Positions 1-43,412 of a stretch of 43,412 bases of DNA are shown here, one piece after another. Source of the stretch: a virus; IMG/VR virus record IMGVR_UViG_3300023313_000012, positions 1-43,412 of that record; one strand, written 5' to 3'. The position numbers and the translations under genes are program-made. The notes below the pieces were generated by a model. It was not told the origin of the DNA and did not search any database. It worked only from the letters and a program-made list of their open reading frames with translations. Every line of letters starts with the position of its first letter. Position 1 is the first letter of the stretch.

Positions 1-127
1 AACCTGTTATGGCAGAATATAAAGATGCTAAACAAGCTAGAATCATATTTGATAATGGCCTTAAGCTATCTGTATTATTTGGTAGTACGTTTTATTCTAA
101 TGGTATAAACACATACGAAGCTTGGTG
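1..127. repeat. Left copy of 127-bp terminal direct repeat
   Basis: Bases 1-127 are identical to 43286-43412. A coding frame continues across the join, so this most likely reflects a circular assembly graph. The length equals a commonly used largest k-mer in de Bruijn assemblers (general knowledge). It may represent a circularly permuted or circular genome rather than a physical terminal repeat. Confidence 0.97.
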
Positions 128-215
128 TTCTCACTTAGATGATGAACCACTAGGTTACTTATCAGAAGATGAAGTAACAGGGTATATGATTAAATTACAA
201 AAGGAGGTATTATGA
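1..215 (+). CDS. Zinc-ribbon small protein, 3' part (gene cut by the contig ends)
   Basis: This is the C-terminal portion of a 124-residue protein whose start is at 43126. When the 127-bp terminal repeat is closed, the reading frame runs through without interruption (ATG at 43126, stop at 213-215). A start at position 9 would give only a 68-residue fragment and would lose the CC...CxxC zinc-ribbon N-terminus. The part seen here has no motif I recognise. Its stop overlaps the start of the next gene (ATGA at 212-215), so it belongs to the same rightward early operon. Function unknown. Confidence 0.8.
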   Translation, partial: PVMAEYKDAKQARIIFDNGLKLSVLFGSTFYSNGINTYEAWCSHLDDEPLGYLSEDEVTGYMIKLQKEVL

Positions 216-1138
216 GTTTTACATATAAAGAAGATAATCAAGTACAAGTAAATGATGTAATACAGTACATAGGTACTAATGTGCGTATGACTAAGAACAA
301 GCTGTATGTAGTAGAAGTAGTAGATGAGCATAATTACCCCATAGTTACTGACGATAATGGAAAGCCATTTAAGCTATTTGATTACAAAGTAGTAAAAACA
401 TTAGATGAAGAGGCTTTAGTAGTAGGTGATTTAGTCATTATAGTTGATGGTAAGGAAAATTCAGATTTACCAATAGGTACTATTACTATATATAAAGCAG
501 ATGGAAGGTTTCATACAAATCAGTGTAAAATATTAGTTCAAGACTATGAATCACTTATTGTAAATACGAAGTTACTTGTCCCAGAAGGAGAGACTAACGT
601 AATTAAAAGGTACTTAACTAGATTAGGTTATGAAACTATTTCAGGTGCTATGAATGAAGAAATACATAGTTATTATATCTATACCACTCAAGTCAGTAAA
701 CAAGGCGCTGACCTTAGTATAAAAAAAGAAAATGATGAGTACTTTGCATCTCATAAGAACAAAGAAGTATTTTGGGATGGCGCTAATATAGTATTTCACG
801 GGTCACAAAAGGATGTCTCTACAGACCAACCACAACAAAAGGAAAACACAATGAACACAGAAACACCAATCACAGTCGTTATGACAGCTAAAGAATATAA
901 GGCTTACCAAAAGTCACCTAAGGAACCTAAGTCAGACTTCAAAGCACGTAATAAATTCGCAGTAACTACTTATGATGAGTTAGAAGACTTTGTAGATATT
1001 GAACGTTTTAAGAAGCTTTCACAAGCTCAGACTTATGCTAACGCTTACTTGCAAGATGCAAAAGCCGGCTCGAAAGCTACTATCTCTAAAGAAATTAGAG
1101 CTATCAAACGTAAAGACACTCCAGTAGTAGACTGCTAG
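212..1138 (+). CDS. Hypothetical early protein, possible two-part architecture
   Basis: 308 residues. The start follows a strong ribosome binding site (AAAGGAGG) and overlaps the previous stop. Residues 10-65 and 70-110 look like small beta-rich SH3/KOW-like units (VQVNDVIQYIG, VVGDLVIIVDG), but this is only a composition and pattern impression. A low-complexity linker with DQPQQKEN lies near residue 205. It is followed by an in-frame ATG at 851 with its own AAAAGG site 8 bases upstream, which could produce a separate 95-residue basic C-terminal product. No family is recognised. Its place in the rightward early operon suggests a host-takeover or accessory role. Confidence 0.8.
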   Translation: MSFTYKEDNQVQVNDVIQYIGTNVRMTKNKLYVVEVVDEHNYPIVTDDNGKPFKLFDYKVVKTLDEEALVVGDLVIIVDGKENSDLPIGTITIYKADGRFHTNQCKILVQDYESLIVNTKLLVPEGETNVIKRYLTRLGYETISGAMNEEIHSYYIYTTQVSKQGADLSIKKENDEYFASHKNKEVFWDGANIVFHGSQKDVSTDQPQQKENTMNTETPITVVMTAKEYKAYQKSPKEPKSDFKARNKFAVTTYDELEDFVDIERFKKLSQAQTYANAYLQDAKAGSKATISKEIRAIKRKDTPVVDC

Positions 1139-1150
1139 TATGAACAACTA

Positions 1151-1170
1151 CAGCACTCTTAGGAGTGTTG
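1151..1170 (+). terminator. Weak hairpin after the 308-residue gene
   Basis: Eight-base-pair stem (1151-1158 with 1163-1170, one G-U) with loop TTAG, followed by only three T. It may be a weak terminator or an RNA processing site. The gap 1139-1343 holds no gene or tRNA that I can support, apart from this stem and an imperfect inverted pair around AGTACT. Confidence 0.4.
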
Positions 1171-1343
1171 TTTGGTGCTTCATAAATGGAAGAGTAAACA
1201 CCATAGGCTAGAGCGTAAGTCTTGAAATAAACGCTAAGAACTAGAGAACGTATCCATAATAGCTAATAATAGATGTTAGTTTATAGAGTACTCGTAATGA
1301 AGTAGTAGAAATACTAGAGTACTTTATTAAGCTGATAAGCTAC

Positions 1344-1793
1344 ATGCACCATCCTATTACTGGAAATAAATTCAAAAAGGTAAAAAGAGTAATGAGAGTT
1401 CCTAAAATGAGATACTTTGCATACTGTGAAATATGTGAAGAGTATAGAGAAGTTCAATCAAAAAGAGTTTCAGGAAATGTAAGATGTGTTAAACATAGAG
1501 TCTTAGACCATAAGTCTATAACAGAAAAAAGACTAAAGACTCTTAAGCTAAACAGCAAGGAAAACAATCCAAAGAAAAAGAGTAGACATATATCTAAAGA
1601 GGCTATTGAGAAAGCTAGAGAACTCAATAGAAAACATAGAGAAGCAGTTAAAGAATCTAAGCCAGTGTTAGTAACTAGAACTAAGACTGAAGAAGAGTTA
1701 ATAGCAGAGTTTCTAGCTAAAAATAAAGTTACTGTTATACCTACTGCTGAAGATACACAAGGTTTACCAGTAAACATAAAAGGAGAGTATTAA
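1344..1793 (+). CDS. Basic zinc-ribbon hypothetical protein
   Basis: 149 residues, Lys/Arg-rich. Residues 28-53 contain CEIC...C..H (CxxC then CVKH), a likely zinc-binding ribbon. Residues 60-110 are a highly basic helix, and an acidic stretch follows. The arrangement suggests a nucleic-acid-binding protein, but no family is recognised. No good Shine-Dalgarno precedes ATG 1344. ATG at about 1392 and 1407 lie in frame, so the true N-terminus may be shorter. The 3' end is followed within 2 bases by the next gene. Confidence 0.65.
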   Translation: MHHPITGNKFKKVKRVMRVPKMRYFAYCEICEEYREVQSKRVSGNVRCVKHRVLDHKSITEKRLKTLKLNSKENNPKKKSRHISKEAIEKARELNRKHREAVKESKPVLVTRTKTEEELIAEFLAKNKVTVIPTAEDTQGLPVNIKGEY

Positions 1794-1794
1794 G

Positions 1795-2271
1795 ATGAAC
1801 AAGTTAGAAAGAATAGAAGAGATTGAAAAAGAGTTGGCTTTATTAAAAGCTCAGTGCAAAGAAGAAGAGTACCCTAAGTATATGTTAGCTTATACTCTTC
1901 CAAAAGATAAGCAGTATATAGTCAAATTTACTTCCATAAATAAAGGAACTATTGTATCAAGTAGCTGTAATTCTTGCTATAAAATAGGTTATGTTTCTAC
2001 TTCTTGGACTCAGCATACAAATACAGATATTTGGAAAGAAGTTACTAACCCAAATGAGCTATGCGACAAAGACTTAGTTAGGTGCTGGAATAATATATCA
2101 ACTTATAGGCGAGAGATTAAATTTTATGATAGTAAATATAAAAGAACATTCTCTTATAAAGGCAGAAGACATGACGATACATTTGCTAATTATGAAAAGA
2201 TTATGCCTTGGGATGAAGAAACTGTATTTGGTAGTGATGTAGAAGAAGAAAGAGCTTCACTGGAGGATTAA
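1795..2271 (+). CDS. Hypothetical protein with N-terminal coiled coil
   Basis: 158 residues. Residues 1-25 form a charged heptad-like helix (LERIEEIEKELALLKAQ). The remainder is rich in Tyr, Trp and Cys (CNSC at about 58-61) and resembles the small beta-rich proteins typical of phage early regions. The start is preceded by AAAGGAGAG. It is packed 1 base after the previous stop. Function not recognised. Confidence 0.7.
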   Translation: MNKLERIEEIEKELALLKAQCKEEEYPKYMLAYTLPKDKQYIVKFTSINKGTIVSSSCNSCYKIGYVSTSWTQHTNTDIWKEVTNPNELCDKDLVRCWNNISTYRREIKFYDSKYKRTFSYKGRRHDDTFANYEKIMPWDEETVFGSDVEEERASLED

Positions 2272-2286
2272 GATGAAGGGTAAAGG

Positions 2287-2502
2287 ATGATTAAATTCAT
2301 AAAGTCACTATTGGTTAAAACTAGAAAACAAAAAGTTATAGAAAAATGCGGTTGTATTTGTCTGTGCCCTAAATGTAATGAAATTCTAAATGACCAAGCA
2401 AAATGTACCGATACCGATTTAGTAAGGTACAACTGTAGTTGTGGTCATAAGTCTGAATGGAACTTTGACATTGCACCTGTACCTATATTAATGAAGGATT
2501 AG
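2287..2502 (+). CDS. Small zinc-ribbon protein
   Basis: 71 residues. After a basic N-terminal helix there is a clear rubredoxin-like zinc ribbon: CGCICLCPKC (about residues 22-31), then CSCGH (about 51-55). Such ribbons in small phage proteins often bind host RNA polymerase or nucleic acids, but nothing here fixes a partner. The start is preceded by GGGTAAAGG. Function unknown. Confidence 0.7.
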   Translation: MIKFIKSLLVKTRKQKVIEKCGCICLCPKCNEILNDQAKCTDTDLVRYNCSCGHKSEWNFDIAPVPILMKD

Positions 2503-2505
2503 ATT

Positions 2506-3069
2506 ATGAGTAAATTATATACAGCAGTAGAATTGCTACTACAAGGTAAAAAAGCTAGGAAAAGTTTCTGGGAAGATAATAGATATATTTATCTAGAGGT
2601 AGAAACTAATGATATTTTATATAGCGTAAGCCCTTATAAATATCAAGATGGAGATTTACTAAAGTATGTCTGGGAAGAGTACATAGAAGCTCCTGAGTTT
2701 TGGGAAGTTGAAGATGAAGGATGGGGTTGGTATATAGATTCAATAGGTCATGTTGAATTAGCCAATTGTTGGGCTGGTAGTTGTAAATTTAAAGCTTATC
2801 AAACCAAAGAACTAGCAGAAGCAAGACTAGAATACGAACTAGCTGAGTACACACTTCGTAAAGCTTCCTTCGAGATTAATGGTGGAGATTATAGATGGGA
2901 GGACGGAGTAGAGCAAAGCACACCTATGCTATGTGGTAGTAATATAGGTGTTGATAGATTCACTCATACAAAAGTTAATATATCTTGGCTATACTTTCCA
3001 ACACTAGAAAAAGCTCAACAACTCATAGATGGTTATAAGAAAGAGCTTAAAATATATTTGGAGTATTAA
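2506..3069 (+). CDS. DUF2829-like hypothetical protein
   Basis: 187 residues. The N-terminus (AVELLLQGKKARKSFWED) matches the look of the DUF2829 (MW1434-like) family, whose pattern is a helix, then LxxGKKxxRxxW, then a beta segment. The remainder is Trp/Tyr-rich, with a C-terminal helix (LEKAQQLIDGYKKEL) common in phage proteins that bind ligands or peptides. Biological role unknown. It is separated from its neighbours by only 3 and 1 bases. Confidence 0.65.
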   Translation: MSKLYTAVELLLQGKKARKSFWEDNRYIYLEVETNDILYSVSPYKYQDGDLLKYVWEEYIEAPEFWEVEDEGWGWYIDSIGHVELANCWAGSCKFKAYQTKELAEARLEYELAEYTLRKASFEINGGDYRWEDGVEQSTPMLCGSNIGVDRFTHTKVNISWLYFPTLEKAQQLIDGYKKELKIYLEY

Positions 3070-3070
3070 G

Positions 3071-3340
3071 ATGACTAGAGAAGAAGCTAAAAGTATGGTA
3101 GGCCTGCTATCAATGGTTACAAGAGGAGACCTGATGTACTTAAATAAAGTTATTAATAAAATCTATGATGACTTTGAGAGGAGAACTTGTAGTACTTGTG
3201 AATACTGTCGTACAATCAAAGAAGATGAATGTATTGATGAGTATGAATGCGATTTAGAAGTTGAAGAATTCATGTCTTTTAATAAAGGTAGAGTTAATGC
3301 TGACTTTGGTTGTAATAAATGGGAAGAAAAGGAGAAGTAA
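3071..3340 (+). CDS. Cys-rich small protein
   Basis: 89 residues. I place the start at ATG 3071, one base after the previous stop and preceded by TTGGAG, instead of an earlier in-frame ATG at 3029 that would lie inside the upstream gene. It contains CSTCEYC, two more acidic-flanked Cys, and a C-terminal FGCNKWE, a possible metal site. No family recognised. Its stop overlaps the start of the next small membrane gene (TAATG). Confidence 0.65.
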   Translation: MTREEAKSMVGLLSMVTRGDLMYLNKVINKIYDDFERRTCSTCEYCRTIKEDECIDEYECDLEVEEFMSFNKGRVNADFGCNKWEEKEK

Positions 3341-3471
3341 TGAATTGGAGAAGAATTAAAGCCAACATACAATGGTGGTTTATTAAGAACGAGTCTGCTA
3401 TTGTAATAGCTACTATGATTATTACTGCTATGGCATTAGCATTAGTTATTAAAGGATTACAGAATGGATAA
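3340..3471 (+). CDS. 43-residue single-pass membrane protein
   Basis: Short ORF with an excellent ribosome binding site (AAAAGGAGA). Its start overlaps the preceding stop and its end overlaps the next start. It encodes a basic N-terminus (MNWRRIKANIQWW) followed by a hydrophobic segment of about 20 residues (AIVIATMIITAMALALVI) and a short tail. It looks like a small inner-membrane peptide made early in infection. It could be an anti-host or superinfection factor, but that is inference only. Confidence 0.65.
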   Translation: MNWRRIKANIQWWFIKNESAIVIATMIITAMALALVIKGLQNG

Positions 3472-3730
3472 TTTTAAAAAGAAGATAGTTAAAGATTTCT
3501 CATCTCACCCTTCATATAAACATTTAGAGGCTAAGGAACTAGAAGAGGAACAATGCAAGGCTATTGTTAAGGCTATGCTCACCTCAATGGAGTCAACACT
3601 TAAAGCTCTTAAATCTATAAGTCGTATTCAAGAATTAAACTTAAACTTACTTGAAACTGAAGTAGCTATAGCTAATGTGTATAAAGATATTAAGGAACAC
3701 GAGAGTGGTACCTGCAGTAATCTTTGTTAA
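3464..3730 (+). CDS. Small helical hypothetical protein
   Basis: 88 residues, almost entirely charged helix (residues 20-80), with a C-terminal CSNLC. It starts inside the tail of the membrane-peptide gene (8-base overlap), which implies translational coupling. Function not recognised. Confidence 0.6.
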   Translation: MDNFKKKIVKDFSSHPSYKHLEAKELEEEQCKAIVKAMLTSMESTLKALKSISRIQELNLNLLETEVAIANVYKDIKEHESGTCSNLC

Positions 3731-4109
3731 AAAGTACAATTTAAACCATAACATAGTTTCCGTAGTAAATTTCAATGGTCATAAGTTTACTTATAAAGAA
3801 GGCAGTAACCTATATGTGGACGAGCTAGCTTTACTTAGACGCAGGCGATTCTACACAAGAGTATGGGAAGAAGCTACGTCAAATTACTATATAATTACGA
3901 GTTATATTAGACCTTACCAATTAGCTGAAAAACTACATTCAGAGCTTGGTGGGGGTAAACAAAACTGGAGTACATTTTTACACTCTAGTTTATTTAGCTC
4001 GTTCTTCCAAGAACGCTCATTGCTGTCTTATAAAATAAATAAGAAATTATGGAAGTTCTGGAGATTTACAAATAAACTTATAAAGGAAAACAAATGGGAA
4101 TTACCATAA
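3705..4109 (+). CDS. Hypothetical protein, probable GTG start
   Basis: About 134 residues from GTG at 3705, which has AAGGAA about 8 bases upstream. An in-frame ATG at 3675 exists but lacks a ribosome site and lies deeper in the preceding gene. The sequence begins with hydrophobic beta strands (VVPAVIFVKKY) and ends in an aromatic/basic helix (LWKFWRFTNKLIKENKW), which could associate with membranes. Its 3' end overlaps the helicase start by 16 bases. Function unknown. Confidence 0.5.
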   Translation: MVPAVIFVKKYNLNHNIVSVVNFNGHKFTYKEGSNLYVDELALLRRRRFYTRVWEEATSNYYIITSYIRPYQLAEKLHSELGGGKQNWSTFLHSSLFSSFFQERSLLSYKINKKLWKFWRFTNKLIKENKWELP

Positions 4110-5296
4110 AATATACAACAGGCTATGCAGGCTGTGGGAAGAGCCATAGTTTGATAGAAAAAGTCAGTAAGCTGCCAATAGAAACTTCCGTAGTCTTGGC
4201 TCCAACTCATAAGGCTTTAGAAAGGCTTAGAGAGCATCTACCAGAAGGCATAGAAATTAAAACTATACACTCTATCCTAGGATGGATACCGAGTATTAAT
4301 GAAGAAGCGAAGCAAGTTAACCACATAGACTCTACTATTAAGCTAGATAAAGACCTAGATGAGTATACCAGCATAATAATAGATGAGGCAGGTATGCTTA
4401 GCGAGGATATGTTTTTCGAGATTATTAGTAAAGTTGAAATGTATGCTGGCATAGAAGGTGAAGAGGACCAGAAAGCAGTAGAAATACACTGCTTTCTTGA
4501 CCCTTACCAGCTACTACCAGTAAAAGGGCAGCAGATACAAACGGACCCTTTAACTACTACAAATCTAACAACCCAGTATAGAGCAGAGAGTCCAGATGTT
4601 GTACAACTATATACCAAATTCGTAGAATACTTAACTGGTGAGAACTCTAAAGATTTAACCACCCCATACTCAGAAAATGTAAGACCTTTTGATATTAGTA
4701 AATTTGGTAGAGGTGATAGACTACTAGCATATACAAATAAAGCTGTAGGTAATTGGAACCAAAAGATAGCTAAACAATTTGGTATTACTAGCTACGAAGG
4801 ACAAGAGGTGCAACTAGGGTCTATGGTAGATACTAAGCTATGTATTAAATTTATAGAGCCTACTCTATATGATTTAGTTAAGTGGTTTGATACTGGTAAA
4901 CTATCACTACAGAACTCTCAAATTAATAAGAATTTTATAGAAGCTAGCTTAAACCAGTTAATTAAGAATAAGCATATAAAGTTCATTGAAGCTATGGATA
5001 GTAAAGTATACCCAGTAATTTGTGGAATAGGCAAGGCCAATATAGTAATTAAGGAAGCTAAAAAGAAAGCAGTTGAAAATAAAAAGCATTTTGCAGATGT
5101 ATATGCGCTTGGAAGAGCTTATATTATGGATTATAGCTTTGCAACTACTGTACATAAATCGCAAGGAAGTGAATTTGACGTTGTTTTTATAGATAAGATA
5201 GATATTCAAAAATCTATTTTAAATCAATATTATGAGACTTATGCGCGTTTAATGTATGTATCTATCAGTCGTGCGAAAAAGATTATATATATTTAA
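4094..5296 (+). CDS. SF1B DNA helicase, Dda/RecD2-like
   Basis: 400 residues. It is an ATP-driven DNA helicase. Walker A is GYAGCGKS (residues 10-17) and Walker B is IIIDEAG (D97, E98). Motif III is DPYQLLPV, motif V is TVHKSQGSEFD, and motif VI is the C-terminal YVSISRAKK. This matches T4 Dda and RecD2 relatives, which have the 5'-to-3' polarity of family SF1B. The length is close to Dda (439 residues). AAAGGA precedes the ATG. It is the last gene before a strong promoter, so it probably ends the upstream early unit. Likely roles are fork restart, initiation or recombination. Confidence 0.88.
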   Translation: MGITIKYTTGYAGCGKSHSLIEKVSKLPIETSVVLAPTHKALERLREHLPEGIEIKTIHSILGWIPSINEEAKQVNHIDSTIKLDKDLDEYTSIIIDEAGMLSEDMFFEIISKVEMYAGIEGEEDQKAVEIHCFLDPYQLLPVKGQQIQTDPLTTTNLTTQYRAESPDVVQLYTKFVEYLTGENSKDLTTPYSENVRPFDISKFGRGDRLLAYTNKAVGNWNQKIAKQFGITSYEGQEVQLGSMVDTKLCIKFIEPTLYDLVKWFDTGKLSLQNSQINKNFIEASLNQLIKNKHIKFIEAMDSKVYPVICGIGKANIVIKEAKKKAVENKKHFADVYALGRAYIMDYSFATTVHKSQGSEFDVVFIDKIDIQKSILNQYYETYARLMYVSISRAKKIIYI

Positions 5297-5325
5297 TCTC
5301 TATCTAATATTAGATATGATATAAT
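5293..5325 (+). promoter_or_regulatory. Promoter of the TTAATC-27-TATAAT family
   Basis: TTAATCT at 5293 and an extended -10 (TGATATAAT, with TATAAT at 5320-5325) lie exactly 27 bases apart, start to start. It lies just after the helicase stop and would drive the 152-residue gene, SSB and DNA polymerase. The same spacing occurs at five other rightward and two leftward sites. Confidence 0.8.
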
Positions 5326-5340
5326 ATATTTATCATTAAG

Positions 5341-5399
5341 GGATAGATGATTTAGAATTATTTATTTCTTTAGGGCTTGGGAAGGCCCATAAACTATCC
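5341..5399 (+). promoter_or_regulatory. Structured 5' leader of the 152-residue early gene
   Basis: Downstream of the promoter the leader can fold: GGATAG (5341-5346) pairs with CTATCC (5394-5399) and encloses a 6-bp hairpin, GGGCTT (5373-5378) with AGGCCC (5383-5388) and loop GGGA. A further small GCC...GGC pair lies near 5411-5422, before the AAAGGA site. It could be a translational control element or an mRNA stabiliser. I recognise no known riboswitch class. Confidence 0.5.
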
Positions 5400-5437
5400 A
5401 AATAAATTCGCCTGCCAAGGCACTTAAAGGATATAAT

Positions 5438-5896
5438 ATGGCATCAAAAAAAGAAGTCTTCGAGACAGTATCAAAAGCGGTAGTAGATTTATGTGCAACA
5501 CACAAAACACCTGAGAAGTTTAACAAAGCACTTGGTGATATTTTAACAGCTAACTTGGCTCCAAAGTCTGGTGGTATGTCAGTTAACTTAGATGAAGTAA
5601 CTAAAACTGAAAATGGTAAAGTTACACAAATTCTTTGTTCTGTATCTGGTAAATGGTTACCTGCAACTAAAGAGTATTTCTATGAAGAGAAAGCTGAAGG
5701 TAAAGGTATTAATGGTCTTAAGCGTTTAAGCCGTCAAGCAGAGAGCATTCGTAAACAGCATATTAAAACTATCTCGGCTACTGAGAAAGCGATTATGGCT
5801 GATGTTCTTGATGGAAAACTTACTCCAGAAGCTGGTAAAGCTCAACTAGAGAAAGTTAAAGCTAAAGCTCCTGATTATTCATCAGTTAAAGCCTAA
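5438..5896 (+). CDS. Early protein, paralogue of the 38330 gene
   Basis: 152 residues, unknown family. The N-terminal helical half ends in a distinctive LAPKSGG (about residues 41-48). A segment CSVSGKWLP follows (about 66-74), then a region ending in GKGINGLKRLSRQAESIRK, and a Lys-rich helical tail. The 155-residue protein at 38330-38797 shares the order: helices, IAPKSGG, a Cys/aromatic segment, SKGYCKASISLWNK, helical tail. Both genes are first behind strong promoters, so both are probably abundant early products, perhaps DNA-binding or regulatory. The start is supported by AAAGGATATAAT. Confidence 0.8.
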   Translation: MASKKEVFETVSKAVVDLCATHKTPEKFNKALGDILTANLAPKSGGMSVNLDEVTKTENGKVTQILCSVSGKWLPATKEYFYEEKAEGKGINGLKRLSRQAESIRKQHIKTISATEKAIMADVLDGKLTPEAGKAQLEKVKAKAPDYSSVKA

Positions 5897-5897
5897 G

Positions 5898-5994
5898 CTA
5901 TGCCTTCGGGCGTAGACTTATAGAACCTAATAATATTTTTATCTCCTTGCTATTAGGTTCTATAAGTCTATTCCGGACTAACGTCGCTGCGACG
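5898..5994 (+). ncRNA. Highly structured intergenic RNA with a 20-bp perfect stem
   Basis: Three hairpins follow the stop of the 152-residue gene. First, 5898-5904 pairs with 5909-5915 around a UUCG tetraloop closed by C-G. Second, 5913-5932 pairs perfectly over 20 bases with 5951-5970, loop 5933-5950. Third, 5982-5986 pairs with 5990-5994. Hairpins 1 and 2 share bases 5913-5915, so they compete at their edge. The loop of hairpin 2 contains CTCCTT (5943-5948), complementary to AAGGAG (6027-6032), the ribosome site of the SSB gene. No T-run follows, so a simple terminator is unlikely. It could be an RNase III site or an RNA switch. Confidence 0.6.
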
Positions 5995-6039
5995 GTGTAA
6001 GCAGTATAACAAATCTAAAACACATAAAGGAGTCTAGAA

Positions 6040-6684
6040 ATGTCTAGCAAAGTTAAAACAAAGGTATGTAACCTTAAATATGTATTTATCACTGGTGAAG
6101 GTAAAAATCAAGCTATGCCTGGAGAGCCTGAGCGTATGCAATTCGTTGCGAGTGCCGTAATGGAAAAAGATGGTGAAGCCCATAAGTTCTTAGAGGACCA
6201 GATTAATGCAGAGTGGGATGCTTACAAAGCACAATATGGTGTTAAAGGGAAGCCTAAAACTAATGGTATTAAAGATGAGTACCAAAAAGACCCTAGTGGT
6301 GAAATAGACCCAGAGACGGAGGAAGTTAGACGTATACCGACGGGTAATGTTATTGCGACTTTCAAAACTAATACTACTTGGCCAGACGGTAATGCTCAAG
6401 TTGTAAAGGTAAAAGACCATAAGGGTAAAGATATCACTACTGCAATTCAAGCTGCGGACTGGGCGATAGGTGAAGGTTCTCAGGGAATTATTCATGGTAC
6501 GGCTTCAGGGAATAACGTTGGTGGTACTCATAAGGTAACACTATACTTATCTGCAGTACAGCTAGCGAAGCTAGTTAAATACGAAGGTAATGACGTAGAT
6601 TGTGAAGAAATTGATGGCGAAGACATTGACTTAGGTGATGATGTTACAGCTATTGACTCTTCTGATATGTCACCAGAACTCTAG
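6040..6684 (+). CDS. Single-stranded DNA-binding protein, T7 gp2.5-like (DUF2815-like)
   Basis: 214 residues. It coats ssDNA at the replication fork and, in T7-type systems, contacts DNA polymerase and primase-helicase through its acidic tail. Seen here: an OB-fold-like beta-rich core (residues 5-175) with the phage gp2.5/DUF2815 layout, including GEPERMQF near the start and GGTHKVTLYLSAVQL before the end. An intensely acidic C-terminus follows (about the last 30 residues, DVDCEEIDGEDIDLGDD). The gene sits directly before DNA polymerase and is closed by a strong terminator. It follows the structured RNA at 5898-5994, which may control its translation. Confidence 0.8.
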   Translation: MSSKVKTKVCNLKYVFITGEGKNQAMPGEPERMQFVASAVMEKDGEAHKFLEDQINAEWDAYKAQYGVKGKPKTNGIKDEYQKDPSGEIDPETEEVRRIPTGNVIATFKTNTTWPDGNAQVVKVKDHKGKDITTAIQAADWAIGEGSQGIIHGTASGNNVGGTHKVTLYLSAVQLAKLVKYEGNDVDCEEIDGEDIDLGDDVTAIDSSDMSPEL

Positions 6685-6689
6685 TGGTT

Positions 6690-6714
6690 GGCTAGCTTCG
6701 GCTAGCCTTTATTT
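6690..6714 (+). terminator. Rho-independent terminator after the SSB gene
   Basis: GGCTAGC (6690-6696) pairs perfectly with GCTAGCC (6701-6707) around a TTCG tetraloop, followed by a T-rich tract (CTTTATTTTT). It would separate abundant SSB mRNA from the polymerase gene. Confidence 0.9.
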
Positions 6715-6783
6715 TTATAACAAGATTGAGGTACAACTTAATCTCAAGATAGCAGATGATAGCTAAGAAAACATAGGAATAAC

Positions 6784-8463
6784 ATGTTCGACTATAAAGT
6801 AATAGAGTCTATAAAAGAGGTACAACACCTTAGAGTAGACAGAGAAATGTTCTCAGATATTGAAACTGATGGACTCTACATAAATACTAGGCTTGTACAA
6901 GTCTACCAACCAGAAACTGACCCTATAGTATATATCTTAGATACTGATATAATACCACTAGAAGATATTAAGGCATTTTTATTAGATAAATGGACTATAT
7001 GGCATGGCTGTAGCTATGACTTTGGTACTCTTAATATAACTACTAAAGTATTTGATGATACTCTATACCTTGCCAGAACTGCGTATCCAGAGTGGCAGAA
7101 ATTCTCATTAGATACTGTTATCAGTAAGCTAGGTTGGGATAAGCTCTACGCAGACTTTGATAAAAAGACAATGCAAAAGGGAGGCTTTATTAAAGGTACA
7201 TACCTTAGTGATAGACAACTTAGGTATTCAGCTACTGACGTTTATGCCTTAGCACAAATTTGGAAGAACAAGCGTATACAAGCAACAAGAGAAGTACTAG
7301 CTTACAAGGTAGATATAATTAGCCTTAAATATTCTATTGAGTATCAACAAAATAGATTATTAGTCTCGCAAGAGGATGTTAGAAAAGAGCTAGATGAGCT
7401 AGAGCCTAAGATTGAGGAGTACTATAGTATATTGCAGGGACTTAATCCAAATAGCCCTAAGCAAGTTAAGGAGTTCCTAGGTACTGACAGTAGTGCTAAA
7501 GATGTGCTAATTAAGCTTATTGCTGAAGGTAATAAGATGGCAGAAGCGGTATATACACAACGTAGATTATTAAAACGTAGAACATTTTTAAATAGCTATA
7601 ACTACCCAAGTGTCATAACAAGGTTTAATCCTGCTGGTGCTGCTACAGGTAGATTTACTTCTACTGGTGGTGATTTACCACAGGGGATTAACGCACAGCA
7701 AATAACCCGCAATCTTCAATACTTATTTAATAAAGACACAGAAGATACTGTAGTTATACATGCTGACTACTCTACTGCTGAGTTGCGCGCAGGCTGTAGT
7801 ATTATGAAAGATGAAGCTATGTATAAGCAACTTAAAGCAGGCAAGGACCTGCATAAAATTGCAGCTACATTAGCATTAGGCGGTAGTCCAGAAGATATTA
7901 GTAAAGCAGATAGGCAGAAAGGTAAAGCGATTAGTTTCGGTTTTATCTTTGGTATGTCAGCGCCATCATTTGTTGAGTACGCATATATAAACTATGGTGT
8001 TATATTCACATTAGATGAAGCTAAAGCTATTAAAGCTGCATATCAAAAGCAATATCCTGGTATAGCTAAATACGCTAAACGCTGGTGGAATGACTATAAA
8101 ACAGAGTTTGTTATGACACCTTTAGGTCGTCGTAATAAGGCAAGGTTAGGTACAGATGCTATTAACTTTGCCACTCAGGGATGTATAGCTGAAACAACAA
8201 AACTGGCTGTACATTACTTATGTAAAGAGTACCCAGAAGCTACTAAGTATATCTATAATATAGTGCATGATGCTATTTATCTTAGAGTACCAAAAGGCTT
8301 AGAAAATGAGTGGGCCCCAAGATTAGTTAAAGCGATGAAAAAAGGTTGGACAGAAATGTGCAAACGTCCTATGCTATACTATAAAGATATCCCTATGCCT
8401 GTTGAGGTTGAATGGAATGATTATAGCAGTGGACAACCAGAATATAAATGTATAGAGGAGTAA
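6784..8463 (+). CDS. Family A DNA polymerase with 3'-5' exonuclease domain
   Basis: 559 residues, T7-like in size, with no 5' nuclease domain. Exonuclease motifs are FSDIETDG (Exo I), HGCSYDF (Exo II) and YSATDVYAL (Exo III). Polymerase motif A is DYSTAELR (residues 328-335). Motif B is R377-x3-K381-x3-F385-x3-F389-G390. Motif C is VHDAI (H495, D496, A497). Two positions are unusual: Phe389 replaces the usual Tyr before Gly in the O-helix, and Ala497 replaces the Glu of HDE. The residue equivalent to E. coli Phe762 is Phe385. It is the replicative polymerase and works with the SSB upstream and the exonuclease downstream. Confidence 0.95.
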   Translation: MFDYKVIESIKEVQHLRVDREMFSDIETDGLYINTRLVQVYQPETDPIVYILDTDIIPLEDIKAFLLDKWTIWHGCSYDFGTLNITTKVFDDTLYLARTAYPEWQKFSLDTVISKLGWDKLYADFDKKTMQKGGFIKGTYLSDRQLRYSATDVYALAQIWKNKRIQATREVLAYKVDIISLKYSIEYQQNRLLVSQEDVRKELDELEPKIEEYYSILQGLNPNSPKQVKEFLGTDSSAKDVLIKLIAEGNKMAEAVYTQRRLLKRRTFLNSYNYPSVITRFNPAGAATGRFTSTGGDLPQGINAQQITRNLQYLFNKDTEDTVVIHADYSTAELRAGCSIMKDEAMYKQLKAGKDLHKIAATLALGGSPEDISKADRQKGKAISFGFIFGMSAPSFVEYAYINYGVIFTLDEAKAIKAAYQKQYPGIAKYAKRWWNDYKTEFVMTPLGRRNKARLGTDAINFATQGCIAETTKLAVHYLCKEYPEATKYIYNIVHDAIYLRVPKGLENEWAPRLVKAMKKGWTEMCKRPMLYYKDIPMPVEVEWNDYSSGQPEYKCIEE

Positions 8464-8466
8464 GAC

Positions 8467-8829
8467 ATGGATGAATTATTAAGACAAGATAGCAGCTTTT
8501 TAATAGGCTCAAGAGCTCTAGGAGTAGATACAGAGGCTAGCGATTATGACATAGCCATTACATTAGAAGATTTTAAGAAGTCTAATATATTAGCGGCAAA
8601 AGTCAACAAGAGTTATAATTATACAACTTCACCATTGCTAATGTATAGTAAGCTCTATACACTAAAGAATATAGATATTTTTGTCTTTACTGATAAGACT
8701 AAATTATTAAAGCTGAAGGAAACTTATAATTTTATGGCTAGACTGCCTAAGTTTTTAGTTAGTAATAAAATAAGTAGGATTATAGTCTTTAGATTATCAC
8801 TTTATTATAAAGGTTTTTACGATGGATGA
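8467..8829 (+). CDS. Pol beta-like nucleotidyltransferase
   Basis: 120 residues. The N-terminus has the nucleotidyltransferase signature GSRALG...SDYDIAI (about residues 14-31), giving two metal-binding Asp. A third candidate Asp lies in NIDIFVF (about residue 75). It resembles the small RlaP/MNT-type transferases found in some phages, which may add a nucleotide to RNA or protein; the substrate is unknown. It lies between polymerase and exonuclease and overlaps the exonuclease start by 8 bases, so it is co-translated with replication genes. It is short at the C-terminus compared with RlaP proteins. Confidence 0.75.
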   Translation: MDELLRQDSSFLIGSRALGVDTEASDYDIAITLEDFKKSNILAAKVNKSYNYTTSPLLMYSKLYTLKNIDIFVFTDKTKLLKLKETYNFMARLPKFLVSNKISRIIVFRLSLYYKGFYDG

Positions 8830-9763
8830 ATTAGATATGCTAACTGGTGATATAGACTTAGATGAAATAGTTGATATTGACCTAGATATTGATGGTGGAG
8901 TAATGCCTCCAAAGAATAATAAGATAGCGCTGGTGGATGCTGATACAGTAGCTTACACAGCTTGCTTGAATGTAGAGTTTGAGACTGAGGTATTACCTAG
9001 AGAGTTCTATAGTGATATGGAATGGGATGCTATAGTAAACAGCCCACAATATGATGAAGTTGAAGGAGTGCTATATGAAATAGACCCAAAGCAAGCAGTA
9101 GCTAAGGCACAAGAGAAAATTAATCGTATACTTGAGAAGACTGGCTGTAAAGATGTAGAACTACACTTTAGTGGTAATACTGGTGAGAACTTTAGATTTT
9201 CTGTATTTCCAGAATATAAGTCAAATAGAACTGGTAGAAGCCCTGCAGGATTACATCAGTGTAAAGAAGACCTATGTAAATTATATAATGGTACTATACA
9301 CACTACTTGGGAGGCTGATGATGCTGTCGTATTTCTTAAAGAGACTAACCCTGAGAAGTATATTCTCTGTGCTATTGATAAAGATGTTATCAATAGCATT
9401 GAAGGTACCCATTTTAATTACTATGAGTCTGCTTTATATAAAAAAGAAATGAAGTGGGTAGATGTAGATAGACACACTAGTTTAGTATGGAGATATCTAC
9501 AAACACTTACTGGAGATAAGACAGATGGTATCATTGGGCTACATGGTATAGGGCCTAAGAAAGCGGAGAAAATACTTGCCAATAAATACAGCCATGCTGA
9601 GCTATGGGAAGCAGTATGTGAAGCCTATGTACTTAAAGGTAGAACTAGGGATGAGGCTTTAATGAACTTAAACCTTGTAGATATGAAGCTATTAGTGCAA
9701 GACTCAGAGGACACTATGCCTTATATAAAATTAAGAACACATGAGGAGTTACTAAATGTATAA
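8822..9763 (+). CDS. 5'-3' exonuclease, T7 gp6/FEN-like
   Basis: 313 residues. It removes 5' ends such as RNA primers and resects host or recombining DNA. Motifs: VDADTVAYTA (38-47), YKSNRTGR (132-139), EADDAV (164-169), IDKDV (185-189), and the helix-3-turn-helix segment GDKTDGIIGLHGIGPKKAEK (231-250) with its metal-binding Asp. Residues 1-25 are an Asp-rich extension (DIDLDEIVDIDLDID) not typical of the family. ATG 8822 follows AAAGG. This enzyme supplies the 5' nuclease that the phage polymerase lacks. Confidence 0.9.
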   Translation: MDELDMLTGDIDLDEIVDIDLDIDGGVMPPKNNKIALVDADTVAYTACLNVEFETEVLPREFYSDMEWDAIVNSPQYDEVEGVLYEIDPKQAVAKAQEKINRILEKTGCKDVELHFSGNTGENFRFSVFPEYKSNRTGRSPAGLHQCKEDLCKLYNGTIHTTWEADDAVVFLKETNPEKYILCAIDKDVINSIEGTHFNYYESALYKKEMKWVDVDRHTSLVWRYLQTLTGDKTDGIIGLHGIGPKKAEKILANKYSHAELWEAVCEAYVLKGRTRDEALMNLNLVDMKLLVQDSEDTMPYIKLRTHEELLNV

Positions 9764-10454
9764 TGATGATTATAAGCACTTGGTTAAAACTATATTAATG
9801 CTAGGAGATAGGCAGAGTTGCCGCAACGGTTCACAGCTTATCATACCACACTATAGTTTTACTATCAATAATATGCCTGAAGACCATATACTAAAGTTAC
9901 GTAAGATATATACTAAAGGTGTCTTAGGAGAGTTTAAGACACTAATTAGTAGTGAGAGATTAACTAATGTATCGCAGTTTGAAGCTAATGGTTGTAACTA
10001 CTGGAAAGACTGGGCTGGTGCTAATGGTTCTCTTAACCTAGACTACTATAATGAGCTTCACCCAGCTTTACACAATGTTATACAGCAGATTAAAGAAGAC
10101 CCTTATAGTAGAAGGCATGTAATTAGTCTGTGGAATAACGAGCACGCTTTTAATAATACTTTATCACTACACTGCTGCTGGCATAACTTGACCTTTAGTG
10201 TAATCAACAGAACACTACATTTAACCTGGACTCAGAGGTCAGTTGATGTAATGGTTGGACTACCTAGTGATGTTCTATTAGCTTATTTATTCATGGACTA
10301 TGTTGCTAAAGAGTGTAATTTAAAAGTTGGCTCTTGCATGTTTAGCTTATCTAATGTACATATCTATAGTGAGCATGAAGAAGGTGCCAAGGAACTGCTG
10401 GAGCGAGATATTAGCTATTATAATGAACCACTGAAGTTTGAGTTAAAATCATGA
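9756..10454 (+). CDS. Thymidylate-synthase family; possible dCMP hydroxymethylase
   Basis: 232 residues. It contains DPYSRRHVISLWN, a catalytic Cys (C141 in LHCCWH), QRSVD (160-164), GLPSD (168-172) and NVHIY. Aligned by eye with E. coli ThyA, D172 falls where ThyA has Asn177, the residue that reads the uracil ring. In T4 dCMP hydroxymethylase that position is Asp, which selects cytosine (established knowledge). So this protein may make 5-hydroxymethyl-dCMP, or methyl-dCMP, rather than dTMP. The N-terminal folate/phosphate Arg region (CRNG) is kept. It overlaps the exonuclease gene by 8 bases and the next gene by 4. Confidence 0.85.
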   Translation: MYNDDYKHLVKTILMLGDRQSCRNGSQLIIPHYSFTINNMPEDHILKLRKIYTKGVLGEFKTLISSERLTNVSQFEANGCNYWKDWAGANGSLNLDYYNELHPALHNVIQQIKEDPYSRRHVISLWNNEHAFNNTLSLHCCWHNLTFSVINRTLHLTWTQRSVDVMVGLPSDVLLAYLFMDYVAKECNLKVGSCMFSLSNVHIYSEHEEGAKELLERDISYYNEPLKFELKS

Positions 10455-10795
10455 TAGTAGGTACTATACTATTAACCAAGGATAATGTCTATGTTAAAGA
10501 TGATGGGAGTTTACCAATAAGGCCAGCCTGGGATAAGGAGTTACTTAAAGGCCTAATAGATGGTGGTAGAGTTAGTGATAAAGCATATGCTATGCTACCG
10601 CCATCTATGCGTAAATTAGTAGAGGTAGATACAAAACTACCTAATATACCAATAACTATTAAGGAGTTAGCTAATGCTGACCTTCTAATAGTTAGTAGAA
10701 GTCTAGAACTTTGTAGAGGTAAAAAGTTTAGATTTGAGAATTTTAGATTACTTTTAAAAGATAGAAAGGTTGAATTATGGATATCAATAAAATAG
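10451..10795 (+). CDS. Hypothetical protein, remotely dihydrofolate-reductase-like
   Basis: 114 residues. The first 60 residues show a faint DHFR-like order: a beta strand (GTILLTKDNVYVK), DGSLPIR (compare the DHFR GxLPW loop), WDKELLKGLIDGGRVSDKAY (compare the helix plus GxxVxxGxxT), and MRKLVEVD. Position directly after a thymidylate-synthase-family gene fits, since phages often pair these. It is too short for a full DHFR (about 160 residues), so it may be a reduced form or unrelated. It overlaps both neighbours. Confidence 0.5.
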   Translation: MIVGTILLTKDNVYVKDDGSLPIRPAWDKELLKGLIDGGRVSDKAYAMLPPSMRKLVEVDTKLPNIPITIKELANADLLIVSRSLELCRGKKFRFENFRLLLKDRKVELWISIK

Positions 10796-11370
10796 CATTA
10801 GAAGAGGCACAAAAGTCTCCGTGTAATAAACGTAAAGTAGGTGCAGTGATTGTAGATAAAACAAAAACTAAGATTTTAGCCAAGGGCCATAATACTCCAA
10901 AAGAAGGTAAGGTTTGCGAAGATACTCGTGGTAACACTTTAGATATTGTAGAACACGCAGAGATAGTAGTAATTAATAAGATTGCTAATCTTAGCGCTGC
11001 AAAGTATATCTATGTAACACATACACCTTGTGAAAACTGCCAAGCTGCTATAAATTTAGCAGGACTTGAGGTTATTATAGTAGATAGCTTTATGAAATTT
11101 GATACTGGTAAATTGCGTTATAGCTTAATACCACCAGAGGCTACTAGAGCCCTAGCTGAAGTACTAACATATGGAGCAAAAAAGTATAAGCCAAATAACT
11201 GGAAGGAAGTAGACGATACTAGCCGCTATACTGATGCTCTATATAGGCACCTAGAAGCATGGAGAGCTGGTGAAGCTAATGACCCTGAGAGTGGACTATC
11301 ACACTTAGCCCATGCTTTAACAAACGTCTCATTTTTATTATATTTTGAGAATAAGGACTCCATATCTTGA
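10777..11370 (+). CDS. Cytidine/dCMP deaminase fused to dATP/dGTP diphosphohydrolase-like domain
   Basis: 197 residues in two domains. Residues 1-105 are a cytidine/dCMP deaminase: HAE (60-62) supplies the zinc His and proton-shuttling Glu, and PCENC (84-88) the two zinc Cys. Residues 106-190 (FDTGKLRYSLIPP, YGAKKYKPNNW, YRHLEAWRAGE, SGLSHLAHA) match the dGTP_diPhyd_N/DUF5664 pattern of phage dATP/dGTP diphosphohydrolases. One chain could thus turn dCMP into dUMP and hydrolyse purine dNTPs, or the C-domain may be regulatory. ATG 10777 follows GAAAGG. A hairpin terminator overlaps the stop. Confidence 0.85.
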   Translation: MDINKIALEEAQKSPCNKRKVGAVIVDKTKTKILAKGHNTPKEGKVCEDTRGNTLDIVEHAEIVVINKIANLSAAKYIYVTHTPCENCQAAINLAGLEVIIVDSFMKFDTGKLRYSLIPPEATRALAEVLTYGAKKYKPNNWKEVDDTSRYTDALYRHLEAWRAGEANDPESGLSHLAHALTNVSFLLYFENKDSIS

Positions 11371-11383
11371 TGATATGGAGTTT
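11357..11383 (+). terminator. Terminator overlapping the deaminase stop codon
   Basis: Perfect 10-bp stem (11357-11366 with 11372-11381), loop TTGAT, followed by TTT and a T-rich stretch a few bases on. It ends the polymerase-to-deaminase unit just ahead of a new promoter. Confidence 0.75.
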
Positions 11384-11444
11384 AAAACTTTATTTAGTAT
11401 AAAACTATAGGTGGATTAAAAAATCTCATATCGGAGATTGAGAC

Positions 11445-11477
11445 TTAATCTAATTTTAATATTATATTCGTTATAAT
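11445..11477 (+). promoter_or_regulatory. Promoter of the TTAATC-27-TATAAT family
   Basis: TTAATCT at 11445 (part of TTAATCTAA) and TATAAT at 11472-11477 are exactly 27 bases apart. There is no TG extension here. A short inverted pair AATCTC/GAGATT (11422-11427, 11434-11439) lies upstream and could bind a regulator. It drives the HTH-to-helicase unit. Confidence 0.7.
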
Positions 11478-11503
11478 ATTACATATCAATAAAGGAAATA
11501 AAG

Positions 11504-11722
11504 ATGGTAACAATCCAAGACTATATAGATAGTCAGCTAGAAGAAATAAATAGTGCTACACTAGCCAAGAAACTACAAGTTTCGTTGAGTATGCTTAGTT
11601 CATATAAGAAGAGTTATAACCCTAGCCTAGACGTAGCTAAACGTGTATATAGAGTGGATAGTATAGCACTACACCCATTTAGTAAAGAGTCTCTAGACTT
11701 CGAAATTTCAAAGGATGCCTAA
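11504..11722 (+). CDS. Small helix-turn-helix protein
   Basis: 72 residues. Residues 17-46 (SATLAKKLQVSLSMLSSYKK, then NPSLDVAKRVY) look like a Cro/XRE-type helix-turn-helix. The C-terminal tail is short. It is the first gene behind its own promoter, so it may be an autoregulated transcription factor controlling phage promoters. The TTAATCTAA elements are candidate sites, which is inference. Its stop overlaps the MazG start. Confidence 0.65.
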   Translation: MVTIQDYIDSQLEEINSATLAKKLQVSLSMLSSYKKSYNPSLDVAKRVYRVDSIALHPFSKESLDFEISKDA

Positions 11723-12072
11723 TGGATAACTTAACAGTACTAAGAGATAAAACACTAGTTTGGTCATATGACCGAGGAATACTAACTAACGGTAAAGCAA
11801 CTACGCAAGCATTAAAGCTGGTGAGTGAGGTTGGTGAGCTTGCAGATAATATTATTAAGGGTAATGATGTTAGGGATGATATTGGTGACTGCTTAGTTGT
11901 ATTAACTAATCTAGCGGCACTTAAGGGAACTACCCTAGAAGCTTGCTGGACTAAAGCATATAATGATATAAAAGACCGTAAGGGTTTTCTAAATGCCGAA
12001 GGTACTTTTATTAAGTCGACTGACCCTAAGTATACTCAGTTACGTATGGAATTCGAGAAGGCTTCAGTATGA
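11722..12072 (+). CDS. MazG-like nucleoside triphosphate pyrophosphohydrolase
   Basis: 116 residues, single MazG domain. The metal-binding signature is SEVGELADNI (E36, E39) and DDIGDCLVVL (D53, D56), in the all-alpha NTP pyrophosphatase pattern. It hydrolyses (d)NTPs to monophosphates, or lowers alarmone levels in some phages. Next to the deaminase/diphosphohydrolase and the thymidylate-synthase-family gene, a role in dNTP pool reshaping (for example dCTP or dUTP removal) is likely. Substrate unproven. Confidence 0.85.
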   Translation: MDNLTVLRDKTLVWSYDRGILTNGKATTQALKLVSEVGELADNIIKGNDVRDDIGDCLVVLTNLAALKGTTLEACWTKAYNDIKDRKGFLNAEGTFIKSTDPKYTQLRMEFEKASV

Positions 12073-12608
12073 AACACATAATGGTAGATATAGAAACACT
12101 TGGGACTAATTCAAATTCCGCTGTAGTATCTATTAGTGCAGTAGCTTTTGATTTAGAGTCAGGTAAGCTTGGTAAACAATTTGAAGTTGGTATTAATATA
12201 TTAGAACAAATATTATATGGTGGTATAATAGATAACGATACCGTGCAATGGTGGTCTACACAGTCCGAGGAAGCTAAGGGTTCTTTAGTCAACTTAGATA
12301 CAGTTAGTGTAAAAGGTGCCTTAGACGCGTTTAACCGATGGATTGCTGATACTATTTCAGTAGACTTTAAAGATGCTAAGCTATGGGGTAATGGCGTAGG
12401 TTTTGATAATGTAATTATTCGTAACCTATATAGTAGACATGATAAACATTTTGTACTGCCTTACTGGTGTGATAATGATGTACGTACATTAGTTACACTC
12501 GGTAATATAAACACTAGAGACTTTAAGTTTAGTGGAACTAAGCATAATGGTATAGATGATTGTAAACATCAGATTAATTATTGTGCCGTAGCATATAAGG
12601 GCCTCTAA
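12069..12608 (+). CDS. DEDDh 3'-5' exonuclease
   Basis: 179 residues. Catalytic pattern: MVDIETLG (D7, E9), GNGVGFDN (D113), and HNGIDDCKHQ (H159, D164), giving DEDDh. It resembles T4 DexA and the Rv2179c-like exonuclease family. Possible work is degradation of single-stranded DNA or RNA ends to recycle host nucleotides. It overlaps both neighbours by 1-4 bases within a tight operon. Confidence 0.85.
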   Translation: MKHIMVDIETLGTNSNSAVVSISAVAFDLESGKLGKQFEVGINILEQILYGGIIDNDTVQWWSTQSEEAKGSLVNLDTVSVKGALDAFNRWIADTISVDFKDAKLWGNGVGFDNVIIRNLYSRHDKHFVLPYWCDNDVRTLVTLGNINTRDFKFSGTKHNGIDDCKHQINYCAVAYKGL

Positions 12609-13453
12609 TGTTTAGAAAACAATGTAAAGGTAAAGACTTAGCTAAGGTTCCATCTTCTAAGATAGAGAAATATTTTTATATGTCTACTAAGTATGATGGG
12701 CACTATGTTCAAATACATAAAGCCGGTGATACTGTTAAGTTCTATACAAGTGGTGGGAAAGAGTTTTACCTAACTAATATAGCTGAGGAGCTTATTGAAC
12801 TAAACCACAATATAGACTTTATAGTAGAAGTAGAATATATAAATACAACTAGTGGTAAGCTTGGTAGTCGTGGAAAGGCTGCCATGCTTACTACGTATAG
12901 AACAAACTTTGAGCATACTATTAGTACGCAGGCTACAAATAATGAAAGGTTTATGGTTTTTGATATTATTAGCTTACAGCCATTTGAGGAGCGCCTTAGC
13001 CTACTGGAAGACATTAACTTTGGTAGCTGGCTACAGCTTGTAGATTTTAAGGGTCCTTATCAGTTAGAGAATTGTAAGGAGCTAACCAAACCACTAGTTT
13101 CTGCTGGCTATGAGGGCTCATATTTAAAGTCACCAACTCATCTAAACCTTGAAGGTAAAAGAGTTAATAATGCTATTAAGCTAAAGCTTAGACCTACAGC
13201 TGATTTATTATGTAGAAGCGTACTAAGCGGTGATGGTAAGTATACTGGTATGATTGGTAGCTTAGTACTACAAGATAGTGCTGGTAGAACTGTACAAGTT
13301 GGGAGCGGGCTAAATGATGTACAGCGAGGGCTACCACATGAATACTTTATTGGTAAGGTTATAGAGATTGAATATGAACAAATCTTAGAAACTTACATAC
13401 AACCCACATTTGTTAGTATTAGAGAAGATAAAACCAAGGAGGATATAGACTAA
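12608..13453 (+). CDS. ATP-dependent DNA ligase
   Basis: 281 residues, a minimal two-domain ligase. The nucleotidyl-acceptor Lys is K28 in KYDG (motif I). Then come motif III (FMVFDI), motif IV (EGSYLK) and motif V (AIKLKLR), followed by an OB-fold with IEIEYEQ. It joins Okazaki fragments after the gp6-like exonuclease has removed primers. Smaller than T7 ligase (359 residues) but with all core motifs. Confidence 0.9.
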   Translation: MFRKQCKGKDLAKVPSSKIEKYFYMSTKYDGHYVQIHKAGDTVKFYTSGGKEFYLTNIAEELIELNHNIDFIVEVEYINTTSGKLGSRGKAAMLTTYRTNFEHTISTQATNNERFMVFDIISLQPFEERLSLLEDINFGSWLQLVDFKGPYQLENCKELTKPLVSAGYEGSYLKSPTHLNLEGKRVNNAIKLKLRPTADLLCRSVLSGDGKYTGMIGSLVLQDSAGRTVQVGSGLNDVQRGLPHEYFIGKVIEIEYEQILETYIQPTFVSIREDKTKEDID

Positions 13454-13584
13454 TGAGTCCTATAGAAATTAAGTTTAATGGCACAGAATACGAAGGCTTC
13501 CATTTTGGTAAGCTTATTAGTAAGGCTAAAAGTTTAGAGAAGGTTCTTAAAAAGCTTTATAATTATGTAAAGGGGCAATCATGA
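13453..13584 (+). CDS. 43-residue hypothetical protein
   Basis: Short ORF linked to both neighbours: its ATG overlaps the ligase stop (TAATG) and its stop overlaps the VRR-NUC start (ATGA). The peptide has a short beta-like start (IEIKFNGTEYEGFHFG) and a basic helix (KLISKAKSLEKVLKKLYNYVK). Upstream AAGGAGGA supports translation. Function unknown. Confidence 0.6.
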   Translation: MSPIEIKFNGTEYEGFHFGKLISKAKSLEKVLKKLYNYVKGQS

Positions 13585-13862
13585 CTGAGCAGCAAATACA
13601 GAAGAAGATAACTACATATCTTGAGTCTCAAGGCTGCTATGTAGTTAAAGTCATATCAGCATCTAAGTCTGGTGTCCCTGATATTCTAGCTTGTTATGAA
13701 GGTGTATTTATAGGTATTGAGGTTAAGAAGCCAAGTACAATAAATACAGTAACTAAGCTACAAGAATATAACTTAGATAAAATTAGAGAAGCTGATGGAC
13801 ATTCATTAGTTGCTTGGAATGTTGAGATGGTTGAAGAGTTTTTATCAGGAGTATTAATATGA
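13581..13862 (+). CDS. VRR-NUC nuclease
   Basis: 93 residues, a stand-alone VRR-NUC domain (PD-(D/E)XK superfamily). The active-site pattern is SGVPDILACYEGVFIGIEVKKP, here split as GVPDILAC then GIEVKKP (Asp, then Glu-x-Lys), with a following Gln. Phage members act as structure-specific endonucleases, for example on branched DNA. It sits immediately before an SF2 helicase, a common pairing. Confidence 0.88.
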   Translation: MTEQQIQKKITTYLESQGCYVVKVISASKSGVPDILACYEGVFIGIEVKKPSTINTVTKLQEYNLDKIREADGHSLVAWNVEMVEEFLSGVLI

Positions 13863-14056
13863 GTAAAGATGTAGGCTTAATACAGTTAGCTGGACTACAG
13901 TCCCTCAGTACATTAAATGAAGTATTAAGTGAATTATGTACTAAGATAGCTATATTAGAAGATGAGAGAGATGAGTATAGACGTAAATGGCTTGAAGCTA
14001 TTGATAGTAATTTTGAGGTACAAAGTAATGATAACACCTTACCCTCACCAAGTTGA
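13859..14056 (+). CDS. Small coiled-coil protein between nuclease and helicase
   Basis: 65 residues. Residues 18-50 form a charged coiled coil (LSELCTKIAILEDERDEYRRKWLEAI). It overlaps both the VRR-NUC stop and the helicase start (by 29 bases). It may bridge nuclease and helicase, but this is inference from position. Confidence 0.6.
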   Translation: MSKDVGLIQLAGLQSLSTLNEVLSELCTKIAILEDERDEYRRKWLEAIDSNFEVQSNDNTLPSPS

Positions 14057-15284
14057 AAAGGCAGAGCAATGTTGGAATATATTAAAAGAAACTGGTTATG
14101 TTTACTTAGCTGGAAAGCCAAGAAGTGGCAAGACTTTAACAAGCTTATTAATAGCAGAGAAGTCCAAGAAAATCTCAAGTGTATTGATACTGACGAAGAA
14201 GGCTGCTATTGGGGGATGGGAGAAGTTCCTCAATGGCGTAAAACTTACCCACACTTACAAAGTGACGAACTACGAGCAGGTGGGGAAGTGGAATACAGAG
14301 AAGAGGAAAGCAAACCTAAAACTCAACCCAAAGGACTATGATTTAGTTATTATAGATGAGTCACATAACCTAGGGACTGTAGGTAAGCCATCAGGTAGGT
14401 ATAAAACTATTAAAACTTTATGCTATAATATGCCACATATACATTTAAGTGGCACTGCTATAGTAGAGTCACCTAATAGTATCTACCATCAAATGTCTAT
14501 TAGTAAATATAACCCATTTAAGTTTAAGAACTTTTATGACTTCTTTAGGAAGTATGGAGAACCATATTATATTAAAGCTGCTGGTAGAGATATAGCACAG
14601 TACGATAGATATAAACCAGGGCTCTTAGAAGAGATTAATAAATTTACAGTTTATATGACTCAAGAAGACGCCGGGATATCTAGGGATGTACAAGCCACTG
14701 ATGTATTACACTACATTGAGCTAGGAAAAGAAACTAAGGAACTTTATAATAGGTTACAGAAAGACAATATATGCAGGGTATGGCCTGGTTATTTATCTGA
14801 TTGTAATACTGATAAGCCTCTAGATTTAGTTTGTGATACTACTATGAAGCTAAGGGCATCTCTACATATGCTTGAAAGTGGTATAGCTAAGATAGATGAT
14901 GATTATATAGAGCTTGGTAATACAGAAAAGATAGATTATATCTATAATACTTTTGGAGATACAGAAGATGTTGGTATTATGTGTCACTTTATAGGTGAAA
15001 GGAGGCTACTTGAGAAGAAGTTTAAGAATGCTACTATATATTCTAGCACTAGCCACGCGGAAGGTGTTGATTTATCTCATCTTAAGCATTTTATTATTAT
15101 GTCAAGTGGTTATAGTGGTAGTAAGTTCATTCAACGGAGAGATAGGATAGTTAATATCAATGGTAGTAATACTACTAAAGTCCACCACATACTAGTTAAG
15201 AAAGCTATTTCTGAGCAAGTATATAAGAAGACTAGTAAGAAGGAAGACTTTAATAACTCTACTTATGAGGCTAATTCACTTTAG
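14028..15284 (+). CDS. SF2 (SNF2-like) helicase
   Basis: 418 residues from ATG 14028 (MITPYPHQVEKAE), chosen because the Q-motif-like PHQ must be near the N-terminus. An earlier in-frame ATG at 13962 would add 22 residues inside the previous gene. Walker A is GKPRSGKT (29-36), motif II is DESH (110-113), motif III is LSGTA, and the C-lobe has FIQRRDRI (motif VI arginines). It matches the short SNF2-type helicases encoded beside VRR-NUC genes in phages. Its stop overlaps the end of the opposite-strand zincin gene by 9 bases. Confidence 0.88.
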   Translation: MITPYPHQVEKAEQCWNILKETGYVYLAGKPRSGKTLTSLLIAEKSKKISSVLILTKKAAIGGWEKFLNGVKLTHTYKVTNYEQVGKWNTEKRKANLKLNPKDYDLVIIDESHNLGTVGKPSGRYKTIKTLCYNMPHIHLSGTAIVESPNSIYHQMSISKYNPFKFKNFYDFFRKYGEPYYIKAAGRDIAQYDRYKPGLLEEINKFTVYMTQEDAGISRDVQATDVLHYIELGKETKELYNRLQKDNICRVWPGYLSDCNTDKPLDLVCDTTMKLRASLHMLESGIAKIDDDYIELGNTEKIDYIYNTFGDTEDVGIMCHFIGERRLLEKKFKNATIYSSTSHAEGVDLSHLKHFIIMSSGYSGSKFIQRRDRIVNINGSNTTKVHHILVKKAISEQVYKKTSKKEDFNNSTYEANSL

Positions 15285-16553
15285 CCTAGCTACCTTGGCA
15301 CTACCCCAATCAAATTCTTCCTTAGATATCCAGCCTCTAAGGCGATAAAATTTTAACCTATTCATAAAGTATTCTTTAGCAGTACTTCCATAGTTAGTAT
15401 TAAATGTATCTGATGGCTTAAAAGTCTCTAGTTCATTTAGTATATCAGACCCTGAAGAACTAGAGGACTTAGGCCTACTAGTGCTAAGTGTTTTAAAACC
15501 CAATAATTCTAGTGCATCAGCATCACTAGCTAAATTTTCATTAAGCTCAGACTCCTTAATAAATCTCCTAATTTCAGGAAGGTCCTTTGGTGTCACTTTA
15601 CCAGTGCGAATTCTAGCAATTAGGTCAGATACTATCGGCTTATTAATATTACCAAATAGATTCCTAGCTTTATCTAAGTCGTATAGTGATAAGCCTTGTG
15701 CTTTTATAATTTCTATAATAGGATGATTTTTTGGCTTTATATTTTTACCTGCTAGCCTTGCTTGGACTTCTCCTATTTCTCCTTGATATACAGTATAAGC
15801 GTCCACACCAAACTCCTCACTTAATTGCTTAACTACACTGGACTTGATAGATGTACCTAAGTATGGAGAATTATCCAGGCTCTGTACAGCATGCTGAATT
15901 TCATGTAGTGCAGTATCTTTTGTACCATCATAAACTATATTGCCAAATTCCGAGGAAAAATAGCCACCCTCACCAGGTGTTATAACCATTTCAGGGTCTA
16001 CATCCCTATAGATTTTATCTATACTTGGAAAGTTCTTAGTAGCAAAACCATCACCAAAGTTACCTTTAGGCACTTTAATAGTTTTCCATACTTTTGGTGA
16101 ACCATCGAAGTCCAAAAACCAGCCTCCTTTGTTCCAAAGCTCTCTAACTTCATTTGTACCACTAACTGATGCAGCAGGAACCTTAGATAGCTTAGAGGCT
16201 ACGACCTCTTTTGGCATATTTAATCTTTGCGGTGAACTTATTATCTGTGATGGCTTAACCAGTGACTCTAAAAATTCACCGTATTTACTATCGGATAAGC
16301 TAGTGAGTGATTTTTTTATTGTGGACTTTAAATTCTTACTATTAGTGTACCTACCAGCTACTCCGCCTACAGACATACCTATAATAATATCTGCTATATC
16401 TGTCTTACCATCATTATTATAATCTCTTTGGTTTATACTAGCATCTAGGCCACCACTAAGTGAACTTATAGCCTGTGTTAGTGGTCTATTTACATTAGAG
16501 CCTTCTAGGTTTTCTATTGCTTCTTTCATTAGTTTGCTACAGTTGCTAGCCAT
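15276..16553 (-). CDS. Zincin-like metallopeptidase, probable ejected virion protein
   Basis: 425 residues. A HEXXH zinc site, HEIQH (217-221), is followed by a possible third ligand in YQGEIGEVQAR (E259 or E262). This resembles the zincin-type large polyvalent-protein domains found at the ends of phage ejected proteins. Residues 44-55 (DYNNDGKTDIAD) form an EF-hand/dockerin-like calcium loop. A glycine-rich hydrophobic stretch follows (IIIGMSVGGVAG). It is the most downstream gene of the late operon, after the portal and a 717-residue virion protein. It may cut cell-wall cross-bridges or host proteins; substrate unknown. Confidence 0.75.
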   Translation of the reverse strand: MASNCSKLMKEAIENLEGSNVNRPLTQAISSLSGGLDASINQRDYNNDGKTDIADIIIGMSVGGVAGRYTNSKNLKSTIKKSLTSLSDSKYGEFLESLVKPSQIISSPQRLNMPKEVVASKLSKVPAASVSGTNEVRELWNKGGWFLDFDGSPKVWKTIKVPKGNFGDGFATKNFPSIDKIYRDVDPEMVITPGEGGYFSSEFGNIVYDGTKDTALHEIQHAVQSLDNSPYLGTSIKSSVVKQLSEEFGVDAYTVYQGEIGEVQARLAGKNIKPKNHPIIEIIKAQGLSLYDLDKARNLFGNINKPIVSDLIARIRTGKVTPKDLPEIRRFIKESELNENLASDADALELLGFKTLSTSRPKSSSSSGSDILNELETFKPSDTFNTNYGSTAKEYFMNRLKFYRLRGWISKEEFDWGSAKVARLK

Positions 16554-18706
16554 TATTCACACTCCTTAAGCATTTCTTTTAGCTTCATTTTATAAATCTT
16601 CTCCACTTCACTAGCTGGTAGTTTAGCTCCAGTTTCCTTATTAATAATTTTAACAAGTTCTCTAACCTCCGAGCGTAGCGTAGTTTGTAATATTTGAGTA
16701 TTCTTAGCTATGTCGTCTGCTTTCATTCTATCAGCAGTACTCTTCATTATACTGGTAAATCTCTTGCTATTAATTAGCTCAGAGGTTCTCTGTACTACTT
16801 TATCACTATATGGTTTACTAAGAGCTTCTCTAACTAACTTAGTTTGCTCTTCAATAACCTTAGCTTCTCCTGGGGTTCTACCGGCAGTACCGCCAGCCGT
16901 CCTATATTCAGGAGCTAAATTAACATCACCAGTAGTTTTAAGCTGTGGCTTGTACTCTATAAGCTTCTGCTTAACTACTTCAGCTTCATCTTTAGTAATC
17001 TTACCACTTTTCTGCAGCCTTTCTGTTTGCTTAAATATATCGTCAACAAAATCTAGGTGTGTTTCAGACTTTCTAATACTCTTTTTAATTGAGTCCACTA
17101 TCTGGATATCCTTATATCTACTTCTATTAAACATAGGTGAGAATAAGTCTGTTACCTCTTTTACTACTTTACTCCACATACCAAGAGCTCCAGTTGCTTC
17201 TGATGTTCCACCTAATGGTGTTATAGCATTGCCAAGGTATTTATCATTAGCAAAACGCTTTTCAAACTCTTTCATAATAGGCACTAGTCTATCAATATTG
17301 CTAGAGCTTAAACCTTCCTTTTTAATATCAGCTACTACTTTACCCCAGTTAACAGCATAGTCACTCTTAGTATTTTTCTCTATAATCTTACCAAGATTAT
17401 AGTTATTTATAGTTTCTCTATATGTGCCAATAGCTTTATCTTTAATCTCATTTAGCTCTTTAGGTATACTAGTCTCTACATAATCATCTAGTTTAGACTT
17501 AATATCTGTAAGAACCTCAGTTGATTTTCTAGACTTCTTAATTGAAGTCTTCCTAAGCATAGCATTTATATTCTCTCTGATATCCAATGCAGTACCTGGA
17601 GTTATAGGCTCGCTTAAATCAGCTTTAATCTGTTTTATAGCAGTGCCAAGTCCGCTAGGGTCAGTAGCATATATATCAGCTATCTCATCTATCTTACTAT
17701 TAGCTGAAGTTAAGTCAACCATTGAGTCTGTACCCTCATCAATAGTTTTTCTCATCTCTCCGTATTGTTTAGACGCTGCTAGCAGGTCATTCTCATTAGC
17801 TAAAAATGGCTCTGTAATCTGCTTTCTTTGCTCAAGTCTCTTACCAAGCATTGCAGAAGTGATGCTATCATCTTTAGCTGCACCTTTAAAGTAATTCTTA
17901 GCTAAGTCAATCTGTTCAGCTAATGCTATTGTTTGGTCTTCTTTAGGAATACCTTTTAATAGCTTAACTGCCTCATCCTCACTAACTCGTCCCTGGTTTA
18001 ACCTAAGCAGTATTTTAGCTTCTTTACTAAGAGGGTCAAGCTTCTCCATAATCTTATTTATAGCAGCTGTACCTACACCACCAGTAACTGCACCTATAAT
18101 AGTTGATATAGCTTTATCTTGCTCGCCCTTATTATTACCCTCAGCGTCTATATATCCATATAACCCACCAAGCATAGTATTGGCCATAGCACCTTTAGCC
18201 CAAGGTAGTACCATATAGGTAGCTAGGTTGCCAACTGTACTTGGGTGTATCATATCATCTGGATTAAGCTTATTATACTCTTCGGTAAATGCATTCAGCT
18301 TATCTACAGCTTCAGCTGCTCCAGTATCATAACCAAAAGTTTCTTCAATAGCTTTTGCTGCACCAGCTAATGGCTTACGCGCACCAGCTACTATTTGTTT
18401 ACCATACTCACCAGTATTCTCAGCTATCTCTGGTAGTCTATCAACTAGGTCTGATGATGCCTCCCGCAGCGAACCTCTATAAGTAGACTCCTCAGCTTCT
18501 CCTAAAGTACTAATTTGTTCTAGTTCCTTAACTTCTACTGGTAATCTACTTTCAAATTCACTAGATGGTTGCATAAATGGTATTTCACTAGTTTCTGGCT
18601 CTATAGCTTCAGCTGATAGGTCAGCTTCCCATGGCATTAAGTCACTAGTTTCTGGCTCTATAGCTTCCGCTGATAGGTCAGCTTCCCATGGCATTAAGTC
18701 TTCCAT
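16553..18706 (-). CDS. Large internal virion / ejection protein
   Basis: 717 residues. The N-terminus carries an exact 19-residue tandem duplication (DLMPWEADLSAEAIEPETS, twice). The rest is mostly helical, with a glycine-rich membrane-like segment (TIIGAVTGGVGTAAI, about residue 200) and long coiled-coil regions. This pattern fits podovirus internal core or ejection proteins (for example T7 gp15/gp16 or P22 gp16 analogues) that form a DNA channel across the envelope. It lies between portal and zincin genes and overlaps both by one base. Confidence 0.7.
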   Translation of the reverse strand: MEDLMPWEADLSAEAIEPETSDLMPWEADLSAEAIEPETSEIPFMQPSSEFESRLPVEVKELEQISTLGEAEESTYRGSLREASSDLVDRLPEIAENTGEYGKQIVAGARKPLAGAAKAIEETFGYDTGAAEAVDKLNAFTEEYNKLNPDDMIHPSTVGNLATYMVLPWAKGAMANTMLGGLYGYIDAEGNNKGEQDKAISTIIGAVTGGVGTAAINKIMEKLDPLSKEAKILLRLNQGRVSEDEAVKLLKGIPKEDQTIALAEQIDLAKNYFKGAAKDDSITSAMLGKRLEQRKQITEPFLANENDLLAASKQYGEMRKTIDEGTDSMVDLTSANSKIDEIADIYATDPSGLGTAIKQIKADLSEPITPGTALDIRENINAMLRKTSIKKSRKSTEVLTDIKSKLDDYVETSIPKELNEIKDKAIGTYRETINNYNLGKIIEKNTKSDYAVNWGKVVADIKKEGLSSSNIDRLVPIMKEFEKRFANDKYLGNAITPLGGTSEATGALGMWSKVVKEVTDLFSPMFNRSRYKDIQIVDSIKKSIRKSETHLDFVDDIFKQTERLQKSGKITKDEAEVVKQKLIEYKPQLKTTGDVNLAPEYRTAGGTAGRTPGEAKVIEEQTKLVREALSKPYSDKVVQRTSELINSKRFTSIMKSTADRMKADDIAKNTQILQTTLRSEVRELVKIINKETGAKLPASEVEKIYKMKLKEMLKECE
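18588..18701 (-). repeat. 57-bp tandem duplication in the 717-residue gene
   Basis: 18588-18644 and 18645-18701 differ at only about two bases. The unit is a multiple of three and encodes the 19-residue motif DLMPWEADLSAEAIEPETS twice. A recent slippage or duplication event. Confidence 0.9.
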
Positions 18707-20532
18707 TATTCTGCTCCTGTCATTGCCCTACCTGGCATATTATTCATAGATTGCTCTTGAGGCATTTGCCCAGCTAATTCGCCTTGTTGCATAGCCTGCT
18801 GTTGCTGTGAGCTTAGCATTTGTGCTGTCTCATCAAGTATTGCTGCTAATTCCAAGCTATATTTAGACTTAGTATTTTTAACACTTAGTGAACCTGCTCT
18901 AAAGTAACCTGAAGGATTAGCCTGGCTAAGTAGATTACCCATAGGGCCATTCATAAACTGTTCTAGTAATACCCTATTTTCATTTTCATCATCATTAAAG
19001 CTTACTGTATCAATCTCAATATCAGCTTGTGTAAATGTAATATCAGTATCCATAGTAGGTATAGGAGCCATAATTATCCTACCGTCGCTATCTCTCATAG
19101 GTTCATTAGTCTCAGGATTAAGTAGCTCTTCAAATACCATACGAGTTTGTGGCTCGCCTGTTTGCGGGTCTATCATACCAGTAGGTATTTGAAGCGGCTT
19201 ATTTAGCTCAACCCATTTATTCCCTTGGTAATTATCACTAACTCTAATAATATCATTAGCAGTAAAGTATTGCTTAATCAGGTTTACAATGTCCCAACCA
19301 AGCAATCTATAAAACTGCTCAATCTTACTAGTTGAGTATCTTTGTGCTACTGCTGAGGCATTCTGCTGAAGCTTAACCTTAGCACCACTATCACTAGCAT
19401 ATGCCATGCCAAGAAAGCTATCATTAACGCTAAGTACTCTTTGTATTCTATCTAATGACTTATCAATAACTGTATATTGGTCAATTACTTCCCTAGTTAA
19501 GTTCTCTATTTTAATACCATTAAGGTCTTTAACAGGTATAATAGCATTAACTCTATTAAACTGGTCTGTGAATGTAGCTAAGTCTTCAACTGCTCCATCT
19601 TCAACAAACGCTTTTTGAGTGTTAACCATTAGTTGTATTTTAAGTAGCGCTTGGTTAATAGCATTTTGAGTTTCTAGTACTTCTCTAAACATACCATAGA
19701 ATTCTGCTCTATTACTGGTATTTAGCTTTTGTACTCTATAAGGGTTTTTAACTTCCTTATAAGTAATCTCTTTCTTACTAAGTATTTCATCTTGGCACCA
19801 GTAAATACTCCAGGTCTTATCACCATCCTTCATAATAGTATGTACTATTAAGTAGTTATCAAACCTTTTATATCTACCCATAAATTGAGTACTATAAGTA
19901 TAGCTAAAATCTGCCTCATCGATATATAAATGATTATAGTAAGCATCGATTTTCTCACGCTTAGCTTTACCAAACATACTATCTACGTCTTCCTCAGCAA
20001 CCCACTTAAATCTATGGATAAACTTAGCATCGCTATAATCATCTAGTCTACTCATAGGGTCAATAGCTAACTCTAAACTAGGTACATGATGAATATTGAT
20101 TTTATACTTAGGTCTACCAAAATCATCAGTTTCATCTAGTTGCTCAACATCAGTATAGCTACACATTAACCCTGTTAGTATACAATCAAGCTTAATCTTA
20201 TCACCTTCAGAGCTAAAGTTATTAGTTCTAAATACATAGTCAGTAGTATCTTGTAAAACACTAGCAGTTATAATGCTATTTTCCTTAGCAGGATTAATCT
20301 TAACGTTATTAACTATCGTTGAGTAGTAGCCAAGTAGCATACGAGCAAATAGCTTAATAACATTAAATGTTTCCGCTGGCTGTCCTCTGTTAGCTAAGAC
20401 AGCTAGCTGGTCCTTAGTATAATGTCTATTATGATAAAAGTCTATAACTTTTAGTGCCTCATTTCTAGAGTCTTCAAAGGCGTCATAGCTATACTTAAAA
20501 GTATCTTTAAGATTTTCTATAGTTGGTTTCAT
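18706..20532 (-). CDS. Portal protein (P22-like)
   Basis: 608 residues. It forms the dodecameric vertex through which DNA is packaged and ejected. The N-terminus (DFYHNRHYTKDQLAVLANRGQPAETFN split near residues 30-57) has the YxxRHY...NRGQP pattern of P22-type portals. It is followed by the wing and stem region with SYTDVEQ, IDPMSRLDDYSDAKFIHR and a Gln-rich C-terminus (SSQQQQAMQQ). Shorter than the 725-residue P22 portal but similar to marine podoviral ones. Unusually it lies about 15 kb from the terminase, beside ejection-protein genes. Confidence 0.88.
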   Translation of the reverse strand: MKPTIENLKDTFKYSYDAFEDSRNEALKVIDFYHNRHYTKDQLAVLANRGQPAETFNVIKLFARMLLGYYSTIVNNVKINPAKENSIITASVLQDTTDYVFRTNNFSSEGDKIKLDCILTGLMCSYTDVEQLDETDDFGRPKYKINIHHVPSLELAIDPMSRLDDYSDAKFIHRFKWVAEEDVDSMFGKAKREKIDAYYNHLYIDEADFSYTYSTQFMGRYKRFDNYLIVHTIMKDGDKTWSIYWCQDEILSKKEITYKEVKNPYRVQKLNTSNRAEFYGMFREVLETQNAINQALLKIQLMVNTQKAFVEDGAVEDLATFTDQFNRVNAIIPVKDLNGIKIENLTREVIDQYTVIDKSLDRIQRVLSVNDSFLGMAYASDSGAKVKLQQNASAVAQRYSTSKIEQFYRLLGWDIVNLIKQYFTANDIIRVSDNYQGNKWVELNKPLQIPTGMIDPQTGEPQTRMVFEELLNPETNEPMRDSDGRIIMAPIPTMDTDITFTQADIEIDTVSFNDDENENRVLLEQFMNGPMGNLLSQANPSGYFRAGSLSVKNTKSKYSLELAAILDETAQMLSSQQQQAMQQGELAGQMPQEQSMNNMPGRAMTGAE

Positions 20533-22154
20533 TAGTTAACCTTTTCCCAGTTATTTTTATCCTTATAGTTTCCACCTAAGAACTTATAGCCTTTAACTAC
20601 TTGCCCTGGTTTATATGGGCTATTTGATGACTTTTTACTAGGTTCTAAAATATCTAGTAACTTATTTGCAGAGTAAGGTAATTTATCAGAATAGCTAGTT
20701 GCTAGTTGCTTATTATCTTTTACAATAAAGTCCCTAAATGAGCTTAATGCCTTTTTCTGGTAAACTTCATCAGTTAAGCTCCCTCCAGTTAATAGGTTAG
20801 TTAAGAAATCTCTTTCTCTATCTGATGCTGCAGTACCTGAACGGTCTTTAATATAGCTGGCTAATACCATACCAACTTCGGTATCAAACCTAACATTGTC
20901 AAAAGTTCCATCATTCTCTTTACCTAGCAGTTTATATAAATAAGTTTTAGCATTAGCCACAACATCTTTATCTACAGGAATAGCAGAGCCACTAAGTATA
21001 TCATCAATCTGCTTAACAACTAGTGATGAGTTAACTAGCTTTGCTTGTGTATCCCCAAGAACAGTTTTCTCTTTCCCTTCAGCTTGCTTTATATAGCTAG
21101 TTTCATTATGTATAGCTTTGCTCTCATCATAAGTCCCATTAGCAAACATTTCCTTATTTGACTTAATAATATTAGACATGTCTTTGATATCAGCATTCTC
21201 TTTAACTTGTGCTGCTCCCGCAGAAAGCTTAGTTAAAGCTAGTTGACTACCCTCCATAAGCTCATCTGGGCTTAATGTTTCTATAGTTTTACCTTTAGCT
21301 CTAGCATAAGCAGTCATTAACTGCTTAAGCATATCACGTCTCCCGGACTTCGTTTTATCCATAGTAGCTACTGCATTCGGGTTTTGTTTTAAGTACTCAG
21401 TAAAAATAGCATCCATATCACCAGACTCATAAGCTGCAGCTGTCCCACTTAAGTATTTACTCTTTAAGTTAGTTGCTTTATCTTGTAGCTCTTGCTCACC
21501 ACTAGTTAAGCCGGCTCCCTTTAGTATAGCCTCATTATTCCTCGCTATTTTAATCAGGTTATCTTTTTCACTTTGTGACATATATTGCATAGTCCCAGTC
21601 TCTTTAATTAAACCAGCTATTGTCTGAGGTTTCCACTCAAGGCTATCTTTATCTTGCACCATTATAATAGATTTTTTATATACATCTGCCTGCTCTGGCG
21701 TAAGGTCTTGCCCCTTAGTAACCTCTTCTATAACACCATTATCTATTTCCGGTATAATTGGTCTAATGTCTGAGACATTAAAAGACTCATTAAGTTTTTC
21801 CCTCAATAAAGGGTTAGTCTTAAACTCTTTTATGCTATCAGAATACTTGCCATCTATCCAGTTTACTAAGATATTTTTTATAGTTGTAGCATTTGTCTGA
21901 CCTTCCATAGCTGCAAGTTTTGACTGCATTACTTTATTTTGTGCTTGTAACTCTGTTAATTTAACCTCGTCTTCACTTTGGCCTACCTGTGTTCTATCAA
22001 GGCTTTTAGTCTCTTGGTTATACTTATAATTTTTCTCTGCTTCTTGCAGCATTAGTCTTCTATTACTAAGCTCCTGAGAAGACTGAGCCTCTTCAGCTTT
22101 CCTTCTTTCTCTTTGTGCAGACACTCCTGCGCTAAACCCTGCAGCAAAACCCAT
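20532..22154 (-). CDS. Internal virion protein, coiled coil
   Basis: 540 residues, helical and charged. The N-terminus (GFAAGFSAGVSAQRERRKAEEAQ) begins with a short glycine/alanine segment, then a long coiled coil to about residue 95. This layout is typical of podovirus ejection proteins (compare P22 gp20 or T7 core proteins), which enter the cell with DNA. It lies between the S74-like protein and portal genes, overlapping each by one base. No enzymatic motif seen. Confidence 0.6.
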   Translation of the reverse strand: MGFAAGFSAGVSAQRERRKAEEAQSSQELSNRRLMLQEAEKNYKYNQETKSLDRTQVGQSEDEVKLTELQAQNKVMQSKLAAMEGQTNATTIKNILVNWIDGKYSDSIKEFKTNPLLREKLNESFNVSDIRPIIPEIDNGVIEEVTKGQDLTPEQADVYKKSIIMVQDKDSLEWKPQTIAGLIKETGTMQYMSQSEKDNLIKIARNNEAILKGAGLTSGEQELQDKATNLKSKYLSGTAAAYESGDMDAIFTEYLKQNPNAVATMDKTKSGRRDMLKQLMTAYARAKGKTIETLSPDELMEGSQLALTKLSAGAAQVKENADIKDMSNIIKSNKEMFANGTYDESKAIHNETSYIKQAEGKEKTVLGDTQAKLVNSSLVVKQIDDILSGSAIPVDKDVVANAKTYLYKLLGKENDGTFDNVRFDTEVGMVLASYIKDRSGTAASDRERDFLTNLLTGGSLTDEVYQKKALSSFRDFIVKDNKQLATSYSDKLPYSANKLLDILEPSKKSSNSPYKPGQVVKGYKFLGGNYKDKNNWEKVN

Positions 22155-23065
22155 TAATTACCCCTTATATAATCTAGTACTATACTGTAGTTTACAGCAT
22201 AATACTCATTTACTAAGCTTACACTACCAGGAATAGTATCTTGCACTTCTTGGGCTATTACACCAAAACCTGGGCCATAATAACCCAAGTGATTTGCAGC
22301 TTTATTCCAAGTCCAGTTATAGAAGTTAATTCCATTTATAGTACCAACTAAGCTAAGTTTATCTTTTAACCTTTTATCAGACGCCAGAAAAGCTCCACTA
22401 GCTCCACTAGCTCCACTAGCTCCACTAGCTCCACTAGCTCCACTAGCTCCACTAGCTCCACTTCCCATTAGTGAGCCTGAAAACTCTTGGAAGAACCCAG
22501 TATTCTGCTTACTCAATGCAGTAGCATTATTTAAGGCATTATTTGCAATACTACCTGATATACCGGCTGTTGAATTTGCGACATTTGCAGATATTCCTAA
22601 CATTTGGGTACCTTGCCCTAAGCCAAGCCCCAGTAATTGCATTTGCTGTTGTGCTGCCACCTGAGGTTGATTAGCTCTAATATTAGCTTTTTGGCTAGCT
22701 GCATTAGCTTCATTAGCTAGTATAGTAGCTGCTGCTACACCAGAAGAATTTAGCCCACGCTGTGCAAGCTGTCTATCAATATTCTTCTGGCTTTGTTGGG
22801 CTGCAGACTGTACTTGCGCTAGCTTTTGTGTAGTTACTTCTTCACCAGTTAGGTTCTTAAAGTATGTACCTAAGTCTTCTTGCAAAGGGCCATAAATACT
22901 CTGCCATTTATCATATTGCTCCATTTGAAAAGCCAGCTGCTCATCACCAATTTTATTAGCTCTTGCAGCTTGTTCCGCTGCTCTATTTTCTGCTCGTCTC
23001 TGCCCAGCATAGTCAGTTAAACCTATAGCGTCTGTTATATCACCTAAAAAGCCTCCACCACCCAT
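22154..23065 (-). CDS. Virion protein with Gly-Ala-Ser repeat and S74-like C-terminus
   Basis: 303 residues. The N-terminal part is a Gln/Ala-rich helical region (AENRAAEQAARANK; QAQ and QQ runs) like P22 gp7 or other DNA-ejection proteins. Residues about 201-225 are a run of GAS triplets. The last 75 residues (SDKRLKDKL..., GVIAQEVQDTIPG, YYAVNYS) match the Peptidase_S74/intramolecular chaperone signature, which normally trimerises fibres and cuts itself off before SDxRxK. The chaperone domain is short and lacks the usual long C-terminal helix. The fusion of an ejection-like region and a chaperone-like tip is uncommon. Confidence 0.7.
   Translation of the reverse strand: MGGGGFLGDITDAIGLTDYAGQRRAENRAAEQAARANKIGDEQLAFQMEQYDKWQSIYGPLQEDLGTYFKNLTGEEVTTQKLAQVQSAAQQSQKNIDRQLAQRGLNSSGVAAATILANEANAASQKANIRANQPQVAAQQQMQLLGLGLGQGTQMLGISANVANSTAGISGSIANNALNNATALSKQNTGFFQEFSGSLMGSGASGASGASGASGASGASGASGAFLASDKRLKDKLSLVGTINGINFYNWTWNKAANHLGYYGPGFGVIAQEVQDTIPGSVSLVNEYYAVNYSIVLDYIRGN
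22391..22462 (-). repeat. Eight tandem 9-bp units encoding Gly-Ala-Ser
   Basis: AGCTCCACT is repeated eight times without interruption (22391-22462), giving Gly at every third residue. Slippage would change the repeat number in frame, so linker length can vary between genomes. Confidence 0.95.
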
Positions 23066-23067
23066 AG

Positions 23068-23448
23068 TTAACCCCTTATATATTTGTCAAGCATTTTACT
23101 GCCTTCTTTAGTAACTGCTTTAGCAGTCCACCTAGTAAAACCATAACTTAATATTAAAGCTTCTGCTTCGACTAGGAAGTCTTTTACTTTAATACGACTA
23201 TTGGTTTCTACATACATAATAGTAAAATCGAACTCTATTTCTGTATTAGGTCTCCCTAAAATAATACCAACTACATCAGACTCTCTAAATAACCCTAGTA
23301 TTAGCGAGCCTGGAACTCCTACTTCTATAATAAACATATTAGTAGAACTAAAGGCATTAGTAGCTCCCATAGTGGAGCGTGCCAATTTCTCATATAGTGG
23401 AAGTATAGTATATATATCACTATTTTTTAATTGTTTTATTTCATACAT
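23068..23448 (-). CDS. GNAT-like acetyltransferase
   Basis: 126 residues. The pattern is GNAT-like: an N-terminal beta-helix (YEIKQLKNSDIYTILPLYEKL), a central beta-hairpin (GVPGSLILGLFRESDVVGIILGR), then TIMYVETNSRIKVKDFLVEA leading into a helix. Small GNAT-like proteins are common near podovirus portal or tail genes, with unknown targets. No Shine-Dalgarno precedes the ATG. A -10-like TATAAT ends only 5 bases upstream, so the mRNA may be leaderless. Confidence 0.6.
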   Translation of the reverse strand: MYEIKQLKNSDIYTILPLYEKLARSTMGATNAFSSTNMFIIEVGVPGSLILGLFRESDVVGIILGRPNTEIEFDFTIMYVETNSRIKVKDFLVEAEALILSYGFTRWTAKAVTKEGSKMLDKYIRG

Positions 23449-23453
23449 AGTCT

Positions 23454-23462
23454 ATTATAACA
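23454..23462 (-). promoter_or_regulatory. Extended -10 promoter for the GNAT gene
   Basis: On the leftward strand TGTTATAAT (23462-23454) forms an extended -10 just 5 bases before the ATG at 23448. Transcription would start at or near the A of ATG. The upstream region is AT-only, without the TTAATC element at the usual spacing. Confidence 0.4.
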
Positions 23463-23486
23463 TAATTAATATTAAAATAAAATAAA

Positions 23487-23996
23487 TTATTCTATATATC
23501 CCCTAACAAAAGAATACTGATTAACTAGAGTTGTTAAATCATCCCTAACAACAAGCTGTAAGCTATCATTTTCTGTCAACCTAAGATACTGCCCATTAGT
23601 TATTATAGGCCATGAAGCTGTTAATATCTCATTACCAGTACCAAAAGTGAGGTGTTGGACTGACTCTGCAACACTTGATAATGTTCCGCTGTTAAGTATA
23701 GGAAATGGTAATATATCAGATATAGTTCCACTAATACTAATACGAGGCATTAATCCATTAGTTAGTACTATACCATTACCCCAGTTAGCGGCATCAAATG
23801 TGCCATTATCTTCGACGTATATATCCCAGTGTGCTATACGCCATATCTCTCCAGCTGGTGGAGTAACAGAGAAGACCACCTCAGTTACACTGCCATCTAC
23901 ATTCATATTATCAGTAGTGCCATTATCTAATCTCTTAAATATAAGAGGCTTCTGTGGACCTGTTGGGTCTATATTTACTGTTCTAAAATTACTCAT
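23487..23996 (-). CDS. Beta-rich virion protein of unknown function
   Basis: 169 residues, rich in Thr, Ser, Gly and Asn, with alternating strands (VVFSVTPPAGEIWRIAHWDI, LQLVVRDDL). It looks like a jelly-roll or fibre-type structural protein. TTCxxAGE-like motifs are absent. It lies between the fibre-tip-like gene and the GNAT gene. I do not recognise a family. Confidence 0.55.
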   Translation of the reverse strand: MSNFRTVNIDPTGPQKPLIFKRLDNGTTDNMNVDGSVTEVVFSVTPPAGEIWRIAHWDIYVEDNGTFDAANWGNGIVLTNGLMPRISISGTISDILPFPILNSGTLSSVAESVQHLTFGTGNEILTASWPIITNGQYLRLTENDSLQLVVRDDLTTLVNQYSFVRGYIE

Positions 23997-23997
23997 A

Positions 23998-24537
23998 TTA
24001 TGCTCCTAAATACCAGTTATTACCATCTGTAATAAGATTAATTATTTCGTGCTCTGCCACTAAAGAAATACTAGGCTCACCCAGTATTAACTCAGCGCCA
24101 TCAGGGTTTATTATCACCTGAGTATTTGTAGTGTCAATTTTAGAAATACTAATCATATTACTTCTATTACTTATACTATTAAATATATCTGCTGCAGGCG
24201 GTAGAGTGATAGTAGTATTTGCAGCACTAGCGTCTACTAAAACTTGTCTATTACTACTTGTTAGAGTAGTATCAGCTGTTATAATTATAGCAGCTTCTCC
24301 ATCTTTTATTAAAGATACTTCTGATACTAAGTTATTAACCCTAGGGTCTAATATATCTAACCTATCTGTATTAGCCTGTATCAGTGAAGAAACACCACCA
24401 GCATCTATAGTTAATGAGCCTCTATTACCATATAATATATCTACCTGCTCAACTAGCTTATCTAAAAATCTTCTAAGCTCTATTGGGTTAGTTACATCCT
24501 GAGGTATCTGTATAAATGTAGCTTTACTATTTGCCAT
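23998..24537 (-). CDS. Tail fibre/needle-like protein
   Basis: 179 residues. I use ATG at 24537, preceded by GGGAG, rather than an ATG 7 codons earlier that overlaps the gp10-like gene more deeply. Residues 15-60 are helical (LRRFLDKLVEQVDILYG...). After a coil there is a beta repeat (TLTSSNRQVLVDASAANTTI..., VIINPDGAELILGEPSISL, ITDGNNWYLG) typical of phage fibre and tip domains. Location next to the gp10-like hub suggests a tail tip or fibre part. Confidence 0.6.
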   Translation of the reverse strand: MANSKATFIQIPQDVTNPIELRRFLDKLVEQVDILYGNRGSLTIDAGGVSSLIQANTDRLDILDPRVNNLVSEVSLIKDGEAAIIITADTTLTSSNRQVLVDASAANTTITLPPAADIFNSISNRSNMISISKIDTTNTQVIINPDGAELILGEPSISLVAEHEIINLITDGNNWYLGA

Positions 24538-26032
24538 TCTGTCTCCCTTCCACCACATACTGTATTTCTAAGAGTTCGCCAGTACCAGAAATCTCAAAGT
24601 CTATAGCATAACCCTTACGATATTCCTGTGGAACTAATACCTCTGAAGTAGTGTTGTCAATATCTTTTGTTATTACTAAGTTGTTATCTATGCTGATTTT
24701 TATATTTAGAGTGCCAATAACTTTAACATAAATACTCTTATAATTTTTAAGATTTGATATCTGACTATCAGCTAGCATTGGGGACTTATAAGTCATACTA
24801 GTATTAGTAGAGCCAGTTGCCAGGCTATATAAAGTATCTTGATATGAATAGTATAAGATATCTTGGTATATAAATAGACCTTCAGCAATAGTATCAAGCT
24901 CTCTAAAAGTAGTAAGGCCAAATCTAAAGTCAAAGCATAGTATACCAGTACTATGTGCTAAGTAATAAACATCATCATAAACTACCGAGCCATTTATAGT
25001 ATTACTTATATACTCTTTTGGAATTTTATCCCTGCTAACCACCTTAATCTCACCGCCGCTAGATATACAAATACCGTCAGTACTAAGCCACACCAGTGTA
25101 TTCTTTATATACTGAATACTTCTATGGTCTACGCAGCCTTGGCTACCATTTAGTAGATATTTACTTAGTGTACTAGGTGATGTTCCAGGTACTATGTAAG
25201 TTCTAAACTCAGTAAAAACTAATAGCCCGTTAGGTACAGCACCTATCCCAGTAATATTATAGTCAAAGTCTATAAAGTTAAAAGCGCTCCAGCTATTTGG
25301 AAATGCTATATCACTATAATAAAGCTTATCATCTATCGCACCAAATAGCATAGCATTAGCTTCAGTAAGGTGTTTTAGCTTTTCTTTTGCTTGTCCGTTA
25401 TTATAAGAGTCTAATACATTACCTAATATAGATAAGTCCTCTATATTATCAGTATAAGTTTGTGTAGTATTACTAAGCTCATCAACTAGCTGCATAGTAG
25501 TTAAATTACCACCAAGTCTATAAAGCCTAATAGTAGTTACTTGTGGGTCTGCTGAAGCTTCTATTTGTATATCAATAGACTCTGCAGATACTACTAATTC
25601 ACTACTAAAAGTGCTAGGAATAGACTCCGTACCATCATTTATATTGTAGTAGGTATAGCAGTACTGAATAGTGCCATCAAGTACACCAGTTCCAGCACTA
25701 CTTATAGTAGGTGCATTAGCAGGCTGTAGTATCCCTAAATTATAAAAAGTTATACCATCACTAGATTTTTGAGGGACACCAATACCATCAGAATAATATA
25801 GCTTATTTTGGAATTGTATATAACCCTTAGCAGTACTAGAGCTAACCCAAGTGTCTAAGAAATTAAACATATACTTATACACAGTTTGCAATTCATTAGT
25901 ATTAGTCTTAATAGGCCTAAGAGACATACTAGAGTTATCTACATTTATATATTTCTGTGCTTCATTAGAACTAATTAGATATGGAGTAACTCTTATATTG
26001 AGACCTCCGCTAAAGTCATTTAATTGTGCCAT
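24527..26032 (-). CDS. P22 gp10-like tail hub / DNA-stabilisation protein
   Basis: 501 residues, all-beta with Tyr-rich repeats (KLYYSD, YYLAH, ILYYSYQDTLY), likely a beta-propeller. The N-terminus (LNDFSGGLNIRVTPYLISSN) is the usual start of P22 gp10-type packaged-DNA stabilisation proteins (472 residues in P22). These close the tail channel and carry the tail needle or fibres. It follows the endolysin gene by 9 bases. Confidence 0.65.
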   Translation of the reverse strand: MAQLNDFSGGLNIRVTPYLISSNEAQKYINVDNSSMSLRPIKTNTNELQTVYKYMFNFLDTWVSSSTAKGYIQFQNKLYYSDGIGVPQKSSDGITFYNLGILQPANAPTISSAGTGVLDGTIQYCYTYYNINDGTESIPSTFSSELVVSAESIDIQIEASADPQVTTIRLYRLGGNLTTMQLVDELSNTTQTYTDNIEDLSILGNVLDSYNNGQAKEKLKHLTEANAMLFGAIDDKLYYSDIAFPNSWSAFNFIDFDYNITGIGAVPNGLLVFTEFRTYIVPGTSPSTLSKYLLNGSQGCVDHRSIQYIKNTLVWLSTDGICISSGGEIKVVSRDKIPKEYISNTINGSVVYDDVYYLAHSTGILCFDFRFGLTTFRELDTIAEGLFIYQDILYYSYQDTLYSLATGSTNTSMTYKSPMLADSQISNLKNYKSIYVKVIGTLNIKISIDNNLVITKDIDNTTSEVLVPQEYRKGYAIDFEISGTGELLEIQYVVEGRQNGK

Positions 26033-26041
26033 CTTATATCC

Positions 26042-26395
26042 TTATTTGTAAACCCATATCACTTCAGGTTGTTTTTCTCTATCTATATCAGCATGAATAA
26101 ATGTTTGTGCAATACCTATTCTGCTGAATCCTACATCTAGTAAAGCCTTTAGTATTAGCTGTCTACTATGACTATCCTTAACAGATATATCTATTGCTAC
26201 ACCTTTTAGATGTGAACTTGTAGGACTACCACCTACTTCTTCATTATGGGACTTACATCTATACCCACTTGTTATTACAAACGGAACTCCAGCTATTGCT
26301 CTAGCTCTGTCTAACACTTCAACTAACTCGTCTTGTATTAGATTTACTTTACAGCAAGGACATTCAAATTCTTCTCTCTTAAAATACTTACTCAT
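26042..26395 (-). CDS. Endolysin, peptidase M15 (zinc carboxypeptidase-like)
   Basis: 117 residues. M15-type zinc peptidases cut peptide cross-links of peptidoglycan. Seen: FECPCC near the N-terminus, GYRCKSHNEEVGG, the zinc motif SSHLKGVAID (H62, D69) and the second His in FIHADID (H101, with D103). The length matches the peptidase M15_3 family. No signal peptide, so it needs the holin for release. It overlaps the outer spanin by 4 bases. Confidence 0.9.
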   Translation of the reverse strand: MSKYFKREEFECPCCKVNLIQDELVEVLDRARAIAGVPFVITSGYRCKSHNEEVGGSPTSSHLKGVAIDISVKDSHSRQLILKALLDVGFSRIGIAQTFIHADIDREKQPEVIWVYK

Positions 26396-26631
26396 CTACA
26401 TACCTCCTCATTATTTTTCATATCACTAATGCACTCTAATAAAGAGTTAATTACTTCTGTATATGTTCCTCGACTAAAACTACAATTAGCATCAGGAACA
26501 CTACACTTAATAGGAACATCAACTCTGTATGGTTTATCAACATACCTAATCTCAGGTTGTGTACTACAGTTCGTTAAAGTCAATAGACTTAACAAACTCA
26601 AGCCTATCTTTAATATCTTTACATTCATCAC
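26392..26631 (-). CDS. Outer-membrane spanin lipoprotein (Rz1-like)
   Basis: 79 residues. The signal peptide (MNVKILKIGLSLLSLLTLTNC) ends in a lipobox LTNC with the lipidated Cys at residue 22. A periplasmic part rich in Pro and Cys follows. It starts inside the inner-spanin gene (26631 versus the inner-spanin end at 26564), in a different frame. This overlap is typical of Rz/Rz1 pairs. It disrupts the outer membrane with its partner at lysis. Confidence 0.8.
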   Translation of the reverse strand: MMNVKILKIGLSLLSLLTLTNCSTQPEIRYVDKPYRVDVPIKCSVPDANCSFSRGTYTEVINSLLECISDMKNNEEVCR

Positions 26632-26950
26632 TTTTTACCACCTTTGTACGATATATTGTTTTATATCTAATTTCCTTCGGTTGATTTTTCCACTTAAGAA
26701 GCAACTCTCTCATATGTTTATCATTTGCTCTTAAAAGTTGTATTTGTCTTGTCTGAGTATCTAATGAACTCTTATAGCTACTACTTTGAAGCTTCTCGTT
26801 TGCTAACTCGACATTCATGTCTTTAATAGTCATTTTAAGCTCTGTTATGTCACTTTTTAAGTTATCTATATAAAAGTATAAGCCTACTACTAATCCAACT
26901 GTAAGAGCTACAAATATGAGATTTTTATATACTTCAAATTGTGTAAACAT
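26564..26950 (-). CDS. Inner-membrane spanin (Rz-like)
   Basis: 128 residues. Residues 9-28 (KNLIFVALTVGLVVGLYFYI) are the membrane anchor, then a periplasmic coiled coil (LKSDITELKMTIKDMNVEL to KHMRELLLKW). This is the classical inner-spanin layout. The outer spanin starts inside its 3' end. It is only 3 bases from the holin-like gene. Confidence 0.8.
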   Translation of the reverse strand: MFTQFEVYKNLIFVALTVGLVVGLYFYIDNLKSDITELKMTIKDMNVELANEKLQSSSYKSSLDTQTRQIQLLRANDKHMRELLLKWKNQPKEIRYKTIYRTKVVKSDECKDIKDRLEFVKSIDFNEL

Positions 26951-26952
26951 AA

Positions 26953-27153
26953 CTATTTACCTATCTTTATATTATCTATAAGTTTACCTAGTATCTCAGA
27001 AGTAAAGTCACTTCTAAACATCATAAACAGACTTGAATATAGTGCTATAAAACCAGTAGTCTCAATTACACCATCGGGCTTACTATTCATAATTGCATAT
27101 ACATATATACCTATAAAAATAAAAAATGCTAGTGTGCTCTTCCAGTTCTTCAT
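26953..27153 (-). CDS. Holin candidate
   Basis: 66 residues with one clear membrane helix (STLAFFIFIGIYVYAIM) and a weaker hydrophobic helix (FIALYSSLFMMF). The C-terminus is short and charged. It sits immediately upstream of the spanins and endolysin on the late strand, and holins are often here. It would control the timing of endolysin release. Small, so identification rests on position and membrane segments. Confidence 0.6.
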   Translation of the reverse strand: MKNWKSTLAFFIFIGIYVYAIMNSKPDGVIETTGFIALYSSLFMMFRSDFTSEILGKLIDNIKIGK

Positions 27154-27154
27154 A

Positions 27155-27730
27155 TTATTTTCCTTTCCTAAACTCTTCTCTATGTACTTTCATTAACCAT
27201 TCTGTATCTTTCATATCTCTATCAAGTTTAACTATAGTGCTTGACTCTAACTTTTCCAACTTATTAAATGACTGAACAACATATACTCCAAATGTAATGG
27301 AATATAAAATTATGAAACCAGCAATCCATCTTATTGTAGATGATGGTATGTGAGATGCTTCTGATTTAATTAAACTTTCTAACATAATTCTATGGTCTTC
27401 AGCTATTCCAATTAACCTAATATTCTCTCTTTGTAACGACTCAACATCTTTTGTCAGCAATTTAACGCTATTACAACCATTGTCGCTTTTTTGTGTGCTA
27501 TCTAGTTCGTCTATTCTGCTGTGTACTCTTTTAAATGAGTCAGCTATTTCTCTATCCATACCCTCTAGTTTAGTACTGAATACAGCTTGTTTAGCTAGGA
27601 ACTTGCTAATCTCTTCTAGCCTCTTATTAGTTTCTGTTTGTGAACTAACTAAATGCTCAACACTATGAACCAGTGAGGTTATTACTGTGTCATGCTTAGT
27701 TACTAAATCTCTCATTACATCATCTGTCAT
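27155..27730 (-). CDS. Membrane-anchored coiled-coil protein
   Basis: 191 residues. Residues 5-110 are long charged helices (SVEHLVSSQTETNKRLEEI). A membrane helix (WIAGFIILYSITFGVYVVQSF) lies at about 132-152 and a charged tail follows. It lies between the phospholipase-like and holin-like genes with 1-base gaps. It may be a lysis regulator or an accessory holin; no family recognised. Confidence 0.6.
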   Translation of the reverse strand: MTDDVMRDLVTKHDTVITSLVHSVEHLVSSQTETNKRLEEISKFLAKQAVFSTKLEGMDREIADSFKRVHSRIDELDSTQKSDNGCNSVKLLTKDVESLQRENIRLIGIAEDHRIMLESLIKSEASHIPSSTIRWIAGFIILYSITFGVYVVQSFNKLEKLESSTIVKLDRDMKDTEWLMKVHREEFRKGK

Positions 27731-27731
27731 G

Positions 27732-28025
27732 TTAGCTACTTTCCTTAGTTTTTATGTAGTTAAAGTACTTCTTGCCAAACAGTCTAACAGCTTTATAGTA
27801 CACATAAGCCCATACTTTGAAGTAATATCTATCAAAGCCTTTACTTCTCTCTGTGTCCTCTAACATCAACTCATAAAACCTATCATCTGCTTTCTTTCTA
27901 TCAGCTTCTGTTCCACCTATTGAATATAGTTCATCATGCTTATCACAACTAGCATGGAATAGAAAATCAGGAGGATTGATAATACTACCTTTTCCACCAC
28001 ATCCATTTACTTTGTTGTTTACCAT
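27732..28025 (-). CDS. Phospholipase A2-like protein
   Basis: 97 residues. The core is CGGKG, then ASCDKHDELYSIGG (C27-D28-K29-H30-D31), matching the C-x-x-H-D active-site pattern of prokaryotic phospholipase A2 folds, with His-Asp as catalytic pair. GGxxADRKKADDRFYELM is the helix that holds the second half of the site. Phage versions are rare but known. It stands directly upstream of the lysis cassette, so it may help break the membrane at release or entry. It overlaps the fibre gene by 7 bases. Confidence 0.65.
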   Translation of the reverse strand: MVNNKVNGCGGKGSIINPPDFLFHASCDKHDELYSIGGTEADRKKADDRFYELMLEDTERSKGFDRYYFKVWAYVYYKAVRLFGKKYFNYIKTKESS

Positions 28026-28531
28026 ACTATCGCATCTAATTCAGCTTGAGTTGTAGCACTCAACACACTAGCTTTCAAACTCTGAAACTTACTAAAGTTA
28101 GCTAAGTCTCTTGTTTGTATAGCTGCACCAAAACCTTGTAGTTCTGTGTATGTCATAGGTACATCTACATTGTTAATATCTCTAAAGTAGAAACCAGCAG
28201 GTACACTACCAATAGATAAGTTCTTAGCTATTACATCTTGCGTACTTTGTTTAGTATCAAAAGTAGTACCTAAGTAAGCTATATCTAGCTGTGTAGCATT
28301 TGAGTATGCTGTGTATATCTCTTGTAATTTAGTTTGTTGTAATTCAGCAAAAGTCCTAAAGTCTTTAATACTACATTTAGTACCATCAAAGTAGTTAGCA
28401 TTATTATTAATAGCACTATGCCATTCACTATCTGTTACTTCTGCATTTGGTGTAGGTATTGTTGAGTGAATTTCACTATCATACCAGCCTAAGATTTTTC
28501 CAGTTGTTTTATCGTAATTTACTATTTTCAT
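28019..28531 (-). CDS. DUF4376-like tail fibre-associated protein
   Basis: 170 residues. Two parts are seen: an N-terminal MKIVNYDKTTGKILGWYDSE..., typical of fibre-assembly-type proteins, and a C-terminal helical domain ending LSATTQAELDAIVW, the usual end of DUF4376-type domains. The protein at 28916-29398 ends similarly (TATSQADLDLVVW). It probably assembles or decorates the tail fibre. Located after the fibre-tip gene. Confidence 0.6.
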   Translation of the reverse strand: MKIVNYDKTTGKILGWYDSEIHSTIPTPNAEVTDSEWHSAINNNANYFDGTKCSIKDFRTFAELQQTKLQEIYTAYSNATQLDIAYLGTTFDTKQSTQDVIAKNLSIGSVPAGFYFRDINNVDVPMTYTELQGFGAAIQTRDLANFSKFQSLKASVLSATTQAELDAIVW

Positions 28532-28532
28532 T

Positions 28533-28904
28533 TTAATATCCTATTGCTATCCATCTTGAAGTCCATGTATATATTCCACCTGACCACCCATACCTTACAG
28601 CTGTGTTCGTTACTGAAATTGTTGTTAGTACTGTTGTAGACACACTCTCAGCACCAGTTGTCCCCATTGAACCTACTGCTTGTAAACATATATTAGGAAA
28701 TGCTATTGGGAAGACTATATCTTGATATAAATCAGCTACAGCAGTAAAATCAAACCACTGAATAATTAACCCATTAGGCAATTTCTGATACCCATTAGTT
28801 CCTAAGCTATTGCCAAAGTCAGCTATCTTATCAGCTATATCAGCTACATTTACAGTAGTTAATCCATCAGGAGTACCTATATCTGTTATCATTAAATTAG
28901 CCAT
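28533..28904 (-). CDS. Fibre tip (gp53-like C-terminal domain)
   Basis: 123 residues. Residues 38-80 (GYQKLPNGLIIQW and VFPIAFPNICLQAVGS) match the tip domain shared by many phage fibres and gp53-like proteins, with the pattern NGLxxQW ... FPxAFPNxC. The C-terminus is aromatic (YGWSGGIYTWTSRWIAIGY). It could be the receptor-contacting tip or a separate tip on the fibre shaft. It lies 1 base from the DUF4376-like gene. Confidence 0.7.
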   Translation of the reverse strand: MANLMITDIGTPDGLTTVNVADIADKIADFGNSLGTNGYQKLPNGLIIQWFDFTAVADLYQDIVFPIAFPNICLQAVGSMGTTGAESVSTTVLTTISVTNTAVRYGWSGGIYTWTSRWIAIGY

Positions 28905-28915
28905 TTATATTCTCC

Positions 28916-29398
28916 TTACCATACAACTAAGTCTAAGTCAGCTTGTGATGTTGCTGTTTTAGCTTGTTGTTTTAATGTACTAGCCTTACTAAGCAGACTA
29001 GCCTTATATGTCTTACCATCTACTAATACTTGTTGTAGTTGTGCTACTGTATGAAGTACATAATCAAATGTTACTCCATCTAGTGAACACTTCAAGTAAT
29101 CATCAGTACCAGCAGTTACTAATCCTATTAGATTTAGTTGGTCTAGCTGTTTTGATTGATAGTAGTATGTAGAACCTAGAGCAGTTGATGTAAACCCACT
29201 TGTTATTTGATTACCACATAGAGTGTTTATTTCTTGTACTTTAGCTTCTATATTACTAGCTAACATCAACTTATCATACTCTACTTGTATTAGTGGTTCA
29301 TCTAATATTACTAGATTACCTTGTGCATCAAATGCTTCTGTATCTCCTCTTAGAGATGTTACAGTTGGATGGACTATTCTTATAGCTTTAAATCTCAT
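28916..29398 (-). CDS. Second DUF4376-like protein
   Basis: 160 residues. N-terminal RFKAIRIVHPTVTSLRGDTEAF is beta-rich. The middle (ITSGFTSTALGSTYYYQSKQ...) matches the DUF4376 start. The C-terminal helix (KASTLKQQAKTATSQADLDLVVW) is like that of the 170-residue protein. Two related proteins may serve different fibres or alternate tips. Likely virion-associated. Confidence 0.6.
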   Translation of the reverse strand: MRFKAIRIVHPTVTSLRGDTEAFDAQGNLVILDEPLIQVEYDKLMLASNIEAKVQEINTLCGNQITSGFTSTALGSTYYYQSKQLDQLNLIGLVTAGTDDYLKCSLDGVTFDYVLHTVAQLQQVLVDGKTYKASLLSKASTLKQQAKTATSQADLDLVVW

Positions 29399-29399
29399 A

Positions 29400-29987
29400 T
29401 TATGCTCCTATCTCTTCTATTATTATCTCTGATGAACCAGTTTCATAACCATTAGTACCAGTTGAGCCGATACATCTATTTGTGTACTGAGTTGTTGTCG
29501 CATCGTGCGTTTGTGTGACTACATAAGTTACAGTAGTTCCAGCTGTACTTCCAGTTACATCTAGTGTTTGTAAGTGCATAATCTCAGGTGTAGAGCTATC
29601 ATTAGCAGCAGCATAAGTTTGTGCTCCCATGCTTATACCACTCCAAGTATATCCACTTTGGGCATTTATTCTAACACTATCTCTAAGTACATTAAATACT
29701 ACATTAGTTGCAGCTGCTACTTCACCAAAATGTCTAACATAAATCTTAAACTTGCTATTGTTACCTTTAGGAGTTATAGCTAATGTAAACACTCCTGCTC
29801 CAGCTACTTCAGTTTCTACATTAGCAGTTAGTACTTGTGCATACTGAGCAGTTATTAGCTTGCTTACTACTTGAAGAGTTTTACCTACCCCAGCACTTGG
29901 TATTGCTATCACATCATTAGTTGTTGTATCCTCAAATGAGAAACTCTTAGTTCCTCCACTTGGTTGTTGAAAATTTAATTGACTCAT
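29400..29987 (-). CDS. Beta-rich fibre protein
   Basis: 195 residues, Thr/Ser/Gly/Ala-rich. It alternates strands (VFTLAITPKGNNSKFKIYV; TTVTYVVTQTHDATTTQY) and ends SSEIIIEEIGA, a closing motif seen in phage fibre heads. No enzymatic residues seen. It belongs to the fibre cluster 28.0-32.4 kb. Confidence 0.55.
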   Translation of the reverse strand: MSQLNFQQPSGGTKSFSFEDTTTNDVIAIPSAGVGKTLQVVSKLITAQYAQVLTANVETEVAGAGVFTLAITPKGNNSKFKIYVRHFGEVAAATNVVFNVLRDSVRINAQSGYTWSGISMGAQTYAAANDSSTPEIMHLQTLDVTGSTAGTTVTYVVTQTHDATTTQYTNRCIGSTGTNGYETGSSEIIIEEIGA

Positions 29988-29988
29988 T

Positions 29989-30366
29989 TTATGCTCCTAC
30001 TATTGTCCAGCTACTACCAGTAGGGATAGTTACTGTTACACCATTATCTATTGTTATTGGTCCTGCTGAAACTGCATTTTTATTTGTTGTTATTGTGTAA
30101 TCTGTTGTTACATTCTGACTATTCTCATAGAATATATCATCAGTTCCACCACCAGTAGCTCCCCCACCAATCGGAAGCCATAATCCTACTGTTGAATTAT
30201 ATGACTCCCATGCACTTAAGTCAGTATTCCATCTCATCCATCCATCTTGTGGAGTAGTATCTCTTTCAGCACTTGTACCAGTAGGCATCTTAGCAGACCC
30301 AGTATCTGTAGTGCTCTCTATTTTTCTTTTATTTAGAGCTGAAGCTCCATGTACTATTGTAGCCAT
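29989..30366 (-). CDS. Fibre protein with head-binding-like segment
   Basis: 125 residues. Residues 26-65 (MPTGTSAERDTTPQDGWMRWN, WESYNSTVGLWLPIGGG) match the P-x-GTxAERD...G..RYNT...E.Y....W pattern common in phage fibre shafts. The C-terminus has the beta repeat ITIDNGVTVTIPTGSSWTIVG. Start overlaps the previous gene end. Structural role inferred. Confidence 0.6.
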   Translation of the reverse strand: MATIVHGASALNKRKIESTTDTGSAKMPTGTSAERDTTPQDGWMRWNTDLSAWESYNSTVGLWLPIGGGATGGGTDDIFYENSQNVTTDYTITTNKNAVSAGPITIDNGVTVTIPTGSSWTIVGA

Positions 30367-30713
30367 TATGCAAATCTCCCTATCTCTTTAGGTAGTGTAT
30401 ATGTCTGAACATTACCAGCTTCATCTGTATAGGACTGTACAACTGTATAGTCATAAACACTCTTATACTTATCATTCTTAACTGTATCAGCCCATATCTC
30501 TTCGTAAGTACCTAAGTCCTCTAACATTGTATATACGGTCATATCTAGTACATTATCTCTAACATAGCTTAGTGATGTATTACCTTTTACTTTTAGCGGT
30601 GTTAGCGAGTGTCCTACTGTATAAGTACCAGACTCTTCATCATAATATCCATCAGCTATTAGTTGTGTTTTTAGTGCTACTAAGTCACTGCAATATATTA
30701 CTGTATCAGCCAT
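30366..30713 (-). CDS. Hypothetical structural protein
   Basis: 115 residues, acidic and Tyr/Val/Thr-rich, starting MADTVIYCSDLVALKTQLIADG. No family recognised. It lies between the large fibre gene and the fibre cluster, overlapping its downstream neighbour by one base. Presumed virion or fibre assembly protein. Confidence 0.5.
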   Translation of the reverse strand: MADTVIYCSDLVALKTQLIADGYYDEESGTYTVGHSLTPLKVKGNTSLSYVRDNVLDMTVYTMLEDLGTYEEIWADTVKNDKYKSVYDYTVVQSYTDEAGNVQTYTLPKEIGRFA

Positions 30714-30741
30714 TATATTTCTCCTATTATTAAGTATTTAG

Positions 30742-32403
30742 TTAGCATAGTGCTGCCTCTTGAGTGGTAAGTGCTCTGTCCCATATTCTAAAGTTCTTTA
30801 TGTGACCAAATAAATTATTAGCTGCAGGGTCTCTTTCACTACCTATTTGTATCCTATTTAAACCATTATATATAACCAAGTTACCTGCAACTTTATTTTT
30901 ATATACCCCATCAACATAAAAACTGACATCACTAGCTGTGTATACTGTAACAGCTCTATATTCAGTATTACTTAAAAAATCTGTAAGTGTATTACTTGCT
31001 GCTGTCCCATACCAAACAGCCCCATTTCCATTACCCCAAGTTGCCCTAAACATTATATATGTACTATTTGATATACTCCATACTGTATTATTAGTATTTT
31101 TACCTAAGTAGTTAAAATCACAAGCAACAGAGTAATTACCTATTAAGTATGGGGTGTTGTTTAGTAAATCTGTATAACAATTCTCAGCACCCCTAGTAAC
31201 AGCAGCAGTTGTAGTAGGAATGTAGCTTGATGCGAACGGTAATGCTTCACTTTGCATACCCCATACATATAGTGTATCTGTACTTGTTGTAATACCTCCA
31301 CCATCTACAAAAATTCTATTATATAAAGCAGTATTACCTAAAGAGTTATTAGTTATCTGTTGAGACAATCTGTACCACCCATCAGATAATTTTTCAACTT
31401 TAGCACCCTTTGTTGCTGTTTCAGCAGAAAATGTAAATGTAGTATAATTATATACTATAGTGCTCCCCCCTATGATATAAAGAGCAAATTTTATAGTATC
31501 GGCTGTACCTTTCTTTACAAACACTGATAATGTATATGTAGTACTATCGTCAGGTATAGTAACAATTTTTTGTGCATAATGTTCTGCACTTGTCCCATCA
31601 CCAGTCACTTTATCAGCAGTTACATTTCCGTTAGGTGCAGCTATAGCGTCTGATGTAATAGTACAAGCAACAACACCATCTACAACCTCACTATTTAGAA
31701 CTAAGTTTGTACTAACCCCCTCAATCAACAATCCGTCTTTTTCAAATCTAGGTTCATCAATAGCAGCATACTGTAACACACCATACCTATCAACATAAGT
31801 AGCAGTTGTACTTCTACTAAATGTAACACTACCTACACCTTGTTTCATAGCTAGTGAGTTATTTAGTGGTAAATCTAGTAGAGGGTTGTTTATGTTTCCT
31901 ATTGACTTTTGTAAGTCTGCTTGACTGTATCCGTAAGTAATAGATAACCAACCATTCTCGTACACTCTCATTTCGTTGAGTGTTGTGTTGAAGAACAGCT
32001 CACCGCCAAGTAAAGCACTACCATCTCTTCGAGCAGCAGGGTCACTAGAACCTTCGCCTAGGTACGTATCATAATAGTTATTCACTTTAACTATATCTGT
32101 AGCAACTGTATCAACATTACCTATAGACGCTTTTACTGTATCTAGGTTATCTATAGAAGTAAATACTCTATCTAGATTATCTATTGAAGCATAGAGTCTA
32201 TCTAGTGTAGCTTTATCTGCGTAGATACTATCTATGGTTACTTTATCATTTGCTACTGATACTATAGCCAATATATCACCCGCAGCAGTATTAACACTCG
32301 TTATATCAGCTGCCACTATATTAACATTTGTACTATTTGTATTAACATCAATAATATCTTGTATATTTAATGCTATTATATTTACATTACTTGCAAAGCC
32401 CAT
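30742..32403 (-). CDS. Large tail fibre with carbohydrate-binding and LamG-like domains
   Basis: 553 residues. Residues 10-110 contain repeated D/N-I/V heptads (TLDRLYASIDNLDRVFTSID; DNLDTVKASIGNVDTV), a trimerising shaft. A fibre linker follows (GELFFNTTLNEMRVYENG). Residues about 225-390 look like a carbohydrate-binding jelly roll (TYTLSVFVKKGTADTIKF, ASSYIPTT). The C-terminus is LamG/concanavalin-like (VDGVYKNKVAG, HIKNFRIWDRALTTQE). Likely the main host-recognition fibre, contacting glycans. Its 5' end overlaps the adaptor-side gene by 17 bases. Confidence 0.75.
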   Translation of the reverse strand: MGFASNVNIIALNIQDIIDVNTNSTNVNIVAADITSVNTAAGDILAIVSVANDKVTIDSIYADKATLDRLYASIDNLDRVFTSIDNLDTVKASIGNVDTVATDIVKVNNYYDTYLGEGSSDPAARRDGSALLGGELFFNTTLNEMRVYENGWLSITYGYSQADLQKSIGNINNPLLDLPLNNSLAMKQGVGSVTFSRSTTATYVDRYGVLQYAAIDEPRFEKDGLLIEGVSTNLVLNSEVVDGVVACTITSDAIAAPNGNVTADKVTGDGTSAEHYAQKIVTIPDDSTTYTLSVFVKKGTADTIKFALYIIGGSTIVYNYTTFTFSAETATKGAKVEKLSDGWYRLSQQITNNSLGNTALYNRIFVDGGGITTSTDTLYVWGMQSEALPFASSYIPTTTAAVTRGAENCYTDLLNNTPYLIGNYSVACDFNYLGKNTNNTVWSISNSTYIMFRATWGNGNGAVWYGTAASNTLTDFLSNTEYRAVTVYTASDVSFYVDGVYKNKVAGNLVIYNGLNRIQIGSERDPAANNLFGHIKNFRIWDRALTTQEAALC

Positions 32404-32683
32404 CTAAAGCTCCTTTTCTTTTTATTACTGTAGTATCTATAAGTCCTATAGTTCCTAGATATTCATCTAATTTTACTGAACTTGTATTAGATAAGTCACC
32501 AGACTCTTGTATCTTATCCATTTCAAACTCAAAAGTATTCCATAGTTGTGATTTACTATCTGTTCTAACAGTTTCTAGTAGATTTACTATTTCCTCGCTA
32601 AAGATAAGTGTATCTGAAGTACTATTATAGCATGCAAGGTGATTTTCTCTACCGCCAAATGTTTCCATTGTCATTACTATCAT
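32387..32683 (-). CDS. Small tail/head-completion protein
   Basis: 98 residues with helical patterns (IVNLLETVRTDSKSQLWNTFE). It lies between the adaptor and the big fibre gene and overlaps both. Likely a virion assembly component, but not recognised. Confidence 0.5.
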   Translation of the reverse strand: MIVMTMETFGGRENHLACYNSTSDTLIFSEEIVNLLETVRTDSKSQLWNTFEFEMDKIQESGDLSNTSSVKLDEYLGTIGLIDTTVIKRKGALDGLCK

Positions 32684-33339
32684 TGGAAGCCTTTATAAGT
32701 AACTTCATATCTGTTATGGTTGGTGAAGTCCTTAGAAACATCCGTGGTTACTTTTGCTAACCAACCCTCAAACATAGCTATCTCTTCATTACCAAATATT
32801 CTATTTTGAGTGTCCATATCATCTCTAAGAGCATAGCCTGATACATACTTAACTAGCATAGGTTTATATGAGTCATCAAGGTCTAATATATCTGTCAAAT
32901 CTGATATTGTCTGTGGCTCACTGGCATAATAAATGCCTAGTATATTAGCTTTAGTAATATCAAAAGGGTCATTTTCAACGAAGCTAGGGATTGGTGCCAG
33001 TTGCACTACACCTTTATTAAGTTTATCAACTATAATATTAGTTGGTGTCCCTAGAGAGTCTATATATGTAGTTGAATTTATAGACTCTCTACTAGTTATT
33101 TTTAAATTATCACCATTATATAGTGCTTTAGTAAGATATAAGAAGTCTATTGGCATAGAGTAGTTTGCTTGGTCTGGGTTAACTACTATTTCAACATAGC
33201 TACGTAGAGCTTTAGCTCTATAACAAATAGTCTTATGGCCCTCATCTAGTAGTCTAAGCAGTCTGTCATCAGACCATCTATCACCTGTAGGGTCTGCTAG
33301 TGTGTCCCTAGCACGTAGTATAATATCATTAGCAGTCAT
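32680..33339 (-). CDS. Head-to-tail adaptor (DUF6682-like)
   Basis: 219 residues. The N-terminus (ANDIILRARDTLADPTGDRW, then SDDRLLRLLDEGHKTI) matches phage adaptor proteins that sit under the portal. A beta core and a C-terminal helical segment follow (YKPMLVKYVSGYALRDD). It lies downstream of the capsid genes in the same strand, as expected. Confidence 0.75.
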   Translation of the reverse strand: MTANDIILRARDTLADPTGDRWSDDRLLRLLDEGHKTICYRAKALRSYVEIVVNPDQANYSMPIDFLYLTKALYNGDNLKITSRESINSTTYIDSLGTPTNIIVDKLNKGVVQLAPIPSFVENDPFDITKANILGIYYASEPQTISDLTDILDLDDSYKPMLVKYVSGYALRDDMDTQNRIFGNEEIAMFEGWLAKVTTDVSKDFTNHNRYEVTYKGFQ

Positions 33340-33362
33340 TATATATCCTTGTAATATTCAAT

Positions 33363-33384
33363 AGAGCCTTCCTAGGAAGGCTCT
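33363..33384 (-). other. 22-bp perfect palindrome between structural genes
   Basis: AGAGCCTTCC-TAGG-AAGGCTCT is a perfect 22-bp palindrome, and an RNA transcript would form a strong hairpin with a short loop. A second hairpin lies beside it (33399-33407 with 33415-33423). No U-run follows on the leftward strand. Possible RNA processing or attenuation site. Confidence 0.6.
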
Positions 33385-33410
33385 AAGACTATTAGTCAAT
33401 ACACTGATTA

Positions 33411-33803
33411 CTAGTCAGTGTATGTACCTTCAGCAAGCTCAGTCTCTATGTACTCAACTACTATTTTAACTATACCAGCAGCATCAGGTGCAACAGCACT
33501 AGCAACAACAGTTACACTACCACCAGTTGCAAAGTATGCAGGAGCTACAGTACCTGAGTTAACTCCAGTAGCATCAACTAGTACTTCATTAGCAACAACA
33601 GTTGCACCAACTTTAATATCTACTGTTGCCCCAAGAGCGCCTGAAGCAGTGGTAACAATAGCATAAGCATTAGTTACCAGTGATGCAACAGGAAGAGTAA
33701 ATAGAGTATCATCCATAGTAGCAGATATTGCAATTGCCCCAGAAGCAAATACACTAATCTCTTTCTTTTGGTTGTTTTTCTTTTCAAATCGTAAATCAGC
33801 CAT
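33411..33803 (-). CDS. Small beta-rich capsid-associated protein (decoration candidate)
   Basis: 130 residues, Ala/Val/Thr-rich with immunoglobulin-like strands (SVFASGAIAISATMDDTLFT, GALGATVDIKVGATVVANEV). It lies right after the capsid gene, where head-decoration proteins commonly sit. Flanked by hairpins at both ends, so it may be independently set in amount. Identification is from position and composition only. Confidence 0.55.
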   Translation of the reverse strand: MADLRFEKKNNQKKEISVFASGAIAISATMDDTLFTLPVASLVTNAYAIVTTASGALGATVDIKVGATVVANEVLVDATGVNSGTVAPAYFATGGSVTVVASAVAPDAAGIVKIVVEYIETELAEGTYTD

Positions 33804-33827
33804 GAATTTTCCTTATTTCATTGGATA

Positions 33828-33865
33828 AGACTTAAAGTCTTATCTTTATCTTAGACTTTAAGTCT
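33828..33865 (-). terminator. Stem-loop after the major capsid gene
   Basis: AGACTTAAAGTCT (33828-33840) pairs perfectly with AGACTTTAAGTCT (33853-33865), 13 bp, 12-base loop. On the leftward strand it lies immediately after the capsid stop. It may be a partial terminator or stabiliser that raises capsid output relative to downstream genes. Confidence 0.65.
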
Positions 33866-33868
33866 AAC

Positions 33869-34996
33869 CTAGAGTGTCACATCAATGAAGATTGAACCAT
33901 AGTTGTAACCAGCTACTTTTCCATCAGCGTAATCGACATTCTCAGCAACTAAATTCGTTGATTTAGCAGCACACCATGTTTCAAGACAAGACTCAGAGAA
34001 TTTACCAAAGTCAGTAGCCTCATATTTATAGTCTGGCATTAAACCATTTGCTTTCTGGAATGCTCCAGCACCAAGAACAACACCACGTGAAATCGTTGGA
34101 GTTCCCATTGCAGCTTCACCTGTCCAATTTCCAGCGCCATCAGTTTGGCGTAATCCAGCAATCTCAACACCTGTATTATCATAGTTATAATAACCATTAG
34201 TTAGGATAGCTCCATCAGTTTCACCAAAGAATGTTTGAGCTTCAACAATTAAGAAAGAACCAATCTTACCTAATACACCTTTAATAAGGCGGTTGTCATT
34301 ACCACGAACATCTGCACTCTGTAATACATTACCAGCATTTTTAATAAACTTAGCTTTAATAGCTACGTCAATAACAAATAACCATACTGGCTCTCCGCCA
34401 CTAAGAATAAATGGTTTAAGTGGTAGTCTTTTACTAATTCCAGCTGGAGTAGTATCAAAACCTGTACCTGTTTTAACCAATTTCTCAATAGTCATAATAC
34501 CATCAAGGTCAAATGTGTGTGCTGCATCTGAGTTATCAAAAGCATAACCAAATTCTGCACCTTGTTGTGCTAAATCAAAGAACGCTTGGTCTTCAGAACG
34601 TACCCATAAATCTGCCAGTTTTGAGCGAGAGTCAGAATGCTCATTGATTGATAAGTCTCCAATGTTAACTCCATCAAATTTTGTACCATTATCAACTACA
34701 TATCTGTAATCTGTAACAGTAAGAGAGTCTGAGAACTTTTTCTTTTGTTCACCAGTTCCTTTTGCTGTTGTGTTACCTTTAACTGGACGCCCAGATAAAT
34801 TACCATCAAAATCAAATGTTACTGTGTGCCCTTTTTGTGCACTAATATCGTTCTCAACTAAAATAATTGAGTCAAACGTCTTACCTTTATATGGAGCCCA
34901 AAATGAAGTTGCAGAACGTTGAATTAAGCCTTCGCTCATCCATGCCTTACGAACTAAATCTGAACCTATATCTACTTTACCAGTACCTTCAGCCAT
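33869..34996 (-). CDS. Major capsid protein (N4-gp56-like, HK97 fold)
   Basis: 375 residues. N-terminal ALWMSEG-like segment (VDIGSDLVRKAWMSEGLIQR), then KGHTVTFDFDGNLSGRPVKG and a long alpha/beta core, matching N4-gp56 family capsid proteins. The scaffolding gene lies directly upstream. The family forms the icosahedral shell. The pairing with a P22-like portal is unusual. Confidence 0.8.
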   Translation of the reverse strand: MAEGTGKVDIGSDLVRKAWMSEGLIQRSATSFWAPYKGKTFDSIILVENDISAQKGHTVTFDFDGNLSGRPVKGNTTAKGTGEQKKKFSDSLTVTDYRYVVDNGTKFDGVNIGDLSINEHSDSRSKLADLWVRSEDQAFFDLAQQGAEFGYAFDNSDAAHTFDLDGIMTIEKLVKTGTGFDTTPAGISKRLPLKPFILSGGEPVWLFVIDVAIKAKFIKNAGNVLQSADVRGNDNRLIKGVLGKIGSFLIVEAQTFFGETDGAILTNGYYNYDNTGVEIAGLRQTDGAGNWTGEAAMGTPTISRGVVLGAGAFQKANGLMPDYKYEATDFGKFSESCLETWCAAKSTNLVAENVDYADGKVAGYNYGSIFIDVTL

Positions 34997-35022
34997 AATA
35001 TTTCCTTATATTTAATGTATTC

Positions 35023-35655
35023 CTAGAATACAATGTTTTTATAGTCTTTAACTATATCTGCTTTAATAGCACCTTCTTGTGGTTCAGAGTCTCCACCAGC
35101 TTTACCTAAGTTTGGCTGGTTAAGAGTTTCATTACCATCTCCTATAACCTTTGGCGAGTTTAAGTAGTTATTAACTTCCTCGAGGTAAGCCTCAAAACTT
35201 ACTTCACCTTTCTCTAGTTTAGCAGTAATCCTAGGAGGAACATCGTACTGAATAACCTCATCAGTTATCTGAATACCATGGCTCGCATTAAATTCAGCTA
35301 ATACTTGAGCACGTCTCTCCAGCTCTGCTTGTTGTGCTGCTAACCTACCCGCTTCATCAAGCGTCTCCGAGTGTTTTCTACTCGCTTCTGCTTCAAGTTG
35401 GTTAACTTTTGCTCTCCAAGCATCTGGGTCTTCATATTTTAAAGACTCTAATTCTGCTGCAGTTTCCTTATCTAACTCAATCTGAGGTTTCGTTAGCTTC
35501 TCTAGTGCTTCTAGCTTCGCTTGAGCTGCCTTTAGCTCTTGCTGTGACTTGGTATATGCACTTTGAGTATCTTTAAATCTCTTCTCATAGTCAGTTTGTG
35601 GCTTACTATCAACAGTTTCAGTTGAGGTAGCCGGTTTCTTTTCGGGAGTACCCAT
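35023..35655 (-). CDS. Capsid scaffolding protein
   Basis: 210 residues. N-terminus is Pro/Thr-rich; residues 20-125 are a long charged coiled coil (YTKSQQELKAAQAKLEALEK). The C-terminus is basic and short. It precedes the capsid gene by 26 bases, the usual position for scaffolds. Its start has AAAGGAC. A leftward promoter lies at 35716-35684. Confidence 0.7.
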   Translation of the reverse strand: MGTPEKKPATSTETVDSKPQTDYEKRFKDTQSAYTKSQQELKAAQAKLEALEKLTKPQIELDKETAAELESLKYEDPDAWRAKVNQLEAEASRKHSETLDEAGRLAAQQAELERRAQVLAEFNASHGIQITDEVIQYDVPPRITAKLEKGEVSFEAYLEEVNNYLNSPKVIGDGNETLNQPNLGKAGGDSEPQEGAIKADIVKDYKNIVF

Positions 35656-35683
35656 CTTATGTCCTTTATAATGATATAACTAC

Positions 35684-35716
35684 ATTATACCATTATAAAT
35701 ATTAAACTAATATTAA
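35684..35716 (-). promoter_or_regulatory. Leftward promoter for scaffold and capsid
   Basis: On the leftward strand TTAATA (35716) and TATAAT (35689-35684), the latter with TG at -15/-14 (TGGTATAAT), are exactly 27 bases apart. It overlaps the last bases of the terminase gene and lies just before the scaffold start, so it could boost capsid production. Confidence 0.7.
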
Positions 35717-37266
35717 ATATCAAAGCCAGCAGATAAAATCTTAGTATTTCGATTTAGTCTCACCCCAGAGGCGTATATATCTATTATTGGGCGCTTCTTA
35801 TCACCCATAGCTATATATCTAATCATATCAGCAGCATGCGAGTGCTCATCGTGCACAGGTGTATCTAAATATACATCATATTTCTGGTCATACTTCTTCC
35901 TATAGCTCTGTATAGCTGATATTATTTCTGTACACTGCTCATTTATCGTCATACCTCTTAAAAACTGCCTAGTAGCTTCTATCCCATCAGCTAATCTATG
36001 TTTTTTAACTAGGGATGGTGTAAAGCCTAATTCTTTCAAGGCAGTCCATCTAGTCTTATCAGCTATTAACTCTCTAACTTTAGAGTCATGTGGGACGTAA
36101 GTAGTTCCATGTACCCAGCCAAATTTCTTAGATAAAGCATCAAACATATCTCTATAGTGTTGTAATCCGTATCCACTATTAAGATACTCACCTATTATCT
36201 CTATATGACCATCTGGATATTTCTGGAAAAACCCTATAGCAAATGTATCATTCATACCTAAATCAAATGCACTATGTACTTTAAGCTGTGGGTCATAGTT
36301 ATCCTTAATTATCTTTAGTGTCTTAAATTCGTGAGCGTAGTATGTACCCTCTAAGCTCTGTGCAAATGCCATCTCTGGAGTGGCAGGATATTCCTGGTCA
36401 AACCCGTCACCTAGCTCAATCTTCTTAGCAGCATACCACCATTTCTGAGTATCTTCTAATTTTATTCCTAAGTCAGCCTCTAGCTTAGCTAGGTATTTTT
36501 TATCATCGTCGGTTAGTGCCGTCGGGTGGTTAAGGTTACAATCATGGTCCTCCATCCAACTAAGGAATATTGGCTGGAAATCAAAAGGTCCTAAGGAGTC
36601 CTTTAGTAAGTTCTGTTCCGCTTGCATCCACATATCGTAGAACATGCCGCTCTTCCCTTCCGCTGTTGACTCTATGGTTATTTTATTATTTTTACCAACT
36701 GACTGGAATGCCCCCTTTTTTAGCTCTTCAGCTTTCTCAGGGAATTTCTTAGCTATCTTACCTAGCTCAGATACATGGAGGCTCTGTAATGTGTCCCCTC
36801 TAAAATTTCCTATCTTTAGAATAGACCTATTGGAGAAGCTCATGCCCTTCTGGTTATTCGTAAGCATTTTAATACCAAGCAGTGATTTTATGCCATCCGG
36901 GAATTCATCCCACATTAGCTCAGCTCTTCTCTGTAACTTATTACTCTCATCCTGCCCATATGACTGTATACCAGCCGAGAAACCTTCACCGAATAAACAG
37001 CTATCTAAATTATATGCAAGGTATAATGTAGAAATACCTTGCTGTCTAGACTTCAAGATTATCTTACGAGTATGCTTAAATTCCTTTAGAACTTTAAGCT
37101 GTGAGTGGTTTAACCTCATTATCTGCTTAATACCATCCTTATCCTCAATAGTATAGAGGTTATTAAGCCGCCATAGTTTACTACTGAGTTTCATTTTTAT
37201 AAATTCTAAGAGTTTAGTACGCTCTTTAACTGGCAGGCTATCTATATGCTCCTGACTAACAGTCAT
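35713..37266 (-). CDS. Terminase large subunit
   Basis: 517 residues, the DNA-packaging motor. The ATPase has Walker A KSRQQGIST (72-80). The Walker B region is harder to place. The C-terminal nuclease starts with SAFDLGMNDTFAIGFFQ and includes VPHDS and DTPVHDEHSHAADMIRY, which fit the RNase-H-like metal site. It overlaps the small subunit by 11 bases. Confidence 0.9.
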   Translation of the reverse strand: MTVSQEHIDSLPVKERTKLLEFIKMKLSSKLWRLNNLYTIEDKDGIKQIMRLNHSQLKVLKEFKHTRKIILKSRQQGISTLYLAYNLDSCLFGEGFSAGIQSYGQDESNKLQRRAELMWDEFPDGIKSLLGIKMLTNNQKGMSFSNRSILKIGNFRGDTLQSLHVSELGKIAKKFPEKAEELKKGAFQSVGKNNKITIESTAEGKSGMFYDMWMQAEQNLLKDSLGPFDFQPIFLSWMEDHDCNLNHPTALTDDDKKYLAKLEADLGIKLEDTQKWWYAAKKIELGDGFDQEYPATPEMAFAQSLEGTYYAHEFKTLKIIKDNYDPQLKVHSAFDLGMNDTFAIGFFQKYPDGHIEIIGEYLNSGYGLQHYRDMFDALSKKFGWVHGTTYVPHDSKVRELIADKTRWTALKELGFTPSLVKKHRLADGIEATRQFLRGMTINEQCTEIISAIQSYRKKYDQKYDVYLDTPVHDEHSHAADMIRYIAMGDKKRPIIDIYASGVRLNRNTKILSAGFDI

Positions 37267-37675
37267 CCTGGAACCCCTTAACTATGTTTTGTATAGCTAT
37301 GTTTATGGTATTCTCTGGCTTTGTATCCTTATATGAGGCTTCTATAGTTCCAACTATACTAACCATATCCTTGAATTCCTTAACCTCAGCAAATTCAACG
37401 TCATCCCTCATAAATTTTAGAGCATGGGATATTGCTAATTTTTTAAAACTCTCTATATCATCTGTTATTTCTATTGGAGCTACTGGTTCTATTACTTCAG
37501 CAGTAGCTATGGGTTCCAGTACTTCAGTAGAAGCTATAGGTTTCTTCCATTTGGTATAACCCTTGAGTTGTTTAGTTGTGACACTATACTTATCACATAG
37601 GTCTTGGATAGTCATATCTTGGTTTTGTTCATATTCTGCTTGATATGTTAGAAGTAGTTCATTAGGGAGTTTCAT
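37256..37675 (-). CDS. Terminase small subunit candidate
   Basis: 139 residues. The N-terminus (TIQDLCDKYSVTTKQLKGYTKWKKP, about 22-46) is a helix-turn-helix as in small terminases that recognise the packaging site. A short acidic Pro/Glu/Ile linker with degenerate 9-residue repeats (STEVLEPIA, TAEVIEPVA) follows, then helices for oligomerisation. Overlap with the large subunit and first place in the late operon fit. Sequence identity unproven. Confidence 0.7.
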   Translation of the reverse strand: MKLPNELLLTYQAEYEQNQDMTIQDLCDKYSVTTKQLKGYTKWKKPIASTEVLEPIATAEVIEPVAPIEITDDIESFKKLAISHALKFMRDDVEFAEVKEFKDMVSIVGTIEASYKDTKPENTINIAIQNIVKGFQDDC

Positions 37676-37702
37676 AGAAGTCCTTTAGTTTGAATTTATT
37701 TT

Positions 37703-37735
37703 ATTATATCTTATTTTATATTAAAGTTTTATTAG
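37703..37735 (-). promoter_or_regulatory. Leftward promoter for the terminase/late operon
   Basis: On the leftward strand CTAATA (37735) and TATAAT (37708-37703) are 27 bases apart. There is no TG extension. It lies just upstream of the small terminase start (AAAGGAC site) and would drive the late operon. Confidence 0.6.
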
Positions 37736-37736
37736 A

Positions 37737-37910
37737 TGTGAGGAGTTTGAGAAATGGTGGTAGTTGTGAAGAGTTTGAGAAATGCCCTGGTATCTTCTGG
37801 CCTTAGTTAAATTGTGAAGAGTTTGAGAAATGGTGGTAGTTGTAAAGAGTTTGATAAATGCTCTGGCACTTGTTAGATTTAGTTAAATTGTGAAGAGTTT
37901 GAGAAATGCC
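37737..37910 (+). repeat. Iteron-like composite repeat, five GAGTTTGAGAAATG units
   Basis: Units begin at 37743, 37771, 37819, 37847 and 37895, with the fourth carrying one change (GATAAATG). Spacings alternate 28, 48, 28, 48, so a 76-bp composite unit is repeated about 2.3 times. The two spacer types also recur (GGTGGTAGTTG; CCTGGTATC...CTGGCCTTA). Not CRISPR: units are too short and spacers are repeats themselves. Confidence 0.9.
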
Positions 37911-38065
37911 CTGGTATCTACTGGCCTTACATAACGACACACGCCAAGGGAAACTGTCACAGGGGGGTCCAGTAGACTAAGAAGACTCTCGCATAATTTA
38001 AAGTAATCTTAGAGATATCAATTAATTTAATAATCTAATGGATATCTAAGCAAGATTATGGTATT

Positions 38066-38103
38066 CGCGTGTGCGTCTCATATTATCGCGCGTCGCGCGC
38101 ACG
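38066..38103. other. CpG-rich patch with overlapping palindromes
   Basis: Within an AT-rich intergenic region there is a short stretch dense in CG dinucleotides, including CGCGCG-T-CGCGCG (38087-38099) and an imperfect inverted pair CGTGTGCG (38068-38075)/CGCGCACG (38096-38103). Confidence 0.7.
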
Positions 38104-38178
38104 TATAGCACAATATATATTAATATAATATTAGCCCATAATATTATATAAAATATTTAAGATTAATTTAAATTCTTT

Positions 38179-38211
38179 TTAATCTAACTTTAATATTACT
38201 TTCTATATAAT
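38179..38211 (+). promoter_or_regulatory. First of two rightward promoters before the 155-residue gene
   Basis: TTAATCT at 38179 (part of TTAATCTAA) and TATAAT at 38206-38211 are exactly 27 bases apart. It lies upstream of a second promoter copy. Confidence 0.7.
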
Positions 38212-38244
38212 ATAAGTAACAAAAGAGAGAAGCAGAGAGATAAA

Positions 38245-38272
38245 TTAGATTAAGAAATTCTTTTTAATCTAA
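38245..38272. promoter_or_regulatory. Inverted TTAGATTAA/TTAATCTAA pair (candidate operator)
   Basis: TTAGATTAA (38245-38253) and its exact complement TTAATCTAA (38264-38272) form a dyad separated by 10 bases. The right half touches the upstream element of the promoter at 38269-38301. Such a dyad just before a promoter suggests control by a dimeric phage regulator; the regulator is unknown. Confidence 0.55.
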
Positions 38273-38301
38273 TCTTCGCTTAAGCTTTCTTTTGATATAA
38301 T
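38269..38301 (+). promoter_or_regulatory. Second rightward promoter before the 155-residue gene
   Basis: CTAATCT (38269) and extended -10 TGATATAAT (TATAAT 38296-38301) are 27 bases apart. It lies 28 bases before the ATG at 38330, which has AAAAGGAG. Confidence 0.8.
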
Positions 38302-38329
38302 ATAAGATACAAAACAAAAGGAGTCAATT

Positions 38330-38797
38330 ATGGCTAAGTTAAACAAAACACAAGTATACACAAATGTAGTTGCGCAAATTAATGCGTTATTAGAAGGTTC
38401 TAAAGTATCTAAGAAATTCCAAGAGGAACTATTAAATATCATAGACGCTAACATTGCGCCAAAGTCAGGAGGAGGCTCTAGTACTCACCCTCCGAAGTTA
38501 GATGAAGACGGTAACATAGTTGAGGCATATTGCCGATATCATCAACGTTATGAGGGTGTTGATAATATGGTTATGAGTCAAGGCAAGTCTAAGGGCTATT
38601 GTAAGGCGTCTATATCACTTTGGAACAAAACAAATAGTACTATCAAGCGCTTAGATAGCGAAGCGGTTGACGCTATGAGTGCCGGGGATTTTGATAAAGC
38701 GCAAAAGATAGCGCAAGAATCTAAGGAACTTAAAGACGCTTTTAACGCGCCAGAGTTCTATGATTATGATAGAGATTGGGCTAACTTTAACGCTTAG
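38330..38797 (+). CDS. Early protein, paralogue of the 5438 gene
   Basis: 155 residues, unknown family. N-terminal helices end in IAPKSGGGSS (about residues 44-53). Then AYCRYHQRYEG (Cys/His near 66-71) and KSKGYCKASISLWNKT (near 86-101), followed by helices. The 152-residue protein at 5438 has the same arrangement with LAPKSGG. It is the first gene of the rightward block, next to the origin-like region and behind two promoters, so likely the first protein made. Cys and His residues could bind metal. It could be a regulator or DNA-binding protein. Confidence 0.8.
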   Translation: MAKLNKTQVYTNVVAQINALLEGSKVSKKFQEELLNIIDANIAPKSGGGSSTHPPKLDEDGNIVEAYCRYHQRYEGVDNMVMSQGKSKGYCKASISLWNKTNSTIKRLDSEAVDAMSAGDFDKAQKIAQESKELKDAFNAPEFYDYDRDWANFNA

Positions 38798-38803
38798 ATT
38801 TAT

Positions 38804-38824
38804 AGGACTCTCTTAGAGGGTCTT
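38804..38824 (+). terminator. Hairpin after the 155-residue gene
   Basis: AGGACTCTC (38804-38812) pairs with GAGGGTCTT (38816-38824), loop TTA, 9 bp with two G-U. It is followed by ATTAAG rather than a U-run, so it may be only a partial terminator or an RNA-processing stem. Confidence 0.5.
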
Positions 38825-38870
38825 ATTAAGTTTAACTAGAGTAGATACTAGTTTAACTAAAGGAGATACT

Positions 38871-38933
38871 ATGTTAACTTATATAATAATACAAAGCGTG
38901 GTTATATATGCGCTAGGCATCCAATATGTATAG
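38871..38933 (+). CDS. 20-residue hydrophobic peptide
   Basis: A very short ORF with an excellent ribosome site (AAAGGAGATACT then ATG). It encodes MLTYIIIQSVVIYALGIQYV, almost wholly hydrophobic, so it may insert in the membrane. It is followed by an overlapping ORF. Could be a leader peptide controlling downstream translation, or a small membrane peptide. Reality is uncertain without expression data. Confidence 0.45.
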   Translation: MLTYIIIQSVVIYALGIQYV

Positions 38934-39030
38934 GCAACTACTAATTGACTATATAGAGATATGTGAGGCTTACAGCCTTCCGAAGACACCATTAACTTGG
39001 TGGCTATTTACTAAATATAATAGGAGTTAA
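38926..39030 (+). CDS. 34-residue hypothetical peptide
   Basis: Overlaps the end of the hydrophobic peptide by 8 bases and ends 2 bases before the next gene, so the three could be coupled. It has no Shine-Dalgarno of its own. The product (MYRQLLIDYIEICEAYSLPK then TPLTWWLF) is short with an aromatic C-terminal part. No function recognised. Confidence 0.4.
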   Translation: MYRQLLIDYIEICEAYSLPKTPLTWWLFTKYNRS

Positions 39031-39032
39031 CT

Positions 39033-39263
39033 ATGTTAATAGAAGATATTCAAGGCTACGTAGACGCGTACCATTTAGGCTATATAACGAGTATTGAGGC
39101 GAATACTATAGTATGTCCTCACGATAGTCACCATAGTTGTGATGATTGCCCTGGAGCTAGTCTATGTGAAACGCTAAGTAATAACGGACATTATGATGAG
39201 TTTGTGGCTAACTATGTGAAGGCTAATATAGCCGAGAGATTACGTGAGGAGGTAGAGCTATGA
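39033..39263 (+). CDS. Small Cys/His-rich protein
   Basis: 76 residues. The segment CPHDSHHSCDDCPGASLC (about residues 28-45) has five candidate metal ligands (Cys, His). Helices surround it. TAGGAG precedes the ATG. No family recognised. It overlaps the next gene by 4 bases. Confidence 0.65.
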   Translation: MLIEDIQGYVDAYHLGYITSIEANTIVCPHDSHHSCDDCPGASLCETLSNNGHYDEFVANYVKANIAERLREEVEL

Positions 39264-39478
39264 CATTTACAACTGATGGTAGCTATAAGACTACCAAGAC
39301 TACAACCACTATAGAGGCTTTGACTATATACACTACACGTATTATAGATAGTCGTATGTATAAGCTAAATGTTAATATTGATGGTATTGAGGACATGCTA
39401 GCTAAGTGTGAGAGACTTGCTGGGCTAGATGATGATACATATAAAATGCTAGCAGACGTGCAACTAAGTGTTGACTAG
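39260..39478 (+). CDS. Small Thr-rich hypothetical protein
   Basis: 72 residues. A Thr/Lys-rich N-terminus (TFTTDGSYKTTKTTTTIEAL) leads to beta strands and a helix (GIEDMLAKCERLAGLDDD). Start overlaps the previous stop; GAGGAGG is upstream. Not recognised. Confidence 0.55.
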   Translation: MTFTTDGSYKTTKTTTTIEALTIYTTRIIDSRMYKLNVNIDGIEDMLAKCERLAGLDDDTYKMLADVQLSVD

Positions 39479-39533
39479 GTTCTATTATCTTTTGAGGCTT
39501 AGCTAAATCGTATATCTATTATATTAATTTATA

Positions 39534-39589
39534 AGATTTAGTAGATTTAGTAGATTTAGTAGATAAGTAGATTAGTAGGATAAGTAGGG
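39534..39589. repeat. AGATTTAGT tandem repeats (iteron-like), intergenic
   Basis: AGATTTAGT occurs three times back to back (39534, 39543, 39552), followed by degraded copies (AGATAAGT, AGATTAGT, AGGATAAGT) to 39589. It lies in the 330-base gene-free stretch 39479-39808 ahead of the primase-helicase unit. Confidence 0.85.
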
Positions 39590-39694
39590 CCAGTTTCAAA
39601 ATTTCATTTCAATTTTCTATGACTTGAAAACAGCCTACTGGAACCTACTAACCTACTAACATTCCAACTAAATGCAGTCAAATCTCAGAAAATA

Positions 39695-39733
39695 CCAATT
39701 GTGACCGAAATACCAATTGTGAACCAATTGTGA
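39695..39733. repeat. CCAATTGTGA repeats (3 copies)
   Basis: CCAATTGTGA starts at 39695, 39713 and 39724 (spacings 18 and 11). Each contains the palindrome CAATTG. It lies 20-60 bases upstream of the promoter of the primase-helicase unit, so it could be an operator or initiator-binding site. Confidence 0.85.
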
Positions 39734-39752
39734 ACAGAGAATTTATCAAGAT

Positions 39753-39785
39753 TTAATCAAAATTTAATATAAATATTGATATAAT
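39753..39785 (+). promoter_or_regulatory. Promoter of the primase-helicase unit
   Basis: TTAATCA (39753) and extended -10 TGATATAAT (TATAAT 39780-39785) are 27 bases apart. It lies 23 bases before the ATG at 39809. Confidence 0.75.
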
Positions 39786-39808
39786 ATTATTAAATTTAAG
39801 GAGATTAA

Positions 39809-40267
39809 ATGAAGCTTACGCTTAAGCAACTAATAGCTACTACGGAGAGCTACGGAATACAACTAGACCCCACAGATATACTAAATAGTCTCACACCAGG
39901 TAGACAACGCAATACGTGGACTCTAAGGCTATTTAACACATTTGAACAAATAGCTAGTGTACCCGCGATTTATAGTGATACCACCACAGCACCATTAGTT
40001 AATAACATAGACTACGTAAGGTCTAGTAGTAATAGACCTCTATTATTTATTAAGAAGCACATTATAGGCACTAACATACAAAAGCCTTATTCAAATGTTA
40101 AGTACCACCACAGAGATATAAAGGGCTCCTGGGATAACCGGAAAACCGACCTTATAATAGACTCCAGCGAATTACGTGAATACATAGCTAAGGTAGACTC
40201 CAGTGAATTACGTGAATACATAGCTAAGGTAGACTCCAGCGAATTACGTGAAGCTGAGGGTATATAA
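39809..40267 (+). CDS. Hypothetical protein with C-terminal 12-residue repeats
   Basis: 152 residues. The first 115 residues are an unrecognised globular part. The C-terminus is DSSELREYIAKV twice plus a third partial unit (DSSELRE), encoded by 36-bp tandem repeats. It is co-transcribed with the primase-helicase and ends one base before it, so it may serve as a loader or initiator accessory (inference). ATG has AAGGAG upstream. Confidence 0.65.
   Translation: MKLTLKQLIATTESYGIQLDPTDILNSLTPGRQRNTWTLRLFNTFEQIASVPAIYSDTTTAPLVNNIDYVRSSSNRPLLFIKKHIIGTNIQKPYSNVKYHHRDIKGSWDNRKTDLIIDSSELREYIAKVDSSELREYIAKVDSSELREAEGI
40160..40252 (+). repeat. 36-bp in-frame tandem repeat
   Basis: Units at 40160-40195, 40196-40231 and a 21-base partial at 40232-40252. 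Copies differ at only one base (GCGA/GTGA). They encode the helical motif DSSELREYIAKV. Confidence 0.9.
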
Positions 40268-40268
40268 T

Positions 40269-42659
40269 ATGACTATAATACCACTAAGTGTAAGCATACA
40301 TAGAGACCAGAAGACTGGTAAGAAAGTATATAAGAGCTTAACTACACAGAAGGCAGTTAAAGCACCAACACCATCAGGTTGGCAGGAAACTAGCAACGAC
40401 TTAACAACTAAACAAGTACCCTCATATGCTATACGCTGTGATGATGACTTAGTAGTTATAGACTGTGATGATGCTGAGAGCACTGAGCTAATAACTAACC
40501 TCCTGAGCACTATACCAGAGATTAAAGATAAGGTATATATAGTTGAGAGTGATAAGGGGTTTAAGCACTTTTATTTCGCACCTACTGATTATTTTAGGGA
40601 GTCTAGTATCTATGTAACTAAGAGCCACGCGTTAGGTAAAATAGATGTGCAATACTCCTCAGGGAAACTAATATTTGCAGCCAACACTCACAACCACACT
40701 AAGGTAGAGCTGCAGAGCACTCCCGACAACTCCAACAAACTTGGGAAACATTTAGTTGATATTCCTGCGATTATAGTGGACTCACTCGCGGAAAGGGTTA
40801 AGAAGGTTATCACACAAACTGATAGTGACTACAAACCGCTAGATACCTACCTAGGTCCTATAATAGAGCAGGGTCTAGCACTCTATTTAATGTCAGGGAA
40901 CTACAGAGATATTCAGCCGGTAATACAGCTAGTGACTCCGAGTAAGTTTAGGGATACAGTTGGTGATGACTTTCACCCGGATAATATAGTAGATGACGGA
41001 GAGGCAGTAGCATACATACAAGCGCTAAATACCAAGATAGCCTCAGACCCCAGCATAAGTGTTGAGCTACACACTAAGCTGATAAGCGTTATAACTCAGA
41101 GACTGTGGTCATATCCCTGGACTGATGAGAGACTAGCGCAAGCTCTTAGTAATTTAACGACACAGAAGTATAGTAATGGTAGGTTAATATGGAAGTATAA
41201 CCCAGATGCCACCAATCAACCCTTAGTTAGCGTTGATGGCGGTGCCTACATGCCAATATACAGAACACTAGATGATGACTATATAGTTACACTGCAGACA
41301 GGGAAAACCCTCACAATCGCTGGAATGACTAAGTTTAGGAAGACTTTAGAAAGCCCTAACTGGTCATTATTAGTTGATGGGCAAAGGGTTAATGTGGAAA
41401 CTTCTATGGGTCTAAAGAAGCTAACTAAGACTTTGAAAACACTAGTTAGAACTGTTAAAGCGCCATATAAGAAAACCGGTGAGTTTTATCAGGATGACAC
41501 GCTATATTATAACGAGTACGTTCCTACTAAGTACTTAGCTATAGTTCGTGGAGATTATGATACTAAGGTTGAAGGTGGTAAACACCCGATAATTACGGCA
41601 ATTATAAAGAATGCTATGTATGCTAACGAAGCTCTATATAACGAGGACCCACAAGCATACCCTGGGCAACTAAGTATGTATGATAAATTTTTACAGTTCT
41701 TATCTCACAAGTTTAAGACTATGGAGCAGAGTCCAATAGTCTTCCACTTTATGGGTGATAAAGGTACAGGGAAAAGTAATGTAGTTAATATCTTGCACTA
41801 CTTTACTGAGGCAGTTATACCCTTTGACTTTAATAAATCTAATGCACAGTTTAACAAAGAAACAGAGACTGCTATATTCTTAAATGGTGATGAGCAGCCA
41901 GTGACTAATAAGTTACGTGAAGATGTTAAGAACCTTAGTGGTAGGGGTGAGAGAACTATAGAAGATAAAGGGATAACAGCATATCAGATTAGAAATATAA
42001 CTACGTATATATTTACCAATAACAAAACGTTCCCATTAGCTGAAGAAATTAATGATAGACGATTTGTAACGTGTTCTAGCTTTGGTGCCAGAAGACTTGA
42101 TAAAGTTATTAAGAATATCTCAGATTTAGAAATGGCTATAAAGATTGAGCTGGAGAGTTTCGCGGTAACCCTCAGAGATACAGCACTAACTAAAATAGCT
42201 TTATATAGAGGTGCAGAGACTTGGCACGATGAGGTACACAAAAAGAACTTCATAGAAGCTATGGAGGATACAACAGAATTTGGGCAACTAGCGTCATTCC
42301 TAGATAACTACAAAAGGCTAAGCGGTAGAGAGATACACCAGGAGCTTACGGAAATCTTTGGGGTTGGTTATCATATTATAATTAGTGATAGGCAGGATAT
42401 CATAAGACTACCGCTATATAAAAAAGGACTACTACGGAAAGAGGACCAAGCAGAGCTAACACACCACCTTACAATAAGTGTATTAAAGGAGCGTGGATTG
42501 TCAAGCTTCGTTAAAACTGATGGTAGTAAGTCGCGGTACAATAAAGCAGTGGACTGTATTAAGCTCGATTTATCACCAAGGCAATACGAGGACTACAGAA
42601 CTGCGCAAGAGGGTGTGGAAGACATTAGCGAAGACTTAGGAGATATAGAAATTTCTTAA
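40269..42659 (+). CDS. Primase-polymerase / SF3 helicase
   Basis: 796 residues from ATG 40269, chosen because it follows the previous stop by one base with GAGG upstream; an earlier ATG at 40248 lies inside the repeats of that gene. The N-terminus is a Prim-Pol (AEP) domain: VVIDCDD (about 62-68), ESDKGFKHFYF, and GKIDVQYSSGK. The C-terminal half is an SF3/D5-type helicase: Walker A GDKGTGKS (496-503), AIFLNGDE, and YIFTNN. It would prime and unwind DNA. Phages with this enzyme often use the adjacent repeats as an origin. It takes the place of a T7 gp4-type primase-helicase. Confidence 0.9.
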   Translation: MTIIPLSVSIHRDQKTGKKVYKSLTTQKAVKAPTPSGWQETSNDLTTKQVPSYAIRCDDDLVVIDCDDAESTELITNLLSTIPEIKDKVYIVESDKGFKHFYFAPTDYFRESSIYVTKSHALGKIDVQYSSGKLIFAANTHNHTKVELQSTPDNSNKLGKHLVDIPAIIVDSLAERVKKVITQTDSDYKPLDTYLGPIIEQGLALYLMSGNYRDIQPVIQLVTPSKFRDTVGDDFHPDNIVDDGEAVAYIQALNTKIASDPSISVELHTKLISVITQRLWSYPWTDERLAQALSNLTTQKYSNGRLIWKYNPDATNQPLVSVDGGAYMPIYRTLDDDYIVTLQTGKTLTIAGMTKFRKTLESPNWSLLVDGQRVNVETSMGLKKLTKTLKTLVRTVKAPYKKTGEFYQDDTLYYNEYVPTKYLAIVRGDYDTKVEGGKHPIITAIIKNAMYANEALYNEDPQAYPGQLSMYDKFLQFLSHKFKTMEQSPIVFHFMGDKGTGKSNVVNILHYFTEAVIPFDFNKSNAQFNKETETAIFLNGDEQPVTNKLREDVKNLSGRGERTIEDKGITAYQIRNITTYIFTNNKTFPLAEEINDRRFVTCSSFGARRLDKVIKNISDLEMAIKIELESFAVTLRDTALTKIALYRGAETWHDEVHKKNFIEAMEDTTEFGQLASFLDNYKRLSGREIHQELTEIFGVGYHIIISDRQDIIRLPLYKKGLLRKEDQAELTHHLTISVLKERGLSSFVKTDGSKSRYNKAVDCIKLDLSPRQYEDYRTAQEGVEDISEDLGDIEIS

Positions 42660-42670
42660 TTGGATTTAAT

Positions 42671-42703
42671 TTAATCTTCGTTTAATCTAAAACATGTTAT
42701 AAT
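42671..42703 (+). promoter_or_regulatory. Promoter before the small early genes
   Basis: TTAATCT (42671) and extended -10 TGTTATAAT (TATAAT 42698-42703) are 27 bases apart. A further TTAATCTAA lies in the spacer (42682-42690). It drives the unit that crosses the contig junction. Confidence 0.8.
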
Positions 42704-42725
42704 ATTACATATCAAAGGAGATATT

Positions 42726-42911
42726 ATGGAAAACAAAATTAGAAACGCAAACTTACACGAGCTACGACAATTAAAGGACTCTATAGCGGTGTCTGGTGCT
42801 AGTAGAAGCTTAAGAGCTAAGTACATTAAACAGATTGATAAGAGACTCCACGAGAATACTATAAAGCAAAAAGTTCTAGTGGTACAGTCAGAAAATCCGG
42901 AGCTAGACTAA
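42726..42911 (+). CDS. Small helical hypothetical protein
   Basis: 61 residues, mainly charged helix (LHELRQLKDSI, ASRSLRAKYIKQIDKRLHENTIK). It has AAAGGAG upstream and is first behind a strong promoter. Stop overlaps the next ATG. Not recognised. Confidence 0.65.
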   Translation: MENKIRNANLHELRQLKDSIAVSGASRSLRAKYIKQIDKRLHENTIKQKVLVVQSENPELD

Positions 42912-43126
42912 TGAAAACTTGCGAAATTATAGAAGCAGTACGTAATGCAGACTTAGAGGGTATCAGAGAGGTTACTTGTAAAACTAAAGACCTAGTTACA
43001 TTAGTTAATTACATAGGAACTCTAGAGCGTTCTGGATTAAAGTTAACGAAGCAAGTAGAGTTGTTACAGTCTAGTATAGTGAAAGCTGCTAACACAAAAA
43101 CAGTTTACTTAGATGAGTTAGTGTGA
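42911..43126 (+). CDS. Small helical hypothetical protein
   Basis: 71 residues, helical, with a heptad-like stretch (LVTLVNYIGTLERSGLKLTK). Linked to the previous gene by a one-base overlap and to the zinc-ribbon gene by TGATG. No function recognised. Confidence 0.65.
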   Translation: MKTCEIIEAVRNADLEGIREVTCKTKDLVTLVNYIGTLERSGLKLTKQVELLQSSIVKAANTKTVYLDELV

Positions 43127-43412
43127 TGGAAAAGCTATCAGATTGCTGTCAGAAGCCTTTATTCAATGATACTAATTATTGTACACATTGTAGACAAGCT
43201 TGTAATCCAGTAGAATTTAAAACATTTAAAGATTTAGAGTTTAAGTCTCATCATATTGTAGCCAGTATAATGGGTTCAGTATTTGAACCTGTTATGGCAG
43301 AATATAAAGATGCTAAACAAGCTAGAATCATATTTGATAATGGCCTTAAGCTATCTGTATTATTTGGTAGTACGTTTTATTCTAATGGTATAAACACATA
43401 CGAAGCTTGGTG
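43126..43412 (+). CDS. Zinc-ribbon small protein, 5' part (continues at position 1)
   Basis: N-terminal part of the 124-residue protein whose end is at position 215. Residues 7-8 (CC), then CTHC (19-22) and C26, give a small zinc-ribbon site. The remainder is helical, then continues in the 1-215 segment. ATG overlaps the preceding stop (TGATG). The last 127 bases duplicate the start of the window, so the two segments overlap in sequence. Confidence 0.8.
   Translation, partial: MEKLSDCCQKPLFNDTNYCTHCRQACNPVEFKTFKDLEFKSHHIVASIMGSVFEPVMAEYKDAKQARIIFDNGLKLSVLFGSTFYSNGINTYEAW
43286..43412. repeat. Right copy of 127-bp terminal direct repeat
   Basis: Identical to 1-127. See the left copy. Confidence 0.97.

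Follow-up and report, generated by a model that had tools for sequence, protein, structure and literature searches.

We identified, in a 43.4-kb virus record (the whole stretch of DNA analysed, hereafter the window), a natural thymidylate synthase (TS) which is best explained as having been re-aimed at dCMP, probably giving 5-methyl-dCMP, with 5-methylcytosine (5mC) in phage DNA as the likeliest fate of the product. The open reading frame (Table 1) begins with ATG, exceeds the cut-off of the TS family (PF00303, E=2.2e-38) and matches phrog_160 (E=1.6e-48). Its AlphaFold2 model has a pLDDT of 95.7 and the best 50 PDB fold matches are all TSs, so that both profile and fold place it in the TS superfamily. 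The motif GLPSD172 aligns with GLPFN177 of E. coli and Salmonella ThyA and with D179 of T4 gp42. The initial annotation had read this gene as a TS homologue in which GLPSD172 replaces the ThyA motif and puts Asp at the pyrimidine-reading position, and the profile matches and the alignments confirm it.

At the DNA level, no known phage matches the window over its first 25 kb. The portal protein of the window shares 48-53% identity with the portals of KF-1, PH1, VPMS1, Amaethon and two Manatee Spring phages, and the window therefore belongs to that group of podophages (short-tailed phages).

Table 1. Coordinates of the TS-family gene, its key residues and its neighbours in the window
Feature	Position	Strand	Basis
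TS-family enzyme, predicted dCMP 5-methylase, 232 aa	9756..10454	+	PF00303, AlphaFold2 model, PDB fold matches
D96-Y97, Asp beside catalytic Tyr (EcThyA V93-Y94); D96 codon 10041-10043	10041..10046	+	76/76 in clade
L138 (EcThyA L143; Asp145 in T4 dCH)	10167..10169	+	alignments
Catalytic C141 (EcThyA C146) and W142 (EcThyA H147)	10176..10181	+	alignments
D172 codon, pyrimidine-reading residue (EcThyA N177, T4 gp42 D179)	10269..10271	+	alignments
TS-type C-terminal tail NEPLKFELKS	10419..10451	+	alignments
Mini-protein with DHFR-like predicted fold, 114 aa	10451..10795	+	AlphaFold2, PDB fold matches, hhalign
dCMP/cytidine deaminase fused to dATP/dGTP diphosphohydrolase N-terminal domain (PF18909, dGTP_diPhyd_N)	10777..11370	+	PF00383 E=1e-16, PF18909 E=8e-34
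MazG-like NTP pyrophosphohydrolase, possible dCTPase	11722..12072	+	phrog_1992 E=6e-34, PF03819 E=1e-4

Fixation of Asp at the base-reading position

Eighty TS relatives were fetched from viral contigs by patterns that left out position 177 (E. coli numbering is used for the family), and the clade set comprised 76 distinct TS sequences, including the window and the named phages. Asp177 was present in 75 of the 76 sequences from these KF-1/PH1/VPMS1-type podophages, a count which speaks for this clade only since the retrieval patterns demanded CNYW or CC[HW] motifs; the exception, L093, has Asn. All eight canonical TSs compared (seven from phages and one from a Salmonella chromosome) carry Asn177, and on this comparison Asp177 cannot be put down to chance. 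At position 147, the window and its eight nearest relatives have Trp and the other 67 sequences have His. The window enzyme keeps the equivalents of R21, E58, W80, W83, Y94, C146, R166, D169, H207 and Y209 and is therefore not a decayed gene. Of these, E58, W80, Y94, C146, R166, D169, H207 and Y209 are conserved in 76/76 clade sequences and, held against a canonical dTMP synthase, the window enzyme has this same catalytic set, with Asp172 in place of Asn177.

The meaning of such a replacement is known from other enzymes. L. casei TS is converted into a dCMP-methylating enzyme by N229D (Liu and Santi 1992, as cited in PMC8670742), N229 corresponding to E. coli N177, and Asp179 of the T4 enzyme (T4 dCH) protonates N3 of cytosine (PMC6400193). 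In addition, MetaGPA (eLife 2021, PMC8670742) found Asp177 to be a top marker of TS homologues on cytosine-modified contigs, with positions 177 and 147 best separating these from homologues on unmodified contigs. Based on the clade-wide Asp177, the published mutagenesis and the MetaGPA association, we strongly infer that the TS of the window and its clade is specific for cytosine (dCMP).

An Autographiviridae phage (MedDCM-OCT-S28-C10, locus L219, 1477-2235) encodes a second TS homologue, only distantly related, that has Asp177 together with Tyr147 and adjoins an annotated dTMP kinase and a dCMP deaminase. The sole Asn177 member of the clade lies at 5983-6798 of L093; its genome (G035) has no detected dCMP deaminase, and NTP-PPase/MazG was not found at the locus.

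Genes beside the TS

The TS gene is followed by the DHFR-like mini-protein, the deaminase fusion and then MazG. A deaminase fused to a purine diphosphohydrolase domain, with MazG next door, had been proposed from the letters alone and was recovered by PF00383, PF18909 and phrog_1992; the zinc motif of the deaminase (HAE...PCENC, i.e. HAE plus PCxxC) is intact. A single TS was found in each of 44 genomes, and ThyX was not found in the 15 tested. The deaminase, mostly close to the TS, occurs in 39/44 genomes and PF18909 in 28/44; 2/44 have a match to DHFR that exceeds the cut-off. In VPMS1 and Kolga, which carry Asp177, no deaminase was detected. Of the 48 long loci, 41 have an NTP-PPase or MazG in their flanking regions. 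At L023, whose TS is 64% identical to that of the window, a DNMK-family kinase follows the TS directly, and weaker DNMK-family matches occur at L053 and L061; no recognisable dNMP kinase was found among the window proteins scanned.

The mini-protein, which had no prior annotation, overlaps the TS stop by 4 bases. Its AlphaFold2 model (pLDDT 93.1) has only DHFRs among its best 50 PDB fold matches (E from 1.1e-4, TM about 0.6), and its 16-member family matches phage DHFRs by hhalign (E=6.9e-6, probability 84.5%). Two family members touch PF00186 at a best E of 0.0033, below the Pfam threshold. The DHFR fold is seen in the predicted model, and neither a PF00186 hit over the cut-off nor the NADPH GG motif is present. 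A PDB sequence search with the family alignment gave weak DHFR matches (E 0.2-1.9) behind the unrelated SiaP (0.04), which was set aside as the profile comparison and fold search favour DHFR. Activity as a DHFR is doubtful because the GG cofactor motif is missing. At L030 a full-length DHFR occupies the same slot. Homologues of 114-137 aa without the GG motif lie directly downstream of the TS at L017-L022, L024, L026, L027, L036, L038, L042, L049, L052 and L093.

Two further observations concern the rest of the window. A short Polbeta/MNT-like nucleotidyltransferase of 120 aa (8467-8829) lies between the DNA polymerase and 5'-3' exonuclease genes, and two proteins of one family of unassigned function (phrog_10459) are encoded in distant parts of the genome (5438-5896 and 38330-38797).

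Nature and fate of the product

The published signature of hydroxymethylation combines an Asp at the third position ahead of the catalytic Cys with Ser94-x-Tyr96 (T4 numbering); D145N abolishes the activity of T4 dCH, TS has Leu at that site, and dCH is without the TS C-terminal tail (PMC6400193). In the clade, column 143 (three before Cys) is Leu in 76/76 sequences, as in all TSs; Asp143 was found in all 14 T4-type alignment rows and in three dUMP-hydroxymethylase-type enzymes, and Asn143 in Xp12-type enzymes. The T4 Ser94 column holds Val, Leu or Ile in the clade and no Ser, the window reading Leu-Asp-Tyr. TS features are retained, including W80 (76/76), W83 (71/76) and the C-terminal tail, which reads IKFELKx in the clade versus IKAPVAI in TS. 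In a quick IQ-TREE tree with SH-aLRT support only, in which long branches limit the placement chiefly of T4 dCH and SPO1, the clade (SH-aLRT 99) joins the canonical TSs (95), apart from T4 dCH and the Xp12-type enzymes. Compared with T4-type dCMP hydroxymethylases, then, the window enzyme has the equivalent of Asp179 in D172, but it has L138 for Asp145, no Ser94-x-Tyr96, a retained tail and a place outside their clade. Its pattern is also not that of the SPO1-type dUMP hydroxymethylases (Asn177, Asp143, no W80), and it shares neither clade nor active-site pattern with the Xp12-type candidate dCMP methylases. A scan of viral contigs with SPO1 gp29 found no relative. Since the signature is absent, W83, L143 and the tail are kept, the tree groups it with TS and the fold matches are TSs, the sequence evidence favours a dCMP 5-methylase over a T4-like hydroxymethylase. 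The initial annotation had likened the enzyme to T4-type dCMP hydroxymethylase and named either a hydroxymethyl or a methyl product. Of that likeness the cytosine-reading Asp stands, whereas the Asp145/Ser94 signature, tail loss, clade and fold matches do not, and of the two products methyl is favoured and hydroxymethyl is the weaker.

Two features of the protein count against the methylase reading. An Asp precedes the catalytic Tyr in 76/76 clade sequences and is missing at that column in most canonical TSs, T4 dCH and Xp12-type enzymes. In three-dimensional superposition, T4 Ser94 is described as falling on Val93 of E. coli TS, which is the site of clade D96 (PMC6400193), and D96 might activate water, keeping hydroxymethylation open; it is present also in the Asn177 member L093, and so is not strictly tied to cytosine. 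In addition, about 35-40 residues just before the tail are gone from the window TS relative to its KF-1-type relatives. Both this shortening of the window subclade and the invariant Asp, along with Asp177, would suit an enzyme functioning like T4 gp42 and making 5-hydroxymethyl-dCMP for phage DNA, with Asp96 replacing Asp145 as the water activator. We consider this rather unlikely, as the Asp145 and Ser94 signature is absent, the TS-type tail, W83 and L143 are kept and the tree position is with TS. Moreover, the DHFR-like neighbour would be superfluous if tetrahydrofolate (THF) were the co-product, and the proteins scanned, a set that took in part of the small ORFs, included no recognisable glycosyl- or carbamoyltransferase. 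An ordinary dTMP synthase that acts on dUMP and tolerates Asp177 would agree with the intact TS catalytic residues, the TS-like cassette and the fold, but is very improbable given that Asp is fixed in 75/76 sequences, that this mutation has been shown to switch a TS to dCMP and that position 147 is also altered in the window subclade.

The deaminase raises a different question, namely whether 5-methyl-dCMP is destined for DNA at all. In a dCMP-first thymidylate route, the neighbouring deaminase would convert 5-methyl-dCMP to dTMP, reversing the usual order of deamination and methylation and leaving phage DNA unmodified. The frequency, position and intact zinc motif of the deaminase fit such a route, as do the single TS per genome, the lack of ThyX in the 15 genomes tested and the coincidence of Asn177 with a missing deaminase in L093/G035 (n=1); a lead is given by a paper of 1982 whose title speaks of "new thymidylate biosynthesis" in cells infected with Xp12. 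However, a deaminase would be equally useful for supplying dUMP to the host TS, VPMS1 and Kolga combine Asp177 with no detected deaminase, and MetaGPA links Asp177 with modified DNA, and we hold the route to be improbable, though worth considering. Similarly tentative is a scheme in which one enzyme feeds both bases, whereby the TS would methylate dCMP, the DHFR-fold mini-protein may recycle folate and the deaminase may divert part of the 5-methyl-dCMP to dTMP and leave the rest for use as 5mC in DNA.

In the preferred reading, dCMP methylation for 5mC, the enzyme would be the natural counterpart of the laboratory N177D/N229D TS. The base-reading Asp would protonate N3 and bind the amino side of cytosine, and TS chemistry would then proceed on dCMP by attack of Cys at C6, one-carbon transfer from methylene-THF and hydride transfer, yielding 5-methyl-dCMP and dihydrofolate. 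Dihydrofolate as the co-product agrees with the DHFR or DHFR-like genes that adjoin the TS, and a thymidylate-like cassette (TS, DHFR-like mini-protein, dCMP deaminase and MazG) may have been switched from dUMP to dCMP. We infer dCMP as the substrate and a methyl product; more speculatively, 5-methyl-dCMP would be phosphorylated and used as 5mC in phage DNA while MazG/NTP-PPase removes dCTP, as in Xp12. Counting against this reading, neither a dNMP kinase nor a modification-specific enzyme was recognised among the window proteins scanned, the latter leaving the step into DNA speculative, and the DHFR-like protein is of doubtful activity. The observed/expected ratio of restriction-palindrome 4-mers is 0.84 in the window, 0.70 in T7, and 0.84 and 0.85 in the modified phages T4 and SPO1, respectively; the two modified phages score as the window does, and palindrome avoidance is therefore uninformative on modification. 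In the literature searched we found neither activity or nucleoside data on any clade member nor a dedicated paper with restriction-digest data for KF-1, ETP-1 or ZHX DNA.

Comparison with known systems

The window enzyme appears to be a naturally occurring dCMP-reading TS and is more likely a methylase than a T4-like hydroxymethylase. The Asp switch is textbook mutagenesis, and here it has apparently become fixed naturally throughout a large clade whose named members are mostly annotated just as "thymidylate synthase". In the tree, the TS background of this clade lies apart from T4 gp42 and from the Xp12-type enzymes, which makes the choice between methyl and hydroxymethyl in the TS superfamily testable. 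The clade has culturable members (KF-1, PH1, VPMS1 and Amaethon), the DNA of its isolates is open to mass spectrometry at once, and it might provide a new source of DNA fully substituted with 5mC.

The DNA of phage Xp12 has 5mC for all C. For comparison with Xp12-type enzymes, Bosavirus AXL1 and its relatives stand in for Xp12 (accession MT664984). AXL1, a relative of Xp12, has MazG, a TS with Asp177, a deaminase and DHFR side by side, and its TS (locus L013, 8623-9564; Asp177, Asn143, Pro147) is a candidate dCMP methylase; the genetic mechanism of AXL1 modification has been called unknown (PMC9206674). The window shares with this type Asp177, the C-terminal tail and the neighbouring MazG, deaminase and DHFR-related genes, but the Xp12-type enzymes form a separate clade with Asn143, Pro147, F83 and Tyr176, where the window clade has Leu143, Trp or His147, W83 and Ser or Ala176. 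The mini-protein resembles DHFR in its predicted fold, an aligned Asp at the catalytic position and its place beside the TS, and differs in its length (114 aa versus about 160), the missing IIGG motif and a score below the Pfam threshold.

T4 gp42 belongs to the same superfamily and also has Asp at the pyrimidine-reading position, whereas the window TS is without the Asp145/Ser94 signature, has the TS tail and W83 rather than Val, and falls in another clade. The TS homologues associated with cytosine modification by MetaGPA (PMC8670742) share with it Asp177 and a change at 147; those contigs were selected experimentally. The laboratory dCMP-reading enzymes L. casei TS N229D and E. coli TS N177D have the TS scaffold, the base-reading Asp, W80, W83, L143 and the C-terminal tail in common with the window TS. 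The window enzyme differs from them in being natural, phage-encoded, fixed across its clade and 232 aa long, with CC at the nucleophile and an invariant Asp before Tyr94.
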